A DNA stretch of 64,000 nucleotides, taken from contig OX595985.1 of the NCBI GenBank assembly GCA_951394045.1, forward strand, positions 930,001 through 994,000, written 5' to 3'. Below, one piece after another: positions 1 through 64,000 of this stretch. Under the pieces are notes generated by a model. The model had not been told where the DNA came from. It was given only the letters and a program-made list of their open reading frames with translations, and made no database searches. Both the position numbers and the translations under genes were made by a program. Position 1 is the first letter of the stretch. Each line of letters starts with the position of its first letter. Origin of the DNA: Nitzschia sp. DOCU1. Taxonomy: Eukaryota > Bacillariophyta > Bacillariophyceae > Bacillariales > Bacillariaceae.

Positions 1-310
1 AAAGCGAGCCTGCCCAACAAAAGATACATCATCAACGCGCTACCGCGGCCTCCGCGTGTCAATGCCCAGCACTATCTATCTAGAGCTACTACTAGCCTAT
101 CGTACCGGTAACTTGAAAACAGATAAACTCCAAGATTCCAATTCGCATTGTCATCGTCGTCGTCGACATTTGAACAGGATATGTTCATCTCCCGAACCGT
201 CATTCTCAACAAAGCTCTACACAATCCTCATTATTTGTCTGTGTCTGCAAACAGCTCTGGCCCTTCCACGAGAACTATCTTTACTCGAAACAACCCACAA
301 CCCCATAATG

Positions 311-697
311 TCATCCGCCGGAAATCCTGATGCCATTGCCCCATTCCACTTGTTCCAACACATTTGAAAGAAACGGCACGTACTGTGGTCCCAAAACGAC
401 ATCTACTTCTGGAACTTTCCATAAGAGATCCTGTCCATCTTGTTGCGCCACACAACCCGTGACAATCAACGCAATTTCTTCTCCTTTTCGTTTTCGAGCG
501 CAATAGGGCCCTAGCAAATCATACAACTTTTGTTTGGCATGATCCGCCCGTGCCGCCAATGAGAGTTGTAGTTCATTCTCGAGAATTCCTGCTAATCGTT
601 CGCTATCGGCAACATTCATTTGACAGCCATTGGTCTGGATGAAATACGTCTTCTTTTGTGAGGAGAAAGACGTCGAAAGATCCAGTAGTTTGAGCAT
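311..697 (-). pseudogene. Relic of a MiaB-type methylthiotransferase (UPF0004 domain only)
   Basis: The 128-residue reading frame starts with ATG and matches the N-terminal UPF0004 domain of MiaB/CDK5RAP1-type radical-SAM enzymes that thiomethylate tRNA A37. Visible family blocks are QTNGCQMNVADSERLAGIL near residue 22, then HAKQKLYDLLG, then VTGCVAQQ and VDVVLGPQ; the last is close to cyanobacterial/plastid versions. The segment that normally lies between the first two blocks, with the conserved NTC(S/T)IR motif and its cluster-binding cysteine, is absent. The frame then stops after the UPF0004 domain. No radical-SAM CxxxCxxC or TRAM domain is readable in the remaining 310 bases. I infer a decayed copy. 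The alternative is a live gene with a long intron running off the left edge, but the missing internal motif argues against it. Confidence 0.6.
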
Positions 698-833
698 GAC
701 ACCTCGTCCCTTGAGTTTACTTTTTTCCGAGACAAAATGGCATTTCGGCCGGTATTAGCGCCTCGATAGGGACAGTTCCACAGAAGAACACCTAACTTGG
801 CCCAGACGATTCATCCTAGCCGCAATATAAATA

Positions 834-1124
834 TCATTGGTTCTTTTTCTTGACTCTGATTTGCTTCCAAGTCTGCGGGTCGTAAAGGCCTAAACCCTCT
901 TCCCAAGCTTGGACACGCATGGGGCCGACTTTGCTCAGGGTCTTTTGGAACAAGCTAGGGAATAGTTGATTCATGTACAAACCAAGAAGGACCGGGTGTT
1001 CTGCTATCCAGTATTCACCTCCTTGTTGGTGAGATATTGTCATACTGCTAATGAGCAGGGATGTGCATCTGCTGGTTGGCATTTTGAGCTTGGTTTTCAT
1101 CGTAGTCTTGTCCACCGTCTTCAT
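834..1124 (-). other. Unrecognised reading frame, possible 3' exon or relic
   Basis: A 96-codon ATG frame whose last 60 residues (from GGEYWIAEHPVLLGLYMNQL) look protein-like, with aromatic and hydrophobic residues and a basic KKKNQ end. A possible 3' splice site lies just before GGEYW, so this could be the last exon of a gene. I find no convincing upstream exon and recognise no family. It sits between two broken genes, so it may also be debris. Confidence 0.25.
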
Positions 1125-1170
1125 GCCATCAGTATCTACGCCATTCTTCTTACCAGTAGAACCCCCAATA

Positions 1171-1357
1171 TGGCTTTGATGAAATTCCGTGTCGGTGGAT
1201 CCGGGAAGTTGTTAGAGCACTTGAAAAGAAGGAAGGTCTTGATTGAAATGGAGTCACCAAAGTGATGCGTGACGCCCATATCAACATGACGCTGACGGAT
1301 GAAATCTTAAGGGATGCCATTTTTGTATGGACGCGGAAGAAGATAAATTTCGAGTAG
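1171..1357 (+). pseudogene. Possible Sm/LSm-like gene relic, frame-disrupted
   Basis: From the ATG at 1171 the first frame reads MALMKFRVGGSGKLLEHLKR and continues RKVLIEMES before a stop. This resembles the first Sm-fold strands (hydrophobic, then VxIEM). One frame over, the sequence continues at once with VTKVMRDAHINMTLTDE, close to the Sm1 signature (D..MN..L.D), followed by IFVWTRKKINFE, which could be a worn Sm2 strand. The roughly nine residues that normally connect the two Sm1 strands are missing at the frame switch. I infer an Sm/LSm copy broken by a small deletion. The match is by eye and short. Confidence 0.35.
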
Positions 1358-2041
1358 GACTTTTCTCTGCAGGCAAGATAGCTCAGTCTACCGGGTAGGC
1401 TGATGGTGATGGACGTAATGCTTCTGGCAATCCATAGGTCCATCAACCCACGGATACTATTTCATCGCTTTTAAGTGCTCTTTTGAACTTGCCGACACGA
1501 GAGGACTATTCCATTCAAACGAAAAGGTGATGGCGTCACGTCATCGCACCGTCCGTGCGCCAAGATGATGTGCACGATGATGCTTCCGCGTGGATCTTCC
1601 ATTCGACAAGTTGTGAACTCGTTCGGCTCTTGGCATCAAGTTTGCATCACTGTCTGTCTGTCCGATTAACACTCCGCGCGAGCGCGTCCGTCTTCTCCTA
1701 CTGAGGAATGTTTCTCGACGAATTCGTGCTCTGCACAAGACTTGGAAACAAACTAACCGATAGTCAAACTCATGTGGGCAATGTCGCTTCGATTTTCACC
1801 TCGAAAATCAATGAAGCGACCAAGAACTTGGCTATTTGGAAAACCTGGGAAGCCATAGTAATGGCCCTATTTTGTTCTTGCTGGCCGAAAAGATCTGAAT
1901 TTGACCGGTGACCGGATTCTTTTGCACTACCAGACTTTGAAACATTTGGAACGATCGTCCAGAAGAAATGGGTTGCTTTCGTTGTCATAAAAACAAACAT
2001 CGTTGTCTTTCAAAGGACGATATCGCACAATACACAACACA
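1358..2041. other. Gap between relics and secreted hydrolase gene
   Basis: No supported gene. The stretch 1538-1543 is ACGTCA, the reverse of TGACGT, which is the core of diatom CO2/cAMP-responsive elements. A single hexamer is weak evidence. The 3' part is the presumed promoter of the gene starting at 2042. Confidence 0.3.
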
Positions 2042-3487
2042 ATGAAATTCCTTGTGTTTGGTCTTTCACTCACCACCTTGTCGCTGGTCGCAAATCTTCC
2101 TCAATCTTCGGCTCGAAGATTGGGCGAAACTCGGCAGAAGGAGAGACAAGCTCAGTCCAGTCGGCCCGCCTTCAACGACAACTATTTCATCGGAACACAG
2201 GCTATCGTCTCGCCACAATGGAACAATCGATACCGTGTTGCACCCTTTGCGGACCATGACTATTTGGAAGAAGGTTATGACATGTTGACTGAGATGCGGG
2301 AAGGCGTTGCTGATACTGGTATGAATCATTTCAAGTTCAAGCTGGCACCCAACACATGCATAAGCTACCAGCTGCCCTGCGATGACAGCGAGATCAGCTC
2401 CCTCACAGAGCTTTCTCAGGTCCCTGAGATCGCCGCTACGCTGTCGGATCCGAACTTAAAGTGGTATCACATTTGGGGTTACAGTTACAATCTTCCCAAA
2501 AAGCTCAATGAAGCCTTTACCGACGAGCAGATGGACGCTGAATACATCGAGGTCTACAACTGGGCGAAACACATGCTACAAACTTACAGCAACACTGGAA
2601 AAGTATTCTTTCTTGGAAACTGGGAAGGTGATTGGGAACTCATGGGCTCCAGCGGGTGCGTCTCGAACGGGGTATATAACTTCGATTGTGCGCCGTCGGA
2701 TGAAGTCGTCGAAAAATACATCAAGATGACTTCTACACGTCAAGCAGCCATCAATGACGCCAAAGCTAACTTTGGAACTGAAGGAGTGAACATCTTCTTC
2801 TACATTGAATTCAACTTGGCCGAATCGAACTATAAGAATCATCCCACTATATCAGGCGAACAGAGACCCACCATGCTCAATTCGGTAGTGCCAGCGGTCA
2901 ATCCTGACTTCCTCAGTTTCAGCAGCTACAAGAGCACGAACGCCTACATGGATCACACAGGCCAGAATTTCGATCAACAGGCAGTGGACGAAAGCTTCTG
3001 GAGTCTGCTCGACTACGCCGAGAGCAAGTTGTCTTCCACTAGCACGGATATGAGTGTGGTTCTGGGAGACACGACGCGGCGGGTGTTCATTGGCGAGTTC
3101 AGCCCCGTCAACTCGCGTGATCCTTCGCTCTTTGTTCCCAGCGCTGCCCAAGTCTTCCGAGCGGCGCTGCAATGGGGTTGCCCGTTTGTATTGGTACGTT
3201 TCGAAATAATGCAGGTTGTGTGTTCGGCTTCCTATTTCAAACTAACATCATCACATCCCCCTTAATTCTTCTTGTCGTTGCTGCAGCATTGGGCGGCCTA
3301 CGATAATGGCTCCAATGCCGTCCCGTTGTTTCCTCGCGACAGCCAGGATATTTACACACCGACGCCTCTGCGTCAATTATTCAAAGACTATTCAGAAGAG
3401 GCCAGGTCGTTTGTTGCCAATAACTCTCCTTCCGTCGACGAACTCCGATGGTGGGCCGTCGAGTGGTTTCGATCCCAGTATTCATAA
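2042..3487 (+). CDS. Secreted TIM-barrel glycosidase-like protein
   Basis: Two exons, 2042-3193 and 3287-3487, joined in phase 0 across a 93-nt GTACGT...GCAG intron to give 450 residues. I start at the ATG that opens a clear signal peptide (MKFLVFGLSLTTLSLVANL, followed by a small-residue cleavage region); the frame is open slightly upstream but has no ATG there. Two glutamates sit in contexts typical of retaining clan-A glycosidases: NWEGDWEL near residue 200 and FIGEFSP near residue 355. Aromatic residues (WYHIWGYSY, RWWAVEWF) are abundant, as in sugar-binding clefts. I cannot assign a GH family, and the substrate is unknown. Secretion to the ER, cell surface or outside is predicted from the signal peptide. 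It could instead be a non-catalytic barrel protein. Confidence 0.75.
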
Positions 3488-3940
3488 GGCGTGGAGAAAC
3501 GTGCTCCGCAACTAATGCAATTTTGGACGATAGAATAGATGAAGTGGTTGTATCATATGTAATATTATAGATGGCATTAAGAAGCTAGCAAGTTATGTCA
3601 TGATGGTTAAAGTATCAAACGAAACAATAGGATATCACAACTTTCTACTTTGATGCTTCTCTAGCTTGCTCGGAGTAGTCTTGCATAGGGCTGACGTCGC
3701 AGAGAATTCTGGCGTGGCGCGCGCTGAGTCAAATTGTATGTACAACAGGTATGCATTACACGACCATTGTCGAGGTGCTCTCAAAATTCCAGTCCCGGTC
3801 CTGTTCGGCGCTTCACAACAAACCACAAAAATGAAGCTCGTCGACGACTCCGTCTTGCTTCACTACTCTTTCGTACTTCCGCCACGTTGTATTCATAGAG
3901 AGGATAGCGAGAGTGCTTTGTTGTGTTGTGAGATTGCGGG
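3488..3940. other. Intergenic, two same-strand genes
   Basis: AT-rich 3' flank of the hydrolase followed by the upstream region of the acetyltransferase. I see no gene or repeat in it. Confidence 0.4.
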
Positions 3941-5157
3941 ATGGAATCCCTTACCGTATCGTCCGTTCATTGTTGTATCAACCAAGTTCTGGATGACAGT
4001 GCGGAGACAGCATGGCAAAATCTTTTGAAGGAACGAAGTTTCCGCCTGGAACACGCCACGACGTCAACCGCATGGAAATCTCTGTTGGAGTTTATTGGGA
4101 ACGGGGAAAGCGATAACAATACGACTGATTTGTCAGCTTCAATTCCTTACTTTTTTGGTCTGGGTCTTTACTCAAACAACAGGAAACTTTGCGGCGTTAT
4201 AACTCTGTACTTGGCCTATTCCACTTGGGACGGCCGATGCTTGTTCATTGACAGGCTCGACTCTCCTGACCCGAAAGACGCCGACCTAGAGAAGACCCTG
4301 CTTCGACCATTGACGCAAATTGCTATCAAGTTAAAATGCGCTCGATTGAACTGGAGAGTAAGTGGAATTGCATTGTTGCGCGTGGGCTCGATGTAATAGT
4401 GCCTGACAGTATCATCATGTGTGGGTCTTTTTTACAGAAGATCGACATTCCCACCTGGTACAAAAATGACCCGCTCCACCCACCCGAGATTCTTCATGAT
4501 TGGCTTACCTTGAGGATGGACCGACCCGCAATGATCACTTACACTGGAGCCACCACTGAGGAAATAAACTCATCTAGAGATGAAACAATGTTGTCGCTTC
4601 CGTTGGTTCACGAGTCTGTGAAGCAATGCCTTGCAACTGTCAACGATGCATCTTCAAACAACAATTTTCGATTTCGGCTGGCAACGGGGGCGGATGTGGA
4701 CACTATCGCACGCTTGGTGCAAGGTCTAGCAACCTATGAAAAAGAACCAGATGCCGTCAATGTAACCTCGCACCACTATCTTTGCGATGGAGGGTCGGAC
4801 GAACCACTATTTTACTGCTTGTTGTTGGAGGATGCCAAGAGTCCTTCCGGATCAGAGTCCTATTGCTGTGGTATGGCTTTTTTCTACTTTGGGTATGAAT
4901 CGGGTCGGGGACGTTTCTTGTACTTGGAGGATTTGTATTTGGAGGATGCCTATCGAAAACTTGGTGGTGGAAGTCTGGCAATGAAATCCTTGGCGCGGAT
5001 CTGCTTGGCACTTGACTGTCAAAACTTTTATTGGGTGGCACTGGACTGGAATACTCCAGCCTTGAATCTATACGAAAAGATAGGAGCCAAGGTTCAACAG
5101 GGTGTGTTGACGGTGCGTTTTACGAACGACAAACTCAAATCCTTTGCTGGCATTTAG
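3941..5157 (+). CDS. Two-domain GNAT acetyltransferase, spermidine N1-acetyltransferase-like
   Basis: Exons 3941-4357 and 4438-5157 (80-nt GTAAGT...ACAG intron, phase 0) give 378 residues. The C-terminal half is a full GNAT domain of the SSAT type: RFRLATGADVDTIARLVQGL, DEPLFYCLL, then GRGRFLYLEDLYLEDAYRKL with the acetyl-CoA loop as LGGGSLAM, and ALDWNTPALNLYEKIGA. Known SSATs acetylate polyamines or other diamines with acetyl-CoA. The N-terminal half repeats the same fold (GVITLYLAYSTWDGRCLFID, KLKCARLNWR) but has lost the CoA loop, so it is probably a non-catalytic or regulatory domain. The intron falls at the end of the N-domain motif LNWR. A paralogue with the same layout and intron position lies at 19402-20740. 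No targeting signal is visible, so a cytosolic role is likely. Confidence 0.85.
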
Positions 5158-5186
5158 CCGAGTAAACTCGCGGTGCTGTAACGCGA

Positions 5187-5414
5187 CCAGAAGGTCGTAT
5201 TAGTTGATCGGTGTCTCGTAAACAGATGTAGTTGTGTTGCTAGTGGCCGCCTTGTACAGACTAATGAAAGGTAAAATTTCCCGCAGCGAGAAAATCCTCG
5301 TTGCAGTACTGCTACTAGAAGGCCGTATTACTTGATCGGTATCTCGTAAACAGACGCAGTTGTGTTGCTAGTGACCGCCTTGTACAGATTAATGGAAGGC
5401 AAAATTTCCTGCAG
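5187..5414 (+). repeat. Imperfect 100-bp direct repeat, two copies
   Basis: Copies 5187-5286 and 5315-5414 start 128 bp apart. I count 11 differences in 100 positions, ten of them transitions. The pair fills the gap between the convergent ends of the acetyltransferase and CorA genes, and the second copy ends four bases before the CorA stop codon. It looks like a duplicated 3'-flank segment. Confidence 0.85.
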
Positions 5415-5417
5415 TAG

Positions 5418-6602
5418 CTAGTCGAACCACCCATGCCTTCGAAAGTAGTACGCCATCGAACTGGCGACGGTGCACATGAACAGAAGCGCAAAAGGATAAG
5501 AGTATGGTCCAGAAAGTTCGGGCATTTGCTGAAAGTTCATCCCCCAGATAGATGACAAAAGTGTCAAGGGAAGAAAGATAGCAGACAGGGCCGTTAGGCA
5601 TCCCACCCTTCGATTCAAAACACTGTGTTCGTGCTGCTCCAATCGCTGCCTTAGATCGGCGATATGCTTCTCCAGACGCACCGTCATTCGTTCAGTCGCC
5701 CCAGCCATTGCAACGAGACTCCCCAGAGAACCTGTCATTGAAGGGAAATCAAATCCATCAGCTCCAATGGCAGCGGCTGAAAAGGACTGTACGCATTCGG
5801 ATTGTTCCTCGGCGACAGACATCAAGTGCAAGAGCTTATCTTTAGCAGCAATGATTTCCTCAATTTGCACAGACATAATATCACGATCCATACTTTCATC
5901 CATGGCCAGGACGGCATGCCGTAGTTCTCGAGTGGACCGCGAGGTCCGATCGAGATGAAAGCGGAACCAGGCAATTAACGCTCCAGCACTTGACGGCCGG
6001 GGCAGACGCTCTGGTTCGTTCATGTAATTGAGGGCCTGCAAAAACAGACCACCAGTCTCGTTTCGAGGGCACGTAGTGAAGGTGATCAACATGTTCCGAA
6101 GTGCTAACGCAGAAACGTGCGTCATTTCGTCGAAAGTGGTGGTTTCGGGTAGGATTCGAAGAACTGCCAAGCAATTGCGTTGAAGCGGAACCACCTGACT
6201 CGCCCACGTGTCTGAAGAGGCTGCTAACACGTCGATTACAAAATTCGGCAGATTAAGTCCATGCAGCCAAGCTCGTAGTTCGCTCAAATCCTCGGGCCCT
6301 GCATCGATGTCCACCCAATAGTGTTTTTTGCCGGTCTTGGCCCCCGCCAGTGCCTCGGAAGGTCCACACCTTTTGAACATGCCGTTCTTTGTAATCTTCC
6401 GAGCCCGAATCTTCATTCCAGGAAGAGCCGTAATTTCCTTGAGATTCGATTGGACGCTATGTTCTCCGACAGATTCATCGCGGCGGTACAGCGGGGTGTG
6501 CTCATTGGTCGGAGGATTTTCTTCATCGTGGCTGCCACTGCCCGAAGATTCCGCACTGGAGTAGCCTTTAGAAAATGCGGATCTTATTGTTTCTGGTCTC
6601 AT
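5418..6602 (-). CDS. CorA-type divalent metal (Mg2+) channel
   Basis: Single exon of 394 residues with an ATG start. The C-terminus has the family hallmark: a long helix (ATERMTVRLEKHIADLRQRL, then EQHEHSVLNRR), a first membrane segment (LTALSAIFLPLTLLSSIW), the GMN selectivity loop at about residue 355 followed by MPEL, and a second membrane segment ending in RRHGWFD. CorA proteins are homopentameric channels for Mg2+ and related ions. The N-terminal 70 residues are Ser/Glu-rich with no clear transit peptide, so plasma membrane, vacuole or mitochondrion are all possible. GMN plus MPEL after a long soluble domain fits a bacterial CorA/ZntB-like branch. It is convergent with the acetyltransferase gene. 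Confidence 0.9.
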   Translation of the reverse strand: MRPETIRSAFSKGYSSAESSGSGSHDEENPPTNEHTPLYRRDESVGEHSVQSNLKEITALPGMKIRARKITKNGMFKRCGPSEALAGAKTGKKHYWVDIDAGPEDLSELRAWLHGLNLPNFVIDVLAASSDTWASQVVPLQRNCLAVLRILPETTTFDEMTHVSALALRNMLITFTTCPRNETGGLFLQALNYMNEPERLPRPSSAGALIAWFRFHLDRTSRSTRELRHAVLAMDESMDRDIMSVQIEEIIAAKDKLLHLMSVAEEQSECVQSFSAAAIGADGFDFPSMTGSLGSLVAMAGATERMTVRLEKHIADLRQRLEQHEHSVLNRRVGCLTALSAIFLPLTLLSSIWGMNFQQMPELSGPYSYPFALLFMCTVASSMAYYFRRHGWFD

Positions 6603-7296
6603 GATGTTTGTCGGTCGAATTGTCTTGCTGTCACCTCCACCATTTCTAATGGGGTTGTTTCTCAGGAGTCAACGCAGGACTTCTCCACCTGCCGATAGGG
6701 AGAAACTCCACTCGTGTTCCGTCATTTTTGTTCTGCCTCCGCAGACGGAAGCGAAGGTCTATCGCACCGACCGCAGGAAAAGAGACACGTGCTGGCGGCG
6801 CGCGCCATCGCATCTTGTTTTTTCCTTCCGACATCGCGCACGAGGCGCGCGTCAACTTGTGATGACGTCGGCGTACCAGGTACCATGCCTCCGACCTATT
6901 GGCGATAGCGCGCCAAGGCATGACATCCTCGCAGGCGTCGCCCGCCGACCAGTTTAGCGAGCACAATTCTCCCATGTGTTTGTCACGCGACACCCAAAAG
7001 AGCGATTCTGTTATCACCGTTCCAACGAAATTGGTAGCCAATCCTCGCAAAGGTGTGACAGCGCGTCCACAGAGAATATTCAAATTCCTCTAAGGAAGCT
7101 GTAGCTGCTATTGGAGGGAGACTAGTCAGTCTGCCAGATCCACTGCAGTGTTTTGAATATCGAACATTTGACTTGGTCAATGGACCACATTTATTAAACT
7201 GCAAAGAGCTAACATCGATAACAAAGCCATTGGATTCAAGTTGCCCAAATAACACCAACGTTTCCTTCATCACTGAAGGATAAAAACTGGATAAAG
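6603..7296. other. Divergent promoter region between CorA and coiled-coil gene
   Basis: About 700 bp between two outward-facing genes. It contains TGACGT at 6863-6868 (core of diatom CO2/cAMP-responsive elements) next to GC-rich, CGCG-containing sequence near 6797-6850. Open frames here look like chance frames; none shows a domain. Confidence 0.35.
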
Positions 7297-8961
7297 ATGA
7301 GAGTTTCTATCATCGTGCCAACGTGTCAAGGACATCCCAACGACACCTTATCCCCCAAGGCAAACCCTTCGATTGTTTATTCTCTAGATGAAACTGTGTC
7401 GACGGAATCAGGTTCGATGTCGGAAGTTTATACTACCGAAGACTCTCGAGATGAGAAAGACTTTGACGATTACTACTATGATACCGACATTACCACTTCT
7501 TCCGACGATGACGACGAATCCGAAAGTGACCACTCCAGGGAGAATCACAACAGTGACAGCTCACACTCTCGAGGTCACAATTCCCACTCTAGAGGCAAGG
7601 GTCTCATTGCCCGTTTGAGAGAGAAGAATCACAGTGCCCACTCGAAAGAACAGTATCGCCACAGCCCACATGTTGTGAGTGAAACTGGGAACAGTACCCA
7701 TTCTAAAGAAAAGAGTCAGAGTGCGCGTTGGCGAGAGAAAATCATGAGTCCTATCGCCAAGGCATCACCAGAAAAAGACCCTTTGTCGTCAGATGCTCGA
7801 TACAACGCTCTTGTTGTCGGAAAGACACCCAATATGTCCAACAAAAACTTCGTTGTCGAGCCACTTCAGCAGCAACGGACTTTTCCCTCCCAGGCTTCTG
7901 TCAGCACCGAGAATTCGTCGTCCGCGGGGGTGAGACTATCCAGTCACGATCGCTCACAAGGAAAATCTGTTTCGAGCGAAGAGATGTACCAACGACTGGT
8001 GGTTGGTGCACCACCGGTGGCTGCGAGAATATTCGAGAAACAACAAACGGCCTCGCTCCACTCTGGTTCCTTTCAAAGTACTGAGTCCAACACCAGCCGA
8101 CATGTTGTCTACCAAGCGTCGAGCGGCAACACTAATTGGGAGTCTTCATTGTCCCCCAATATGGAAGAAGACGATGAGGAGGAGAACGAGGGAGAGAGCC
8201 ATGTGCTTGGCGAGATAAAGAATGGTGCCACGCCCAAAGCACACGCAGTGTCACCAGCCAAGAAGGAGACTGAGAATGCCACCACGCCCAAATCACACGC
8301 AGTGTCACCAGCCAAGAAGGGGATTGAGAATATCACCATGCCCAAAGCAAACGCAGTGTTACCAGCCAAGAAGGATACTGAGGATGTCGCCGCGCCCAAA
8401 GCACAAGCAGTGTCATCAGTCAAGGAGATTGAGAATGTCGCCGCGCAAAAAACACTCGCAGTGTTACGAGCCAAGAAGGAGTCTGTAGACGCCGCGATGG
8501 AAAGCAAGACTCAAGCTCCGTCCATGAAGAGTCTAGTACCAGTCGCCGGGCCGAACAAAGCGAAAAAGACCGTCACGAACATTACCTGCGCTGCCGAGGG
8601 TATGGAGAAGGATTTGTCCTCTATGATTGAATCCCTTGGTATTATACTTCTGGGATGCGGGTCACGACAAGATGTAGATGAGAATCAAGAGGAAGAAATT
8701 GTTCCTGACGAAGACCTGCCAATGACAAGACTGTTTGCGGATCTCCGCAAGCAGCGCCTTCGGAATCAATTTCTTTTGCATGAGCGTAATACCGTGGCGG
8801 AGGAAAACAAGAAGTTGCGGGCGGAGCTCAAAGAACGTGAAAACGAAGTGCAGAACCTAGGGTTGAAGGTGAAACAATTGGAGGAAGAGAAGGAGGAAGC
8901 AATTGAGCATACGAGACTACGCGATGCCAAGCTAGGGGAGATTGTAAACGATCTACTTTGA
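7297..8961 (+). CDS. Ser-rich low-complexity protein with C-terminal coiled coil
   Basis: Single exon of 554 residues with an ATG start. The N-terminal third is acidic and Ser/His-rich, with recurring HSRG and HSKE boxes. Residues about 310-400 hold roughly five copies of an 18-residue unit built on PKAHAVSPAKK. The last 80 residues are a coiled coil (ENKKLRAELKERENEVQNLG and KVKQLEEEKEEA). I recognise no enzyme domain and no targeting sequence. The SPAK/SPIAK sites and many SxxE/SD sites would suit phosphorylation. A scaffold or cytoskeletal role is only a guess. Confidence 0.7.
   Translation: MRVSIIVPTCQGHPNDTLSPKANPSIVYSLDETVSTESGSMSEVYTTEDSRDEKDFDDYYYDTDITTSSDDDDESESDHSRENHNSDSSHSRGHNSHSRGKGLIARLREKNHSAHSKEQYRHSPHVVSETGNSTHSKEKSQSARWREKIMSPIAKASPEKDPLSSDARYNALVVGKTPNMSNKNFVVEPLQQQRTFPSQASVSTENSSSAGVRLSSHDRSQGKSVSSEEMYQRLVVGAPPVAARIFEKQQTASLHSGSFQSTESNTSRHVVYQASSGNTNWESSLSPNMEEDDEEENEGESHVLGEIKNGATPKAHAVSPAKKETENATTPKSHAVSPAKKGIENITMPKANAVLPAKKDTEDVAAPKAQAVSSVKEIENVAAQKTLAVLRAKKESVDAAMESKTQAPSMKSLVPVAGPNKAKKTVTNITCAAEGMEKDLSSMIESLGIILLGCGSRQDVDENQEEEIVPDEDLPMTRLFADLRKQRLRNQFLLHERNTVAEENKKLRAELKERENEVQNLGLKVKQLEEEKEEAIEHTRLRDAKLGEIVNDLL
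8227..8490 (+). repeat. 54-bp tandem coding repeat
   Basis: Inside the coiled-coil gene, about five degenerate 54-bp units encode 18-residue repeats (PKAHAVSPAKKETENATT and variants). The first two units are nearly identical and the later ones drift and lose a codon, which suggests stepwise expansion. Confidence 0.8.
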
Positions 8962-9077
8962 GCTGGTGGAAGTAAGGGTATGGTTCTTGATTTATATTAC
9001 ACAAAGTCGCGACGGCGTAAATTTATAATAGTCACAACTATAAGCATGCGTCCCCCCCCTGTTCGCAAAATCCATTA

Positions 9078-12000
9078 CTAAGATTGTAGCACCCTTGCAC
9101 TTCTCAACCCAGCCTCGCTGATATTGGCAAGCGCGAAGTGCTTTGCAAGAGCTGTCTCCACACCATCTCGAGCAGCCCGGACTTCCTTTTCTTCACTGGC
9201 TCCGAGAACTTTTTTGCTCAGCACTATGTCGATCACGTTCCAAAGCACATCAATCGCCTTGTAAGGCAAAAAGTCAATGTCACCTTTCTCGGGCAGCCTG
9301 GAAGCTGCATTAGTTTCACGTGCCTTGCCGTCCGCACCAACGACACTTAGAGCGGATGAAACAACAGCACAAGCTTCTACAAACAAACCTTGCTTCGTGT
9401 ACAAGGTCAGCAGCGCCATTGGATCACCCAAGTACGTGTACGCACCAGGTCTGGGCCTGAGGGCGAACAATCCTGTGGACGAAGCAGTATCGGCACCCAT
9501 GACAAAGCGCTCCAGCCAGGTGGGAAGTACTGTCGCATCGTTTTCCAAAAACATAGTTGCGACGTCCACAGCAATTGGGGTCTCGGCCGTGGTATGAGCT
9601 AGGGTCAGCTTTCGCACCAAGGACATCGCAGCCATCTTAACTGCCTCCGCTTGAATCTGCGAAAGCTTGCAACATCTTTCGGGTACCACATACGAAGCTT
9701 CTTCCGGCGCACCCACGCTATCTAAGGCCAAATGCAGCTGCTCTAGCGTAGGTCGAGGTACCTCGCTTGATCCTTCTAGCGCCTTGGGTATCAAATACAT
9801 CTCGAGCATGTGGCAGAGACTATCGTAGAAAAGATCGCTCCCTTCAGGGCGACTGCTGCCCGTATCGGCTTCTCGGTTCTTTGCCCACGCTTTCGCAAGG
9901 AGTAGACCATACTGGAAGTATCCGTTCTTGAACAAGAAGTCAATGTCAAGCTTGGAAGAAGCGATGTGTCGCAAGAATGCTTCTTTCGCAAAGGCTGGAT
10001 CAGCCGAGCGATCAAAGAACAATGCTTTGAGGGCAATGCTTCGGATAGCTCGACCCTCCAGTTCTACTCTGGTCATGAATTGCGACAGGCGATCCCCGCC
10101 TTCAGACGATTTTTCTTCACTCAACGCTGCTACTGGACCTCGCGTTCGCTTCGACGAAGCAACAGAACTTCGGCCTGCGTCATCCGAATCTCCCACTGGG
10201 ATCTTGTTGTAAGGCCCATATTCTCCAGATACAAGGAACTTGTGGCCCCGATCCTTGACCAAATCGATCGCGACTAGTGCTGCCGCGGAAGCCAGTGCCA
10301 AGTCTTCCACGATCAACCCGTCCCTCAGCTCAACCGACTGAAGGTTAAGCTCGTAGCCCCGGTTTTTGGTTCCCAAAGCCCTTTGTGCATTGATGAAGCG
10401 AAGGTCCATCGACTGGGCGGCTCTGCGCCAATGCTTTTGGGAAGCGTGGAGGGCATAGAGCGCCCCCTGAAAGTCTGATAGGCTTGTTGGCTCGGGTGAT
10501 GAGGCCCGGACAGAATATAAGTCTTTTGACACGGCGTCGGCAAGAATCTCCGATGCAATTTCGTACAAGTCGACAGCCTCTCCTGTCTCTGTGGGAGACA
10601 ACGAAGAAACACTCGAAATGCGCTGGCCTAGCTCTGTACAAAGCAACAACAACTCGTTGAGTGCGCCTTGGTCCACCATGGAGCGCACCATTCGACGAAA
10701 ACTGCTTTCGCGGTGTTCTGACTTCGGGTTACGGACGCAGGCGCTGTAGGCTGTCTTCCACTGACCCGCATGTACAGCGTGGTTGAACAGTCTCGCCCAC
10801 ATCTTTCCGTACTCTGGCATCACCTGGCAAACATCATCCGGAAACGTCTTGCCCATGTCGTTGATGGCGCCGGAGATGAAACCAAGCAATACGTTAGGAC
10901 TTTCTCCTTCTTCATTACTACCTCGAGCAGACACGTGTCGTTCCAATATTGTAAGACGATACATGACGCGTGACAGGTGAAGCATTACGCTGGCCAGCAA
11001 GCTGATACAGGAACGCGTGTCACTGTTAAGTTGGATGTTCCCTCCGACGGCCATAGGGCTGAAAAGACTTTTGACAGTTTCAAGGTCACACAACCTGTGA
11101 ATCTCAATTGAAGTGCCTGTTGGAATCATTTGCTGCAACGTGTTGGCAAGGGCCTCCTTGGCGACTGGGGCAACAGGCGAATTCTGCTTAATAGCCCTGA
11201 GAACTTCAAAGGCTGTGCGAATCATGCGTTGATCCGGGGTACTGTCATGACCGGGGCTCTTGGGAACCAGAAGTTCGCAGGCAATCTCCCTCATTTTGGC
11301 GCGAGTGCGCCCGACAACAGAAGTAGCATGCGATTCAATCAAGAGACACTCGGCAAGTGATTCCTTTCGCGTTAGGACGACGTCCGCGGAATCTTCGGGG
11401 AGGGCATACGCAACGTAGGGAGACAACAATCGAAGCGCAAGACGCGGGAAGTCTGTAGCAATTGAATCATCTTTGGGAGGCGGAAGCGCCCCAAGTTCAG
11501 GCAACAGGGAAGGTTTGCCTATGGGAATGTCGTTGCGGGCAGGAAAGGCGAGTCGGAAGTACGATCTCGTCAGAAAGATTGGGACGCCGACTGGAGTCTG
11601 CGGAAGGATGGAGTTGCTCCCCATCGTTTGCGAAATTTCAACCACCGCTACGTCAATGGAAGTAGTCATCATGGACGTGAGAGGCGCAAGGATGCTGGTC
11701 GCGTCGTCGCCAAAGCTTAGTCTCTTGTTCGGTGGCGATGCCGTTTCGGGGCTGCTGTCATCCAATCGAACAGGCTTGCGTGCGTGGAAGGCAGTCAGTG
11801 GCATGGGGACGCGCTGAGACGAAGTCCACAAGATCCCAATGGCGTGCAAGTACGCTCGGAGCGCAGCATCTCGGGCCTGGCTTCCCTCCACCATATCCAA
11901 CAACAAGAGGGACCGACTCAATTGCAGCCGGCGAACAGAATCGATGCAACGTAGAGCCAAGGCGCAGGCAGAATGCCGTAGCTGGTAGTTTGCGACTTGC

Positions 12001-14423
12001 CTGTGGCTCCAGGTGACTCCTTTGTTGTCCGGGGATTCATTACCCCCAATTATTTCGAGACCAGGGAGGGCACCAGACGAATTTGTGGGGGTGGCTTGGA
12101 TCCAATTGACAAGCTGTGAAGGGGTGAGCCCGCTTACGGTCTCTTCGAGACGTTCGTGGTCTTCGTCGGACAATCCATCGGTTTCATCTCCCAAAGCCCA
12201 TCGAGCCAATGCAGTGAGTTCCTCATTGATTTTGTTCCCCAAAGGCTGCAAGGCTAGCTCGGCCTTTGCAACAATGGTGGAAACCTGCTGCTCTACTGCG
12301 TACAGTCTAGAGGATCGTTCCTTGTCCTGCTCGATCCGACTCAAAAGCTTGAGGGCGAATCCGTCAAGAGTTTTACCCCAGTCCGCACCAATCATTTCTT
12401 GACGTTGGGGCACGTCTTCCGTGACAGTAGTCAGACCCGAACGGACCATAACCTGAAGTGGCTGCGAGGAAAGCCACTTCACCATGAGGGGCATCCGGTT
12501 CACTTGTTCTTCCTCCCAGATTTGAAGCAAAATTCTCCGCCAGCGCTTTTCGTGAGCCTCAACTTCAGTTGATCGTTCTTGTTCCACCTTTTCCCAATCC
12601 TCATCGGTAGCACCTTCTACTTCCATTTCATCGTCATCGTCTCCATCGTCTTTTTGAACAAAGCTCTCGTATACGGAAAACGGAGTAGCTGGTTCCGCGG
12701 CCGGGGGCGACATTTCGGATCGTGGGGAGATTCTGTTGCTTTTTCGCGTGGGAGTCCTGGCTACTAGGGCCTTGCGGATCTCACGTTGCCGCCATTCGTA
12801 CATGGTACGGATTAGCTCGAGCTCGATACTCATTCCAACTTTTTTGTTCTTGGAGGACGATGATCCATGTACTAGTTTTGCTAGAGCGCGACGGATGCAA
12901 GGCGCGCTAGGAGGTAACACCGTACCCGTTCCCCTTGGAAACATGGGGCGGAAAAGATACTTGAGATACCACGAGTCCATTTCATGCAGGATTTCCTCCA
13001 CGGTGGATTCTTCCATGCTATCCAACAAACTAGGCCCCAACAAAAGGGAACGAATACGCGATCGTTCTTTGCTTGCCACCTTGTCCAAGCTGCCGTGGCC
13101 AACAATCTCTGGTCGACTGGCAATCATGCTCGAGTTGCATGGAGGATATGTCACATGAATCGTACTTGCGCGATCATGCTCCTGATCCGTGGATTCAAAG
13201 AGTGCTGAAAGAGTACACCGGGCAGAGGTCGGAGAAAAGTTCATACCGACCAGTGAGACGGCTTGGTTCGGCACAGTCATTCGCGTACAAGTGGGTTTTT
13301 CTCCTGTATCTTGGGTGGAACCATAAAATACCCACAACTGGCAATCCGATGGACGAGAAGACGGTTCCTCGTTGTCGCCGTCCCCCATTGTGAGAAGACC
13401 ACCACCTTCCGTCTTGATTTGCACGGCCACCGCAAAGTACGCATGCTTGAACACTCTCGCACACAAGGCCACTGAATTGTGAGCGCCACTCCAATCCGAG
13501 GACGGTGGAAACTCCTTGTGGTCCAACGAGAGCACCTCCATGGGCCGTCCATTCGTATCCATTCTCCATCGGCGAATGCTGGCATCCGAATGCAACGTAA
13601 CGCAGTAAGTAGCGTCTAGCAAGGGGTTGGAGGTGGTGGAAAGACACAAGGCAGCCGTAGGAGACATGTCCATGACATTATCATCCAATTTTCCAAATAG
13701 AATGTCCATGCCAGTGTTGAATATTCCACCAATTGCCGTTTTAGCACGCTCGAGGCATGCCGTTTCACTCCAACGATGGCTCTTGGCAGTGGCAAGATCC
13801 ACAGTGAATACAAATGGGCTCAGCGCAATGATAGCTGTAGTCGAATTAGCAAAGGCGACCATATTTGGCTGCAACTCGGACCCCGTCACGGCCACCAAGG
13901 CATTGTGATCGGCAATGTAGTCCATGGCCTTGAACACTTGGACCTTGGACAGCGGACCGTCGGTGACGGGAGTTAACTGGTCCGTAAGAAAGACAGTGGC
14001 AAACGTGCCTTGAATATCTACCAGATTCAAACGGATCCAGATTCCTTCTTCCGAAAAGGCTTCGACTGCAACGAGCGGTTGCAACTCTAACTGGCTGTAG
14101 TCCAGGTCCAGCATGATGGGAGACGTCCAGTCTGCAGTGGACGAACTGGATGAGAGACTGACGCACAAAATGCTGGCATCTTCCATTTTAGGACAAGTCG
14201 TCAAGAGAACACTTCTTCGCTTAAGTTCTAGTTCCGAGACGCTGGCGGACCCAGGCAATGATGCTTCCAAAATAGGATGAGGGTCATCCTGATAATCGTT
14301 GTCGCCGTCAACGCGGGGCGAGGACGGCAACTCCTCCCGAACGAGGGTGTGAGTGTGGCCATCGACGACATATCGCCGAGGCTGATGGACGTGATTCGGG
14401 TACACTAGCGGGATTTCCGCCAT
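9078..14423 (-). CDS. NUP160: Nucleoporin of the Nup160/Nup120 family
   Basis: Single exon of 1781 residues with an ATG start. The N-terminal 450 residues are beta-rich with hydrophobic strand spacing typical of a propeller (AFANSTTAIIALSPFVFTVD; YCVTLHSDASIRRWRMD). The rest is alpha-solenoid. Helices such as RDAALRAYLHAIGILWTSSQ, and the C-terminal TYLGDPMALLTLYTKQGLF then LPYKAIDVLWNVID, resemble the conserved end of Nup160. In other eukaryotes Nup160/Nup120 is part of the Nup107-160 Y-complex that scaffolds the nuclear pore. The length is somewhat more than the human protein (about 1400), mostly from low-complexity inserts, for example the acidic run near residue 600. The assignment rests on architecture and short motifs, so another large solenoid nucleoporin is possible. 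Confidence 0.65.
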   Translation of the reverse strand: MAEIPLVYPNHVHQPRRYVVDGHTHTLVREELPSSPRVDGDNDYQDDPHPILEASLPGSASVSELELKRRSVLLTTCPKMEDASILCVSLSSSSSTADWTSPIMLDLDYSQLELQPLVAVEAFSEEGIWIRLNLVDIQGTFATVFLTDQLTPVTDGPLSKVQVFKAMDYIADHNALVAVTGSELQPNMVAFANSTTAIIALSPFVFTVDLATAKSHRWSETACLERAKTAIGGIFNTGMDILFGKLDDNVMDMSPTAALCLSTTSNPLLDATYCVTLHSDASIRRWRMDTNGRPMEVLSLDHKEFPPSSDWSGAHNSVALCARVFKHAYFAVAVQIKTEGGGLLTMGDGDNEEPSSRPSDCQLWVFYGSTQDTGEKPTCTRMTVPNQAVSLVGMNFSPTSARCTLSALFESTDQEHDRASTIHVTYPPCNSSMIASRPEIVGHGSLDKVASKERSRIRSLLLGPSLLDSMEESTVEEILHEMDSWYLKYLFRPMFPRGTGTVLPPSAPCIRRALAKLVHGSSSSKNKKVGMSIELELIRTMYEWRQREIRKALVARTPTRKSNRISPRSEMSPPAAEPATPFSVYESFVQKDDGDDDDEMEVEGATDEDWEKVEQERSTEVEAHEKRWRRILLQIWEEEQVNRMPLMVKWLSSQPLQVMVRSGLTTVTEDVPQRQEMIGADWGKTLDGFALKLLSRIEQDKERSSRLYAVEQQVSTIVAKAELALQPLGNKINEELTALARWALGDETDGLSDEDHERLEETVSGLTPSQLVNWIQATPTNSSGALPGLEIIGGNESPDNKGVTWSHRQVANYQLRHSACALALRCIDSVRRLQLSRSLLLLDMVEGSQARDAALRAYLHAIGILWTSSQRVPMPLTAFHARKPVRLDDSSPETASPPNKRLSFGDDATSILAPLTSMMTTSIDVAVVEISQTMGSNSILPQTPVGVPIFLTRSYFRLAFPARNDIPIGKPSLLPELGALPPPKDDSIATDFPRLALRLLSPYVAYALPEDSADVVLTRKESLAECLLIESHATSVVGRTRAKMREIACELLVPKSPGHDSTPDQRMIRTAFEVLRAIKQNSPVAPVAKEALANTLQQMIPTGTSIEIHRLCDLETVKSLFSPMAVGGNIQLNSDTRSCISLLASVMLHLSRVMYRLTILERHVSARGSNEEGESPNVLLGFISGAINDMGKTFPDDVCQVMPEYGKMWARLFNHAVHAGQWKTAYSACVRNPKSEHRESSFRRMVRSMVDQGALNELLLLCTELGQRISSVSSLSPTETGEAVDLYEIASEILADAVSKDLYSVRASSPEPTSLSDFQGALYALHASQKHWRRAAQSMDLRFINAQRALGTKNRGYELNLQSVELRDGLIVEDLALASAAALVAIDLVKDRGHKFLVSGEYGPYNKIPVGDSDDAGRSSVASSKRTRGPVAALSEEKSSEGGDRLSQFMTRVELEGRAIRSIALKALFFDRSADPAFAKEAFLRHIASSKLDIDFLFKNGYFQYGLLLAKAWAKNREADTGSSRPEGSDLFYDSLCHMLEMYLIPKALEGSSEVPRPTLEQLHLALDSVGAPEEASYVVPERCCKLSQIQAEAVKMAAMSLVRKLTLAHTTAETPIAVDVATMFLENDATVLPTWLERFVMGADTASSTGLFALRPRPGAYTYLGDPMALLTLYTKQGLFVEACAVVSSALSVVGADGKARETNAASRLPEKGDIDFLPYKAIDVLWNVIDIVLSKKVLGASEEKEVRAARDGVETALAKHFALANISEAGLRSARVLQS

Positions 14424-14852
14424 TGTGGATCAAGTGGAAAGTGGCAGAACCCGTCGATGGACTTGGATGAGCACACAAAACAAAAGCAAGCTACCGGTAT
14501 GTTTGTTGATTGGCCATCATTGTCGCGATGATACAGCGAGACGGCATGGGCGCGGGCGCGCCGAGCCTTGAAATGAGGGCGGCGGCGGATGAACAAATTC
14601 CTCGGGACAGGTACCAAATTCATGTCATAAAGCGCCTAAATAGGCTAAAAATAAAAGGCTTATCTGCTCTCCGCTTCGGCTTCGTCTGTCCAATCAAGTG
14701 TGTCACAAATGTCCTTTCTTCGTCCGTATCAGGTTCTGAGCTTGCTTCCGACGCCAATCAAGTATTTCCCGCCACAATAATCTTCCCTTCATCCTTTTCA
14801 TTTCATTGTTTCTTTGTTGGGAAACCGACCAGTATTCCATCATATTCTTACC
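14424..14852. other. Divergent promoter between nucleoporin and L1-fold gene
   Basis: A 430-bp shared upstream region. It has a GC-rich block near 14545-14590 and pyrimidine-rich sequence just before the ATG at 14853. No gene is seen. Confidence 0.4.
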
Positions 14853-16474
14853 ATGGTAGCCAAAGCAGCGAGTCCTAAAAAGTCCAAGACAGCGACCCCG
14901 CTCAAGTCACCCAAGACGCCAAAGGGTGACAAAGTGGCGAAGAACGCTTCCAAGATCCAAAACAAGGTCCAAGCAGCCGTTTCGACGACTACAAAGGACG
15001 AGCTGCTCAAGACTGGGTTGAATGCTGCGCTAGTGCAAAAGGCGACCGAGGCATTGATCAAGTATCATGAATCAAAGAATGCGGATAAACTTTCTCTCTT
15101 GGGGACTGATCAGCCCATTCAGGTACAATTCACTCTGTTGCGTACTCCTGAAAGTCCTTCACGCAAGCCCATTCGAATCATGATTCCGCACCCACTCTTT
15201 CAACTGAAAAGTAGCGGCAACGACGACGACGACGAAGGTGCTACTGGAACACTAGAAGAACCAGAGGTGTGTCTGATTGTCAAAGAGGAATCAAAGCCGT
15301 GGTGCCAAGAAATGATTGAACGCTTTCCAGAACACATGGGCTGCGTCAAGAAAGTTTTGGGGTTGCAGTCGTTGCGAACCAAGCACGCGCGATACGACCA
15401 ACGACGCACCCTGTTACACAAGTACAATGTCTTCATGGCAGATGATAGAATCTTGCCCATGCTGTCCAAGGCGTTGGGTAAAGACTTTTATAAGGCCAAG
15501 AAACTTCCTATTCCAATCTCGTTGACCAGAAAGGAGGCCTTGCCATTTGCCATTCAAAAGGCTTTGAGTGCTACCTACATGTCCATTTCTACGGGAACGT
15601 GCATTATGGTCCGGTAAGTTGGGAGAGAGAAAGTAGTGGATCGAATCAGGATTTTGCAGATTGTGCGCTCACTACTTTGATTCTTTGTTGTAGTGCCGGA
15701 AATACGTCAATGACGCCCCAACAGTTGACAGAGAATATTGTCGCCATTGCCGATGGCGCCGTTCCAAATATGCCGCAAAAGTGGGCCAATGTTCAGAATA
15801 TTGCTATTAAGACCCCCGAAAGTGTGGCACTACCAATCTATAGCAGGACTCCAGAAGTCTTGAAGGAAATTGCAGCCAAGGCGGGAGTTGTGCAGAAAGT
15901 AGCGGACAAAGAAATTGACTCAGCGGTAGCGACCAAGGCAACCAAAAAGAATGAGAAGAAACGAGAGACAACGAGTCCGTTGTTACAAGCACTCAAAAAG
16001 CAAAAGCAGGAGGAAAACACAAAGAAGACCAAGGACGAAAAGGCCCAAGAAGCGGTAGAAACGCCAAAGCAAAAGAAGCAACGGTCATTGTCCGAAGATT
16101 CTAGTAGTAGAAAAGCGGAAAGCGCGAAACAGTCTCCAAAGAAGGCCAAGACTGATAAGCAAAAGGAGAGTGAGGTGACTACACCAACGGTGAAAAAGTC
16201 GGAGGAAAAGGGAGAAAATGATAAGAAGGCAAAGAAGGCAAAGGAGTCCGACGAAGCTGAACAGAAGAAAGACTTTATCGCGGCAAAGAAATTCAACGGC
16301 TCCAAGAAGGGATACGCCTTTCGAATGGGCAAAGAGGGCCTTGGTTACTATGTTGATGTCAAACCGAAGGTCGACCAAATGGCGATGGATGCTTTGTTGC
16401 GAGCTGCTAAGGCCAAGGGCAACCGAGGAGCGCAACAAAAGAAGAACAAGTACAAGGGTAATCGCAAATTCTAA
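14853..16474 (+). CDS. Nucleolar ribosomal L1-fold protein (Cic1/Utp30/RSL1D1-like)
   Basis: Exons 14853-15613 and 15694-16474 are joined inside an Arg codon across an 80-nt GTAAGT...TTGTAG intron, giving 513 residues. I start at MVAKAASPKK; the frame is open upstream but has no ATG. Residues about 40-320 are an L1 fold: ALVQKATEALIKYHESKN, KYNVFMADDRILPMLSKALG, KDFYKAKKLPIPISL, and GNTSMTPQQLTENIVAIADG. The C-terminal 190 residues are very rich in Lys/Glu and end in the basic KNKYKGNRKF, typical of nucleolar proteins. Yeast Cic1 and Utp30 and human RSL1D1 bind pre-rRNA during ribosome assembly, and the same role is inferred here. A conserved-looking block (KFNGSKKGYAFRMGKEGLGY) near the end may be a separate binding motif. 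Confidence 0.85.
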
Positions 16475-16558
16475 GGAGGTTTGAATAACGTGGATCGTAA
16501 AAAAGCGCACTATGTACAATTAATGGCGCACGATATCTCCTCTAGATCTGCGTTGGAA

Positions 16559-17902
16559 CTACGGGGATTTGGACTTGACTGTTTGTGAAGTTGTTGCCAC
16601 TAGGGCCACGACAAGTAACACATCTGATATACCACATGCTGCTTCCACCGGCCACAACGTCCCGTTCCCCAACGAAAGCAATGTCGTGGCAATCATCGGG
16701 CCTGCAATCCGTGCCAGACTGAATAGACTGTGCTCCAAGCCCAGTAGTGAACCTCTTTCATCGCTGGCAACAGCACCAGTAGTTTGCGTGGTTAGTCCTG
16801 TAGCCAGAGTGTGCGCCGCGAGAGCATGTGAAATGGCCACCGATATAATGTGTATGAAGAAGGCATCCCCATGACCGATCGCCATGGATACAATTGCCGC
16901 CATGGCTAGCCCCGATGCGGCTCGACCTAAAAGACCCACGTAGGTCATCCGGGGCGGACCCAAAGCCTTTGTCAGGGGCGCCATTCCGACGGCTCCAAAC
17001 GCAGCCACCGCCATCATACTCCCAGACATGCTCATACCGAGTTGAGAAGGTTCCAGCTGCAGTTTTTGCGTCAACACCAACGGCATGGAAGTAGAGTGCA
17101 TGCTGGCTACGACGCCACCAAGTACCTTTACCATCAGAAGTGGCCACAACGAAGACCGAAGCGCAATCTCACCAGAACGGCGGAGTTCTTCTACAAATGA
17201 TCTCCTCTTTAGAAGGGTAGGTTTTGTTTTCTCGTCTTTGCCTTCTTTGGAATCCTCTTCCTTGTTGGTATTATCTGGCAGAAATAGAAACGACAAGATG
17301 ACGGATATCAAAGATCCCACAACTGCAAATTTGGCTCCAATGTAGAAATCACCCCGGTCAGCCAAAAACCCACCGATTGTAGGTCCTAGCGTGGCACCTA
17401 TTGTATAGGCAGTGGTCATTCGCCCCAGGGCTGCCGCACGAGCTGCCGCATCATCACCTGTACTAGAAGCCGCAGTCGCCTGGGCGACTAGAAATGCAGC
17501 TTGGAAAACCGTGGGGATTTTACTCAGAAACAGAGTCTGCAAATCGTATGCCACAGCAAGGATCGCATAGCACATTGCCGACGCCAAAAAGACCAGTACC
17601 GAGGTATACCGAATACCGATTCGATCAAGAATGATCCCGACAATGGGGCTTCCAAAGAACTGGACTGTTTGAAAGAAAGCTTGCAAATTCCCGTACGTTC
17701 GATTAACACCTTCCGCGTCCCCGGCCTCTTCGGATAATTTCTTGATCAAAAATGGCTCCACTGGAGTCTGGAGCTGATAGGAAAGAGCGTAAAGGACGAT
17801 GTTTACGTAGGTGATCCACAGCACCCAGTTGTTAGTGCCCGATTTCGACCTGGAAGTCTCGTTTGACCTCGTCATTTCATGGTAATTCGCGGTCGAAACC
17901 AT
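16559..17902 (-). CDS. MFS transporter, SLC22A18/TetA-like
   Basis: Single exon of 447 residues with an ATG start. It has about 12 hydrophobic segments. MFS motif A appears after the second one as GIILDRIGIRYT, and TAYTIGATLGPTIGGFLADR is the motif-C-like antiporter helix. A charged cytoplasmic loop (NKEEDSKEGKDEKTK) sits in the middle, as in two six-helix bundles. The general layout is that of drug:H+ antiporters and of animal SLC22A18. The substrate cannot be told from sequence. The short hydrophilic N-terminus has no signal peptide; location in the plasma membrane or an organelle is open. Confidence 0.8.
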   Translation of the reverse strand: MVSTANYHEMTRSNETSRSKSGTNNWVLWITYVNIVLYALSYQLQTPVEPFLIKKLSEEAGDAEGVNRTYGNLQAFFQTVQFFGSPIVGIILDRIGIRYTSVLVFLASAMCYAILAVAYDLQTLFLSKIPTVFQAAFLVAQATAASSTGDDAAARAAALGRMTTAYTIGATLGPTIGGFLADRGDFYIGAKFAVVGSLISVILSFLFLPDNTNKEEDSKEGKDEKTKPTLLKRRSFVEELRRSGEIALRSSLWPLLMVKVLGGVVASMHSTSMPLVLTQKLQLEPSQLGMSMSGSMMAVAAFGAVGMAPLTKALGPPRMTYVGLLGRAASGLAMAAIVSMAIGHGDAFFIHIISVAISHALAAHTLATGLTTQTTGAVASDERGSLLGLEHSLFSLARIAGPMIATTLLSLGNGTLWPVEAACGISDVLLVVALVATTSQTVKSKSP

Positions 17903-18098
17903 GGCGTAAACTGATCAACAATCGAGGACAGGTGCACCCTCTACTGCACGTAGATTGGTGGATGGTGGAGGCCGAATTTTACGGACATGCGATTTCCGTC
18001 ATGGTGGAGGGTTTGGGGCGACCAGATAGTTAGTGCAATCCAATGAGTCGAAATCCACCATCCACGCACGCGAAGACCGCACTCAAACACTCGTGGAC

Positions 18099-18106
18099 TG
18101 ACGTCA
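18099..18106. promoter_or_regulatory. Palindromic TGACGTCA, candidate bZIP/CO2-cAMP element
   Basis: A full palindromic TGACGTCA lies in the 370-bp gap between the divergent MFS transporter (start 17902) and repeat protein (start 18272) genes. TGACGT elements bound by bZIP factors mediate CO2/cAMP control of carbonic anhydrase genes in P. tricornutum. Function at this site is inferred only from the motif and its position, 173 bp upstream of the repeat gene. Confidence 0.35.
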
Positions 18107-18271
18107 GGATGAGTCGCGAAAGGACGACTATTACCACGTTTCATTTTTTCGCTGTTGCGGTTGGGTGTCTCGTGGATCTTCGAAGATGACACCAAAACAA
18201 TTGTTTCATTTCTACCGCTTGATTCTATCTCATACAGTACCTTCGTACAACGTTCATTTCATTTCGTTAAG

Positions 18272-19366
18272 ATGAAGCTTCTGTTGCTATGCTTAGCCGC
18301 GTGTGGCTGTATCGTGGATTTTGTCCACTCGTTCCAGGTCCTTCCAACGATTCATGGGCGTCAAGTCTGGATGTCACCGACGAGTCTTCGATCGGGCCAA
18401 GAAGATGACGGCGAGACAGCTGCGAAGAAGGAAAAGGTCGTGAGTCTGGTCGCCGACGATGAATGGACGGGACTGGGAATGGAATTGTCAGAACTGGTAC
18501 GAACTGCCGTGTTGGAGGATTTGAAGCAGAAATCACGAGAGTTCCTTGGCAAAGATGAATACAAACGTAAGTAGATTGAACAGGAGCCCTGATGTGGAAT
18601 ATCGAAGTATCAGAAAACGACTCAATCATTTGTTCGGTCGTGCATGATGGTTCAGTTGGTGATTTTTCGAAGGAACTGGATACCCGTGTCAAGTCGGAAG
18701 TTGCTAATCTCCGGGGGAAGGAAGAATATGAACTCGGAGACTTCGTTCTCGCGATGGATCAAGTATCAAAGAGTATGACGGAAGAATTGACGGGAAAGCC
18801 GTACGAGGCTGGAGACTTGAGTAAAGAGATCGATGCACGAGTCAAGGTAGCTGTGGTACGTTACGATATGTTGTGCTGGCAGTCTTGAATCATTGCGTGC
18901 GACCTAGAGACTGGGATCCTCATGCAATCTCCACCTTATGTTGTTTGTATTACAGGCAGAGTTTTGTGGCAAAGACGAGTATGAGGCGGGCGATCTAACC
19001 AAAGAAATGAGCCGACGCGTCACGGAGAGGGTGGAGGAGTTCGTCGGAAAAGATTACGAGTTTGGAGACATTTCTAAAGAGATCGAAAACAGAAGAAGGG
19101 CGTGGGTAAAGGATTTTCTTGGAGAAGAAGCTGCCAAAGAATATCAATTCGGCGATATCACGAAGAAAGCAGTTTCAAATTTCACCGGGAAGGATGATTA
19201 TCAATGTAAGTAGATTGAACACGATTCCAGGCATGAAACATCGATCCATGGGAAAAGAACTCAAACATCTGTTATTGTGTGTGATGGTTCAGTCGGTGAT
19301 ATCAGCAAGAAGCTTGCGGAGAATTTGTTTGGATCACGGAAGGGCAAGTTTGGGAAAGATAAATAG
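18272..19366 (+). CDS. Secreted or plastid protein with tandem KDxYxxGDxxKE repeats
   Basis: Four exons: 18272-18566, 18656-18855, 18956-19205, 19293-19366; all joins keep frame and give 272 residues. It opens with a signal peptide (MKLLLLCLAACGCIVDFVHS) followed by FQV, which could be a plastid-type cleavage with Phe at +1. After an acidic linker come about seven copies of a roughly 25-30-residue unit with core K(D/E)xYxxGDxxKE: DEYKLGDFSKE, EEYELGDFVLA, PYEAGDLSKEI, DEYEAGDLTKE, DYEFGDISKEI, EYQFGDITKKA, DDYQFGDISKK. Introns 1 and 3 split the same position of the repeat in the same phase and resemble each other. I cannot name the family or function; the repeats look helical and charged. The gene is divergent from the MFS transporter. 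Confidence 0.75.
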
Positions 19367-19401
19367 CTCACTATCGCCCTTCTAGTAACTCAAGTCGATT
19401 A

Positions 19402-20740
19402 CTAATTAGTTCCTTTCTCGGCAAACATTTTGAGTCTCTCTCCTGCATAACGACTCGTTTTCTCGCCCAAATGAACCCTAGCCCCAATCTTTTCGTAGAA
19501 GCTCAATCCTGTCGTGTTCCAATCCAGTGCCTGCCAGTACAGGTGTGAGCATCGCATCGCTCTGCAAAGTGCAGCCAGAGTTTTCATGGTTGTTTTACCA
19601 CCTCCCGCTCCACGATGTTTCACTTCGAGGTACAGATCTTCGAGGTAAATAAATCGGCCTTGACCAAAAACATATCCAACAAAAATGAAAGCATATCCAC
19701 AAGTGTATACCGAACCATCTGGGTTCACCTTGTCAATCAAAAGACAGTACCACAAAGGATCGTCAAGAGAGAAGCCGTCTTTCAAATAGTCCTCCGCTGT
19801 CATATCAACGGAATCGGGCTCTTTGACATAGTCTGCCAAACCTTGCACAAGACTGGCGATGGTTCCAAGATCTTCTTGCCTAGCAAGACGCAATCGAAAC
19901 TTGGAACTCGGGTTGCAATTTGTTTTCTCTAGGCAAGCATCGAAAGCAGCATTCACCAAATCTTTTGAAAACCGTCCTTCTACTGGTGCAATATCCTTCA
20001 GCGACGAATCAGAAATGAAGTTTGCCATTGCCTCTTCGTTCATGGAAAGTGTCAGTACTTCGGCATGCATCTCAGGTGTATTTGATCTAGACACGTGCCA
20101 CTCTGGGGTTGTTGTGTGCTGGTGTGCAGCGATCAATCAATAGGCAAGAAAAATGAGCATCCGACTCAGCAGCAATCGTTCCACACTTGCTTGTATTGAT
20201 ACGTACTCTCCAGGTGAGGCGGGCACAATCGAGCTTTAATGCCACATCCGCCAATATTCTTAGCAAACTTTCTTCCATGTCGTCGCTCAAGCCATCACAC
20301 TGAAGTCGATCAACGTATAGAATCCGACCACTCCAGCTGCTGTAGGCCACATAAAAAGAGACGATGCCGATTACTTCTGTATTTTCTTGATTGCGAATGG
20401 ACAAACCAAAATGCCATGGGGTTTTATTCTTGAGATAGTCATTTGCGTTGAATTCTTCGTCATAGCCATCGTCAGCAAGTTGCTGCCAGTCGGTAATGCG
20501 CTCGACTCGGAGGGCACAAAGCTCCGCTAGCCTGGCAGCATTCGCGTTCTTTTCCTGACAAGCGTGATCAATCGCGTTTTCTACTTTTTCTTGGGTAAGA
20601 AGAAACGACATGATGTCTGGCGATGTCGTTGTCGCCTCGAGCTTGCTCGATATGTTGACGAAAGGTGGCTTGTTCCCGGGGCCAACAAGTGCCGATACCA
20701 GAGTTACCCCAAGAAAAAATGGTATGACTTTATACTTCAT
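19402..20740 (-). CDS. Second two-domain GNAT acetyltransferase, with signal peptide
   Basis: Exons 20740-20207 and 20118-19402 (88-nt GTACGT...CCAG intron, phase 0) give 416 residues. The start at 20740 opens a hydrophobic leader (MKYKVIPFFLGVTLVSALVG); an in-frame ATG at 20779 is an alternative. The C-domain is SSAT-like: KFRLRLARQEDLGTIASLVQ, DPLWYCLLID, RFIYLEDLYLEVKHRGAGGG with an intact CoA loop, and QALDWNTTGLSFYEKIGARV. The N-domain (VSFYVAYSSWSGRILYVDRL, KLDCARLTWR) is GNAT-like but lacks the CoA loop. Layout and intron site equal those of the gene at 3941-5157, so the two are paralogues. The leader predicts entry into the ER or plastid, unlike the first copy. The natural substrate is unknown (polyamine or other small amine by family). 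Confidence 0.85.
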
Positions 20741-21466
20741 GATTACCACTGTTGCATCTCTTCGTCTTATGGAAGGCATTCCAAAGTTCCAAACGTCGGG
20801 CAGTGAAGGCTTCAAGTTTCACCGACGACCCTATTGGCACCAAACTTGCTTACGAAGATCCTGGAACAAAGATTTTGTTCCCACGCGGTCGAGCGGGGAT
20901 CAGGGAGGGGTGAGAGGGGATCGGATCGGATGCATGTTTCGCATGGTCTGTGCGTCGTGCCGCAGCTGAAAGACCAAATCGACTACTTTTTGTTTTCCAT
21001 ACCGTATCTTCCAAGAATGGCGAGTGTGCTTTTCCGAAAAATCGATGCGTCACCAGGAGGAAGGGTTCGTCCGTTTCAGGCTTACCCCTTTAGCAGATAT
21101 GGAAGTGCATTTGACTAAAATTGCAACCAGTTCCACATACTTTGGCATAGGGGTGATAGTGACTCTGAAAAAATGAATGCTAACCATTCTTGCCGACAGC
21201 GTGCTGTCGAAAAGTTTTAGCCATTAATAGGATCGCTCTGGGCGCCTCCGACCAACGACGATGGCGAAAGTCTGATAAAGTGCCGATTACGTCGGAGACT
21301 TTCCTTCAAGAATTTTCTGCAGTCCAATCAAGCCGGTTGGGACCCATTGCAGGAGGTTGTAGCACAGCAGAGCTGCTCAGCTTTCCTACGCAGCCCGTGC
21401 CTTTCTCCCTCCATTAAAGAACAGCACCCATCGTTTACTCCTTTAGTACATACCACAATCGGCTCA
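20741..21466. other. Divergent gap between GNAT and LRR genes
   Basis: About 730 bp with no recognisable gene. It is GC-rich near 20880-20930 (GGGGATCAGGGAGGGG and related runs). The rest looks like plain upstream sequence. Confidence 0.35.
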
Positions 21467-22588
21467 ATGGTTCTTTTGGATCGTTTACGACAGAACGACA
21501 AGTACTACACAGAGCTTGTCTTCTACGAAAGCGATTTTGTTCGGACGGATAACTTTCTGGATCTCGTGACTGCTATTTTGCTTAACACGTATGTTCATAC
21601 TGTCCGCTTTCATGAATGTGCCAATCCAGCATGGACGTCCAAGCAAGTCAAGTTGTTATTCTCGGCCATTGCTCGACTGCAGACCCTTCAGTTCATGTCT
21701 ATTGCCCGGACCACGGTCACTCTGCAGTCTCTAGCTGTAATAGTCGAGAAGAGTCCTCAGCTGCAAGAGTTGGACGTATGGGAGTCCAAGCTGGTAGCTT
21801 CCGAAGACGACGTACAACTTTTCGCCAACGCTTTGCACACATCGCACTTGAAAGCCTTGTATCTGAAACGGGTAACCTTTGGGGGTAACTGTAGCTTGGA
21901 TCCATTCTTTTCTGCGTGTCAAGAATCGTTACCAATCTTTAAATTGGATCAAGTGTTCTGGGCCGAAGGGGCGGTGTCCGATGACGCCTTTCGAATTCGA
22001 AAAGAAACCAAACTAGCAGAGCTATCGATCGAAAACGTATCTTTGCATGACGGTCAGCTCTGTTCCATTGCAGAGGGACTCCAGCACAACAACTCTCTCA
22101 AAACATTTACTCTTCGCAACATTGTTATATCCGACAAGGCCGCTGGGGCACTTGCTTGTTGCCTAGCGGTAAATACAACCTTGCGACGACTGTGTCTCAA
22201 CAAGTGTTCTCTTTCCGATGCTGCCGCTACCAGTCTGGCCAAGATGCTCCTTGCCAACTCCACTCTGACTACCTTGGAACTAGCCAATAACGATATTGGT
22301 GACCAGGGAGCCATAGATCTAGCAGACGCTCTGCTACATTCGTGGGTTCAGCAGTTGGAGATTCAGGGGAATCCAAGGATCGGGACTGCTGGCATAGAAG
22401 CACTTTTGCAGCTGGCAGAAGAAAGCGAGACATTAGAGTCCATGAAACTATTCACCATGTCACGCCAATCAAGTACGCTGGAACAACTAGACATCCAGCG
22501 AAAAGTTGATTCCTACATGAACCTGAATGCTCGAATAAAATACCCTGCCCGCACATCGGGGAAGCGGCGCAAGGTATGGTACGAGTAA
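21467..22588 (+). CDS. Leucine-rich repeat protein (RNase-inhibitor-like type)
   Basis: Single exon. I start at MVLLDRLRQNDKYY (373 residues), because the open frame upstream has no ATG. From about residue 60 the sequence is built of 25-30-residue LRRs of the RI/NLRC type: LQELDVWESKL, HNNSLKTFTLRNIVISDKAA, NTTLRRLCLNKCSLSDAAAT, NSTLTTLELANNDIGDQGAI. It ends in a basic tail (SGKRRKVWYE). No F-box, kinase, NB-ARC or membrane segment is present. Such proteins act as binding scaffolds; the partner is unknown. Confidence 0.8.
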   Translation: MVLLDRLRQNDKYYTELVFYESDFVRTDNFLDLVTAILLNTYVHTVRFHECANPAWTSKQVKLLFSAIARLQTLQFMSIARTTVTLQSLAVIVEKSPQLQELDVWESKLVASEDDVQLFANALHTSHLKALYLKRVTFGGNCSLDPFFSACQESLPIFKLDQVFWAEGAVSDDAFRIRKETKLAELSIENVSLHDGQLCSIAEGLQHNNSLKTFTLRNIVISDKAAGALACCLAVNTTLRRLCLNKCSLSDAAATSLAKMLLANSTLTTLELANNDIGDQGAIDLADALLHSWVQQLEIQGNPRIGTAGIEALLQLAEESETLESMKLFTMSRQSSTLEQLDIQRKVDSYMNLNARIKYPARTSGKRRKVWYE

Positions 22589-22979
22589 GGATTGTCACCT
22601 ACCGGTAGTCAGCATGCGCCATGATTCAGAAAAGATACGGACAGTATTTGGCCGCCGGCACTGACTTCCTATTCACCACTCATTGGTCATGATCAAAGAG
22701 ATATCTCTAGCTACCTAGCTAATCATCCTGCTATCACGAAACCGCAGCAGTCTATTTATTAGCCCAAAGGTTTTGCTCATTCATAGTAGCTACCATTCAA
22801 CTCGCTACTAGCTAGCTCGTCGTTTTTAATAGGTCGGAGATCTATATACCAGTAGATAAGTCGGGCGAAAATGCAACGGCCATGGTTGGATTCACGCTTG
22901 TTACATGCATAGTGGCCCAGCAAGAGTAGCCGAGCCTTTTTTGACGACAACCATAAAATCGCCACTCCAAATAATCTCC
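22589..22979. other. Convergent 3' gap between LRR gene and RAE1
   Basis: About 390 bp, AT-rich with repeated short TAGCTAGC-like words near 22708-22812. No gene is seen. Confidence 0.35.
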
Positions 22980-24161
22980 TTAGCGCTTCTTGGCCTTGGG
23001 TCGGATTTCTTCATCAGGAGTAAAGTGCACAAAGATTTCGTTGGGCGTACCAGGCTGATGATGTTGGCTACCCCGACTCCAATCATAGCTCGATGCATAC
23101 GCAAAGAGATTGCCTTGTGCATTAAATGCCGCACAAGGAATCGGTCTTTGAACAGGCGGAAATCCCTTGAGTCGCTGCTTATTGTCCTTATCCCAAAAGT
23201 TGACAACGCCATCGCTCCCCACCGTGGCAAAGGTGCCGTATTGATTCTGAAATGCCAAACAATTGACTGCAAAGGCATTGGCATCTTGTCGATGGCACTT
23301 GAAAGCAAAGTGATCTCGGTTAGGGATTTTCTGAACATATTGTATTCCGACGCGGCCTTCAATACCGCCAACGGCAAAACCAGTTTGATCCGGGAAGCAG
23401 GCTACGCAACGCGATTGGAATTTGAGAGGGGATTCTTTTCGAGCGTATTCTTGAGGCTGTGGGCCTCCTACATTGTACATGACCATGTGTCTACCAGCAG
23501 TGACCACCACCATTAGACTCCCTCGAACATCCAAGTCGTAGACACGTTCGGGCATTTCCAAGACACCGGCCGGATTCGGACTGCGAGTGTCCCAGAATTT
23601 CAACTAGGGGCAGAAAAGGATTTGGACGGAAATTGGTTAGTGGAAATCGCTTGTGGCTGGTAAACAAGGACACGGAGCCAATGACTGTACGTAACATGTA
23701 ACTAGCCACTCATTTTTCAATAAAACTCCACTCACCTTTCGATCCCAGCCTCCACTAACAACTAAACCAGAGGGCAAAAACCGGACTGCCTTGGCCGGTG
23801 CATCATGGACCCCGATTTGTTGAGCCAAGTTGTTTGGCGGAGTTTCTCCCAGTCTCCACATGCGGACAGCCTTATCCGCGCCTACCGAGAAGACGGTACT
23901 GCCATCATTGGAGAAACAACAATCCAAGGCGGGAGAGTTCGCTTCGTGGTTGACCTGCGCCTTTGGATTTGCGCGGACTTGCCCGCCTTGCTCTTGCACT
24001 TCCCAGCATCGAACTCCGGCGTCCCAGTTCGAACTCACTAGAAAGTTGGCTACGGGCGACCAGCGTAGACTGGAAATTCCATCATTGCCTGGGGAAGGGA
24101 CGTTGCAATCATTGGGCGCGATGGAATTGGTACCGGCCGGGGCGGCTCCAAAGCCAGACAT
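22980..24161 (-). CDS. RAE1: mRNA export factor RAE1/Gle2, WD40 propeller
   Basis: Exons 24161-23736 and 23603-22980 (132-nt GTGAGT...CTAG intron, phase 0) give 349 residues. WD repeats are clear: GISSLRWSPVANFLVSSNWD, ALDCCFSNDGSTVFSVGADK, KAVRFLPSGLVVSGGWDRKL continuing KFWDTRS, VNCLAFQNQYGTFATVGSDG, PCAAFNAQGNLFAYASSYDW. The SGGWDRKLKFWDTRS junction across the splice and the late blocks RVGIQYV and HRQD match RAE1/Gle2 well, and the length is that of the family. RAE1 binds Nup98 at the nuclear pore and helps mRNA leave the nucleus; it also acts in mitosis in other eukaryotes. It is convergent with the LRR gene and divergent from the STAND ATPase. Confidence 0.92.
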
Positions 24162-24810
24162 TGGATATCTTTAGTGCTGACTGCAGGTGTTAAACTGTCA
24201 ACTACTGGTACACTTCTAGCAGGCAGCGCCAGGAAAAGTTCAGTGGATCTGTCGCCTAGTGGCCTACACGTTGCATGTAAATGACAAGGTGCTGTGAGAT
24301 TTGACAATGAATGATACGATGCGTTTGGCGATGAGAGGTCGTCCTCGCCATCGTCGATCAAGAGAGGGTCTGCCGCCGGCCTGCGAAGGCTGCAACAGCA
24401 AGACCGGATGCGAGACAGAAGCGACGGTGGACAGAGGGATGGACCTTATCGGAAATGACTAGTTGGACCAACAGTTGTGGCAATCTATGGGTATATGTTC
24501 CTCAAGTGCATACCAGGTAGGGTGTTGATTTACACCAGAAGAAAATGCCCAGAGAACGCGTGATGAAATATATCTTTTCTTTTTCATACAAGCCCTTCAC
24601 TGTTTGTCTCGTAAAAAAGGAGAAAGGAGTGGAGACGAGGGCGCCTTTTCCTACTACAAATAGCGTGCGTAGTCGATAGGTAAATGTTCATTTGACTTCA
24701 CAACATAACCTGCAACTCACAGCCGGAAGCTGGGTGACAATCGGCTGTCGTCCGGACCACCATTGAAATCAAGGCGGGGTCTCGGATTCTCGAATTCATC
24801 TCGCGTGATC
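24162..24810. other. Divergent promoter between RAE1 and the STAND ATPase
   Basis: About 650 bp with no gene. Near 24456-24475 it carries the 15-mer AATGACTAGTTGGAC, which recurs at 28504-28518 downstream of the ATPase gene; the flanking bases are only loosely alike. Confidence 0.35.
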
Positions 24811-27800
24811 ATGAGCACCAGGACCGGCGGTTTATATCAAGATTCTTCTTCAGAAGATCTGAAAGATTTGAGACGAAAGATCGGCCTGAAAGGAGATGGC
24901 AACAACGATGAATCTACACGCGTCTTTGCCCCTCCTAGCAAGGTCTCATTTCGTCGTCGAAGTTCTTTTGGGCTGAACAAACTCCGCTTCTCCAAGCTCG
25001 GTTTGCATGGGCGAACTAGAGAAAAACAGCTGTTGACGGATTGTCTTGAGCAAATTATATCACAACAAGAACAAAAGCCGCCGCAAAAGCAGCTCGTCTT
25101 TGTCTCGGGGGAGTCGGGGGCTGGAAAGACGGCGCTCGTATTGTCCATCAAGGCTCAAGTGACACGACTAGGAGGACTGTTTGCAATTGGAAAATTTGAT
25201 TCACAAAATCAGTCGGATCCTTATGCTGCCGTGGCTTCAACGTGCAAGCAACTAGTGCACCAGATTATCCCTGAAGATGATGAAGCATCCGGCCCTGCTG
25301 CTGGGACTGCATTGAATAGCATGTCCAACGCATTCCGCAATGACCTCATCGACCGGGTGGGGGAGAACGTTCATCTTTTGTGTGATGTCATCCCTGATCT
25401 TAAAAGGCTTGGGTTTGAAGCGAATCGTGATGAGCCCGACCGTGCTGATGATCAGGCTGAAAGTAATAACCATAATAATGGTGATGGAGAGTCTCTGCTC
25501 GAGGCCCAGGCCAAACTTCATTATGCGATCCGACAAATGTTCCGTGCCATTTGTGCTCAGTACGGTCCGGTTGTGGTGGCGCTGGATGATTTACAGTGGT
25601 CCAACCTTGCGACATTGGCATTGATGCATGATCTGTTTACAGACTTGGAGAATACACGTATTATGTTTGTTGGAATTTATCGATCAAACGAGATCGACAA
25701 TGATCACGTTATCGCCAAGACTATTGCGGACCTGAAGAATAACGAACGCTATCGAGATGCATTTGAGTTTACAGAGATCGTAGTTGGCAACGTTAGCGAG
25801 GAGGATATCGACGGGATCATCACCGACCTTCTCTCCGTGGATAGCAGTGCAAGCACTCGTGGACTTGCCAAGCTATGTCTTCGCAGCACGCAAGGGAACG
25901 TTTTTTTCACACTTGCATTTATAAGGACTTTGCGAGAGAAAGGCCTACTTGCATACAATCTTGGTCTTATGGCGTGGACATGGGACAATGCCAAGATTGA
26001 AAATGAAATGGAAATAACAAGCAATGTCATGGAATTGACCAAGAGCAAATTGATAGTCCTTGAGAAAACATATCAGACCATGCTCGTACTGGCTTCGTGT
26101 CTCGGTCACGTTTTTCAGAGAAATCTATTTGAGACTGTATCCCGGGATCTCATTTTGGGCGGCGACGAGAAGGATGACGCTGTCGACACGTTTCTGGCAA
26201 TGGCCATCGCTGAGGGTTATTTGGAAGATAGCTCGGCTGGTGACGGGACGGAGTATCGATGGCTTCACGATAGTTTCCAGGAAGCAGCGCTTGCGCTGAT
26301 GCCAGCCCAAGACCTCATCAAGTTCAAGCACGATGTCGGTCGCAGGTTGCAGAGAGTCTACAGTCATGAGCAGGCCGAACGAAACATCTTCATCATCGCC
26401 GACCTACTTAATGGCTTTGCAATCACAGATCGGAGTCTTTCGGAAGCTGACAAGACGAGCTTGGTCCTTGTGAATTTGGTCGCCTCCAAGAGGGCAGCGG
26501 GGCTTTCTTCTTTTTCTGGCATGTCTAAATTTGCCAAGCTTGGAATTCAGCTGTTGCCCGACGATCACTGGAAAACGCATCGAGAGATTTCATTGGATCT
26601 ATATTCCAGCGCTGCTGAAGGGGATGGATGCCTAGGTCTAGAAGAATCGATGATGGAATATGGCGAAATAGTCATAAAGCAAGACCATCTATCTGTCTTT
26701 GATAAGATGCGTGTGTACAAGGCCTACCTCGGTCTTTGGGGATTGCGAGGTCACGAGCGGGCACGGGCGAAGGCGGCGGTAACTTTGTGCCTGGATATTT
26801 TGAAGCAACTGGGATTTGTGGTACCCAAGTCAGACTTTCGACGAACATTAGCGATGATATATATACTACTGAAACACAAGAAGGGTATTCCTCGAAGGAC
26901 GAAAGAGGAAGTTGCCAATCTTCCACGTCTGACATCCCATCGGCTGCGTGAAATCGATGGAATGTTGACCGAACTCTCTTTGTATGCTTACAAAGCCGGA
27001 GACATGAGCCTCAGTGGGCTCTGCACCGTCAGACAAACCTTGATTACTTTGGAACATGGGTTTCATCCAAACTCGTTTCAAGGCTTTTCGTCACTGGCGC
27101 CATTCTTTATGGTTGCATTCAATGACATGAAGGGCACGGCTGCAATCGCGAAATATGCGCAATGGCTCCATGAACGTGCCGGTGGCGCTATGAAAGTTAA
27201 TGCTTCTTTTTGCCTTATACAGGGATGCTTCTCTACGCCATGGTTCGCACCTTGGCAGGAGTGTAAAAATATCTTATTTTTAGGATACGAAAGCGGAATG
27301 AGAGCAGGGCAAATTCGAGACGCCATTTATGTAAGTTTGGCTCATTTTCTGTCGGATTTTCCTTTCTGGCTTACTCTAACAATTCGTGTCGTTTTGGATT
27401 TGTCAGTGCATTATGGCATATCTCATTTGCATGTTCTACACAGGACAGGGGCTTGAGAAAATGATGGAGGATCTGGAGTTGTACATCGGCCAAGCGGCAC
27501 TGTACTTTCAAAATGGAAATGAGCTTAGTTCTATAACCAAATTGCGAGATTGCATATCGGAACTCGAACTTGGAAGGCGGACTTCGAATCGCCTTGTGGA
27601 AGATCTGGATGGTCAAGACCAGTTTTGCATTGATATTTCTCATGTGTATCAAGGTTCCATTCACTACTTCTTTGGTAATCACGAAAAGGGCGCAGCTTTG
27701 GCGGAAGAGACAGGAATTCTACTCAAGAACTTTCTGTCGCATTTGGTGATCCTTCCACACCTTTATCAGCAGGCCTTTTCTCTTTTCGCAGCGGCCCATA

Positions 27801-28201
27801 AAAGAAGGAAGTACAAGCGCTTGGGGCTCAAGCGCCACGCCATTTTAAAAGGATGGGCGCAAGATGGCTGCATCAATGCCGTCCACTACGTTGCGATTCT
27901 AGACGCGGGGCTAGCTGTTCTCAACGGCGATTCACAATCTAGGGTCGAAGATCTATATCAAAAAGCCATCACAATGGCAGCGCGAGGAGGCTTTGTCCAC
28001 GACACAGCGGTAGCGACGGAGCGACTGGCCAACTACATGCAGCAACGAGGGGAGGCGGTGGAAGCCGGTCGCCGCTATGAGCAGGCGATTCAATATTACG
28101 ACGAATGGGGTTTTACGTGGAAAGCCCATCTGCTACAAGAGGAATGCGCTGAGTTGCTCTCCGCATGGTCCTTTGCTAAAAATGGTTCAAACAGGAACTA
28201 G
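24811..28201 (+). CDS. STAND-class AAA_16 ATPase with TPR-like C-terminus
   Basis: Exons 24811-27330 and 27407-28201 (76-nt GTAAGT...GTCAG intron, phase 0) give 1104 residues. I start at MSTRTGGLYQ, as upstream codons lack ATG. After a basic Ser-rich leader comes the AAA_16 module: LHGRTREKQLLTDCLEQIIS, Walker A GESGAGKT near residue 100, Walker B as VVVALDDLQWSN, and an arm region with TRIMFVGIYRSNEID. Residues after 450 are helical repeats like those of bacterial MalT/STAND regulators and of AAA_16-histidine-kinase hybrids (GRRYEQAIQYYDEWGFTWKA). No kinase, cyclase or DNA-binding domain follows. STAND ATPases act as switchable signal hubs; the signal here is unknown. Confidence 0.8.
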
Positions 28202-28979
28202 TAGTAGGGTTAAAACCTACTTTTTGCCGCAAGACACGGGCTACATTAGTAATTTTGATCAACTAGTTGTCGATAAAGCACCAGCTACGGGGTCATCTGT
28301 AGATATTGTCTTCCGCCATTGTGTTATTGTTGTTTCTCTGAGAGAGTACGTAGCAAGAAGGGTCCGCGGGTACTATATCGATATCAAGGACAACGCAGCG
28401 ACAAGACCCGCCATGGCCGCAACGATAGGCAACGACGCGATGGGATGGGTGATCGCGAGAAGGAGGACGTGAGGAAAGTTTGACGGCCGACAGACGATAA
28501 TAGGGAATGACTAGTTGGACTTCACCAAACATTGGTTTATAGGTATGTACAGTACGGTAGCCAGACACCAGATACGTACATACCAGGATGTCAATGAGCC
28601 TCGATGATGGAGGAGAGAGATCGAGGCGGAGCCCGAAAATCTTCTTACCCCGGTGATGAAAAAGAGGAGAGCAAAAGATCGAGAGGCGGAATTGAACATT
28701 ATTAGTTGAAAGGCAAGGGCGGCGAGACATGATGAAAGCTCTTTTTTCTAGGACTCGTAGAGGTCCATTGGATCAACTATGACTGACGACGTACAAACGA
28801 CTAGTATATTCGACACCTACGACTCAAAAGTGCTTTCGATTTCTGCCGGCAAAAGATCATCAAAAGAAGAGATGATGATGCGAAGCCCCGCCCATCATCA
28901 TAATGACCTCCAAGTTCATTATCACACTCTCTCATCGATTATCATCCCCGTGCACATTTCGACTCGTATCAACTTGAAA
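28202..28979. other. Gap between STAND ATPase and HECT ligase
   Basis: About 780 bp between same-strand genes. The HECT frame is also open with an ATG at 28779, so part of this may be coding. No other gene is seen. It carries the second copy of the 15-mer at 28504-28518. Confidence 0.35.
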
Positions 28980-31900
28980 ATGTTTGCGGAAGAGCTTGGA
29001 GGAAACGCCAACAGGCGAAAGCAAGAAGAAGCTCGGGCCCGACGGCGAAAACTCAAACAAGAGGAAGAGCAGAAAAAGAAGGCCGACGAACGAGCCCGGC
29101 AGCAAAAGGAAGCAGCGGCAGCTGCCGCCCAGGGCAATGGATCTACCGGCAATTCGACACCCATCGTGACTGTGGGGTCATCATCGGTGCCTTCTCCTGC
29201 ATTGTCACCCGCAGCCCCCACCTTGGAGATTCCAGCAACGGCAGAAGCAGGCAAGAACGCTGCTGTCGCCAACGCACTGCAGCAGCGACAACAACGACAA
29301 GCCGCACAGCACTTGCTTCAATCGGCCGTCAAGATTCAATCTTTTTATAGAGCACACCGTTCAAACGTGTCAGTACTTCAAAGCCAGTCGACACTTCTGG
29401 GACAGCGTTTGCAGGATTTGAATACTTTGACGACTCTTCTGAAGCAGCAAGCGCCCGATCGTCCAGATTATGTGCCACCACCGGCAACGGCAACTGCTTT
29501 GTGCCTGCAATTGCTCTTTTTGACTAGATCTTTACCATATCGCTCCAAGCAAGAACGCATGATCAAACTACGCAACAAGTTACAAGATGCAAAGTATGTC
29601 CAGCAAATGATTCGACTAGTGCTCCTGCCGGGAATTTGTTCCCACGACGAGAATAGCAGTCCATTTCTAGTCTGGCAACAAAGCAAGCTAGGCTTGTGGC
29701 GTATCGAATCTCTCATGCGTCTGGTGTTTGTTACGGCTATGTCTTCGGCTATTGATGAATCTACTGTCGCTGTTTGTTTGGACTTTTTGCGGGCCCTGTC
29801 TGGAGCAGGAGACAAACCAGTACCCGCTTCCATTTCTGCTCTTGGCCAAAGTCGACTATGGTCGACGACTCCACCAGCTACTTCGTTGGTAGAAGTGTAC
29901 ACTACAGCGACACGGCTAAAGACGATGCGAATCAGCCCCGTTGCTCTTTTGAGTTCTCCACTGGATTGGATCGGCATACTTCGATTTCACTTGCTGTATC
30001 AAACCGGCGGACCGGATCCCATCCCCAAGGCGGCCGAGCAAGCACGGGAAGCATGCATTCCCACTCCTGACAAGATTCAAGCCGATCATATCTTTCGTGC
30101 AGCCCTTCAGTCGATCCGGGCCCAGACGACTCAGACATTGACAGCCCTGCAGTTACGATTCGTCTCGGATATTTTGACAATTCCATTATTGACGTGGAAG
30201 ATCTCGGACGCCTCGATCCATTTACTACTAGCTCCATCAGAACACTCGGATTCCAATAACAAAAGGCCTTTTTTGGTTGATTTATTGGCAACATTTATTC
30301 AGTTTCATGCGGATAAACTCAGCGGCGGTGAAATTGGATCCATACTATGCAACGATACATCCTTGACGGTTTGCCCGGCCACGCCAACGCAATGTCTTTT
30401 AGCCAATCTACTTCAGATTGGACGCACCACTCCGGCATTGAATGGAGTGCACCCTAGCAAGTTGCATTTTGCCGCGGCGACTACATTTTACCAATTCATT
30501 GCAACCTTGGTCGACGCCGTTCCATTGGCGACATTGACGTCTCGGGAATCGGTGGTGGAGTGGATATCCGATGGCAAGGGTCATCACTCTCCGGTCGTCT
30601 TATCTTCCATTGTCATGGAACAATGCAAGTACTTGTTGGTGGACGGGTTTGTTAGAAAGCTATTGGACTGCGCTATTGACTCGACGGCACTCTCCACGGA
30701 ATCTATTTTGCAACAAAAGAATGACAAGGATTTGAAGCAAGAAGCGGCATTGAGGGAAGCCGGAATGAGTGCGGCATCGTTGGCGGCCAAGGAAGCCCGA
30801 GTCGATCGGAGCAAGGGATTTTGGAACTCGTCGGCTTGGGCGAAACGTCTCAAAGGCGGAGTCTCCAAATTGTTGACCAACAACAATAATGGCAACGCTA
30901 ATGGAGTTGCAAAGCAGAAAGGAGATGGCGGGTTGATTGATGCTAGTTCCGTGTCGCGGCAATTGGCAAAGGGGGAAGGCAAAACTATGGACCGTCCCCC
31001 AGAGCTTTCATCGTCCTCGCCCTCCAAAGCTACCCGCGTTGGATACACGCCAGCGTTGCTCAAGGCGCTCTGCCGTCTCTATGGAATCGTTCTAGCACGA
31101 TGGGGCGGCAGGGGTGGGACCAATGTTATTCGGAATAGTGGGCCGTTAGTTCGCAAGGACAGTAAGGGTGCAAAACAAGAAATTGCGATGACGTCGGCGG
31201 ATCCATGCACGCAGACGCTGTTGAATAACTTTATTTTCTCAACAAGCATCATTGAAACATCGTGGGCCTTGATCCAGTCCGATCCTCAAGTCATTGCTGA
31301 TGTGTATTGTATCATTGATCCCAGCAAAGGTCGCGCCCCTGTACGATCATTTTCGATCCAGCCCTACTATGGCAAAGATTCCCGGCACTTGGCCAACAGC
31401 GATGGTGCCGCCTTGCTCTTTATCTTTGTATCCGCCTTGTCGCACATTTTGATTGTCACAGATGATACAGAAATCCATGAAATGGGCAAGCCGTTACCGC
31501 TACATCAACTCCGTCGCTGCATTCAAACTTTGAAACAGCTGCTATATCGCGCTTGTTGCGTCGATGATGCCTCGTTATCGGTCGAGGAAGAGGCATCGGC
31601 CACGACGACCAATTTCGACACTAACTACTTTGGTCTAGCTTTGATCAAATCCGCCTCCAAGACAATGACCGACTTGTATGATCGTTCGAGTCGTCGCCCC
31701 CTGGCCGTTCCCAAGCTTTGGTTGATCGACGATCTGTTGGAGAAAGAAATCCGACGCTGCAAGAGCAGGGATGATTATGTTAACTTGCTATCGACGCCTG
31801 TCCTTCGCGTGTGTCCCTTTTTGGTATCTTTCAAGCGTCGACTCAAGTTATTCGAAAGGATTGTGACAACAGATCGAGTTGCTATTCAAGGTGAAAATAG

Positions 31901-33110
31901 TCAGAATCCGTTCCATAACAACCCGCTCAAGCCAGGTATTCCGGTTAGAATTACCCGCGGCAGGATTCTGGAAGACGGGCTGGCCACCATGAACAATCTG
32001 GGACGGAATATGCGACAACGATTGTCAGTTCAATATTACAATGAAGCGGGGACACGGGAGAGTGGTATTGATGCGGGAGGTTTGTTCAAGGAATTTTGGA
32101 CAGATCTGTGCGCCATCGCCTTTGATCCCAACTATGCACTTTTCCGGGTGACAGAAGGTACGATGGAAAATGAGATGCTGCGTGCTCTCCGTATTCAATT
32201 ATTTGTTCTCACGTAGCGTTCTCGTTGTCCTGTAGAAAACTGCATGTATCCCAACCCATCTTCCGGGGCTGCTCATGGGTCGGATCATATTACTCTCTTT
32301 GAGTTCCTTGGTCGGATTCTTGGAAAGGCTCTTTACGAAGGTATTACTGTCCATCCCCAATTTGCCCATTTCTTTCTAAGTCATTTGCGAGGTGACTACA
32401 AGTATCTCAATATGCTTTCGGATCTGAGCACTATGGATTCACAACTCTACAACAATATCATGTTCCTCAAAACCTATGATGGTGATGCTGAAGACTTGTG
32501 TCTGTCGTTTACTGTGACTCTGGACGACTTTGGAGGCAACCGAGAAATTCCCCTCATCCCCAATGGTGCAAATATCGAAGTGACGAATGCCAACAAGCAG
32601 AGGTACATTCAATTGGTTGCCAAATACTACGTAGTGGATCGCATTCAAGATCAAGCCAAGGCTTTTACCAAGGGACTTCGTGAAGTTATTGACAAGACGT
32701 GGCTTCAAATCTTTAACGAGCCCGAGCTGCAAGTGTTGATCAGCGGAGCATCCGATGGCAAGATTGACGTGGAAGACATGCGATCCAATTGCCGTTACGC
32801 GGGCGGCTTTACCGGTATCGATCGCACAGTCAATCGCTTCTGGAATGTGGTGGCCTCCATGGATAGCAAGCAACAAGGTGATCTCTTGCGTTTTGTAACG
32901 AGTTGTGAAAGACCACCTCCTTTGGGCTTTGGGTCCTTGAATCCTCCCTTGACAATTCAACGAGTGGGAATTCTCAGGGATGGGGATCGTCTGCCGACAT
33001 CTTCCACTTGTTTCAACGTCCTCAAACTTCCCACGTACAGCAGCGAAAAGGTCATGAAGGAACGATTGCTGTATGCCATTCAATCCGGCGCCGGCTTTGA
33101 ATTGTCGTAG
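28980..33110 (+). CDS. HECT-type E3 ubiquitin ligase, UBE3B/UBE3C-like
   Basis: Exons 28980-32157 and 32236-33110 (78-nt intron, joined inside a Glu codon) give 1350 residues. I start at MFAEELGGNANRRKQEEARA because UBE3C-type proteins begin with a similar short Met-Phe, basic helix; an ATG at 28779 would add 67 residues. A single IQ motif (SAVKIQSFYRAHRSNV) lies near residue 115, then a long helical region, then a full HECT domain: NEAGTRESGIDAGGLFKEFW, ITLFEFLGRILGKALYEGIT, RFWNVVASM, and the catalytic Cys in PTSSTCFNVLKLP at about residue 1318. The C-terminus ends 32 residues later, as in the family. It would move ubiquitin from an E2 to substrates through the Cys thioester; substrates are unknown. 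IQ plus HECT points to UBE3B/C, which work on proteasome-bound or mitochondrial clients in animals. Confidence 0.9.
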
Positions 33111-33148
33111 TAGCGTAAAAAGTCATAATCCAAGATGGCTTGTCGTGC

Positions 33149-33959
33149 CTACAATTCTTCATTCTTTCCCCCAGCCGTCAATAATTGTTCTAGGATTGCT
33201 ATACGATCTGTTAGCCACTTGGACAAATCATACGTTAACGAGTCCGTATTTGTGTTGGCCACCATGGATCTCAGTCGAACCAATTCCGTTTCTTGCTCTC
33301 CTTGGCTTTTGGCAATCCACTTGAGGATATAAGCTCTAGCCTTTTCACTACACGTCGCTTGCGCATCTTGTACACGGCACGGCTGCACTAGCTCTCGATC
33401 TACAAATTTGCGCAAATCCTCAAAGCCTCGGCCTCCTTGATACAATTGCGCCGGTGGACGCTGTTGCCCATTGCGAGGAGGGGGTGGAAATATGAGAATT
33501 GTCGGGTAGGTACCACCTGTATGGTATCCACTGCACAAGGACTCTTCCATCTGACAATTGACATCAGCAATAAAAACCGAAGTTTCGTCTTGAAAGTGTT
33601 CTGCTAGTAAATCCCAGTCAGGTTTCATCCGTGTACAGCTGGACCGTTTACAAGAACAAATTAGTCGGTTGTCCTACAACAGCAGCTAGTAAGGATCGTC
33701 GTCGAGATGCCAAACTTACTGTCCACACCATGGCTGATAGAATTTGATCATGCCGCCACGTTCTGTGGGAGTAGATAGAATGAATAAAGTGACGTTCTTA
33801 GAGTACGATCCAGTTTGGCAGCATCCGCATGAGAATCACAGCACACTCTTACCCACCTGATGCCAACAGCTCATGGAGTCGGTCATGGTCCAATTCTTCC
33901 GTCGCGTCGCATGACCACCAAGAAATCAGCAGCCAAAGGGCGGTAACCACACGCATCAT
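33149..33959 (-). CDS. ER thioredoxin/PDI with ERp29-like helical tail
   Basis: Three exons: 33959-33857, 33762-33720 (43 nt) and 33638-33149; introns of 94 and 81 nt; all phases fit and give 211 residues. It starts with a signal peptide (MMRVVTALWLLISWWSCDA). The second splice runs through the active site, giving IKFYQPWCGHCTRMKPDW with CGHC at residues 47-50. The thioredoxin fold continues with FIADVNC, the cis-Pro in GTYPTILIF and a YQGGRGFEDLRKFV helix. The last 90 residues are helical (SEKARAYILKWIAKSQGEQE), like the D-domain of ERp29/plant PDI-D. It ends NEEL, a possible variant of the KDEL retrieval signal. The predicted role is disulfide exchange in the ER. Its 3' end is 38 bases from the HECT stop codon, convergent. 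Confidence 0.85.
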
Positions 33960-34425
33960 CAGCCCAGGTATGTGGTCTGCTAGTCGCTTAAAGTGAAAAG
34001 TTTGCTCCTACTTTTCTTGCTTTTGTGAGACATGTTGTTGCGTCATTGGCGGCAACAAAAACATCGAAAAGCCGAGATATGGCTCATCGTGGACGGACGG
34101 AGGGACGGACGTGGTGTTGTTTGACTGAGTGACTCAATGGAACAGAGATTCAAAGATGCGAGAGGCGCCTCGACTGCGCGCGCGCGCGAAGTGAGATCTA
34201 TGACTGACTCGACTAGCGTCTTGCATTCCCACCCACCCATTGATTTTCCGTCTTGCCCCCACACGTACAATGGACGGCAGGCATATTTGCGGAATGATCC
34301 ATCATCAATCGCGCTCTCTTCTCTGGCAGCTCACATCACATCCATTACATCCATCAATCCATCACCTCTCATTCTCGTCCTTTTGACAGAACCAAAAGGT
34401 ATTGTGTCCAACTCTACAGCAGCAA
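33960..34425. other. Divergent promoter between PDI and SDR genes
   Basis: About 465 bp. It contains an alternating CG run at 34178-34188 and several (A/C)ATCC words near 34330-34370. No gene is seen. Confidence 0.35.
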
Positions 34426-35586
34426 ATGAAGTCGCTGTCGAAATTGCTCTTGTTGTCCCTGGGGGGCTGGTGGTCAATGTTATGTGCAGTAGACGCTCTT
34501 GTGGCGGCCGCCGCAGAAACGACCACCCATCGTCGAATCTCCATTGTCACGGGAGCCAATGGGTACGTGGGTCGAGAAGTCGTTCACGCACTCTTGAAAG
34601 AAGACCCCTCGCAATCAACATCCAGCTGTGCCATCTATTGCTTGGTTCGACCTGCTCGTATGGAAGCCGAAGCCGAGTACTGGAAGTCTCATCAGTCCAG
34701 CAGCAGCAGCAGCAGCAGCAGCAGGGTTGTTCATGTACGTCCCTACGACATGAACGACGGCGGGGCGACTGTAGCAGAAGCATTAGATGCAGCAAAGATC
34801 GCAGAAAACAACGCACAATCCATTTGTGTCTACCACGTTGCCTCTGTCTTTGGGCCTTCTGATGATCCCGTTCAGACCGCTCACGACAATGTTCAAGGAA
34901 CCGAGGACTTGATAAACGCAATGGCAAAGGCGGGGAATTGTCGGCTGGTTTTGACATCGAGCATGGCAGCTGTCCGAGGAACAGGTCAGGACCCATTGAA
35001 TGGACAGTTTTATACACATAAAGACTGGAATTCCGTTTCGAAACTAAAGGCAGACAACTGGGGGAGCTGCTACCAGTGGAGCAAGGCGGAATCAGAACGA
35101 AGGGCTTGGGAACATTCAAAGTCGCTTGGCGTACCCATGACGAGTATTTGTCCTTCCTTTGTCTTTGGTCCGCCGTCAGATACTACTACATTGAGCAATT
35201 CATTCTCCATCACGCTGGTCGATCAATGGGTGCACGGCAAGTCACCTGTGCAAAGCCGACTATGTGTCGATATTCGAGATGTCGCTCAGGCTCACGTGGC
35301 GGCTGGGACACGAGACGCAGCCATTGGACGACGATTTCTCGTGACGACTGAAGCACGCATGTCTTCGGAGGATACTGCTGAGGTTTTAAAGAACGTATGT
35401 CGAGAGACGCAATTAGGAAATGCAAATGCCATTCACTTTGATTCCCAGTTCCAAGGAGGTGCCATTCCAATCGGGCAGAAAGAAGTGGAGTCAGTCGAGC
35501 GACTAGAGAAATATCTGGGATTGACGCTACGGTCGGTGGAAGAAACGTACGTCAAGCTCGGAAGTCTTGATTGTTATTGGAGATGA
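34426..35586 (+). CDS. Extended SDR / NAD-dependent epimerase-reductase with signal peptide
   Basis: Single exon. I start at MKSLSKLLLLSLGGWWSML (386 residues), which opens a signal peptide; upstream codons have no ATG. The Rossmann motif ISIVTGANGYVGREVVHALL sits near residue 38. The catalytic set is SSMAAV (Ser) and YQWSK (YxxxK), as in cinnamoyl-CoA reductase, dihydroflavonol reductase and 3-beta-HSD relatives. Further family blocks are NVQGTEDLINAM and SICPSFVFGPP. A run of nine serines at about residue 94 comes from a CAG repeat. The substrate cannot be assigned. Entry into the ER or plastid is predicted from the leader. Confidence 0.82.
   Translation: MKSLSKLLLLSLGGWWSMLCAVDALVAAAAETTTHRRISIVTGANGYVGREVVHALLKEDPSQSTSSCAIYCLVRPARMEAEAEYWKSHQSSSSSSSSSRVVHVRPYDMNDGGATVAEALDAAKIAENNAQSICVYHVASVFGPSDDPVQTAHDNVQGTEDLINAMAKAGNCRLVLTSSMAAVRGTGQDPLNGQFYTHKDWNSVSKLKADNWGSCYQWSKAESERRAWEHSKSLGVPMTSICPSFVFGPPSDTTTLSNSFSITLVDQWVHGKSPVQSRLCVDIRDVAQAHVAAGTRDAAIGRRFLVTTEARMSSEDTAEVLKNVCRETQLGNANAIHFDSQFQGGAIPIGQKEVESVERLEKYLGLTLRSVEETYVKLGSLDCYWR
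34698..34724 (+). repeat. (CAG)9 trinucleotide repeat, coding for Ser
   Basis: Nine CAG units inside the SDR gene are read in frame as AGC and give a polyserine loop between two Rossmann strands. The length may vary between strains (inference). Confidence 0.9.
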
Positions 35587-35770
35587 TACCTTCCGCGACC
35601 TCACCTATAAGCTTGTTTCGTTTATTCCCTTTGCAGGATATCCGACATGGGTCGCTCGTTACTACAAGCTGCCGCCAAGGAAGCCCGAAAGACAAAGCAA
35701 TAATAGAGCATTGTGCGGGGTTACTTTCGCTAGCAGCAGGCTATCATACTACGCTAATTCTTGTTAGAGG

Positions 35771-38167
35771 CTACCGCGTTCCTGTAGTGAACATGAGCTC
35801 ACGGAGGCACATCGTAGCATAGCATCCTTTGGGCAGTTGGAAGGACAAACGGATAGCATCGGACTCCACGAACTCTGAGGCGACTTCCAAAGGTCGTACA
35901 ATCAACTTGCGGTAGCTTCCCTTAGCTCTCGATTCCGTTGGGGCCGTCTTTTCAAACTTGACCAAATCCTCCTCAAGTAAGCTATTGTAAAGCTCGCCAA
36001 TGTCATTCTCGGGGTATTGCATGTTGTACCCGGGCAGCGGCAACACAACCTGCGAGAAAGGCACATCGCTTTCGTTCGATTCCACAACTTTAACCTCATC
36101 ACACCCGTCTTCTTGGTACAAGTCTCCCTTGACCGCAACTGTCCCGTGGCGTTGTATCCTCGCCGATGCAACTTGATTCCAGATGTACGACTGATATGCA
36201 TTGATCCAAAAGGTTCGCATGCTGTGGGAGAGACATCGCAAGGCATCAAGTGGACGATCCTTGCCATATCGGTGCAATCCTTTCAGTACCATGCGTTCTC
36301 GGGAAAGAATATTGTCGGCACCTTGAAATGCTTTGAGGGTGGCATCGGGGTCTCCGTTCGTTTCCTTCCAGACTTGTCGCACCTTCTTTGCCGCCTCGCT
36401 TTCTCGTGAGTCCTCACTCGTTCGGCCTGTCATCAACAATTCGATAGCTTGCATATAGTTTTGTTGTAGCATGGCGCGCCCAATATCAAAAGCGCGATAG
36501 CCAACATCCTCTACACTCCCGGCTGAGCCGACTCGCTGCTCTCCGAAAAAGTTGACAAAGCCATTTCGACGTAACCGCTCCACCATTTGCAAAACGTGGC
36601 CCTCGTCGCATGGGACCAACGATTCAGACGCAATGTCATAGGTCCAATTGACTTGGATACGCTTCAAACCCCTAATGACAAGAGTAAACTCATTTCCTTC
36701 CAAATCTCCATTGTTAAGCAACCAATTGACGCGATAAAAGTGCCCTAGCTCCATCCCTTGTTTCATCAATTGCTTGTTCGCACTCTGAATTCGCCCCACT
36801 TTCATGTTGCGAAATGTACAAAATTGAAACGTGACAGCTTGCAAATCCTTGATCCCTGCAAGACCAATATCAGACTGGCGACATTTGATAACATTTTCCA
36901 ACTTGTGAATTGCGGTAAGATGCTCTCGTTGTCGCTTCTTCAACACTACCAAAACATTGGGGTAAGGGTTGGGCGGTGCTCCGTCTTTGGACTTGTCATT
37001 GCGTTTCCTTTTCCGTCCAATGCTACTTTTGTGCCATGACACAACTACGGCACTGGTTTTAGTACCATCATCAAGTGCAAAGTCCGATATAGTACTGGTG
37101 TCGAATAGCTTGCAACGATCGGAGAGGGTGCGATGGAAATCCCGCCGTTGGTCCTTGGTGACACTTGGTCTCAGTTTGAGAATCACCTTCGCCGAGGAAT
37201 TTTCCAAAGCCCGTGTACCTTGCCCACCACCACTAACGCTTTCCACTCCCTGCTTTTGAAATTGGAGTAGCGATCGTATGTCACCCACTGGATCGAGAAG
37301 AAATGGGACGAGGGCGTCGTAGCTATCGTCGACGTGAACAGAGATCCAATGATCCGATCCTTCTTTGGTCGAGCTTCTGGAGCATAACAGCGGGTACTCG
37401 ACCTTTATGGCTCGATGGAAGGTCCCTCTTGTTTCGCGGGGAGACGTTGATGAAGAATCCCGATTGCCTTCCGCCTTGACGAATGGTGGTATCCAAACTG
37501 TCTCTATTAACGCCGCGGTTTGTGTTTCATTTCCAGACGAAATACTGGAGATTCTTGCCGATGCTGATGTATGCATGGTATCTAGCAAATCAATCAATAC
37601 ATCTGCAGCTTTTTCAGGATTCTCGGATGATTCAGAAACTTGGGAAAGGTAGGATCTGATGACAGAGGCTGAAGACGGCTCGTCAACCTTGATTGCATCT
37701 TCCTGCGCTGTGACGTCGTCAATTTCGGTCGTCTTTATCGCGCCGCCCCACTTGGTTGTTTCTCGTTCAGGAGCCGTTGGGAGCTCCAGGCGCTGGGTTG
37801 GCAAATGTTTGGGTGGTAAAATGTCGGCTATCCGTAATTTCTTGTGGTCGTCGTCGGACAGCCCGGGTATCCGACGATCGCGCTGAAAGATTTCGCGCAC
37901 ACAGAAATCTTCAGGAGTGCTTTTGATGGTGCCCACAATCTCCCAAGAGACAAACGATTCCTTTGGTAATGACGAGGTATTATTGAGGTAAACGGACGGG
38001 AGAGGATGAGGTGGAGCCTCCAAAAAGACATCTTCCATGCCAATGGTCGCGTAGTGTCGCGACAAAATCTTCGGTGTTGGATTCTCCGACACTTGATGTG
38101 ACGCCGCTGAATCCTCTTCGTGCTGACCACCGTTCGCAACTGTTTTATCCTTGCCCTGAGATTCCAT
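35771..38167 (-). CDS. PUS7: tRNA/mRNA pseudouridine synthase PUS7 (TruD family)
   Basis: Single exon of 798 residues with an ATG start. TruD-family blocks occur in order: TPEDFCVREIF near residue 85; the catalytic motif DIGLAGIKDLQAVTFQFC near residue 435, with the Asp of KD as the predicted catalytic residue; then NGFVNFFGEQRVGS near residue 535; then the late QSYIWNQVASARI block. PUS7 converts uridine to pseudouridine in tRNA position 13, U2 snRNA and mRNAs in other eukaryotes. Residues 150-290 form an acidic Ser/Thr-rich insert not needed by the fold. There is no organelle leader, so nucleus/cytosol is likely. It converges with the SDR gene. Confidence 0.92.
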   Translation of the reverse strand: MESQGKDKTVANGGQHEEDSAASHQVSENPTPKILSRHYATIGMEDVFLEAPPHPLPSVYLNNTSSLPKESFVSWEIVGTIKSTPEDFCVREIFQRDRRIPGLSDDDHKKLRIADILPPKHLPTQRLELPTAPERETTKWGGAIKTTEIDDVTAQEDAIKVDEPSSASVIRSYLSQVSESSENPEKAADVLIDLLDTMHTSASARISSISSGNETQTAALIETVWIPPFVKAEGNRDSSSTSPRETRGTFHRAIKVEYPLLCSRSSTKEGSDHWISVHVDDSYDALVPFLLDPVGDIRSLLQFQKQGVESVSGGGQGTRALENSSAKVILKLRPSVTKDQRRDFHRTLSDRCKLFDTSTISDFALDDGTKTSAVVVSWHKSSIGRKRKRNDKSKDGAPPNPYPNVLVVLKKRQREHLTAIHKLENVIKCRQSDIGLAGIKDLQAVTFQFCTFRNMKVGRIQSANKQLMKQGMELGHFYRVNWLLNNGDLEGNEFTLVIRGLKRIQVNWTYDIASESLVPCDEGHVLQMVERLRRNGFVNFFGEQRVGSAGSVEDVGYRAFDIGRAMLQQNYMQAIELLMTGRTSEDSRESEAAKKVRQVWKETNGDPDATLKAFQGADNILSRERMVLKGLHRYGKDRPLDALRCLSHSMRTFWINAYQSYIWNQVASARIQRHGTVAVKGDLYQEDGCDEVKVVESNESDVPFSQVVLPLPGYNMQYPENDIGELYNSLLEEDLVKFEKTAPTESRAKGSYRKLIVRPLEVASEFVESDAIRLSFQLPKGCYATMCLRELMFTTGTR

Positions 38168-38753
38168 CGTTGGCAGTCATAGACCAAAATCTGGTAACGC
38201 TGTATTCTTTCGCCTCCGACAAGCGTCAGTAGTAATGAAAGCAGGCAATGTGAAATAGTATCAAAGTGATGTGTACGAATGGCGTTGCTGAATATTCTCG
38301 TCTTGCCATATGTCCATCCATGATGTTTCACGCGGTCGATCCACACGACTGTCTCGAGAGTAATCGTCTTTGTCAAACTAGCTCAATCGAAGCGAAGCTT
38401 TACACTAGCAAGAGCCAACTACTAGTTGGAATTGTATGAATGAATCATCTAAAGACCCAAACAACGCTGCACATGTATCCCTCCAGCTACCGTACTCGTA
38501 AACTGTGTAACGAAATGACATTAAAGTCGTCTTTCATGGGGGACGTGGACCAACCTTGTTCCCTCCTGGGAGAATCACCATTCCCAGCAAAGCTATTCAG
38601 AGTTGCTTTCGGGAACTCGATCGATGCTCAGTATTAAGAATATGGTAGAATATCTCCAAGGGATTCAGAAAATTGCGGCGCCGTAGTGAGATCCCCCACC
38701 CACCATCGCCGATTATCGCCAACAATGGCAACATCGATGAAGCTTGGAAAGAA
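38168..38753. other. Upstream region of PUS7
   Basis: About 590 bp with no supported gene or repeat. Confidence 0.35.
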
Positions 38754-39023
38754 TTACGACCGCCGAGAATGCGGAAGTGGCTTTAGAAGCTTGGTGTATT
38801 TTCTGTTTGTCCTGTTGATATTCGACATATAGTCCCTCCCAGCCAGATTAGCACTGCCTTCGTCAGTGGAGTCACCCTTTTCGGCCTGACGTTGCTCTCG
38901 TTTGTAAATTAACTTGGCTGCCTCATGAATTCGTTCCATTGGCGTCGGGTGCTTGAAACTTCCATTGTGACTCGGTGCCTCGGAATTGGCAAGGCGTTTG
39001 TCGATACTATTTGCATATCTCAT
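38754..39023 (-). CDS. Small basic hypothetical protein
   Basis: An ATG frame of 89 residues in an otherwise empty stretch. It is hydrophilic and basic with a helical middle (MERIHEAAKLIYKREQRQAE) and ends in LPHSRRS. No known domain, membrane segment or signal is visible. The stretch just upstream is pyrimidine-rich. It may be a real small gene; the composition is protein-like, but length alone does not prove it. Confidence 0.4.
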   Translation of the reverse strand: MRYANSIDKRLANSEAPSHNGSFKHPTPMERIHEAAKLIYKREQRQAEKGDSTDEGSANLAGRDYMSNINRTNRKYTKLLKPLPHSRRS

Positions 39024-39052
39024 TGTCTTCTAAAGGTCGAAGCACGTTTCCT

Positions 39053-39086
39053 TCTTTCTTTCTTTCTTTTGAGTTGAGTTGAGTTG
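39053..39086 (+). repeat. Short (TTTC)n and (GAGTT)n microsatellites
   Basis: Adjacent TTTC repeats and three GAGTT units lie upstream of the small hypothetical gene. Nothing else is seen between 39024 and 39370. Confidence 0.7.
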
Positions 39087-39370
39087 ATGCTCATGCGTTG
39101 GGTTCAAACACACTCGTCGGGATGGAAGAATAGAATCTCCTTCGGAAACTAGCGAATTTCGGTCGAATCCCGCTACATTCTTCACGACTGAAATACGACT
39201 AGCGCGAGTGGATATGGCAGGGCCACCATAGACACAACACTTTCTGGGCGTACAATAGTACACGTAATAAACTACTGTATGCTATACATGAACGGGCCAC
39301 GGAGAGCTCAAGATGACTCGAAGCTCGACTACTCTATCCCAACATCGGACTTCTAGAATAACACAGAACT

Positions 39371-40375
39371 CTATTGGGCTAAACGAGAAAGCAACGATCC
39401 AAGCAAGTTTGAGTTCACGCACCACTCTTGGCTGGGGGGGTTGTCTGATTTGATTGCCTCTGCGGTGCCAGTAGATTTCACCTGAATAATCCCACTTTTT
39501 GTCCAGTCTAAGGAAAGGATACACTGGACACAAAACGCCGCTAGATCTTCGCGGTATATGGCATTGCCTTCCGCACTTGGCGGCCCGAGATTTCCAGGTT
39601 GAATAACCGCCACGTCTAGAGATCCTTGTACTCCTTTGGCATACGTATAGTCACGGAAATTTTCAAGTGGACCAACAGGTTGCACATACAGGTAGGGGAT
39701 TCCGCATTTTTCGAGAAGCTCGACACACTTGTTGCCGTCCGACGTTCTTGGCGCATCGAATTGAGCGTCTGTCTCAATGACAACCACACGCTTGACTCCT
39801 TCTTTACTGCACGCTTCCAGTGTCCTCTGAAGCAATGCAAATGAGTAGTTAGGATCATCAAGGCCTTGAAACGTGGACGACCTTGGCCTGTCCATGTAAA
39901 ACTCAAATGTTTTGTCGTTGGGGGTTTGCTCGTAGGAACCACCAGTCACTGGGCGCGTTTCAAGGGTATAGCGCGTAGCCATGACTGCTACGTCGAATCC
40001 TTTCACTCGAGACTGGATGGAAGCAACCGAAGTCATGTTCGTCAGCTTGACGAATGACTCGTCCGCTTGTGCGAGAATAAAGTTTTTCCCCAACACGGCG
40101 TTCAAACTTGCCGAACCCACTGCAGTGGCTGAGATCGAACGAGGGGCTCCAATCCCAGCAATACCGGTCCCGTACAAACTTCCAGCGCGTTGGAGAAATC
40201 CATAAATGCAGGCACCGAGATAGCCCCCACCTCCAAATACCGCCACCTTTTTCTTCTCATACGGTTTGGCTGCCGATCCCTTGACTATGGTCGGACTTGT
40301 GACGGAATAGCATGAACATGATTGCAGAGCGATGACCCCACAGAGTATGGCGAGATAGGAGTTTAATAGCCTCAT
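39371..40375 (-). CDS. Atypical SDR / NmrA-like NAD(P)-binding protein with signal peptide
   Basis: Single exon of 334 residues with an ATG start. A hydrophobic leader (MRLLNSYLAILCGVIALQSC) precedes the Rossmann fold KVAVFGGGGYLGACIYGFLQ, whose glycine pattern fits atypical SDRs. Later blocks are GFDVAVMATRY, EGVKRVVVIETDAQFD, CGIPYLYVQPVGPLENFRDY and LDVAVIQPGNLGPP, like NmrA/divinyl-reductase-type sugar- or redox-sensor proteins. No YxxxK motif is seen, so it may bind NAD(P) without the classic catalytic step. The leader suggests ER or plastid; there is no Phe at +1. Confidence 0.75.
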   Translation of the reverse strand: MRLLNSYLAILCGVIALQSCSCYSVTSPTIVKGSAAKPYEKKKVAVFGGGGYLGACIYGFLQRAGSLYGTGIAGIGAPRSISATAVGSASLNAVLGKNFILAQADESFVKLTNMTSVASIQSRVKGFDVAVMATRYTLETRPVTGGSYEQTPNDKTFEFYMDRPRSSTFQGLDDPNYSFALLQRTLEACSKEGVKRVVVIETDAQFDAPRTSDGNKCVELLEKCGIPYLYVQPVGPLENFRDYTYAKGVQGSLDVAVIQPGNLGPPSAEGNAIYREDLAAFCVQCILSLDWTKSGIIQVKSTGTAEAIKSDNPPSQEWCVNSNLLGSLLSRLAQ

Positions 40376-41044
40376 GTTCTTAGTACGTTTGAGTTAATGG
40401 GTCGAGGGAGCAGCGTCGTCGGCATTACGGCAGTCCATTCCCATGGTCAAACAAGATCTTGTTGGTTGGTGGGAAAGCCGAGTTCTGGTACTTCAAGATC
40501 GCGCTTTTCTCAAAACAGAAGCACGGGCGCCTACTTCCAATCGAACTCGAACTATTCGATCAAACTATGTATGCCTTCTAGCCGTCGTTATCACCGGTAG
40601 TTAGACTTTGGGCTCCTCTTGATTCGTAACTACTAGAGACTCTACTGCTACAGAACTGGAAAACAGACCCTCCAAATTTTAGTACTACCTCTAGCTAGTA
40701 GAGAAGCCTGCCGATGAATATCCATTTGGGATTCCAATCAACCTCCACTTTCTTCTGCAAAGTCTAGATTGTACAGACAGGGTGGAAAACATTAGATCGA
40801 TATGTAAATTCCGGAAGGCTGAAGGAGGGACGATTATAGAAGTATTATCCGAGAGTCTTGCAGACTGCGCAGCTCGGTCCCTTTCGAAGGTTGCTTGTGT
40901 TTGGTTCCCCGGGAAGAGCCATGCATCCTATTGGAGTTGCCCTGGACCGTTCCAATCTATCATTCGCTATTTGCAACAGGAACTATTGACTTGAAATCAG
41001 TTTTATTATATCGTGCACATAGCCACCGATAGATTTATCGGGGT
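40376..41044. other. Gap between atypical SDR and NDUFA13
   Basis: About 670 bp with no gene. Short open frames here show no domain or good context. Confidence 0.35.
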
Positions 41045-41551
41045 TTACTTCTTTTGGTTGCTCTTGCTCGAGTCCATTACATGAGCCGGCGTCCACCTGG
41101 AGGGATTGTAGTACTGAGAAACGCCAGTGGTCCATCCTGGAACTCCGGACATGATATTTTGTTCTTGTTCCTTCAATTTTGCCTCTCTCATGAGATATTC
41201 TCGATCCGTTTCATTTTGCAGCAACGGTGCCAACGCATAGCGCTCTTGGCGTTCATAGAGGCGCTGCTCGCTTCGCTTGCGGTTGCCATAGCCGACTCGA
41301 GAAAAGCCCCAAAAAATAGCGACCGATGCACCCAGGAACAATTGCCATCCTTTTGGACCACGAGCTCCTTTCGATAAGCTAAGAGGGGTCTGTTAATAAA
41401 TGGTTCACGAACACGGAAAGCAGGTTAGATTCCGATGCCGACGATGATGATGTCATCCAGCACAAACGAAAAAATGGCCTACCTTCAGAAAACCGCCCGC
41501 TGGACCGGTATCTTGCTTTGGAATGAAATGAGGATCTGGTCGTAAGCTCAT
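41045..41551 (-). CDS. NDUFA13: Complex I subunit NDUFA13 / GRIM-19
   Basis: Exons 41551-41483 and 41389-41045 (93-nt GTAGGC...ACAG intron, phase 0) give 137 residues. The start MSLRPDPHFIPKQDTGPAGG has the Pro/Gly-rich opening of GRIM-19. One membrane helix follows (WQLFLGASVAIFWGFSRVG), then the hallmark ERYALAPLLQNETDREYL and the late GVPGWTTGVSQYYNPSRW block. It is a supernumerary subunit of mitochondrial NADH:ubiquinone oxidoreductase. The length matches the family. Confidence 0.93.
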
Positions 41552-42112
41552 TGTCTCAATTTACAATAATATGGGTAGTAAACGAGCAGTTGCATTCCAG
41601 GTATCGCGTAGGAGGGTGCACCATGGTGAAACCCCGCTGTTGTTGGGCGATCAGCGCGGCTCGCCGCCGAACGCACGAGGTGCTAGAAGCAGTCATGAAT
41701 GAGCATAAGTATGTACCTAGCATATCATGTCTAGTATCTGATACGAATTTAAGTGTAACGTGCCCACATCGTGTGGGAAGCGCGCCAGGCCTTCCAAGAC
41801 CCAAGCTCGCCCTCCAATGCACGCTTTCTGGTTTCCTGCGAATAGAATTTGACCTGCCAAGATCTTTCAACTCTACGCAAGCAAGGCGGAGGGAGAGTGA
41901 TGTTGTTCCATCAATTCCGGTCGGCACGAGGTGGTGTCGACTTTGCAATCAACACAGTGACGAAAAAAGGATTGACTACAGCGCTCGTTTTCTTTCGGCC
42001 TAAGCTCCAAACAGTGGAAGAAGTGCGGTGGAAGCATTGTTGTTGTGAAGCAAGCTGTCTCCGTCTCACTCCAAATCCCGAATACGTCATTCGTCTGCCG
42101 CCACCAAGTGCA
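41552..42112. other. Divergent promoter between NDUFA13 and F-box gene
   Basis: About 560 bp. The F-box gene frame stays open upward to an ATG at 41900, so its protein could be longer than annotated. Nothing else is seen. Confidence 0.35.
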
Positions 42113-43456
42113 ATGTATCTTCCATTCGAAGCAATGTCGTTTCTGACATCCTTGCTGCCGCCACCACCCAAGGTGGAGACTTCCTCGTCTGATGCAACTG
42201 TCACCATTGCCTCGCTTGGTGATGATGTGTTGCTTCAGATCTTCTCCTACTTGACAGCGTCGGATCTTGACTTTGGCGTGTCACTCGCGTGCAAGAGTCT
42301 CCAGTAAGTACAGATCTTTGCACCCGAGCACTCAGAGGGTATTTCATCGTTCTCAACGACCTCTTGAACCCCCACCAGTCGAATAGCCTCATCTCCCATC
42401 CTATGGAGGGATCTTTGTCGAATAACAGGAAAATCCAAGGCGGATATCCCACTGTGCACCGACGAGCCGTCGATCGACTCTGATTTTTACTTTTGCCTTT
42501 ACCACCGGGTACCTTGTGTACCGATGGATTTTGCAACGATTCGTCAAGCTCTAGATATTGCACCCCCTGGTAGCTCAATCACGCTGCTTCCTGGCGTCTA
42601 CGAGGAACGTCTTGTCATTAAAAGTTCTGTGCGAATCCGTGCGGCAGATCCAAAGCTTGGAGCCGCAGTCGTGTGGCATCATCGATGCCGTAATCACACG
42701 AAAGGGGGGAGTGGTGACTGCGACTGTGGTGGACGGGAGAATGAAAGCGTAGTGGAAGTAGAAGAGTCGTCCACGTACGTGTCGCTTCAGCACTTGACGT
42801 TGCTGCATTATACGGAGGGCACCGATCTATGGCGCGGAAATTGTGCTGTCTATTGCCGCGGCCGCTTGACGCACACCCATTTTGACGGCTGTTCTATCCA
42901 GAGTGATTCGGGACGAGGCATAGTGATATCCAATGGCGCAGAAGTCATTTTAGCCCGCTCCTCCGTCCACGATTGCGCGGCAACAGGTGTTTACCTAGGC
43001 GACGACGGTTCGTCGTTAGATATTGGCAATTCGAACATTCTTCGAAATGGCTTTGGCCGCCGCCCGCTCCAAGTTGGCGTCAGTGACCAAACCACATCTA
43101 CTCAAGGTATTCAACCTGGTCATTCCGGACTCTACGTCGAAGCAGCGGATGCCGACATTAGAAACACTCTTGTTGCGGGAAACTGCTTGACTGGCTTGAG
43201 CGTGGTGCGTGACGGCAATGTACACCTAAGTCACAACGCATTTGTAGGAAATGGAGCTGATCCCGTAGTGATCTTTCAAGATGAAGGCGACGTGGACGAC
43301 GATGATCGCTCGGAGGGTGGGGTCTATGAGCATTCAAATATCTTCGAATACGCGGCGCCGTCACCAGAAGAAATGGAAGCCAACATGATCCGTTGCCCTC
43401 AAATCCATCATCGACCACTTTCCAAAGAAATGCTCTTTGAAATCTACAACCCATGA
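42113..43456 (+). CDS. F-box protein with right-handed beta-helix (FBXO11-like layout)
   Basis: Exons 42113-42303 and 42379-43456 (75-nt GTAAGT...CCAG intron) give 422 residues. The splice completes the F-box: IASLGDDVLLQIFSYLTASD, then SLACKSLHRIASSPILWRDL. After a short linker, from FATIRQALDIAPPGSSITLL and PGVYEERLVI onward, the protein is a parallel beta-helix of the pectate-lyase/NosD type: GRGIVISNGAEVILARSSVH, ATGVYLGDDGSSL, HSGLYVEAADADIRNTLVAG, LTGLSVVRDGNVHLSHNAFV. F-box proteins link substrates to SCF ubiquitin ligases; the helix would be the substrate-binding part. In animals FBXO11 has this combination. The start is uncertain: ATGs at 41900 and 42134 are also in frame. Confidence 0.85.
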
Positions 43457-43650
43457 CGACATCTAACGCTACCGGTACAACGACCCATTATTCTTCGAGA
43501 GAGAACTTTGATTGATTTGTCTTCCTGATGGTGCATTGTTGTGAAAATCTTTCTGGCTGAATCATCGCATCGAATGCCATTGGACGTGCATACGCTGCCG
43601 AGTGACACCTCAGACCATACTATAAGGACACATTGTCTTTATCTTTATAG

Positions 43651-45370
43651 CTAATTTGAACTTATCCTTTGAACGTCATACATTCTAGTGCCATCTACGG
43701 CACAAACACCCCACCTGTAGATTTGAGGTTGCATTTTGACTTGGTTCCTACCTCTTTGTATGCCATCATCCCATAACACGGACACACAGTCTTCAGCATG
43801 CTCACTAGACCATCCCTTAATCTCAGTGACTGTACCTTGCAGAAGATTGCCGTCCTTGTCCGTGCGGTCGCCAAGACGGACTGGATTCCAATGCTCGCCT
43901 GGTTCGACCCTATCTCCGACTGCCACCGGTAGTTTATCTTCGATGTCCGCACGAGCCTTGCGCTTCTCACCTCTTGCCGAGGATTCTACTGATTGTTTTT
44001 TCCAAAAGCCCCAACACCGCCCATGACATATCGTGCTTGGTTCCAAGCACGTTCGACATCTTCTGGGTGCGTCACGATCAACATTGATGTCTCCGGCTTC
44101 GAGCTTGGAGAGGCGCCGACTGACTTTCTCAATCTGGCGAAGTAGAGTCCGTCGTTGATTTTTGTGTTCCGCTGCGGGCAATAAGGAATCTCGAATCTCG
44201 TTCAGACGGCGGATTTGTTCCTTCAACTCGTTTTCATCGAAAACTTCGATGAAGGTAAAATAGCAATCCTTCCATGTCGAGTGGCGACGACAATGGTACT
44301 CGCGCAAGGTGGATTGACAAGTGGGACATACCAGCACCAAGTCGCGACATACAGTGCAAATTCGAGAACCGCAGATTTCGTCAAAGCTAGTTTGGCATTC
44401 GACGCAACGCCCAACCACTTCGTTCTGAGGTTTCGTGGGATCCGGTTTCATCGCAACGCGTTGATCAAACACAAAGTTTAGGCCCTTATAGTACCCATCA
44501 TTGCCAAACTCTTCCAGATATCGGTGGATACCACCACTTAGTTGGCTAACGTCCTCTACTCCGCGCTTTCGCAGCATGACAGATGCCTTTTCGCAGCTGC
44601 ACAACGAATCCGAATGACAATGAGAAAACTAGTCACGGTGCGAATCCCACATCCAGCTCGAATACCTACCGTATTCCACCGGTACAATACATCAGCACCT
44701 TTTTGTCTTTCAACTCGTCGGCATATCTGGCGCAAAAATTTGAGTCAAACGAGCTGAAGGTGACCATTTCAGGGTTCATAGCTGCTTCTCCCGTCTTTGG
44801 AAGGACGAAATGTCCAATATCGTACTCGAAAGTGTTTCGTACATCGATCAATACGACCGGCTTGTCGCTTTCCACTATGGCAGAGTGGAACTCTGCGGGT
44901 GAAAGATGTTTTCCTGTCCCCGTCGGAATATCATCTACCCTGACCTGACCACCTGTGCTCACAATTTCCTTAACGATAGAAATCTTCAAATCTGGAAAGG
45001 GCTCCATCTCTCCTTCTTCTACTGATGAGAGTTTCCAGTCCACGTCGCGGAAGAAGAAATTTCGCTGATCCTCCCGTTCGAGAGGGGTAAGATCAGACCC
45101 ATCGGGCAAACCACATTGGAGAAGCAGGTGGAACGATTCCATCCGACGAATATATTCCTGAATGATCCCCTGGTTCACGCCCGACAAAGTACCATTGATC
45201 CCCTCCACGGCGAGCAAAAGTCTTCCTTTACAATTCAGCTCATGACACAGGTTCCGTTGAAATTCTTCCAATCGGTCGATGAACCATTCTGGTCGTTGAG
45301 AAAACGCAGTCGGGCATTCGGATGGGACAAAGTACTTGTAAAATAGCACTACCGCACTGTGAACCGTCAT
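43651..45370 (-). CDS. TrhO/YceA-type rhodanese fused to a MIB/HERC2-like domain
   Basis: Exons 45370-44670 and 44596-43651 (73-nt intron, joined inside an Arg codon) give 548 residues. The start is MTVHSAVVLFYKYF; the frame upstream lacks ATG. The N-domain (NCKGRLLLAVEGINGTLSG) and rhodanese domain (VVLIDVRNTFEYDIGHF, then active site MYCTGGIRCEKASVMLRKRG with Cys near 229) match TrhO/TSTD2 proteins; bacterial TrhO helps make 5-hydroxyuridine in tRNA. A Cys/His-rich block follows (CVECQTSF, CTVCRDLVLVCPTCQ). The last 90 residues (GDRVEPGEHW, GNLLQGTVTEIKGW, CVSVLWDDG, YRWG..GTRMYDV) resemble the MIB/HERC2 domain of ubiquitin ligases. The active site Cys is intact. No targeting signal is visible. 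Confidence 0.82.
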
Positions 45371-45775
45371 TATTCTTGTTGCTGGCAACAGTAACTACAT
45401 CCAACATGCGAGGTGGGGCTGCAATGGATGGAGAGATAAAATGTTGGTGGTTGTGGTGGTGGTTGTTGTTTGCGGTTCGCATTGTTGGATACTCTCCACC
45501 TTTGGGTGGACGACGGCCAGGATCCTCATCCATTTTTGCGCGCGTCGTGTCGTGCGCTGCCTGCATGTCAGTCTGTCTGTGGTTGGCGCCGGCAAGACCG
45601 CAAATAAGTATTGGCGAGCGCCGATCGGCGATTGCGCAGGCCGGGCTTCATTCGGTCAGAAAGAATTGCAATCGCTGAAGAAATTGCAGGCAGTAGTCTC
45701 GTCACAACAGTCACCTCCCTCCGACATCTGAAATTTCGAAAAGGTCGACCCAGTACCTTCCTTTTATCTTCCAGC
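45371..45775. other. Divergent promoter between rhodanese and TPR genes
   Basis: About 405 bp with a GT-rich patch at 45440-45475 (TGGTGGTTG-like). No gene is seen. The TPR frame is open upstream to 45611 without an ATG. Confidence 0.4.
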
Positions 45776-48399
45776 ATGATGGATCGTAACACCAACATGA
45801 TGAGGTTCCGTGTCGATCAGAAGACGCTGGACGCCATTCGATCCAATGCTGTTTCCATCGCTGATGTCGAGGCGTCAGAACGAAGTCAACGAACCGTTGC
45901 TGCCGACGAAAACAATCAGGATGTCGCGAATTCGCCAATCCAATACGACGATGGCTCTTGCAAACTTTTAGGCCATGCAGTTAGACGAAGGGTGACATCA
46001 CCGCTTCCGACAGTCAAAGAAGTGCAGGCAGGGCCTTCGTCATCATCCGATGAAGAGGACACAGTGGCAATGGATCGCAATGTAGTAGAGAACTTGAACA
46101 ACGCAGCATCGGGGCACGCTCTAAGGGGAAATGAAGCGGTTTCAATAATGTTATACAAGCGTGCTCTCACAATAACAACAGAAGAAGTCGGTAGAATACA
46201 ACGGCGGATGGAAAAGTGTAGAAAGGAACCAGAATACCTCCAGGACACGATTTATCAACTCTTGAGCAAAGAGTGGACCGAGGTGGCATTTATGATCGCT
46301 GAAATTAAGACAATGATGGCAATTATCTATGAACGAACGGGGGACTATGATCGAGCTATTAAAGCTTGCAAAGAAGCGCGTGATGTGTATCTACGACAGC
46401 TACGACGGGATAGCACACTTCAATCGGATGACTTTCCGAATGCAAAGGAAAACTTAGAAATGATGACGCAAATGGCTGCGAAATTGGACGAAGCAGCACA
46501 GACTTATGATTTGCGAAGGGACCTTCACGAAGAAGCATTGAAAATTCACGAGCAAATAAAAACTACCAAGAAACCCTCGGTGCGCGAAATGCTGTTTGAA
46601 GCGGCCTTTGACAAAGTTTCGGCTGCTCTCAATCTGGAACTGGAGAATTTGGGGAAGAATCATCCACAGGTGTCTGAGACTCTAGCTTTTCTAAGCAAGC
46701 TTCACCTGCTCAGAAATGATAGACATAGAGCTATACTAGCAATGGAAAGGGCGGCGAATGTTGCAGAGGTTGCGCTTGGGCCACAGCATCCTAGAACGGG
46801 GGCAAAGTTCTATGAGCTAGCCCGGCAGTACGAAAGTGCGGATCGTGACAAATATGATAAGTCTCACGCAGCGCTCTTTTACGAAAAGGCCCTTGACATC
46901 TACAAGGAGGCAGAAGGTGACTATTCCCGAATCATCGCGGTAATTTCCAATGATTTGGGTGTCCTCTACATCCAGCAAGGGCAAGTTAACCAGGCTATCG
47001 AAAGGCTCAATGAAGCCCTCGCTATATATGAGTCCTCTATTGACAAATTCAACGTCGTTTGTGCAGAGTCGGCTCAAGTATGGAGAAATTTAGCCGAGTG
47101 CTATGTTGTTCAGAAACAGTGGGACCTGGCAATTGTCAACTTTTCAAACGCACTTGCCGTTCAGCGAGACGCAAGAGAACTGTACGACAATACTAAAACA
47201 ACTGCTCCCAACATTGAAAACTTTCCTTTCACTACGGACGAAGATATTGCAGATACTATGAAACGGCTTGGAAAGGCATATGCTGCAAAGCACCTATATG
47301 ACAAAGCCTGCGGGGTGCTTCTTGAGGCTCTTACGATTTTTCAGGGTGCGTGTGAGCAAGCGAAAGCTAGGGTTAAGAAGATTTCTTCACTAGATCTGGC
47401 TGACAAGCAGGATGAGATTGCCAACATAATATATTGCCTTGCCGAAGTGAAAGAAGCTGATAATAAGAACGACGAGGCGGAAAAACTCTACGAAGAAGCC
47501 TTGCAACTACGCCTACACTCTGACACAATCCGACCGAAAGACAAAAAGCTGAATCACGTCCACATCGCCATGTCATTGGCGGGCATTGGAAACATGCGCA
47601 TGGTCAAGGGGGAATATGAGCAAGCATTCAAAGCGTACAACGAAGCGATCCAAAGTATCAGGAAACAAGGTAAGATGTGAAAAGCTCTATTTTGGTTTCG
47701 AAGCAATGTAATCTCACGTCTCGTATCATATTGAAATTGACAGACCTTCCGGAATATCATCCAATTGTCCAAATGCTATGGGATCGGTCGAGAAAAGCTG
47801 GGCAGAAGATGACGGAAGAAAATAATTCGAGAAAAGTAGGGCAGAAGATGACGGAAGAAAACGACTCAACTCTGCAATTGAAAGAGACAGAATCGGAGAC
47901 AGTCGACTCTTTCGCGGGGATTCAGCTACTCAACACCGATGATGGGGTTAACGGGGACGGCGAAGAGTTGTCAGGTATTGGCCAGGACGTAACAGGGTGC
48001 CTGCAGCTGAACACTTGGTACCAAACAGCATCTCGACTTGAAAAGAAAGCCAGAGCAAAGAAAGAGAAGGGCGATATAAACGGCGCAATCGAAGATACCA
48101 AGCACGTACTAGAATTCCGCAAAGCTTATCTTGCAAAGACACGGGAGAACAAGAAACCGACGGCAAAATCGGGTCAACAAGTTGCGCATACACTTGTGGA
48201 GCTGGCAAAGCTTCAATTGATTAAGGAGGATGTTGGTGAAGCGGAGGACTTGTTGCGGGAAGCAATGGCTATCTACAAGTCTATCGGACTTTCGAAGAGC
48301 GCAGACTGTGTCCAGGAAATAAAGCGAGAATTGGACCGTCTGAAATGGCAAGGCAGAACTCAAGGCCGTTTACGTTCTTCTTGCATAAGGCTGAGATAA
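45776..48399 (+). CDS. Kinesin-light-chain-like TPR protein
   Basis: Exons 45776-47669 and 47744-48399 (74-nt GTAAGA...ACAG intron, joined inside an Asp codon) give 849 residues. I start at the first ATG of MMDRNTNMMRF. After an acidic leader, eight or more TPRs with kinesin-light-chain spacing cover most of the protein: IYERTGDYDRAIKACKEARD, GKNHPQVSETLAFLSKLHLL, LGPQHPRTGAKFYELARQYE, LGVLYIQQGQVNQAIERLNE, KMRMVKGEYEQAFKAYNEA-like blocks near the splice. The second exon adds KGDINGAIEDTKHVLEFR and LLREAMAIYKSIG. No kinesin-binding coiled coil is evident, so a general TPR scaffold is as likely as a motor adaptor. Exon 2 holds a 39-bp tandem duplication. The 3' end is 70 bases from the convergent HAD gene. 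Confidence 0.8.
47788..47865 (+). repeat. 39-bp tandem duplication in coding sequence
   Basis: Two adjacent 39-bp units (47788-47826 and 47827-47865) encode SRKAGQKMTEENN and SRKVGQKMTEEND. They differ at only a few bases and keep the frame, so the duplication is recent. Confidence 0.9.
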
Positions 48400-48469
48400 C
48401 ATTCAGCCGATGCTTCAAAGACTTTCATTTGTTGGTTTCTCCGCGTGCAAATAAGTTCACTCCCGTTCA

Positions 48470-50200
48470 TCAAAATAGGTCGAATGAAGGGGCACTAGCA
48501 GCCTGCTTGATATATAGGGAGAGTCTGATAGGATTTTCTTCAGTAAGGCTCAGAATGTCTTGAACAGTCATCGTAGAGAAAACTTCTCTGGAAAATTCCA
48601 AGTCGGTTCCTTCAACCTTGATCATGAGTACCTTGCTACCCACTCGCACGTCTTCGACGTCTTCTGGGGAGAATGCAAAAACCCCAGACGCTCTATCCAA
48701 TTGTGCTATTCCCATAACTTCTTTCATCGTACGAGTGTCGCGATCTCGCAACGGTGCAGTCACGTCAGTGGAGCAGTCTTCACGTATTATTCGGAAAGCA
48801 CGCGGGATCTCTTGCATGGAAGCACCTGATACAGTTGTCTCCGATGGCTTGTCTGGGACAATGACAGAAATAAACTCTTCCACGCCTGCCGTAGTAGACG
48901 AATCAGCCCCTCTCATGTCTCGTAGGGACGGCGAACCTTGTGCCGGCCTATCCAAAGGTTGTGCCAAAACACCTTCGGCGTGCCACTCCATTATAACAGA
49001 ACTCAAATGGTGGAACTCCTCTGCAATTGCGTCTACAAACTCTCTCGCAAACGAATCGGCAAGGTAATCGTCCGCACCAATAGCCATTTCCACCACTTGT
49101 TTATCGGAAATCTTCTTAAGAAAGTCACCGACATCTTTGCCGTCTACAGCTTCTGTCTTATTCGTAGTAGCGTCCGTTTTAAGATTTGCCGGCAACTTGT
49201 CACGAACCAGCTCCGTCGCCCACACGGTTCTCATTTTCAGATCTTTGGCAGCCACAATATCCTTGACGAAATCGTCACCGACGTGAACCCAGTAGGGTCC
49301 TGCTTCGATATCGTTACTCTCAATATCAAAGGATATGACATCCTGTGTTACTGGGTGCGCCGCAGCTTGCCGTATGGCTTCCAAGTAGACTCGCTTATCG
49401 GGCTTGCTGACTCCCACCTGCTCGGCATTAACGCAGAAATCAAAATACTTTTCCAGTATTCCCACTCTTCTAGGATCTGAATTTCCATCGGTAATGGCAC
49501 CAATCAACAAAGGTAGTCCTTGAGAAGTTTTCAGTTTGGATATCTTTTCCAGGCAGTCGACAGCCCTTGATACTAAATTATCAGGAATGGCATCGTGCCG
49601 TGCGGTCGCCCAGACATCAAAAGCTTTTTCAGCAAAGGCAGTAGCATCGCTGTTGGAATATCCATTGTGCTCTTCCAATACCTTTTGAATCGCATCAGTG
49701 CGAAGCAGAGTCAAGAGAGTCGCCGACGTCGCCTCCTCGCCAAGGAGAGGGCTGTATCTCGTTCTGTTCGCTTGGAATAAGTCGCCCATCACCTTTTCAA
49801 CTCGTTTAGGCTGTTTGATTTTGTGCTCGTCCAAAAAAGCCGCCAAAGCATCGTTCGCTGCATTAATGCAACCATAGGTCTTCCAGAGAGTATTGTCGAG
49901 GTCAAAGGTGATGATCCGTACTTCACTCTTGAGATTCATGACAATGCCACTTTCTTCGAGATCCAAGCCAGCAGACGATTTCCCTTCGTTGTACATTCGT
50001 TCCCAACGAGAAAGGTCGTCTTCGGAGAATGAGCTATCGGTGGAAAAGCTCTGTAGTAAAAAAGGTGCTCGAAAATGCGGTCGACGGATTGTCGGCCGAC
50101 GAAGGCACCGCCGAAGTGCCGACGACGCCAGAAAAGCAGGGAATGCAATGATTTCGACGCAGAAATGAAGAAACAACACGATCCAAAAGACGTCTCTCAT
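48470..50200 (-). CDS. Plastid-targeted HAD-superfamily hydrolase with C-terminal extension
   Basis: Single exon of 576 residues with an ATG start. The leader (RDVFWIVLFLHFCVEIIA) is followed by FPAFLASSALRRCLRRP, a diatom bipartite plastid signal with Phe at +1 and a basic transit peptide. HAD motifs are complete: motif I ITFDLDNTLWK near residue 97, motif II IGAITDGNSD, motif III KPDKRVYLEA, motif IV WVHVGDDFVKDIVAAKDL. It should therefore be a phosphatase or related phosphotransferase acting in the plastid. The last 220 residues are not HAD; they include acidic low-complexity sequence and a compact end (VRVGSKVLMIKVEGTDLEFS) of unknown family. The substrate is unknown. Confidence 0.82.
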   Translation of the reverse strand: MRDVFWIVLFLHFCVEIIAFPAFLASSALRRCLRRPTIRRPHFRAPFLLQSFSTDSSFSEDDLSRWERMYNEGKSSAGLDLEESGIVMNLKSEVRIITFDLDNTLWKTYGCINAANDALAAFLDEHKIKQPKRVEKVMGDLFQANRTRYSPLLGEEATSATLLTLLRTDAIQKVLEEHNGYSNSDATAFAEKAFDVWATARHDAIPDNLVSRAVDCLEKISKLKTSQGLPLLIGAITDGNSDPRRVGILEKYFDFCVNAEQVGVSKPDKRVYLEAIRQAAAHPVTQDVISFDIESNDIEAGPYWVHVGDDFVKDIVAAKDLKMRTVWATELVRDKLPANLKTDATTNKTEAVDGKDVGDFLKKISDKQVVEMAIGADDYLADSFAREFVDAIAEEFHHLSSVIMEWHAEGVLAQPLDRPAQGSPSLRDMRGADSSTTAGVEEFISVIVPDKPSETTVSGASMQEIPRAFRIIREDCSTDVTAPLRDRDTRTMKEVMGIAQLDRASGVFAFSPEDVEDVRVGSKVLMIKVEGTDLEFSREVFSTMTVQDILSLTEENPIRLSLYIKQAASAPSFDLF

Positions 50201-50840
50201 GATCCTTCCCCCGACGTGTGACCAGGATATGGAGGGCTCAGTTATTTGTAATGTTGTAGTTGCTTTGGTTCATCGATGGCATCAAATCAAAGAATGAACC
50301 TTTGTCTGCGTGTCAGCATTTTGCTTCGTTCGTCGTGTGAAGTGCATCGTGTGGTGGTGGCACATACAGACGCATGCAGTACATATTGTACTAGACGACT
50401 CATTCGAACAATGGACTGTCTGCGATTGAGTGACGTCATTCGTCGTCTTTCGTGATGACAAGACAGCTCTGTGAAAGCAAGGAAGATAAATCAGAATCAA
50501 ACGCAAGAGGATTGCGATTACGACGGTGAAGTAGCTAGAAGGCTCCTTCCACCTGGATGTTCATGTTCTAGGCGGCCGCGCCTTCACTTGCGCCCTGGCT
50601 AAAAGAAGCTTTACGCGAAACCAGCATCAGCTCTTTTCACACCGAGAAACCATAGTCTAATCCATTACTCCTTCTCTTGTCCTAAAGTTTCCTTTGTCAG
50701 TCCGCCAGTGATCCAAAATCAAAAAAAGGCAGGAGAGTTCTTGGTGCGAGGATCCCGTCCATACATGCAAAGAGTCTACACATACTTTCAGGCCACCCCC
50801 CACCAATCAATCTCTCCTCCATCAAATAGTCGAAAAAGTT
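50201..50840. other. Upstream region of the HAD gene, 3' flank of the helicase
   Basis: About 640 bp with no gene. It has a full palindrome TGACGTCA at 50431-50438 about 230 bp upstream of the plastid HAD start, and a NotI-type GCGGCCGC at 50572-50579. Confidence 0.35.
50431..50438. promoter_or_regulatory. Palindromic TGACGTCA, candidate bZIP/CO2-cAMP element
   Basis: An exact 8-bp palindrome upstream of a plastid-targeted protein gene. TGACGT elements control CO2-responsive genes in P. tricornutum; whether this one is used is unknown. Confidence 0.35.
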
Positions 50841-52267
50841 CTAGCCAACATAGAGGCTGCGATCAATGATCGGCGGGATCGGGCGAATCTCGGTGCCCAG
50901 CTCCTGCTCTACACGTCGCAAGCCCTGTCGGTCATCGTGGGTGATGAGATTCACCGCCAAACCCAAGTGTCCGAAACGTCCCGAACGACCGATACGGTGC
51001 AAGTAGGTTTCGCTGTTCTTGGGGAAGTCAAAGTTGATGACAACATTCACCGATTGAATATCGATACCTCGAGTAAAGAGATCTGTAGACAGACGATGGA
51101 TGCATGAGATCAATAAAAGTACAAAACAGCAAATGCTGCTTCAGCGCCCCCAGATTATAACATACCTGAAGTCACCAAGTGTCGGGTCGCCCCATTGCGG
51201 AATTCGTGAAATACCCTGTTTCTGTTCGCCTGCTGCATCTTTGCGTGAATGTAGTAACACGAGTACCCCAGCTCTGTGATCTTTTTCGCAAGCAACTCCA
51301 CTCGGTTGACCGAGTTGCAGAAAATGATGCTTTGATTGATTTCAAGCTTCGAGAACAGAGTGTTGAGGCAGTGGACCTTTTGCCTCTCCTCAACATAAGC
51401 GTAGAATTGAGTGATACCACGGAGGGTGAGCTCGTCCATCAGGTTGATACTGTAAGGGCTAGGGACGAACTGTTTGCAAAACGCCTTGACAGTGACTGGG
51501 AACGTCGCACTGAACAAGCAGATTTGGTGCTTTGGGTCGCAGTTGTTGATGATTTGCTCCAGGACCGGTTGAAATTCGGGCGATAGTAGCTTGTCGGCTT
51601 CATCCATGATAATAGTTTTGACCTTGCTTAAGTCTGCCACCTTCTTAGATGACAAGTCAAGAATACGTCCAGGGGTAGCAACAATAATGTGCACAGTATT
51701 GTAGAGACGCATGATATCGTCTTTCAAGGACGTTCCACCGGTGGTCACCATACATTGGACGCCCATGTGTTTACCGATTTCCTTGACAATCGCTGATGTC
51801 TGCAGCGCGAGTTCCCTCGTGGGAATCAGGATCAAGACTGGACGAGGCGACAGAGAAAAAACGCAACAATTAGCATTGAAAATCAAATATGAAGCCAGCC
51901 ACGAAAACGTCCTCAGGATCCTACCTTGAATGTGTTTGGCTGCCGTGTCCGTCTTCTCTAAGCAGGGGATAATATAAGCTGCTGTCTTTCCAGTGCCGTT
52001 CTTTGCTCGGGCCAGGACATTCCGATCCTGCAGGATGATCGGGATAGCTTCCTCTTGGATAGGGCTGGGTCTTTCAAAACCCTTTTCGAAAATGCCCATC
52101 AATAGCTCTCGTTTCAAAAAGAAATCTTCGAATTCTCTTCCTTTCGTATCAGTGACATCTTCCGTCTTGTAACGGGTGTCTTTATTGGGTTGAACGAGGC
52201 CATCCTTGTAGGAGCCCGTTCCTGAAACGACAGTCTTGCCGTTCCCGTTCGATTGTATGGATGCCAT
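50841..52267 (-). CDS. DDX6: DEAD-box RNA helicase DDX6/Dhh1
   Basis: Exons 52267-51925, 51837-51166, 51082-50841 (introns of 87 and 83 nt) give 418 residues. All helicase motifs are present: the Q-motif region [72 protein letters not shown], and [30 protein letters not shown] and the C-terminal EIRPIPP block are typical of DDX6/Dhh1, the decapping activator and translational repressor of P-bodies. The first intron is 87 nt, divisible by three, and has no stop, so retention would add 29 residues before LILIPTREL. Confidence 0.93.
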
Positions 52268-53291
52268 TTTCAGGTTGTGGTAGCTGGCACTTCACTCTCG
52301 TAGCTTGATTAAAGCAGTAGTAAGTTGACCTGCTTGAAACAAAGTAGTGGACTTTGAAAGAGCAACTGTCAATGATAGATTGACTTGCGAAATTCACACT
52401 TCTACTCGTAGTTGGCGGATGGACAGGAGTCTCGTATCTTGTGTGTAGAAATCTACACCGTGTCAGTACTGGAGGAAAGAGCTGGTTATTCCCCGTGGCC
52501 GGATGATCCCTTCTCGCCTATTTATCTTTCTTTCAATCTGTCAAAAGCTAAAAGCACTTTGAAGGACCTCTTATTATCTGTCCCCAACCTGCTTATAATC
52601 TTGCTGTTACTTCTTCAAGCGTCGATGTAATTGCAACACACCAACTCTGTTGAGATCTTATTGCACCCGATGCATGCCTTTGGCTTTGGAACGCCGCTTG
52701 CTATCCGTTGCCCCCAGCCTCTCTGCCGACGACAGCCCTCTCGCGGTTGGCGAAATCCCACTCGTACGGTCGACACGTAATCTTCCGTAGGAAACCCGGA
52801 ATCCCAACTAACGTGTGACGCCGTGTGATGTCTTCGAGTGTTCTCCTTCTTTCTCGAGTATGTATTATACGTAAATTAGGTAGCATTAACCCTTTGATGT
52901 CTTGTGCGAAACTAAATTAAATTATTCTTAAAACTCAAGTTTACGAGTGTCTAAGGGTTAACAAGTCATCGGATCACTACCTATCTATTATACCTACAAC
53001 CCTCGTCCGCATTCGGGCAACCGCACAAATGATGGGGCCAGCGAGAGGATGGACAGACGACGTGGCTACTATTGAATGCCAGTTTGTAAATTGTGGAGAA
53101 TCTAGTATCAGTAGTAGCAAGAGTAGGATTGCAAAATCTGATTAGAAAATCTATCTACTCATAGAAAGTGTATGTAGAGAGAGAGAGAGAGATAGAAATA
53201 CATTTGCAAGTGATGCGGTAGCACTTTATGAGGAGCTCAGGACCTTCCAAGCGAAGGGTGCATGGTTCGACTGCCTTTTCAGGGGAGAACG
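52268..53291. other. Intergenic region between DDX6 promoter and PLP-enzyme gene end
   Basis: About 1 kb without a supported gene. It holds an (AG)n microsatellite at 53176-53190 and a short inverted repeat around 52888 and 52956 (TTAACCCTT / AAGGGTTAA) that flanks about 60 bp of AT-rich sequence. Confidence 0.4.
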
Positions 53292-54499
53292 TTACAGACC
53301 AAGTGCATCCATCTTGGCAGCAATCATAATCACGTCGACATTACCGCCACAGAGAATGATGCCAACGTTTTTGATGCCATTTGCCGTGTTGTATTTTGAA
53401 TTGAACTCCTGACTCATTGCGACGGCCACACCCACGCCAGCGCTCGGTTCTATACAAACTTTTAGTCGTTCCCACACTAGCTTGGTGCACTTCAGAATCT
53501 CTTCTTCTGATACGGTAAGATATCGTCCACAAAGTCTCGAACGATAGGCCAAGTGTTGGGACCTAGAGTTGTCTTCAAGCCATCTGCCACGCTGTCCAAG
53601 TTGTTATCGGGGGTGTGTTTCAGTAACTTTCCTTCTGTAAAAGATCGTTTTGCATCATCTAGCTTGGATGGCTCCGCCAGAATGATCTGGGGGCATCGGA
53701 AGCACGAAGCACCGTAAACATTGAGGATAGAAGTTCTTGAGCCCCACTAATCGAATGCCCCACTAGTGACTCACCTTTACTTTGTCCCCAAGAAGTCCTC
53801 GTAGTGCAATAGTGTTTCCTGATGCCAGACCACCACCTCCAACTGGAATGATGACGGCGTCCAATTCATTCCCAGAAAGTTCTCGTACTTGTTCCACTAG
53901 TTCCAAACTCGCCGTTCCTTGTCCCGCAATGACGCGAGGATCTTCGCTTGGGTGGATGAAGACCGCACCTGTCGTCTCTACGATTCGATCCGCTTCCTCT
54001 TCACGAGCCTCATTCGTATTCTCTACTTCCACGATTGTGGCTCCATACGACGCGACAGCACGCTTCTTGACTAATGGGGCGTTGTTGGGCATGACAATAG
54101 TTGCAGTCACGGTCGTAGCATCCGTCGTGGCAAGCTTAGCAGCCAACGCTAATGCCTGAGCATGATTCTGCAATAAACAAAGGGTGAGACCGAATGATCA
54201 GAGTCGCACTAATGATGGAAGCGGACTTGAAATTCTCTTACCCCCGACGAGTGCGTCACAACAGGCATGGACGTTCTAGTGCTCGAAGATTCCAATTCAG
54301 CCTTGACAGCATTGAGAGCTCCACGGAACTTGAACGATCCAGTTTTCTGCATGGCCTCCACCTTGAAGAAATAATTGATGCCAGTGTCCGGGATGATCGT
54401 TTGCGACGTCAGAACTGGGGTGCGGTGAGCGACTCCTTGGATCCGCGTGGCCGCTTCCTTCACCTGTTCGAAATCGATACAATACGTCTTTTCAGTCAT
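53292..54499 (-). CDS. Serine racemase / threonine dehydratase-type PLP enzyme, frameshifted here
   Basis: Exons 54499-54242, 54167-53775, 53686-53292 (introns 74 and 88 nt, phase 0). The start is MTEKTYCIDFEQVKEAATRI. Fold-type II PLP features are all visible: Lys in GSFKFRGALNAV, SSGNHAQALA across splice 1, the phosphate-binding GGGGLASG, the metal-site pair AEPSKLDDA and SVADGL as in serine racemase, and CGGNVD near the end. These enzymes racemise or dehydrate Ser/Thr. In exon 3, near 53519-53521, the frame shifts by one base between FVDDI and LTVSEEEIL; both sides match the family without a gap. With one base restored in annotation terms, the length would be about 348 residues, normal for the family. 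As written, the protein would stop within about 10 codons. This could be a sequencing error or a true mutation. Confidence 0.85.
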
Positions 54500-54724
54500 G
54501 ACAGCGAAAGCTTGGGCGACAAAAGATCCGGCCAACAATCTATGACATTCAAGAGCACCGAAGCTTCCTCGACGATGCAAAAGCAACTGAAATGCCAATG
54601 AACTACTGCAAATTGAACAAGTTTTGTGTCTCGCGGTCTCGCATCGATCTCATCCAAGATCGCGATTTGGAAAACGAAGCGGGGAAGATACGGTCTGTCC
54701 GTCCGACCGACTACAGTACTGTAT

Positions 54725-55420
54725 CTAATGTCTATAGTATGAATTTTGCAGGACAAATGTCCAGCACACATATGCCCGTGACTCGATAAGTTTGAACATG
54801 CAATAGACTGACTCGAGCACTTTCGGCAACAGTCAATTGAGTCACAAACGCTTTCACCTCGCGCCATGTCGATTTTCGGATGTTACTACTACTACGTTGA
54901 CGATGACGAGACAACGCCAATGATATTATTAGGTATTATAGATACTCGTTACTGGTGCTACTACTCATTACAACTAGTTCTGTTCGCCGACCTCAGATTT
55001 TGCAATTAGCTGGCTCAATCAATGCAAAAAAGACGTCGCCTGTAAAGTTGCCGTTTTCCAAGGCAGGACCCGATAATCAATGCTGGTTTGAATAGGGTAG
55101 CTATTGTGTCATGCTTCTGACAACGACATTTGGGTTGAAACGACGTTGATCCGAAAACGGTCGCCAATCGGGATTGATTGGAGGCCACCGCCTCCATCAT
55201 CGAGGGCCAAATAGCGTCGTGCCCCCAGTCATTGAAAAAGTGAGTCATTGGAGTCCAAAATCGAATGGAGGACATTTGTCCTGTGAAGTTCTAATGATCG
55301 TTCGAATGATCAAATTAGCGCTATTTTACATAGGGGGAAATTTGATCAGACGAACATTTCCGGGACATTTTGTCCTGCATCTCTCGTGTGGATCACGGAT
55401 TGTTGTCCCGTAAAGGTAAG
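54725..55420 (+). repeat. 696-bp tandem repeat, copy 1
   Basis: The first of two head-to-tail copies that I find identical wherever I compared them. The unit starts with CTAATG, which also starts copy 2 and follows it at 56117. Inside, inverted subterminal motifs occur: TGCAGGACAAATGTCC at 54747-54762 and GGACATTTTGTCCTGCA at 55363-55379, plus a third GGACATTTGTCC at 55270-55281. There is no credible protein: the short open frames lack good context and any domain. The structure suggests a non-autonomous DNA element (inference). Confidence 0.9.
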
Positions 55421-56116
55421 CTAATGTCTATAGTATGAATTTTGCAGGACAAATGTCCAGCACACATATGCCCGTGACTCGATAAGTTTGAACATGCAAT
55501 AGACTGACTCGAGCACTTTCGGCAACAGTCAATTGAGTCACAAACGCTTTCACCTCGCGCCATGTCGATTTTCGGATGTTACTACTACTACGTTGACGAT
55601 GACGAGACAACGCCAATGATATTATTAGGTATTATAGATACTCGTTACTGGTGCTACTACTCATTACAACTAGTTCTGTTCGCCGACCTCAGATTTTGCA
55701 ATTAGCTGGCTCAATCAATGCAAAAAAGACGTCGCCTGTAAAGTTGCCGTTTTCCAAGGCAGGACCCGATAATCAATGCTGGTTTGAATAGGGTAGCTAT
55801 TGTGTCATGCTTCTGACAACGACATTTGGGTTGAAACGACGTTGATCCGAAAACGGTCGCCAATCGGGATTGATTGGAGGCCACCGCCTCCATCATCGAG
55901 GGCCAAATAGCGTCGTGCCCCCAGTCATTGAAAAAGTGAGTCATTGGAGTCCAAAATCGAATGGAGGACATTTGTCCTGTGAAGTTCTAATGATCGTTCG
56001 AATGATCAAATTAGCGCTATTTTACATAGGGGGAAATTTGATCAGACGAACATTTCCGGGACATTTTGTCCTGCATCTCTCGTGTGGATCACGGATTGTT
56101 GTCCCGTAAAGGTAAG
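55421..56116 (+). repeat. 696-bp tandem repeat, copy 2
   Basis: The second copy, offset by exactly 696 bp, ends just before a third CTAATG. The apparent perfect identity means a very recent duplication or an assembly artefact. It ends 139 bp before the first possible start codon of the AlkB-SRA gene. Confidence 0.9.
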
Positions 56117-56254
56117 CTAATGGCGAACAGTCAGTCGCAACTAAATGTCGTATGAGACACTTTTACATAACAACAGCGAATTATCCGATCCGAAATCTAC
56201 CCAGCCAGCCGATCTTTTGAAGAAGGCTTTCTTCTCGATCACAACAACAACGGC

Positions 56255-59086
56255 ATGCTATTAACAATTTTCAGAGAGGTTGCAACCGAGTCTGATACGA
56301 ATACATACACTCACCCTAACCCTAACAGCTTCAGGGGTACTGGTGATGCGATTGGATCCCCCGCCTACCATAACAACATGAAAAGACTGTGGCATGCAGA
56401 GCCTGAATTTTACAAGAGTTGCTTTCCAGAAAGAGCTCTGGTTCGTATCTGTTTTCCACTGCAATGCCAGTCTTTTGGTCGAACCTCTGACACCACGCAT
56501 TTTTCTTTCCTGATCATCTGCAGCAGCTAGTTCCGGGACATGGTATTCCAATTCCGCCTCCTCTTCCTAACGTAAGTTGCTGGTGGTCAGCCAGTTTGTT
56601 AACCTTTGAGCCATCGTGCGCATTGACAACATCATGGAATGTCGTCGTTTCTTGTTGATATTCATAGATAATGAATCACCATCCAATCGCACCTGCGGTA
56701 CCCCCTGCGCCTACTGGTTTCTTACCCGTGCTTGACCCTGGGGCTTTCTTGGTCCCACTGCCACCTCGTGGTGGTCCACAGCCGACAGGAAATTCATCGT
56801 GGTGGACATCGCCCCCTACTGCGGCACCGCCGCCAGCTCTAATGCCGACGGTTCAGCCTCAACCCGATGCACCCCCTTCTGTGCCAAAGCCAGTGAGTGC
56901 TCGGGAATCATGGGAGCAAGCATATTTACGAGTTACGCAACAAGAATTTACACTCGCGTCCACGCCGATCGCACCGGTGGGTCAACTGGCTGCCCAAAAC
57001 ATCTCGGATCGTCATATCATACGTCGTGACACGATGGGCTCTCTCGGTAATTCCTCCATTGATACCTACCACATATGTGCGCCCTTCATCACGAATGACA
57101 GTCGCTCTCGTCCTCAACCGGCTAGAAAGCCAGCAAAGAAGCTATCCCATGCCAAAGCTACGCCCAAGGCTGAAGCAAAAGTCAAGAGTGTTCCTCAAAA
57201 GGACCGACCGGCAAAGAAAACCCGTGTGGTGAAGAAATCTTTGAAGGACTGTCCTCTAGGGGCTGGAAAACCTACAAGGGGATTCCATGGGAAACTCACG
57301 CCCAATGCTAGAGTATCGCCCAACCAAGAAATGGCGGTGGAGCGTATCGTCGCTACCATCCAGACGTATGACGCCAACACGAAAACATGGAGCAGTCGAG
57401 ACACATTGTTTTCGGCTCCCAAGAGCTCGCAAGGCGCTGGAAAATGTTTGGAGAAGAAGTTGCATCGAGGCGGAACCATCAAGATTTATCCGTCCATGCT
57501 ATCCGAGACGGAACTGACGGATGTTTCGAAAGATTTGCTGAGTGACGAGGGCGCAGGCTTCTTTCGGCAGTACAAGATCCAAGGAGACGATGAGCCCCGC
57601 TGCCATTTTCATATGCACAAACATGCCACGCCCAACTTTGAAGATCCACAGCCTGGTTATGCGTATATGGGTAAACAGATCAAGATGAAGAGCATCCCAT
57701 TAGCCAATTTTGGTGGAGTTGCGAAAGTGTCACAGAGAATGGCGGAAACTTGTGATGTTGCTGAATGGACTACTGGTGTCCATGCCGTGTTGTACCGAGA
57801 TTTCAAAGATAAGATGGGTTTCCATGCTGGTAAGTTTTTTACAGGGGCGTTCCGAAATCCATGTGATAGAAGACTGACACCATGCCTATTTCTGAATCCG
57901 TTTTGTCTGACGGCAACAAAGACAACGACCAAGGTGAACAGCTTATTCTGGCTGCAGTAATCAAAATGCCTACTAGGCAGATTCGTGTCGTTCGGGTTCG
58001 GCCACGCTCAGGAGTAGAACTCCAACACGGAGATGAAGATATCGAGCTGTTTCTTGAAGCAGGTAGGTCTAGTGTGCGTGCGATTGATATGCATTATTTT
58101 ACAACTGATGTCTTCTAACGATTCATGCGCTCAATTTTTCAGGGGACGGCTATTCCATGGATGGTAAGAGTGCCGTTTTAGTCCATGGTACTGCGTGCGA
58201 TTGTAGCTCACTTGTGTTTTGACTTCCAGGTGAAATGCAAAAGCACTATTTTCATGGTGTGGCTGATGCGCGAAGTCCAAAACGTCGGGTGCTTACCACG
58301 GCCGAGCCACAAACGCCCAAACCAGCAAGGTCTAGTGATGCCGCTGCAATTACCCCCTCCCCGATTGCAATGGATAGTTCTTTTACCGGTGCTGCCGTTG
58401 GAGGATCAGAAACTCAACGAGCCATGCGCGGATCCGAAGTCAATGCCGAAGCCGAGGACGATAGGCGGCTGGTCCTTGTCTTCCGCAAGGGGGATATGGT
58501 TGTATTTGAAAACGACACTGGAGTTGCATGTGATACTCTGGCACCGAGGAAAGGTCGTTACAATCAGTTTGGCCAAATTCCAGGCTTGGACGAGGGCAAG
58601 TGTTCCATCCGATATGAAATGTTGACCCTGAATGGCCATCTCATGGCACAACGTGGCCTATCCGGCAACAAGGATTTTGGCTGCGACGCCATGATTGTGT
58701 CGGGCAAAAGACCGGACAATTTGGGGCATGACAAACTGTTTAACCTCGAGTACTTCGTTGAGCAAAGCAAGGGGGCACTTGGAGTTGTGAAGAGCTATGA
58801 ACTTGGCAAGCCAATTCGTGTTTTTCGACCAGAGGACTCCAACTATCACGAGCTCCAAGCCATTGGCCCCCACCCAAAATTTGGAATTACGACCTGCTAT
58901 CGCTATGATGGGCTGTATTTTGTAACGGACAAGGAGGAACCCAAAGAAAAGAATGGGCCTTGGAAGTTTAAGCTTGAAAGAGCGTCATCCGGGAACAAGA
59001 TTTCCAATGACAGTTATATTGAACACTGCATTGCGATGGGAACGATGAGGGATGAAGCAAAAAAGCTTATATCAGCCTGCACCTGA
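56255..59086 (+). CDS. AlkB-like 2OG-Fe(II) dioxygenase fused to an SRA (YDG) domain
   Basis: Proposed exons: 56255-56440, 56524-56571, 56668-57829, 57922-58062, 58143-58163 (21-nt microexon), 58230-59086; every join keeps phase and gives 804 residues. The first two exons are less certain; starts at 56378 or 56671 are possible. Residues about 80-170 are Pro-rich, 170-240 Lys-rich. The AlkB-like core has the splice-completed iron motif GFHADNDQGEQ (His464, Asp466), FLEAGDGYSMDGEMQ, and the distal His528 in KHYFHGV, then SPKRRVLTT with one of the two usual arginines. Residues about 630-800, in the same exon as His528, form an SRA domain: FGQIPGLDEGKCSIRYEM, GLSGNKDFGCDAMIVSG, GALGVVKSYELGKPIRVFR, CYRYDGLYFV. 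AlkB enzymes oxidise N-alkyl bases; SRA domains flip out modified cytosine. The combined role (finding and oxidising modified bases in DNA) is inference. Confidence 0.85.
56313..56326 (+). repeat. Interstitial telomere-like motif
   Basis: ACCCTAACCCTAAC, about 2.3 units of the complement of TTAGGG, inside or just before the first exon of the AlkB-SRA gene. It is short and may be chance. Confidence 0.5.
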
Positions 59087-59486
59087 ACAGAACTATGTGA
59101 CGATCTACGATGTTTAAAAGTAGAGGAGGGTGCGTCCCTATAATTACATATTAGATTATTCTGTATATCATTGTCGTTTGGTAGCCTTCTATCACAATCT
59201 TACTACGGTAGCAATTAGGTCTGCTCTTAGTTTTGCATGACTGCCCAAGTTCTGCAAATGGCAAAGCAACCAAGGAACGCTTTAGTCTATTCTTTCCTCC
59301 CTGTGAAAAACTAACATTGCCCAACCAAGGGCGTAGAAGGACCCAATGCTACTGGCCAACCGAAAGCTCACCGCCCAGTGTTGTGTGTCTTTCTGTGCCG
59401 GCCCCGGCAATCTTGTGAGCAATGCGGTCTGCAGACCGCACTGGTTACACGTATTGCTACAGTAGCATAGTTTGAGTAGCGCCACT
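59087..59486. other. Convergent gap between AlkB-SRA and lipase genes
   Basis: A 400-bp 3'-to-3' gap. I see no gene or repeat in it. Confidence 0.4.
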
Positions 59487-61345
59487 TCAAGAAACTCCAA
59501 GATGCATACCGGTACTCTCATGTAGAACACTTTTCAGCCTGCGTTGGTAGACTCGCGGAACGTGCCGGGATAGATCGAACATTTGAGGGCGGATCCTCAG
59601 TTCGTCAAAAACACGAGGCGGAATTTCTCGAATTTCTGGGGGGCTCTTCTTGTCGGCCGGGTAGCTTAGAAACAACAGCCGCCCAGGTGGATACAACTTC
59701 TCGCCAGTCATCCGCTGCCTTATTTCTTGCATTCGTTCATGGCACCACCGGATGTCGTCGCTGTCCATTTCACTGATGGGGCCATCCGTAATTGTTAAAA
59801 TGGTGGTCCGGAGGTCATCGTCCTCGCACAAATGCGCCAAAGCACAGGAAATATCAGCCACATGCCCCAAAGACAGAGACGAAAACGGATCACCCTCGAG
59901 CATCACAGACACTATTCGATTCTTGTTCATGTCGTTCATAGGCGCCACACACGCGGGGCCATACGCGTACACCTTAACGCCGCGGAACGTATCTGACCAC
60001 ATCTGCCCCAAAACTGCAGCGACACTGCCACCTAACGAATGCCCCACCAGGACGAGGGAATAACCCGGATTCCCTGCCAATGCCTCGCTGATGATATCTT
60101 CAGCCATATCCTTGACACCTCGCGCTGCCGCCAACATACCATAGTGAGCATCATGACGCCGCGAAGATACAAAATATTCTTCGGGTGTGCAACACAGATC
60201 AGTCAAAAGATCATGGGCAGACCAAGTACCTCGTACCGACAGTACAATTGTTTTCTTCTTTTTATCTCTTGCGATGTAAAATGCCTTAAGGAGAAAGAAG
60301 TTAGTCAAACGAACGAGCGAAACATAGAAACTCTTTTCGACAACAGTGGCAGTAGACTTACCGGACGGTTTGCTCGGGCTTCCCATTCGACTTTGATGAT
60401 GTCCTCTGGGTCAATCTTGGTCATTTTGACTACGGCATGCAAGTCACCGCGGTGAAACTTACCAGCGGTTGCCAGGTCTAGTTTCCAACCATACGCTGCC
60501 GACGCAAAGGGTGCATAGTGGCAGAGCTCCTCCAGCAAGTCATCATCATTCAACTTCGGGAAATCCTTCATGGGCCCATGCACTTGTTGTTTCTCGATCT
60601 GACCCAAATGATATTCACTAGCTGCTTGCAGTCGCGACAATGCATATATAGCGGCAATCAACTCCTGCGTAGGATACTTTTTGAATATGTCGACCACACC
60701 ATGGTCGTGCGCCGAATCCAAAATTTCTTGGATCGTTTTCACTGCCGCAATTGTATCACTCTTTACTAGTCGGGCAGCCAGCTATTGTGCAAGAACAGAG
60801 GGCAAACAGGAAGTGAGATGACAAAGTCCAGTATGGTAGGCTATGAAACGATTCACGATGAAACGCACCCTAAAGAGGCTGTCACGACGTGATATTAGAG
60901 CCGCTAGAGTTGCCTGGAGGGAAACGATCCACGCCAGAAAGAGCGCAAATGATTGTGCTAGTAGATCGAGGGAAGTCGACGAGGGGAGGTTCCGCTGTCG
61001 AACGATGGATGCGTCTGCGCCACCTCTCAACAAGTACGAATGGCCACAACGTACCCCTTCTACCACAGACACACTGCGTCTTCTTCCGTGGTGCCACAGT
61101 CTTCGCATCAGACTCTTGCCGTTGCTCTGGGTAGGATCATTGAAGTCGTAAAATCCGCTGAAAACATCGTCAAGGAATGAAATGTCTGCTTTCGATCCAT
61201 TCTGGCGAGTGTTTCGTTCGCGGTCAAACGCGTAGGTACGGTCGACGACGCAAAGAAAAAGTAGTACAGTCATGATCATCATGTACTGTCTCCGACACTG
61301 CCAAGCAGATGGACGAAGCAGGGGCCTCGGCATGCCGCCCCTCAT
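59487..61345 (-). CDS. Class 3 lipase, sn1-diacylglycerol lipase-like, membrane-anchored
   Basis: Exons 61345-60869, 60781-60362, 60284-59487 (introns of 87 and 77 nt, all phase 0) give 564 residues. The first exon adds a signal-anchor (MMIMTVLLFLCVVDRTYAF) and a second hydrophobic stretch (LLAQSFALFLAWIVSLQATL); it joins to LAARLVKSDTIAAVKTIQEI. The lipase domain has TIVLSVRGTWSAHDLLTDL, the nucleophile Ser382 in VLVGHSLGGSVAAVL, a likely Asp in the MLEGDPFSSLSL block and a late SRHVPRVYQRRL like the DH(x)P..Y..L end of DAG lipases. These enzymes release a fatty acid from diacylglycerol. The 60-residue gap before the nucleophile has HDAHYGMLAAARGVKDMAED, as in DAGL. The substrate is inferred from the family. 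Confidence 0.88.
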
Positions 61346-61415
61346 TCTTCGTGACTCTTAAACTTGATGCCGATGCTTAGCGACGACTGTGGCAAAAATC
61401 AAAGACTCCGCATCA

Positions 61416-61763
61416 ATGTCAAAGATTCGACGATCGACAAACTGCTTCGATGCACCTCTTCTCGACCGAACAAATGCGATGCTGATAGAAGAAGGCTTTG
61501 CGGTGCCACGGGCACCAAGGTTCTTGGGTTTTCGACCGGAAGGACGGATCATCGTTTGTTTCTGTCTCATCGTCGCCCTCCCCATAGGTTACGTGGCCGG
61601 CGTGCGAACTTTCTCGCTTTCTCATTCGTTCGTTCTGGCGCGCCACCGCATTTTGGAGGAAGGACAGACGATGTCAAAGAAGTCGAGTGACTCAATCGGG
61701 TCGAGTCGAGTGAGTCATTCGATCATCGAGATTTTGGATCTTTGCACCGTAGCTGGCGAGTAG
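61416..61763 (+). other. Uncertain small frame with one membrane helix
   Basis: An ATG frame of 115 residues between divergent genes. It has one convincing hydrophobic helix (IIVCFCLIVALPIGYVAGV) after a basic stretch (PRFLGFRPEGR), then a polar tail. No family is recognised. It could be a small membrane protein, or a chance frame in the upstream region of the peptidase gene. Confidence 0.3.
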
Positions 61764-61912
61764 TGACGCACAACATCATGGATCGCACCACCATCTTTTG
61801 CATCCACAATCTTTCAGCAATCTGGATTCTCTGCCTCTTGTGATATCCCCTTTCCTGTCTCCACCGCCATCGCATTGAGCAATACATAGAAGTGCAGGTC
61901 ACGGCGACAGGC

Positions 61913-64000
61913 ATGCCTATCCGATTCACCGTATTTTTTTGGCACCGATTCCCGTGGATGGGACTGTTACTCCTCTGCGGCAGGACAATTGTGACAAAAA
62001 GCACCGCAGCAAGAGCTTTCTCGTCTTCTTCCGTAAACCGTTCGTGGAAGAATAATCTCTTCACCGTTCATAGAGGAGGATCCCAGCTGTTTGCCGAGCG
62101 GAACGGGGAGCCTTCGGACGAATCATCATCGTCATCACAAGAAGAGCGAGTCCCAGCCACTGGCTGGAATCACAATACACCGAGCAACCCAGACTTTTGG
62201 AGGCCAGTCAACGGTGATAGATCATCATCATCGCCACAGTCATCTCAGTCGAAAAGTGAAGGAGAGTCCAAAGCTTCACGTACTGGCTGGTTGCACAACA
62301 CAGCATCCAAAGGGAAGCCGACGACGCCTCCCAACAAGGACGGAAGCAGCACGTCTGGGAAAGGAATTTCGATAGCGCAAGATCGCCTGAAACAAGCCAT
62401 GTTGCAGCAAGAACGAAATCATCGAATTACATCACCACCGGCATTTCACGCCTGTGGAAGTGGCAGGCAAATAGTCGTCACCGAACACCTATTGTCCGTT
62501 CCCCTTCTTTCACCAGACAGCAAGGCCCCTCGCTTGGATCTGGCTTTCTCCATTGTCGAAGAAGTCAAGGACGAAGCTACCGGGAAATGGTTTCAATCTC
62601 TCAACGACATGACACCTCAAAAGCGTGCACAAGCTTATATCGAAAAGGCTGCTCTAGCAAATGCCGATGACATGATGATCTATTTGCAGGGTGGTCCAGG
62701 CTTTGGATCTCCGGTGCCTGTCGTCGGCTTGGGATTCTCTGGTGAGAGCACCTGGGGCGCCAAGGCCTTGACCAAATTCAAACGCGTAGTCTTGATGGAT
62801 CAGAGAGGTACAGGCAAGTCGTCTACTATCACCAAGCAGACCTTGGAGAAACGTTTTCCAGACCTCTTTTTGCTGGACGACCAAGGGGACGCCTCTCTTG
62901 AAAGTCTGGCAGCCTCCTTTCCGGAAAAGTATGAACAATTTCAACTAGCATTACAGGAAGCAACCAACTATATGGCGCAATTCCGCGCGGACAAAATAGT
63001 CCAGGATGCCGAATACCTTCGCGAGGCGTTGATGCTTCCCAAAGAACCGGGATCCGATCCACCGGGGCCACGACCGTGGGGAGGCGCACTTGGCCAATCC
63101 TTTGGAGGGTTTTGCATGATGTCTTACCTGTCATTTGTAGAACATCCTCCGCGTATCTGTCTGATTACGGGTGGCATTGCCCCCATGTTGACGCCCGCCT
63201 ACGATGCGTACTCGAAACTATGGGAACGGGTCAAGGATCGAAGTCTGGCTTACTACGACATGTATCCAGGGGATGTGATAGTCGTCAAACGGATTGTTAA
63301 AACACTCCTGGAACAGCCCGCAAAGTTGCCATCAGGGGGCTCATTGACGGCCCGACGCTTCTTGCAGTATGGCATGGCGTTGGGGGGAAGCCCGGCCAGC
63401 TTTGCCTCGATGCACAATCTGTTTTCATCTGCCTTTTTGGATTCGGAGTCGACCGAGTTGACGCGGGCCTTCGTCAAGTACTTTGATTCTGCTCAGCCCT
63501 TTGATGATCATCCTATCTACTATTGGTTGCATGAAAGTATTTATGCGGATGGTCCAGAAAATTCACCGACCAACTGGGCAGCTGATCGAGCCTACAAGAA
63601 CAAGCCAGAGGAATTTGACTACCTAAAGACATGCCTGGACGATTCCGTCCCCACGTTATTCTTTGGAGAAATGGTATTTCCGTGGATGTCCGAAGACTAT
63701 GCGGAATGTTCCGGTGTGGGGTGCACGGCTCTAGCGAACGCCTTGGCTAGCAAGGAAGACTGGGGCCCGCTTTACGATGGTCCTCATATGCGCAAAATTT
63801 TGGGAGATGGTATCTCGCGTGCGGCAGCAGTCGCTTACTACGGTGACATGTACGTCGACTTTGACTTGTCCATGGAGGTTGCCGCTCGAGGCGGTCCCTT
63901 GGAAAAGTGTAAAGTCTACGTGACTAACGAGTATCAGCACGGCGGAATCCGAGACGATGGCGCCAACATCTTTGCCAAATTGTATGGCATGGCAACCGGT
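61913..64000 (+). CDS. Prolyl-iminopeptidase-like alpha/beta hydrolase (S33), plastid-type leader, 3' truncated
   Basis: One open frame from the ATG at 61913 to the window end (696 codons, no stop). The leader has a hydrophobic part (MGLLLLCGRTIVTK) and then STAARAFSSSSVNRSW, an Ala-Phe junction like diatom plastid signals. A Ser/Pro-rich linker of about 140 residues follows. The S33 domain then shows YLQGGPGFGSP (the oxyanion loop, with Gln where HGGPG is usual), VVLMDQRGTGKSS, and the nucleophile in GALGQSFGGFCMMSYL. Later family blocks include ITGGIAP and YYGDMYVDFDLS. These enzymes cleave N-terminal proline from peptides. The His of the triad probably lies near the final YQHGGIRDDG or beyond the edge. 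Confidence 0.88.
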   Translation, partial: MPIRFTVFFWHRFPWMGLLLLCGRTIVTKSTAARAFSSSSVNRSWKNNLFTVHRGGSQLFAERNGEPSDESSSSSQEERVPATGWNHNTPSNPDFWRPVNGDRSSSSPQSSQSKSEGESKASRTGWLHNTASKGKPTTPPNKDGSSTSGKGISIAQDRLKQAMLQQERNHRITSPPAFHACGSGRQIVVTEHLLSVPLLSPDSKAPRLDLAFSIVEEVKDEATGKWFQSLNDMTPQKRAQAYIEKAALANADDMMIYLQGGPGFGSPVPVVGLGFSGESTWGAKALTKFKRVVLMDQRGTGKSSTITKQTLEKRFPDLFLLDDQGDASLESLAASFPEKYEQFQLALQEATNYMAQFRADKIVQDAEYLREALMLPKEPGSDPPGPRPWGGALGQSFGGFCMMSYLSFVEHPPRICLITGGIAPMLTPAYDAYSKLWERVKDRSLAYYDMYPGDVIVVKRIVKTLLEQPAKLPSGGSLTARRFLQYGMALGGSPASFASMHNLFSSAFLDSESTELTRAFVKYFDSAQPFDDHPIYYWLHESIYADGPENSPTNWAADRAYKNKPEEFDYLKTCLDDSVPTLFFGEMVFPWMSEDYAECSGVGCTALANALASKEDWGPLYDGPHMRKILGDGISRAAAVAYYGDMYVDFDLSMEVAARGGPLEKCKVYVTNEYQHGGIRDDGANIFAKLYGMATG

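Follow-up and report, generated by a model that had tools for sequence, protein, structure and literature searches.

An SRA domain fused to an AlkB-like dioxygenase in the diatom Nitzschia sp. DOCU1: a possible DNA repair enzyme with its own chromatin address

Gene structure of the window copy

We analysed positions 56255..59086 of a window of 64,000 nucleotides from contig OX595985.1 of Nitzschia sp. DOCU1 (GCA_951394045.1; the window corresponds to C1:930001-994000 in our labels, in a genome of 52 Mb and 63 contigs). Coordinates below are window positions, and the features lie on the + strand unless stated otherwise. This region contains one open frame of 725 residues assembled from four exons. 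The first (56671-57829) encodes an alien Pro-rich N-terminus, a Lys-rich stretch and the first half of an AlkB domain as far as the HA of the HAD motif, and the second (57922-58062) contributes the D of HAD together with NDQGE. A micro-exon (58143-58163) covers the GDGYSMDG region of AlkB and is followed by the last exon (58230-59086), which carries the end of AlkB (the second His, an insertion and the Arg strand), the SRA domain and the stop codon. The HxD motif is therefore spliced, and the second iron-ligand histidine (HGV) shares an exon with the SRA domain, both as the original prediction had described. The start codon of this copy is a choice; the first Met directly ahead of the conserved core is at 57331-57333.

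A Pfam search of the 725-residue protein identified 2OG-FeII_Oxy_2 (E 2.6e-13, 51.1 bits, curated cut-off 31.2) and SAD_SRA (E 2.3e-12, 47.3 bits, cut-off 30.7), and no other family at E<=1. The proposed profile check of the two domains thus succeeded for both, and the claim that an AlkB-like dioxygenase and an SRA domain reside in one predicted protein is supported. Based on Pfam and alignment, the spliced AlkB domain (57466..58486) begins at RGGTIKIYP and ends on the second Arg of the RRLVLVFR strand, whereas the SRA domain spans 58532..58987 (Pfam). All three introns have GT/AG ends in each of the five copies of the gene in this genome (the window copy, L016, L017, L018 and L019), and the window copy is intact in its reading frame, its splice sites and all its catalytic residues.

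The AlkB catalytic residues are conserved

The window protein retains the iron ligands HxD...H, with the first histidine encoded at 57823..57825 and the second at 58253..58255, as well as the C-terminal Arg...Arg pair. The earlier view that AlkB keeps one of these two arginines was wrong: alignment with homologues places both in the strand RRLVLVFR (58466..58486; Arg codons 58466-58468 and 58484-58486). They sit past an insertion or linker (58262..58459) that is specific to the copies of this genome, where 65–69 residues separate the HGV/HSVP motif from the Arg strand, compared with 8–50 in 54 other alignment rows. We assessed conservation in an alignment (A2) of 48 hand-chosen sequences from the 74 matches of a profile search, with gapped rows excluded from each count. 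In this alignment H170 (45/45), D172 (45/45), H233 (46/46) and R249 (46/46) are invariant, and R255 (45/46) and D174 (43/46) nearly so.

The structure model available for the two domains is that of a homologue, P0001, rather than of the window protein, and its AlkB domain is predicted to adopt the fold of the DNA-repair enzymes ALKBH2 and ALKBH3. The human enzymes, which demethylate 3-methylcytosine (3mC) and 1-methyladenine (1mA) in DNA, share approximately 20% identity with the AlkB domain in addition to this predicted fold. They are not known to have an SRA domain, and the fused SRA is what distinguishes the diatom protein. A direct search of the PDB with the window AlkB sequence returned no match at E<=1. 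The TET/JBP enzymes are also 2-oxoglutarate dioxygenases that act on DNA, often in combination with DNA-reader domains, and in this they resemble the AlkB-SRA arrangement; however, they represent a different dioxygenase family, and no Tet_JBP domain was found in the window protein by Pfam at E<=1.

The base pocket of the SRA domain

The SAD_SRA match lies above its cut-off and the SRA fold is predicted to be intact. Our pocket and finger assignments derive from profile alignment, not from a solved structure. The SRA-HNH endonuclease TagI has, according to PMC6212794, a predicted pocket formed by Tyr55, Tyr67 and Asp58 and a thumb residue, Gln35. The thumb Gln (58649-58651 in the window copy) aligns with Gln35 and is kept in 46 of 48 sequences, and the position of Tyr67, the second pocket wall, is Tyr in 44 of 47 (58751-58753). 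At the first pocket wall, corresponding to Tyr55, Arg (36/47) or Trp (5/47) mostly takes the place of Tyr; the window copy carries Arg here (58709-58711), so by alignment its pocket appears to lack one of the two aromatic walls of the UHRF1/TagI type. The place of the pocket carboxylate, Asp58, falls where the alignment is ambiguous (around residues 333–338 of P0001). Further along, a YRYDGLY motif starts at 58898. The finger loop is approximately 15 residues shorter than that of TagI and the NKR-type finger is gone, a motif that is not universal among SRA domains according to the same source (PMC6212794).

With no aromatic residue at the first pocket wall, no NKR finger and an ambiguous place for the pocket Asp, 5-methylcytosine (5mC) binding cannot be assumed. 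Judged from its sequence, this SRA seems equipped for base flipping, though apparently not for a readout identical to that of UHRF1. Relative to UHRF1 and UHRF2, the diatom protein has Arg for the first pocket Tyr, a shorter finger loop and a dioxygenase rather than a RING as partner; the same SRA differences separate it from TagI, whose partner is an HNH nuclease. As regards a UHRF1 orthologue, Pfam gave no PHD or RING match in the window protein at E<=1. The suggestion of a new specificity is accordingly reasonable for the SRA domain, whereas for AlkB the argument from a lost arginine does not support it, since that arginine is there.

The altered pocket raises the possibility that the protein reads or erases another DNA mark, such as N4-methylcytosine, N6-methyladenine or a bulky cytosine modification, accepted by a finger-less, Arg-bearing SRA. 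The Arg and Trp substitutions and the shortened finger point in this direction, as does PvuRts1I, which, according to PMC6212794, accepts glucosylated 5hmC with part of that SRA region almost missing. An MT-A70 search of the genome, on the other hand, gave no match, with a profile that matched in no control either. We regard this reading as unlikely.

Methylation and repair enzymes in the genome

We identified C5-methyltransferase domains at five clear loci, plus one weak match; one of these enzymes may be a tRNA methyltransferase. The CpG observed/expected ratio of the window is 0.99, with no sign of heavy CpG methylation there. A genome search with PF13532 (2OG-FeII_Oxy_2) returned ten places but missed the AlkB-SRA copies, as in those genes the domain is divided between exons. 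Two of the ten (L007 and L010) resemble ALKBH2/3 by eye, and AlkB-SRA is therefore not the sole repair candidate. DNMT1 and DNMT3 have been reported to co-evolve with ALKB2, and DNMTs to make 3mC off-target (PMC9246332). In the accessible portion of a study of diatom methyltransferases (PMC9998398), UHRF1 enters the discussion, including a possible accessory type to investigate, and SRA, AlkB and TET do not occur there as whole words.

Another possibility is that the SRA binds 5mC and AlkB oxidises 5mC itself, so that the methylation mark is removed as by TET. According to PMC8508711, AlkB, ALKBH2 and ALKBH3 do oxidise 5mC in vitro, but on duplex DNA ALKBH2 yields at most 9% product. The role could be vacant, given that the genome has no Tet_JBP match with a profile that matched in no control genome either, so that absence is not established. 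The altered 5mC pocket speaks against such an eraser, which we consider quite unlikely.

The fusion recurs in diatoms and its halves co-evolve

A single-sequence search returned ten proteins, all with both domains (precomputed Pfam). The profile search returned 74, comprising 55 with both domains, seven with AlkB only, nine with SRA but without AlkB and three with neither; both searches are biased towards proteins that resemble the fused query, and the profile search scored only 7995 candidates, so that they are not an unbiased census. The organism is named in nine matches: Nitzschia (2), Amphora (2), Cylindrotheca (2), a Bacillariaceae MAG, Epithemia and Psemu1, which we take to be Pseudo-nitzschia multiseries. 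Taxonomy for four of the nine names gave Bacillariophycidae, orders Bacillariales and Surirellales. The expectation that the same fusion would be found elsewhere is thus borne out in other diatoms. The pairing is already visible in databases, as precomputed Pfam pairs and in the source name of P0051, which gives both domains. The original prediction knew of no characterised case of this exact fusion, and in an open-licence literature search with AlkB and SRA terms no title or abstract start describes it. Both domains are of known kinds; the fusion is uncharacterised and probably a targeted AlkB.

More distant relatives show other combinations. P0070 carries a PHD (E 3.2e-9) and a PWWP (E 1.2e-5) after a weak SRA match (17.9 bits, below cut-off; 31% identity to P0001 over that part). 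One of the nine proteins with SRA but without AlkB has chromo-like domains; in P0074, a distant relative of the family's SRA precedes three Tudor-knot/chromo-like domains, without AlkB in that protein. As for a viral origin, a scan of viral contigs gave 138 pattern-site matches but no relative, and the 50 matches listed from a fold search of viral proteins comprised AlkB-type and unnamed proteins, with none annotated as SRA.

Identities of the AlkB and SRA halves correlate with r 0.82 over 53 rows, after removal of six short ones from the 59, and with r 0.80 over 48 homologues with the genome's own copies left out, and 0 of 2000 permutations reached either value. The two halves co-evolve. This disfavours two separate genes, as does P0047, a transcriptome-derived sequence containing both domains.

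For selection we calculated dN/dS by the Nei-Gojobori method with 200 codon bootstraps. Between the window copy and L018, it is 0.26 (0.19–0.37) for AlkB, 0.40 (0.27–0.56) for SRA with the last AlkB strand and 1.22 (0.71–2.14) for the insertion. For the whole core, comparisons between the four young copies yield 0.62–0.81, and the interval includes 1 in four of six pairs. Purifying selection has kept both domains over the longer divergence, and recent constraint is weak.

Should the SRA be a generic DNA- or protein-interaction module, the enzyme would be an ordinary alkylation-repair AlkB with no address. Partial loss of the canonical pocket and finger features would fit this, and so would the faster change of SRA (dN 0.30, against 0.12 for AlkB, window copy to L018). 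The thumb Gln and the second pocket Tyr are nonetheless kept in most of the family and the fold throughout, and the co-evolution of the halves also argues against it; we consider this reading improbable.

Five copies with shuffled 5′ ends

All five SRA matches in the genome have AlkB sequence ahead of them, and a DNA search recovered these five copies along with short partial repeats. Four are located on contig C1 (the window copy, L016, L017 and L019) and one on C4 (L018). They form one clade with support 100/100, and we therefore interpret them as a local expansion of an older gene. In L017, the C-terminal end of the SRA exon is tandemly duplicated (L017:3176-3531; 182 bases, 95.6% identical).

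L016, L017 and L019 share a layout in which a PHD cassette is followed by Lys-rich tandem repeats and then AlkB-SRA. In L016 the cassette matches PHD_NSD (E 1.7e-9) and PHDvar_NSD (E 3.2e-7), and PHD_NSD exceeds its cut-off in all three copies. The cassette is of the kind found in NSD/ASH1L-type PHD-SET histone methyltransferases, although the AlkB-SRA genes have no SET domain. Outside this genome, the four proteins found with the cassette are all SET proteins, the best being P0075 of Cylindrotheca fusiformis (52% identity). Within it, there are two PHD-SET genes (L039 and L041) and one PHD-BTB gene (L040), and the six PHD_NSD matches among those listed (L016, L017, L019, L039, L040 and L041) are all on C1. 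The NSD-type cassette is a module shuffled among chromatin genes, with SET, BTB and AlkB-SRA as its three partners. L039 (C1:3.49 Mb) and L041 (C1:5.40 Mb) are, with their flanks, 95–97% identical over approximately 4.5 kb and 2.8 kb, which reflects a large duplication.

The window copy has no PHD cassette. Its similarity to the sister copies begins at 57094 with the Lys-rich stretch (57094..57330), which in the sisters lies within tandem repeats. In place of their PHD-bearing 5′ part is a fragment (56324..57015) that matches, at 96% identity, an interior stretch of an unrelated gene (C1:1526313-1527004). That donor had been considered a DUF6824 gene, but Pfam found nothing in it. Two CCCTAA telomere-like units (56314-56325) occur at the edge of the transplanted fragment. 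Just upstream of the gene, 54725-56109 is a tandem duplication with 696-base spacing, in which 300 bases are 100% identical (54725-55024 and 55421-55720) and which by eye extends to ~55413 and 56109. On the other side, a neighbouring gene on the − strand (59487-60742) has a GHSLGG motif and is presumably lipase-like. The L016 flank has stretches in common with it (to 59970 and over 60362-60742); part of this neighbour was thus duplicated as well. Judged by introns and flanks, transport as mobile-element cargo is not supported, as the copies have kept their introns and have parts of an adjacent gene in common.

The window copy could also be decaying within a functional family, turning into a pseudogene after losing its PHD-bearing 5′ end and promoter. 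This would agree with the replaced 5′ part and the weak constraint among young copies, but the intact frame, splice sites and catalytic residues and the AlkB dN/dS against L019 of 0.41 (0.24–0.72) speak against it; we consider it very unlikely.

A candidate self-addressed repair enzyme

We tentatively favour, with somewhat less than even confidence, the reading that this family represents an ALKBH2/3-type Fe(II)/2-oxoglutarate DNA demethylase with its own chromatin address, repairing DNA where methylation is laid. It draws on the fusion and its conservation, the preserved active-site residues, folds predicted to be those of ALKBH2/3 and SRA, purifying selection on the two domains and the C5-methyltransferase domains of the genome. 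The SRA domain at the C-terminus would serve as the address, joined in three sister copies by the Lys-rich repeats and NSD-type PHD cassette. Acting in the nucleus and targeted to methylated DNA, the SRA would flip and hold a modified base and so park the AlkB active site on nearby DNA, from which AlkB would oxidatively remove N-methyl groups. The likeliest substrate would be 3mC, a by-product of C5-cytosine methyltransferases, together with 1mA, and repair would thereby be concentrated where methylation is laid down. The idea of an enzyme guided to modified DNA fits the conserved AlkB residues, the predicted folds of both domains and the recurrent histone-reader domains; its binding and catalysis are predictions. 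We are less sure of this function for the window copy, as a young duplicate with a replaced 5′ end.

The recurrence of this fusion in diatoms may mean that alkylation repair is aimed at the cell's own DNA-methylation marks. If so, AlkB-SRA, here with an NSD-type PHD, would form a physical link between the deposition of methylation and the repair of its damage; alternatively, the fusion would indicate a DNA mark or an eraser so far undescribed in diatoms. In a more speculative version, to which we assign a low probability, the finger-less, Arg-bearing SRA would sense something other than 5mC, for instance a cytosine that is damaged or enlarged, and would be part of the very enzyme that removes this target. 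The protein would then both locate and correct, as a single unit, DNA-methylation damage or a diatom DNA mark as yet undescribed, and this genome would be repeatedly adding histone-reader modules to that unit.
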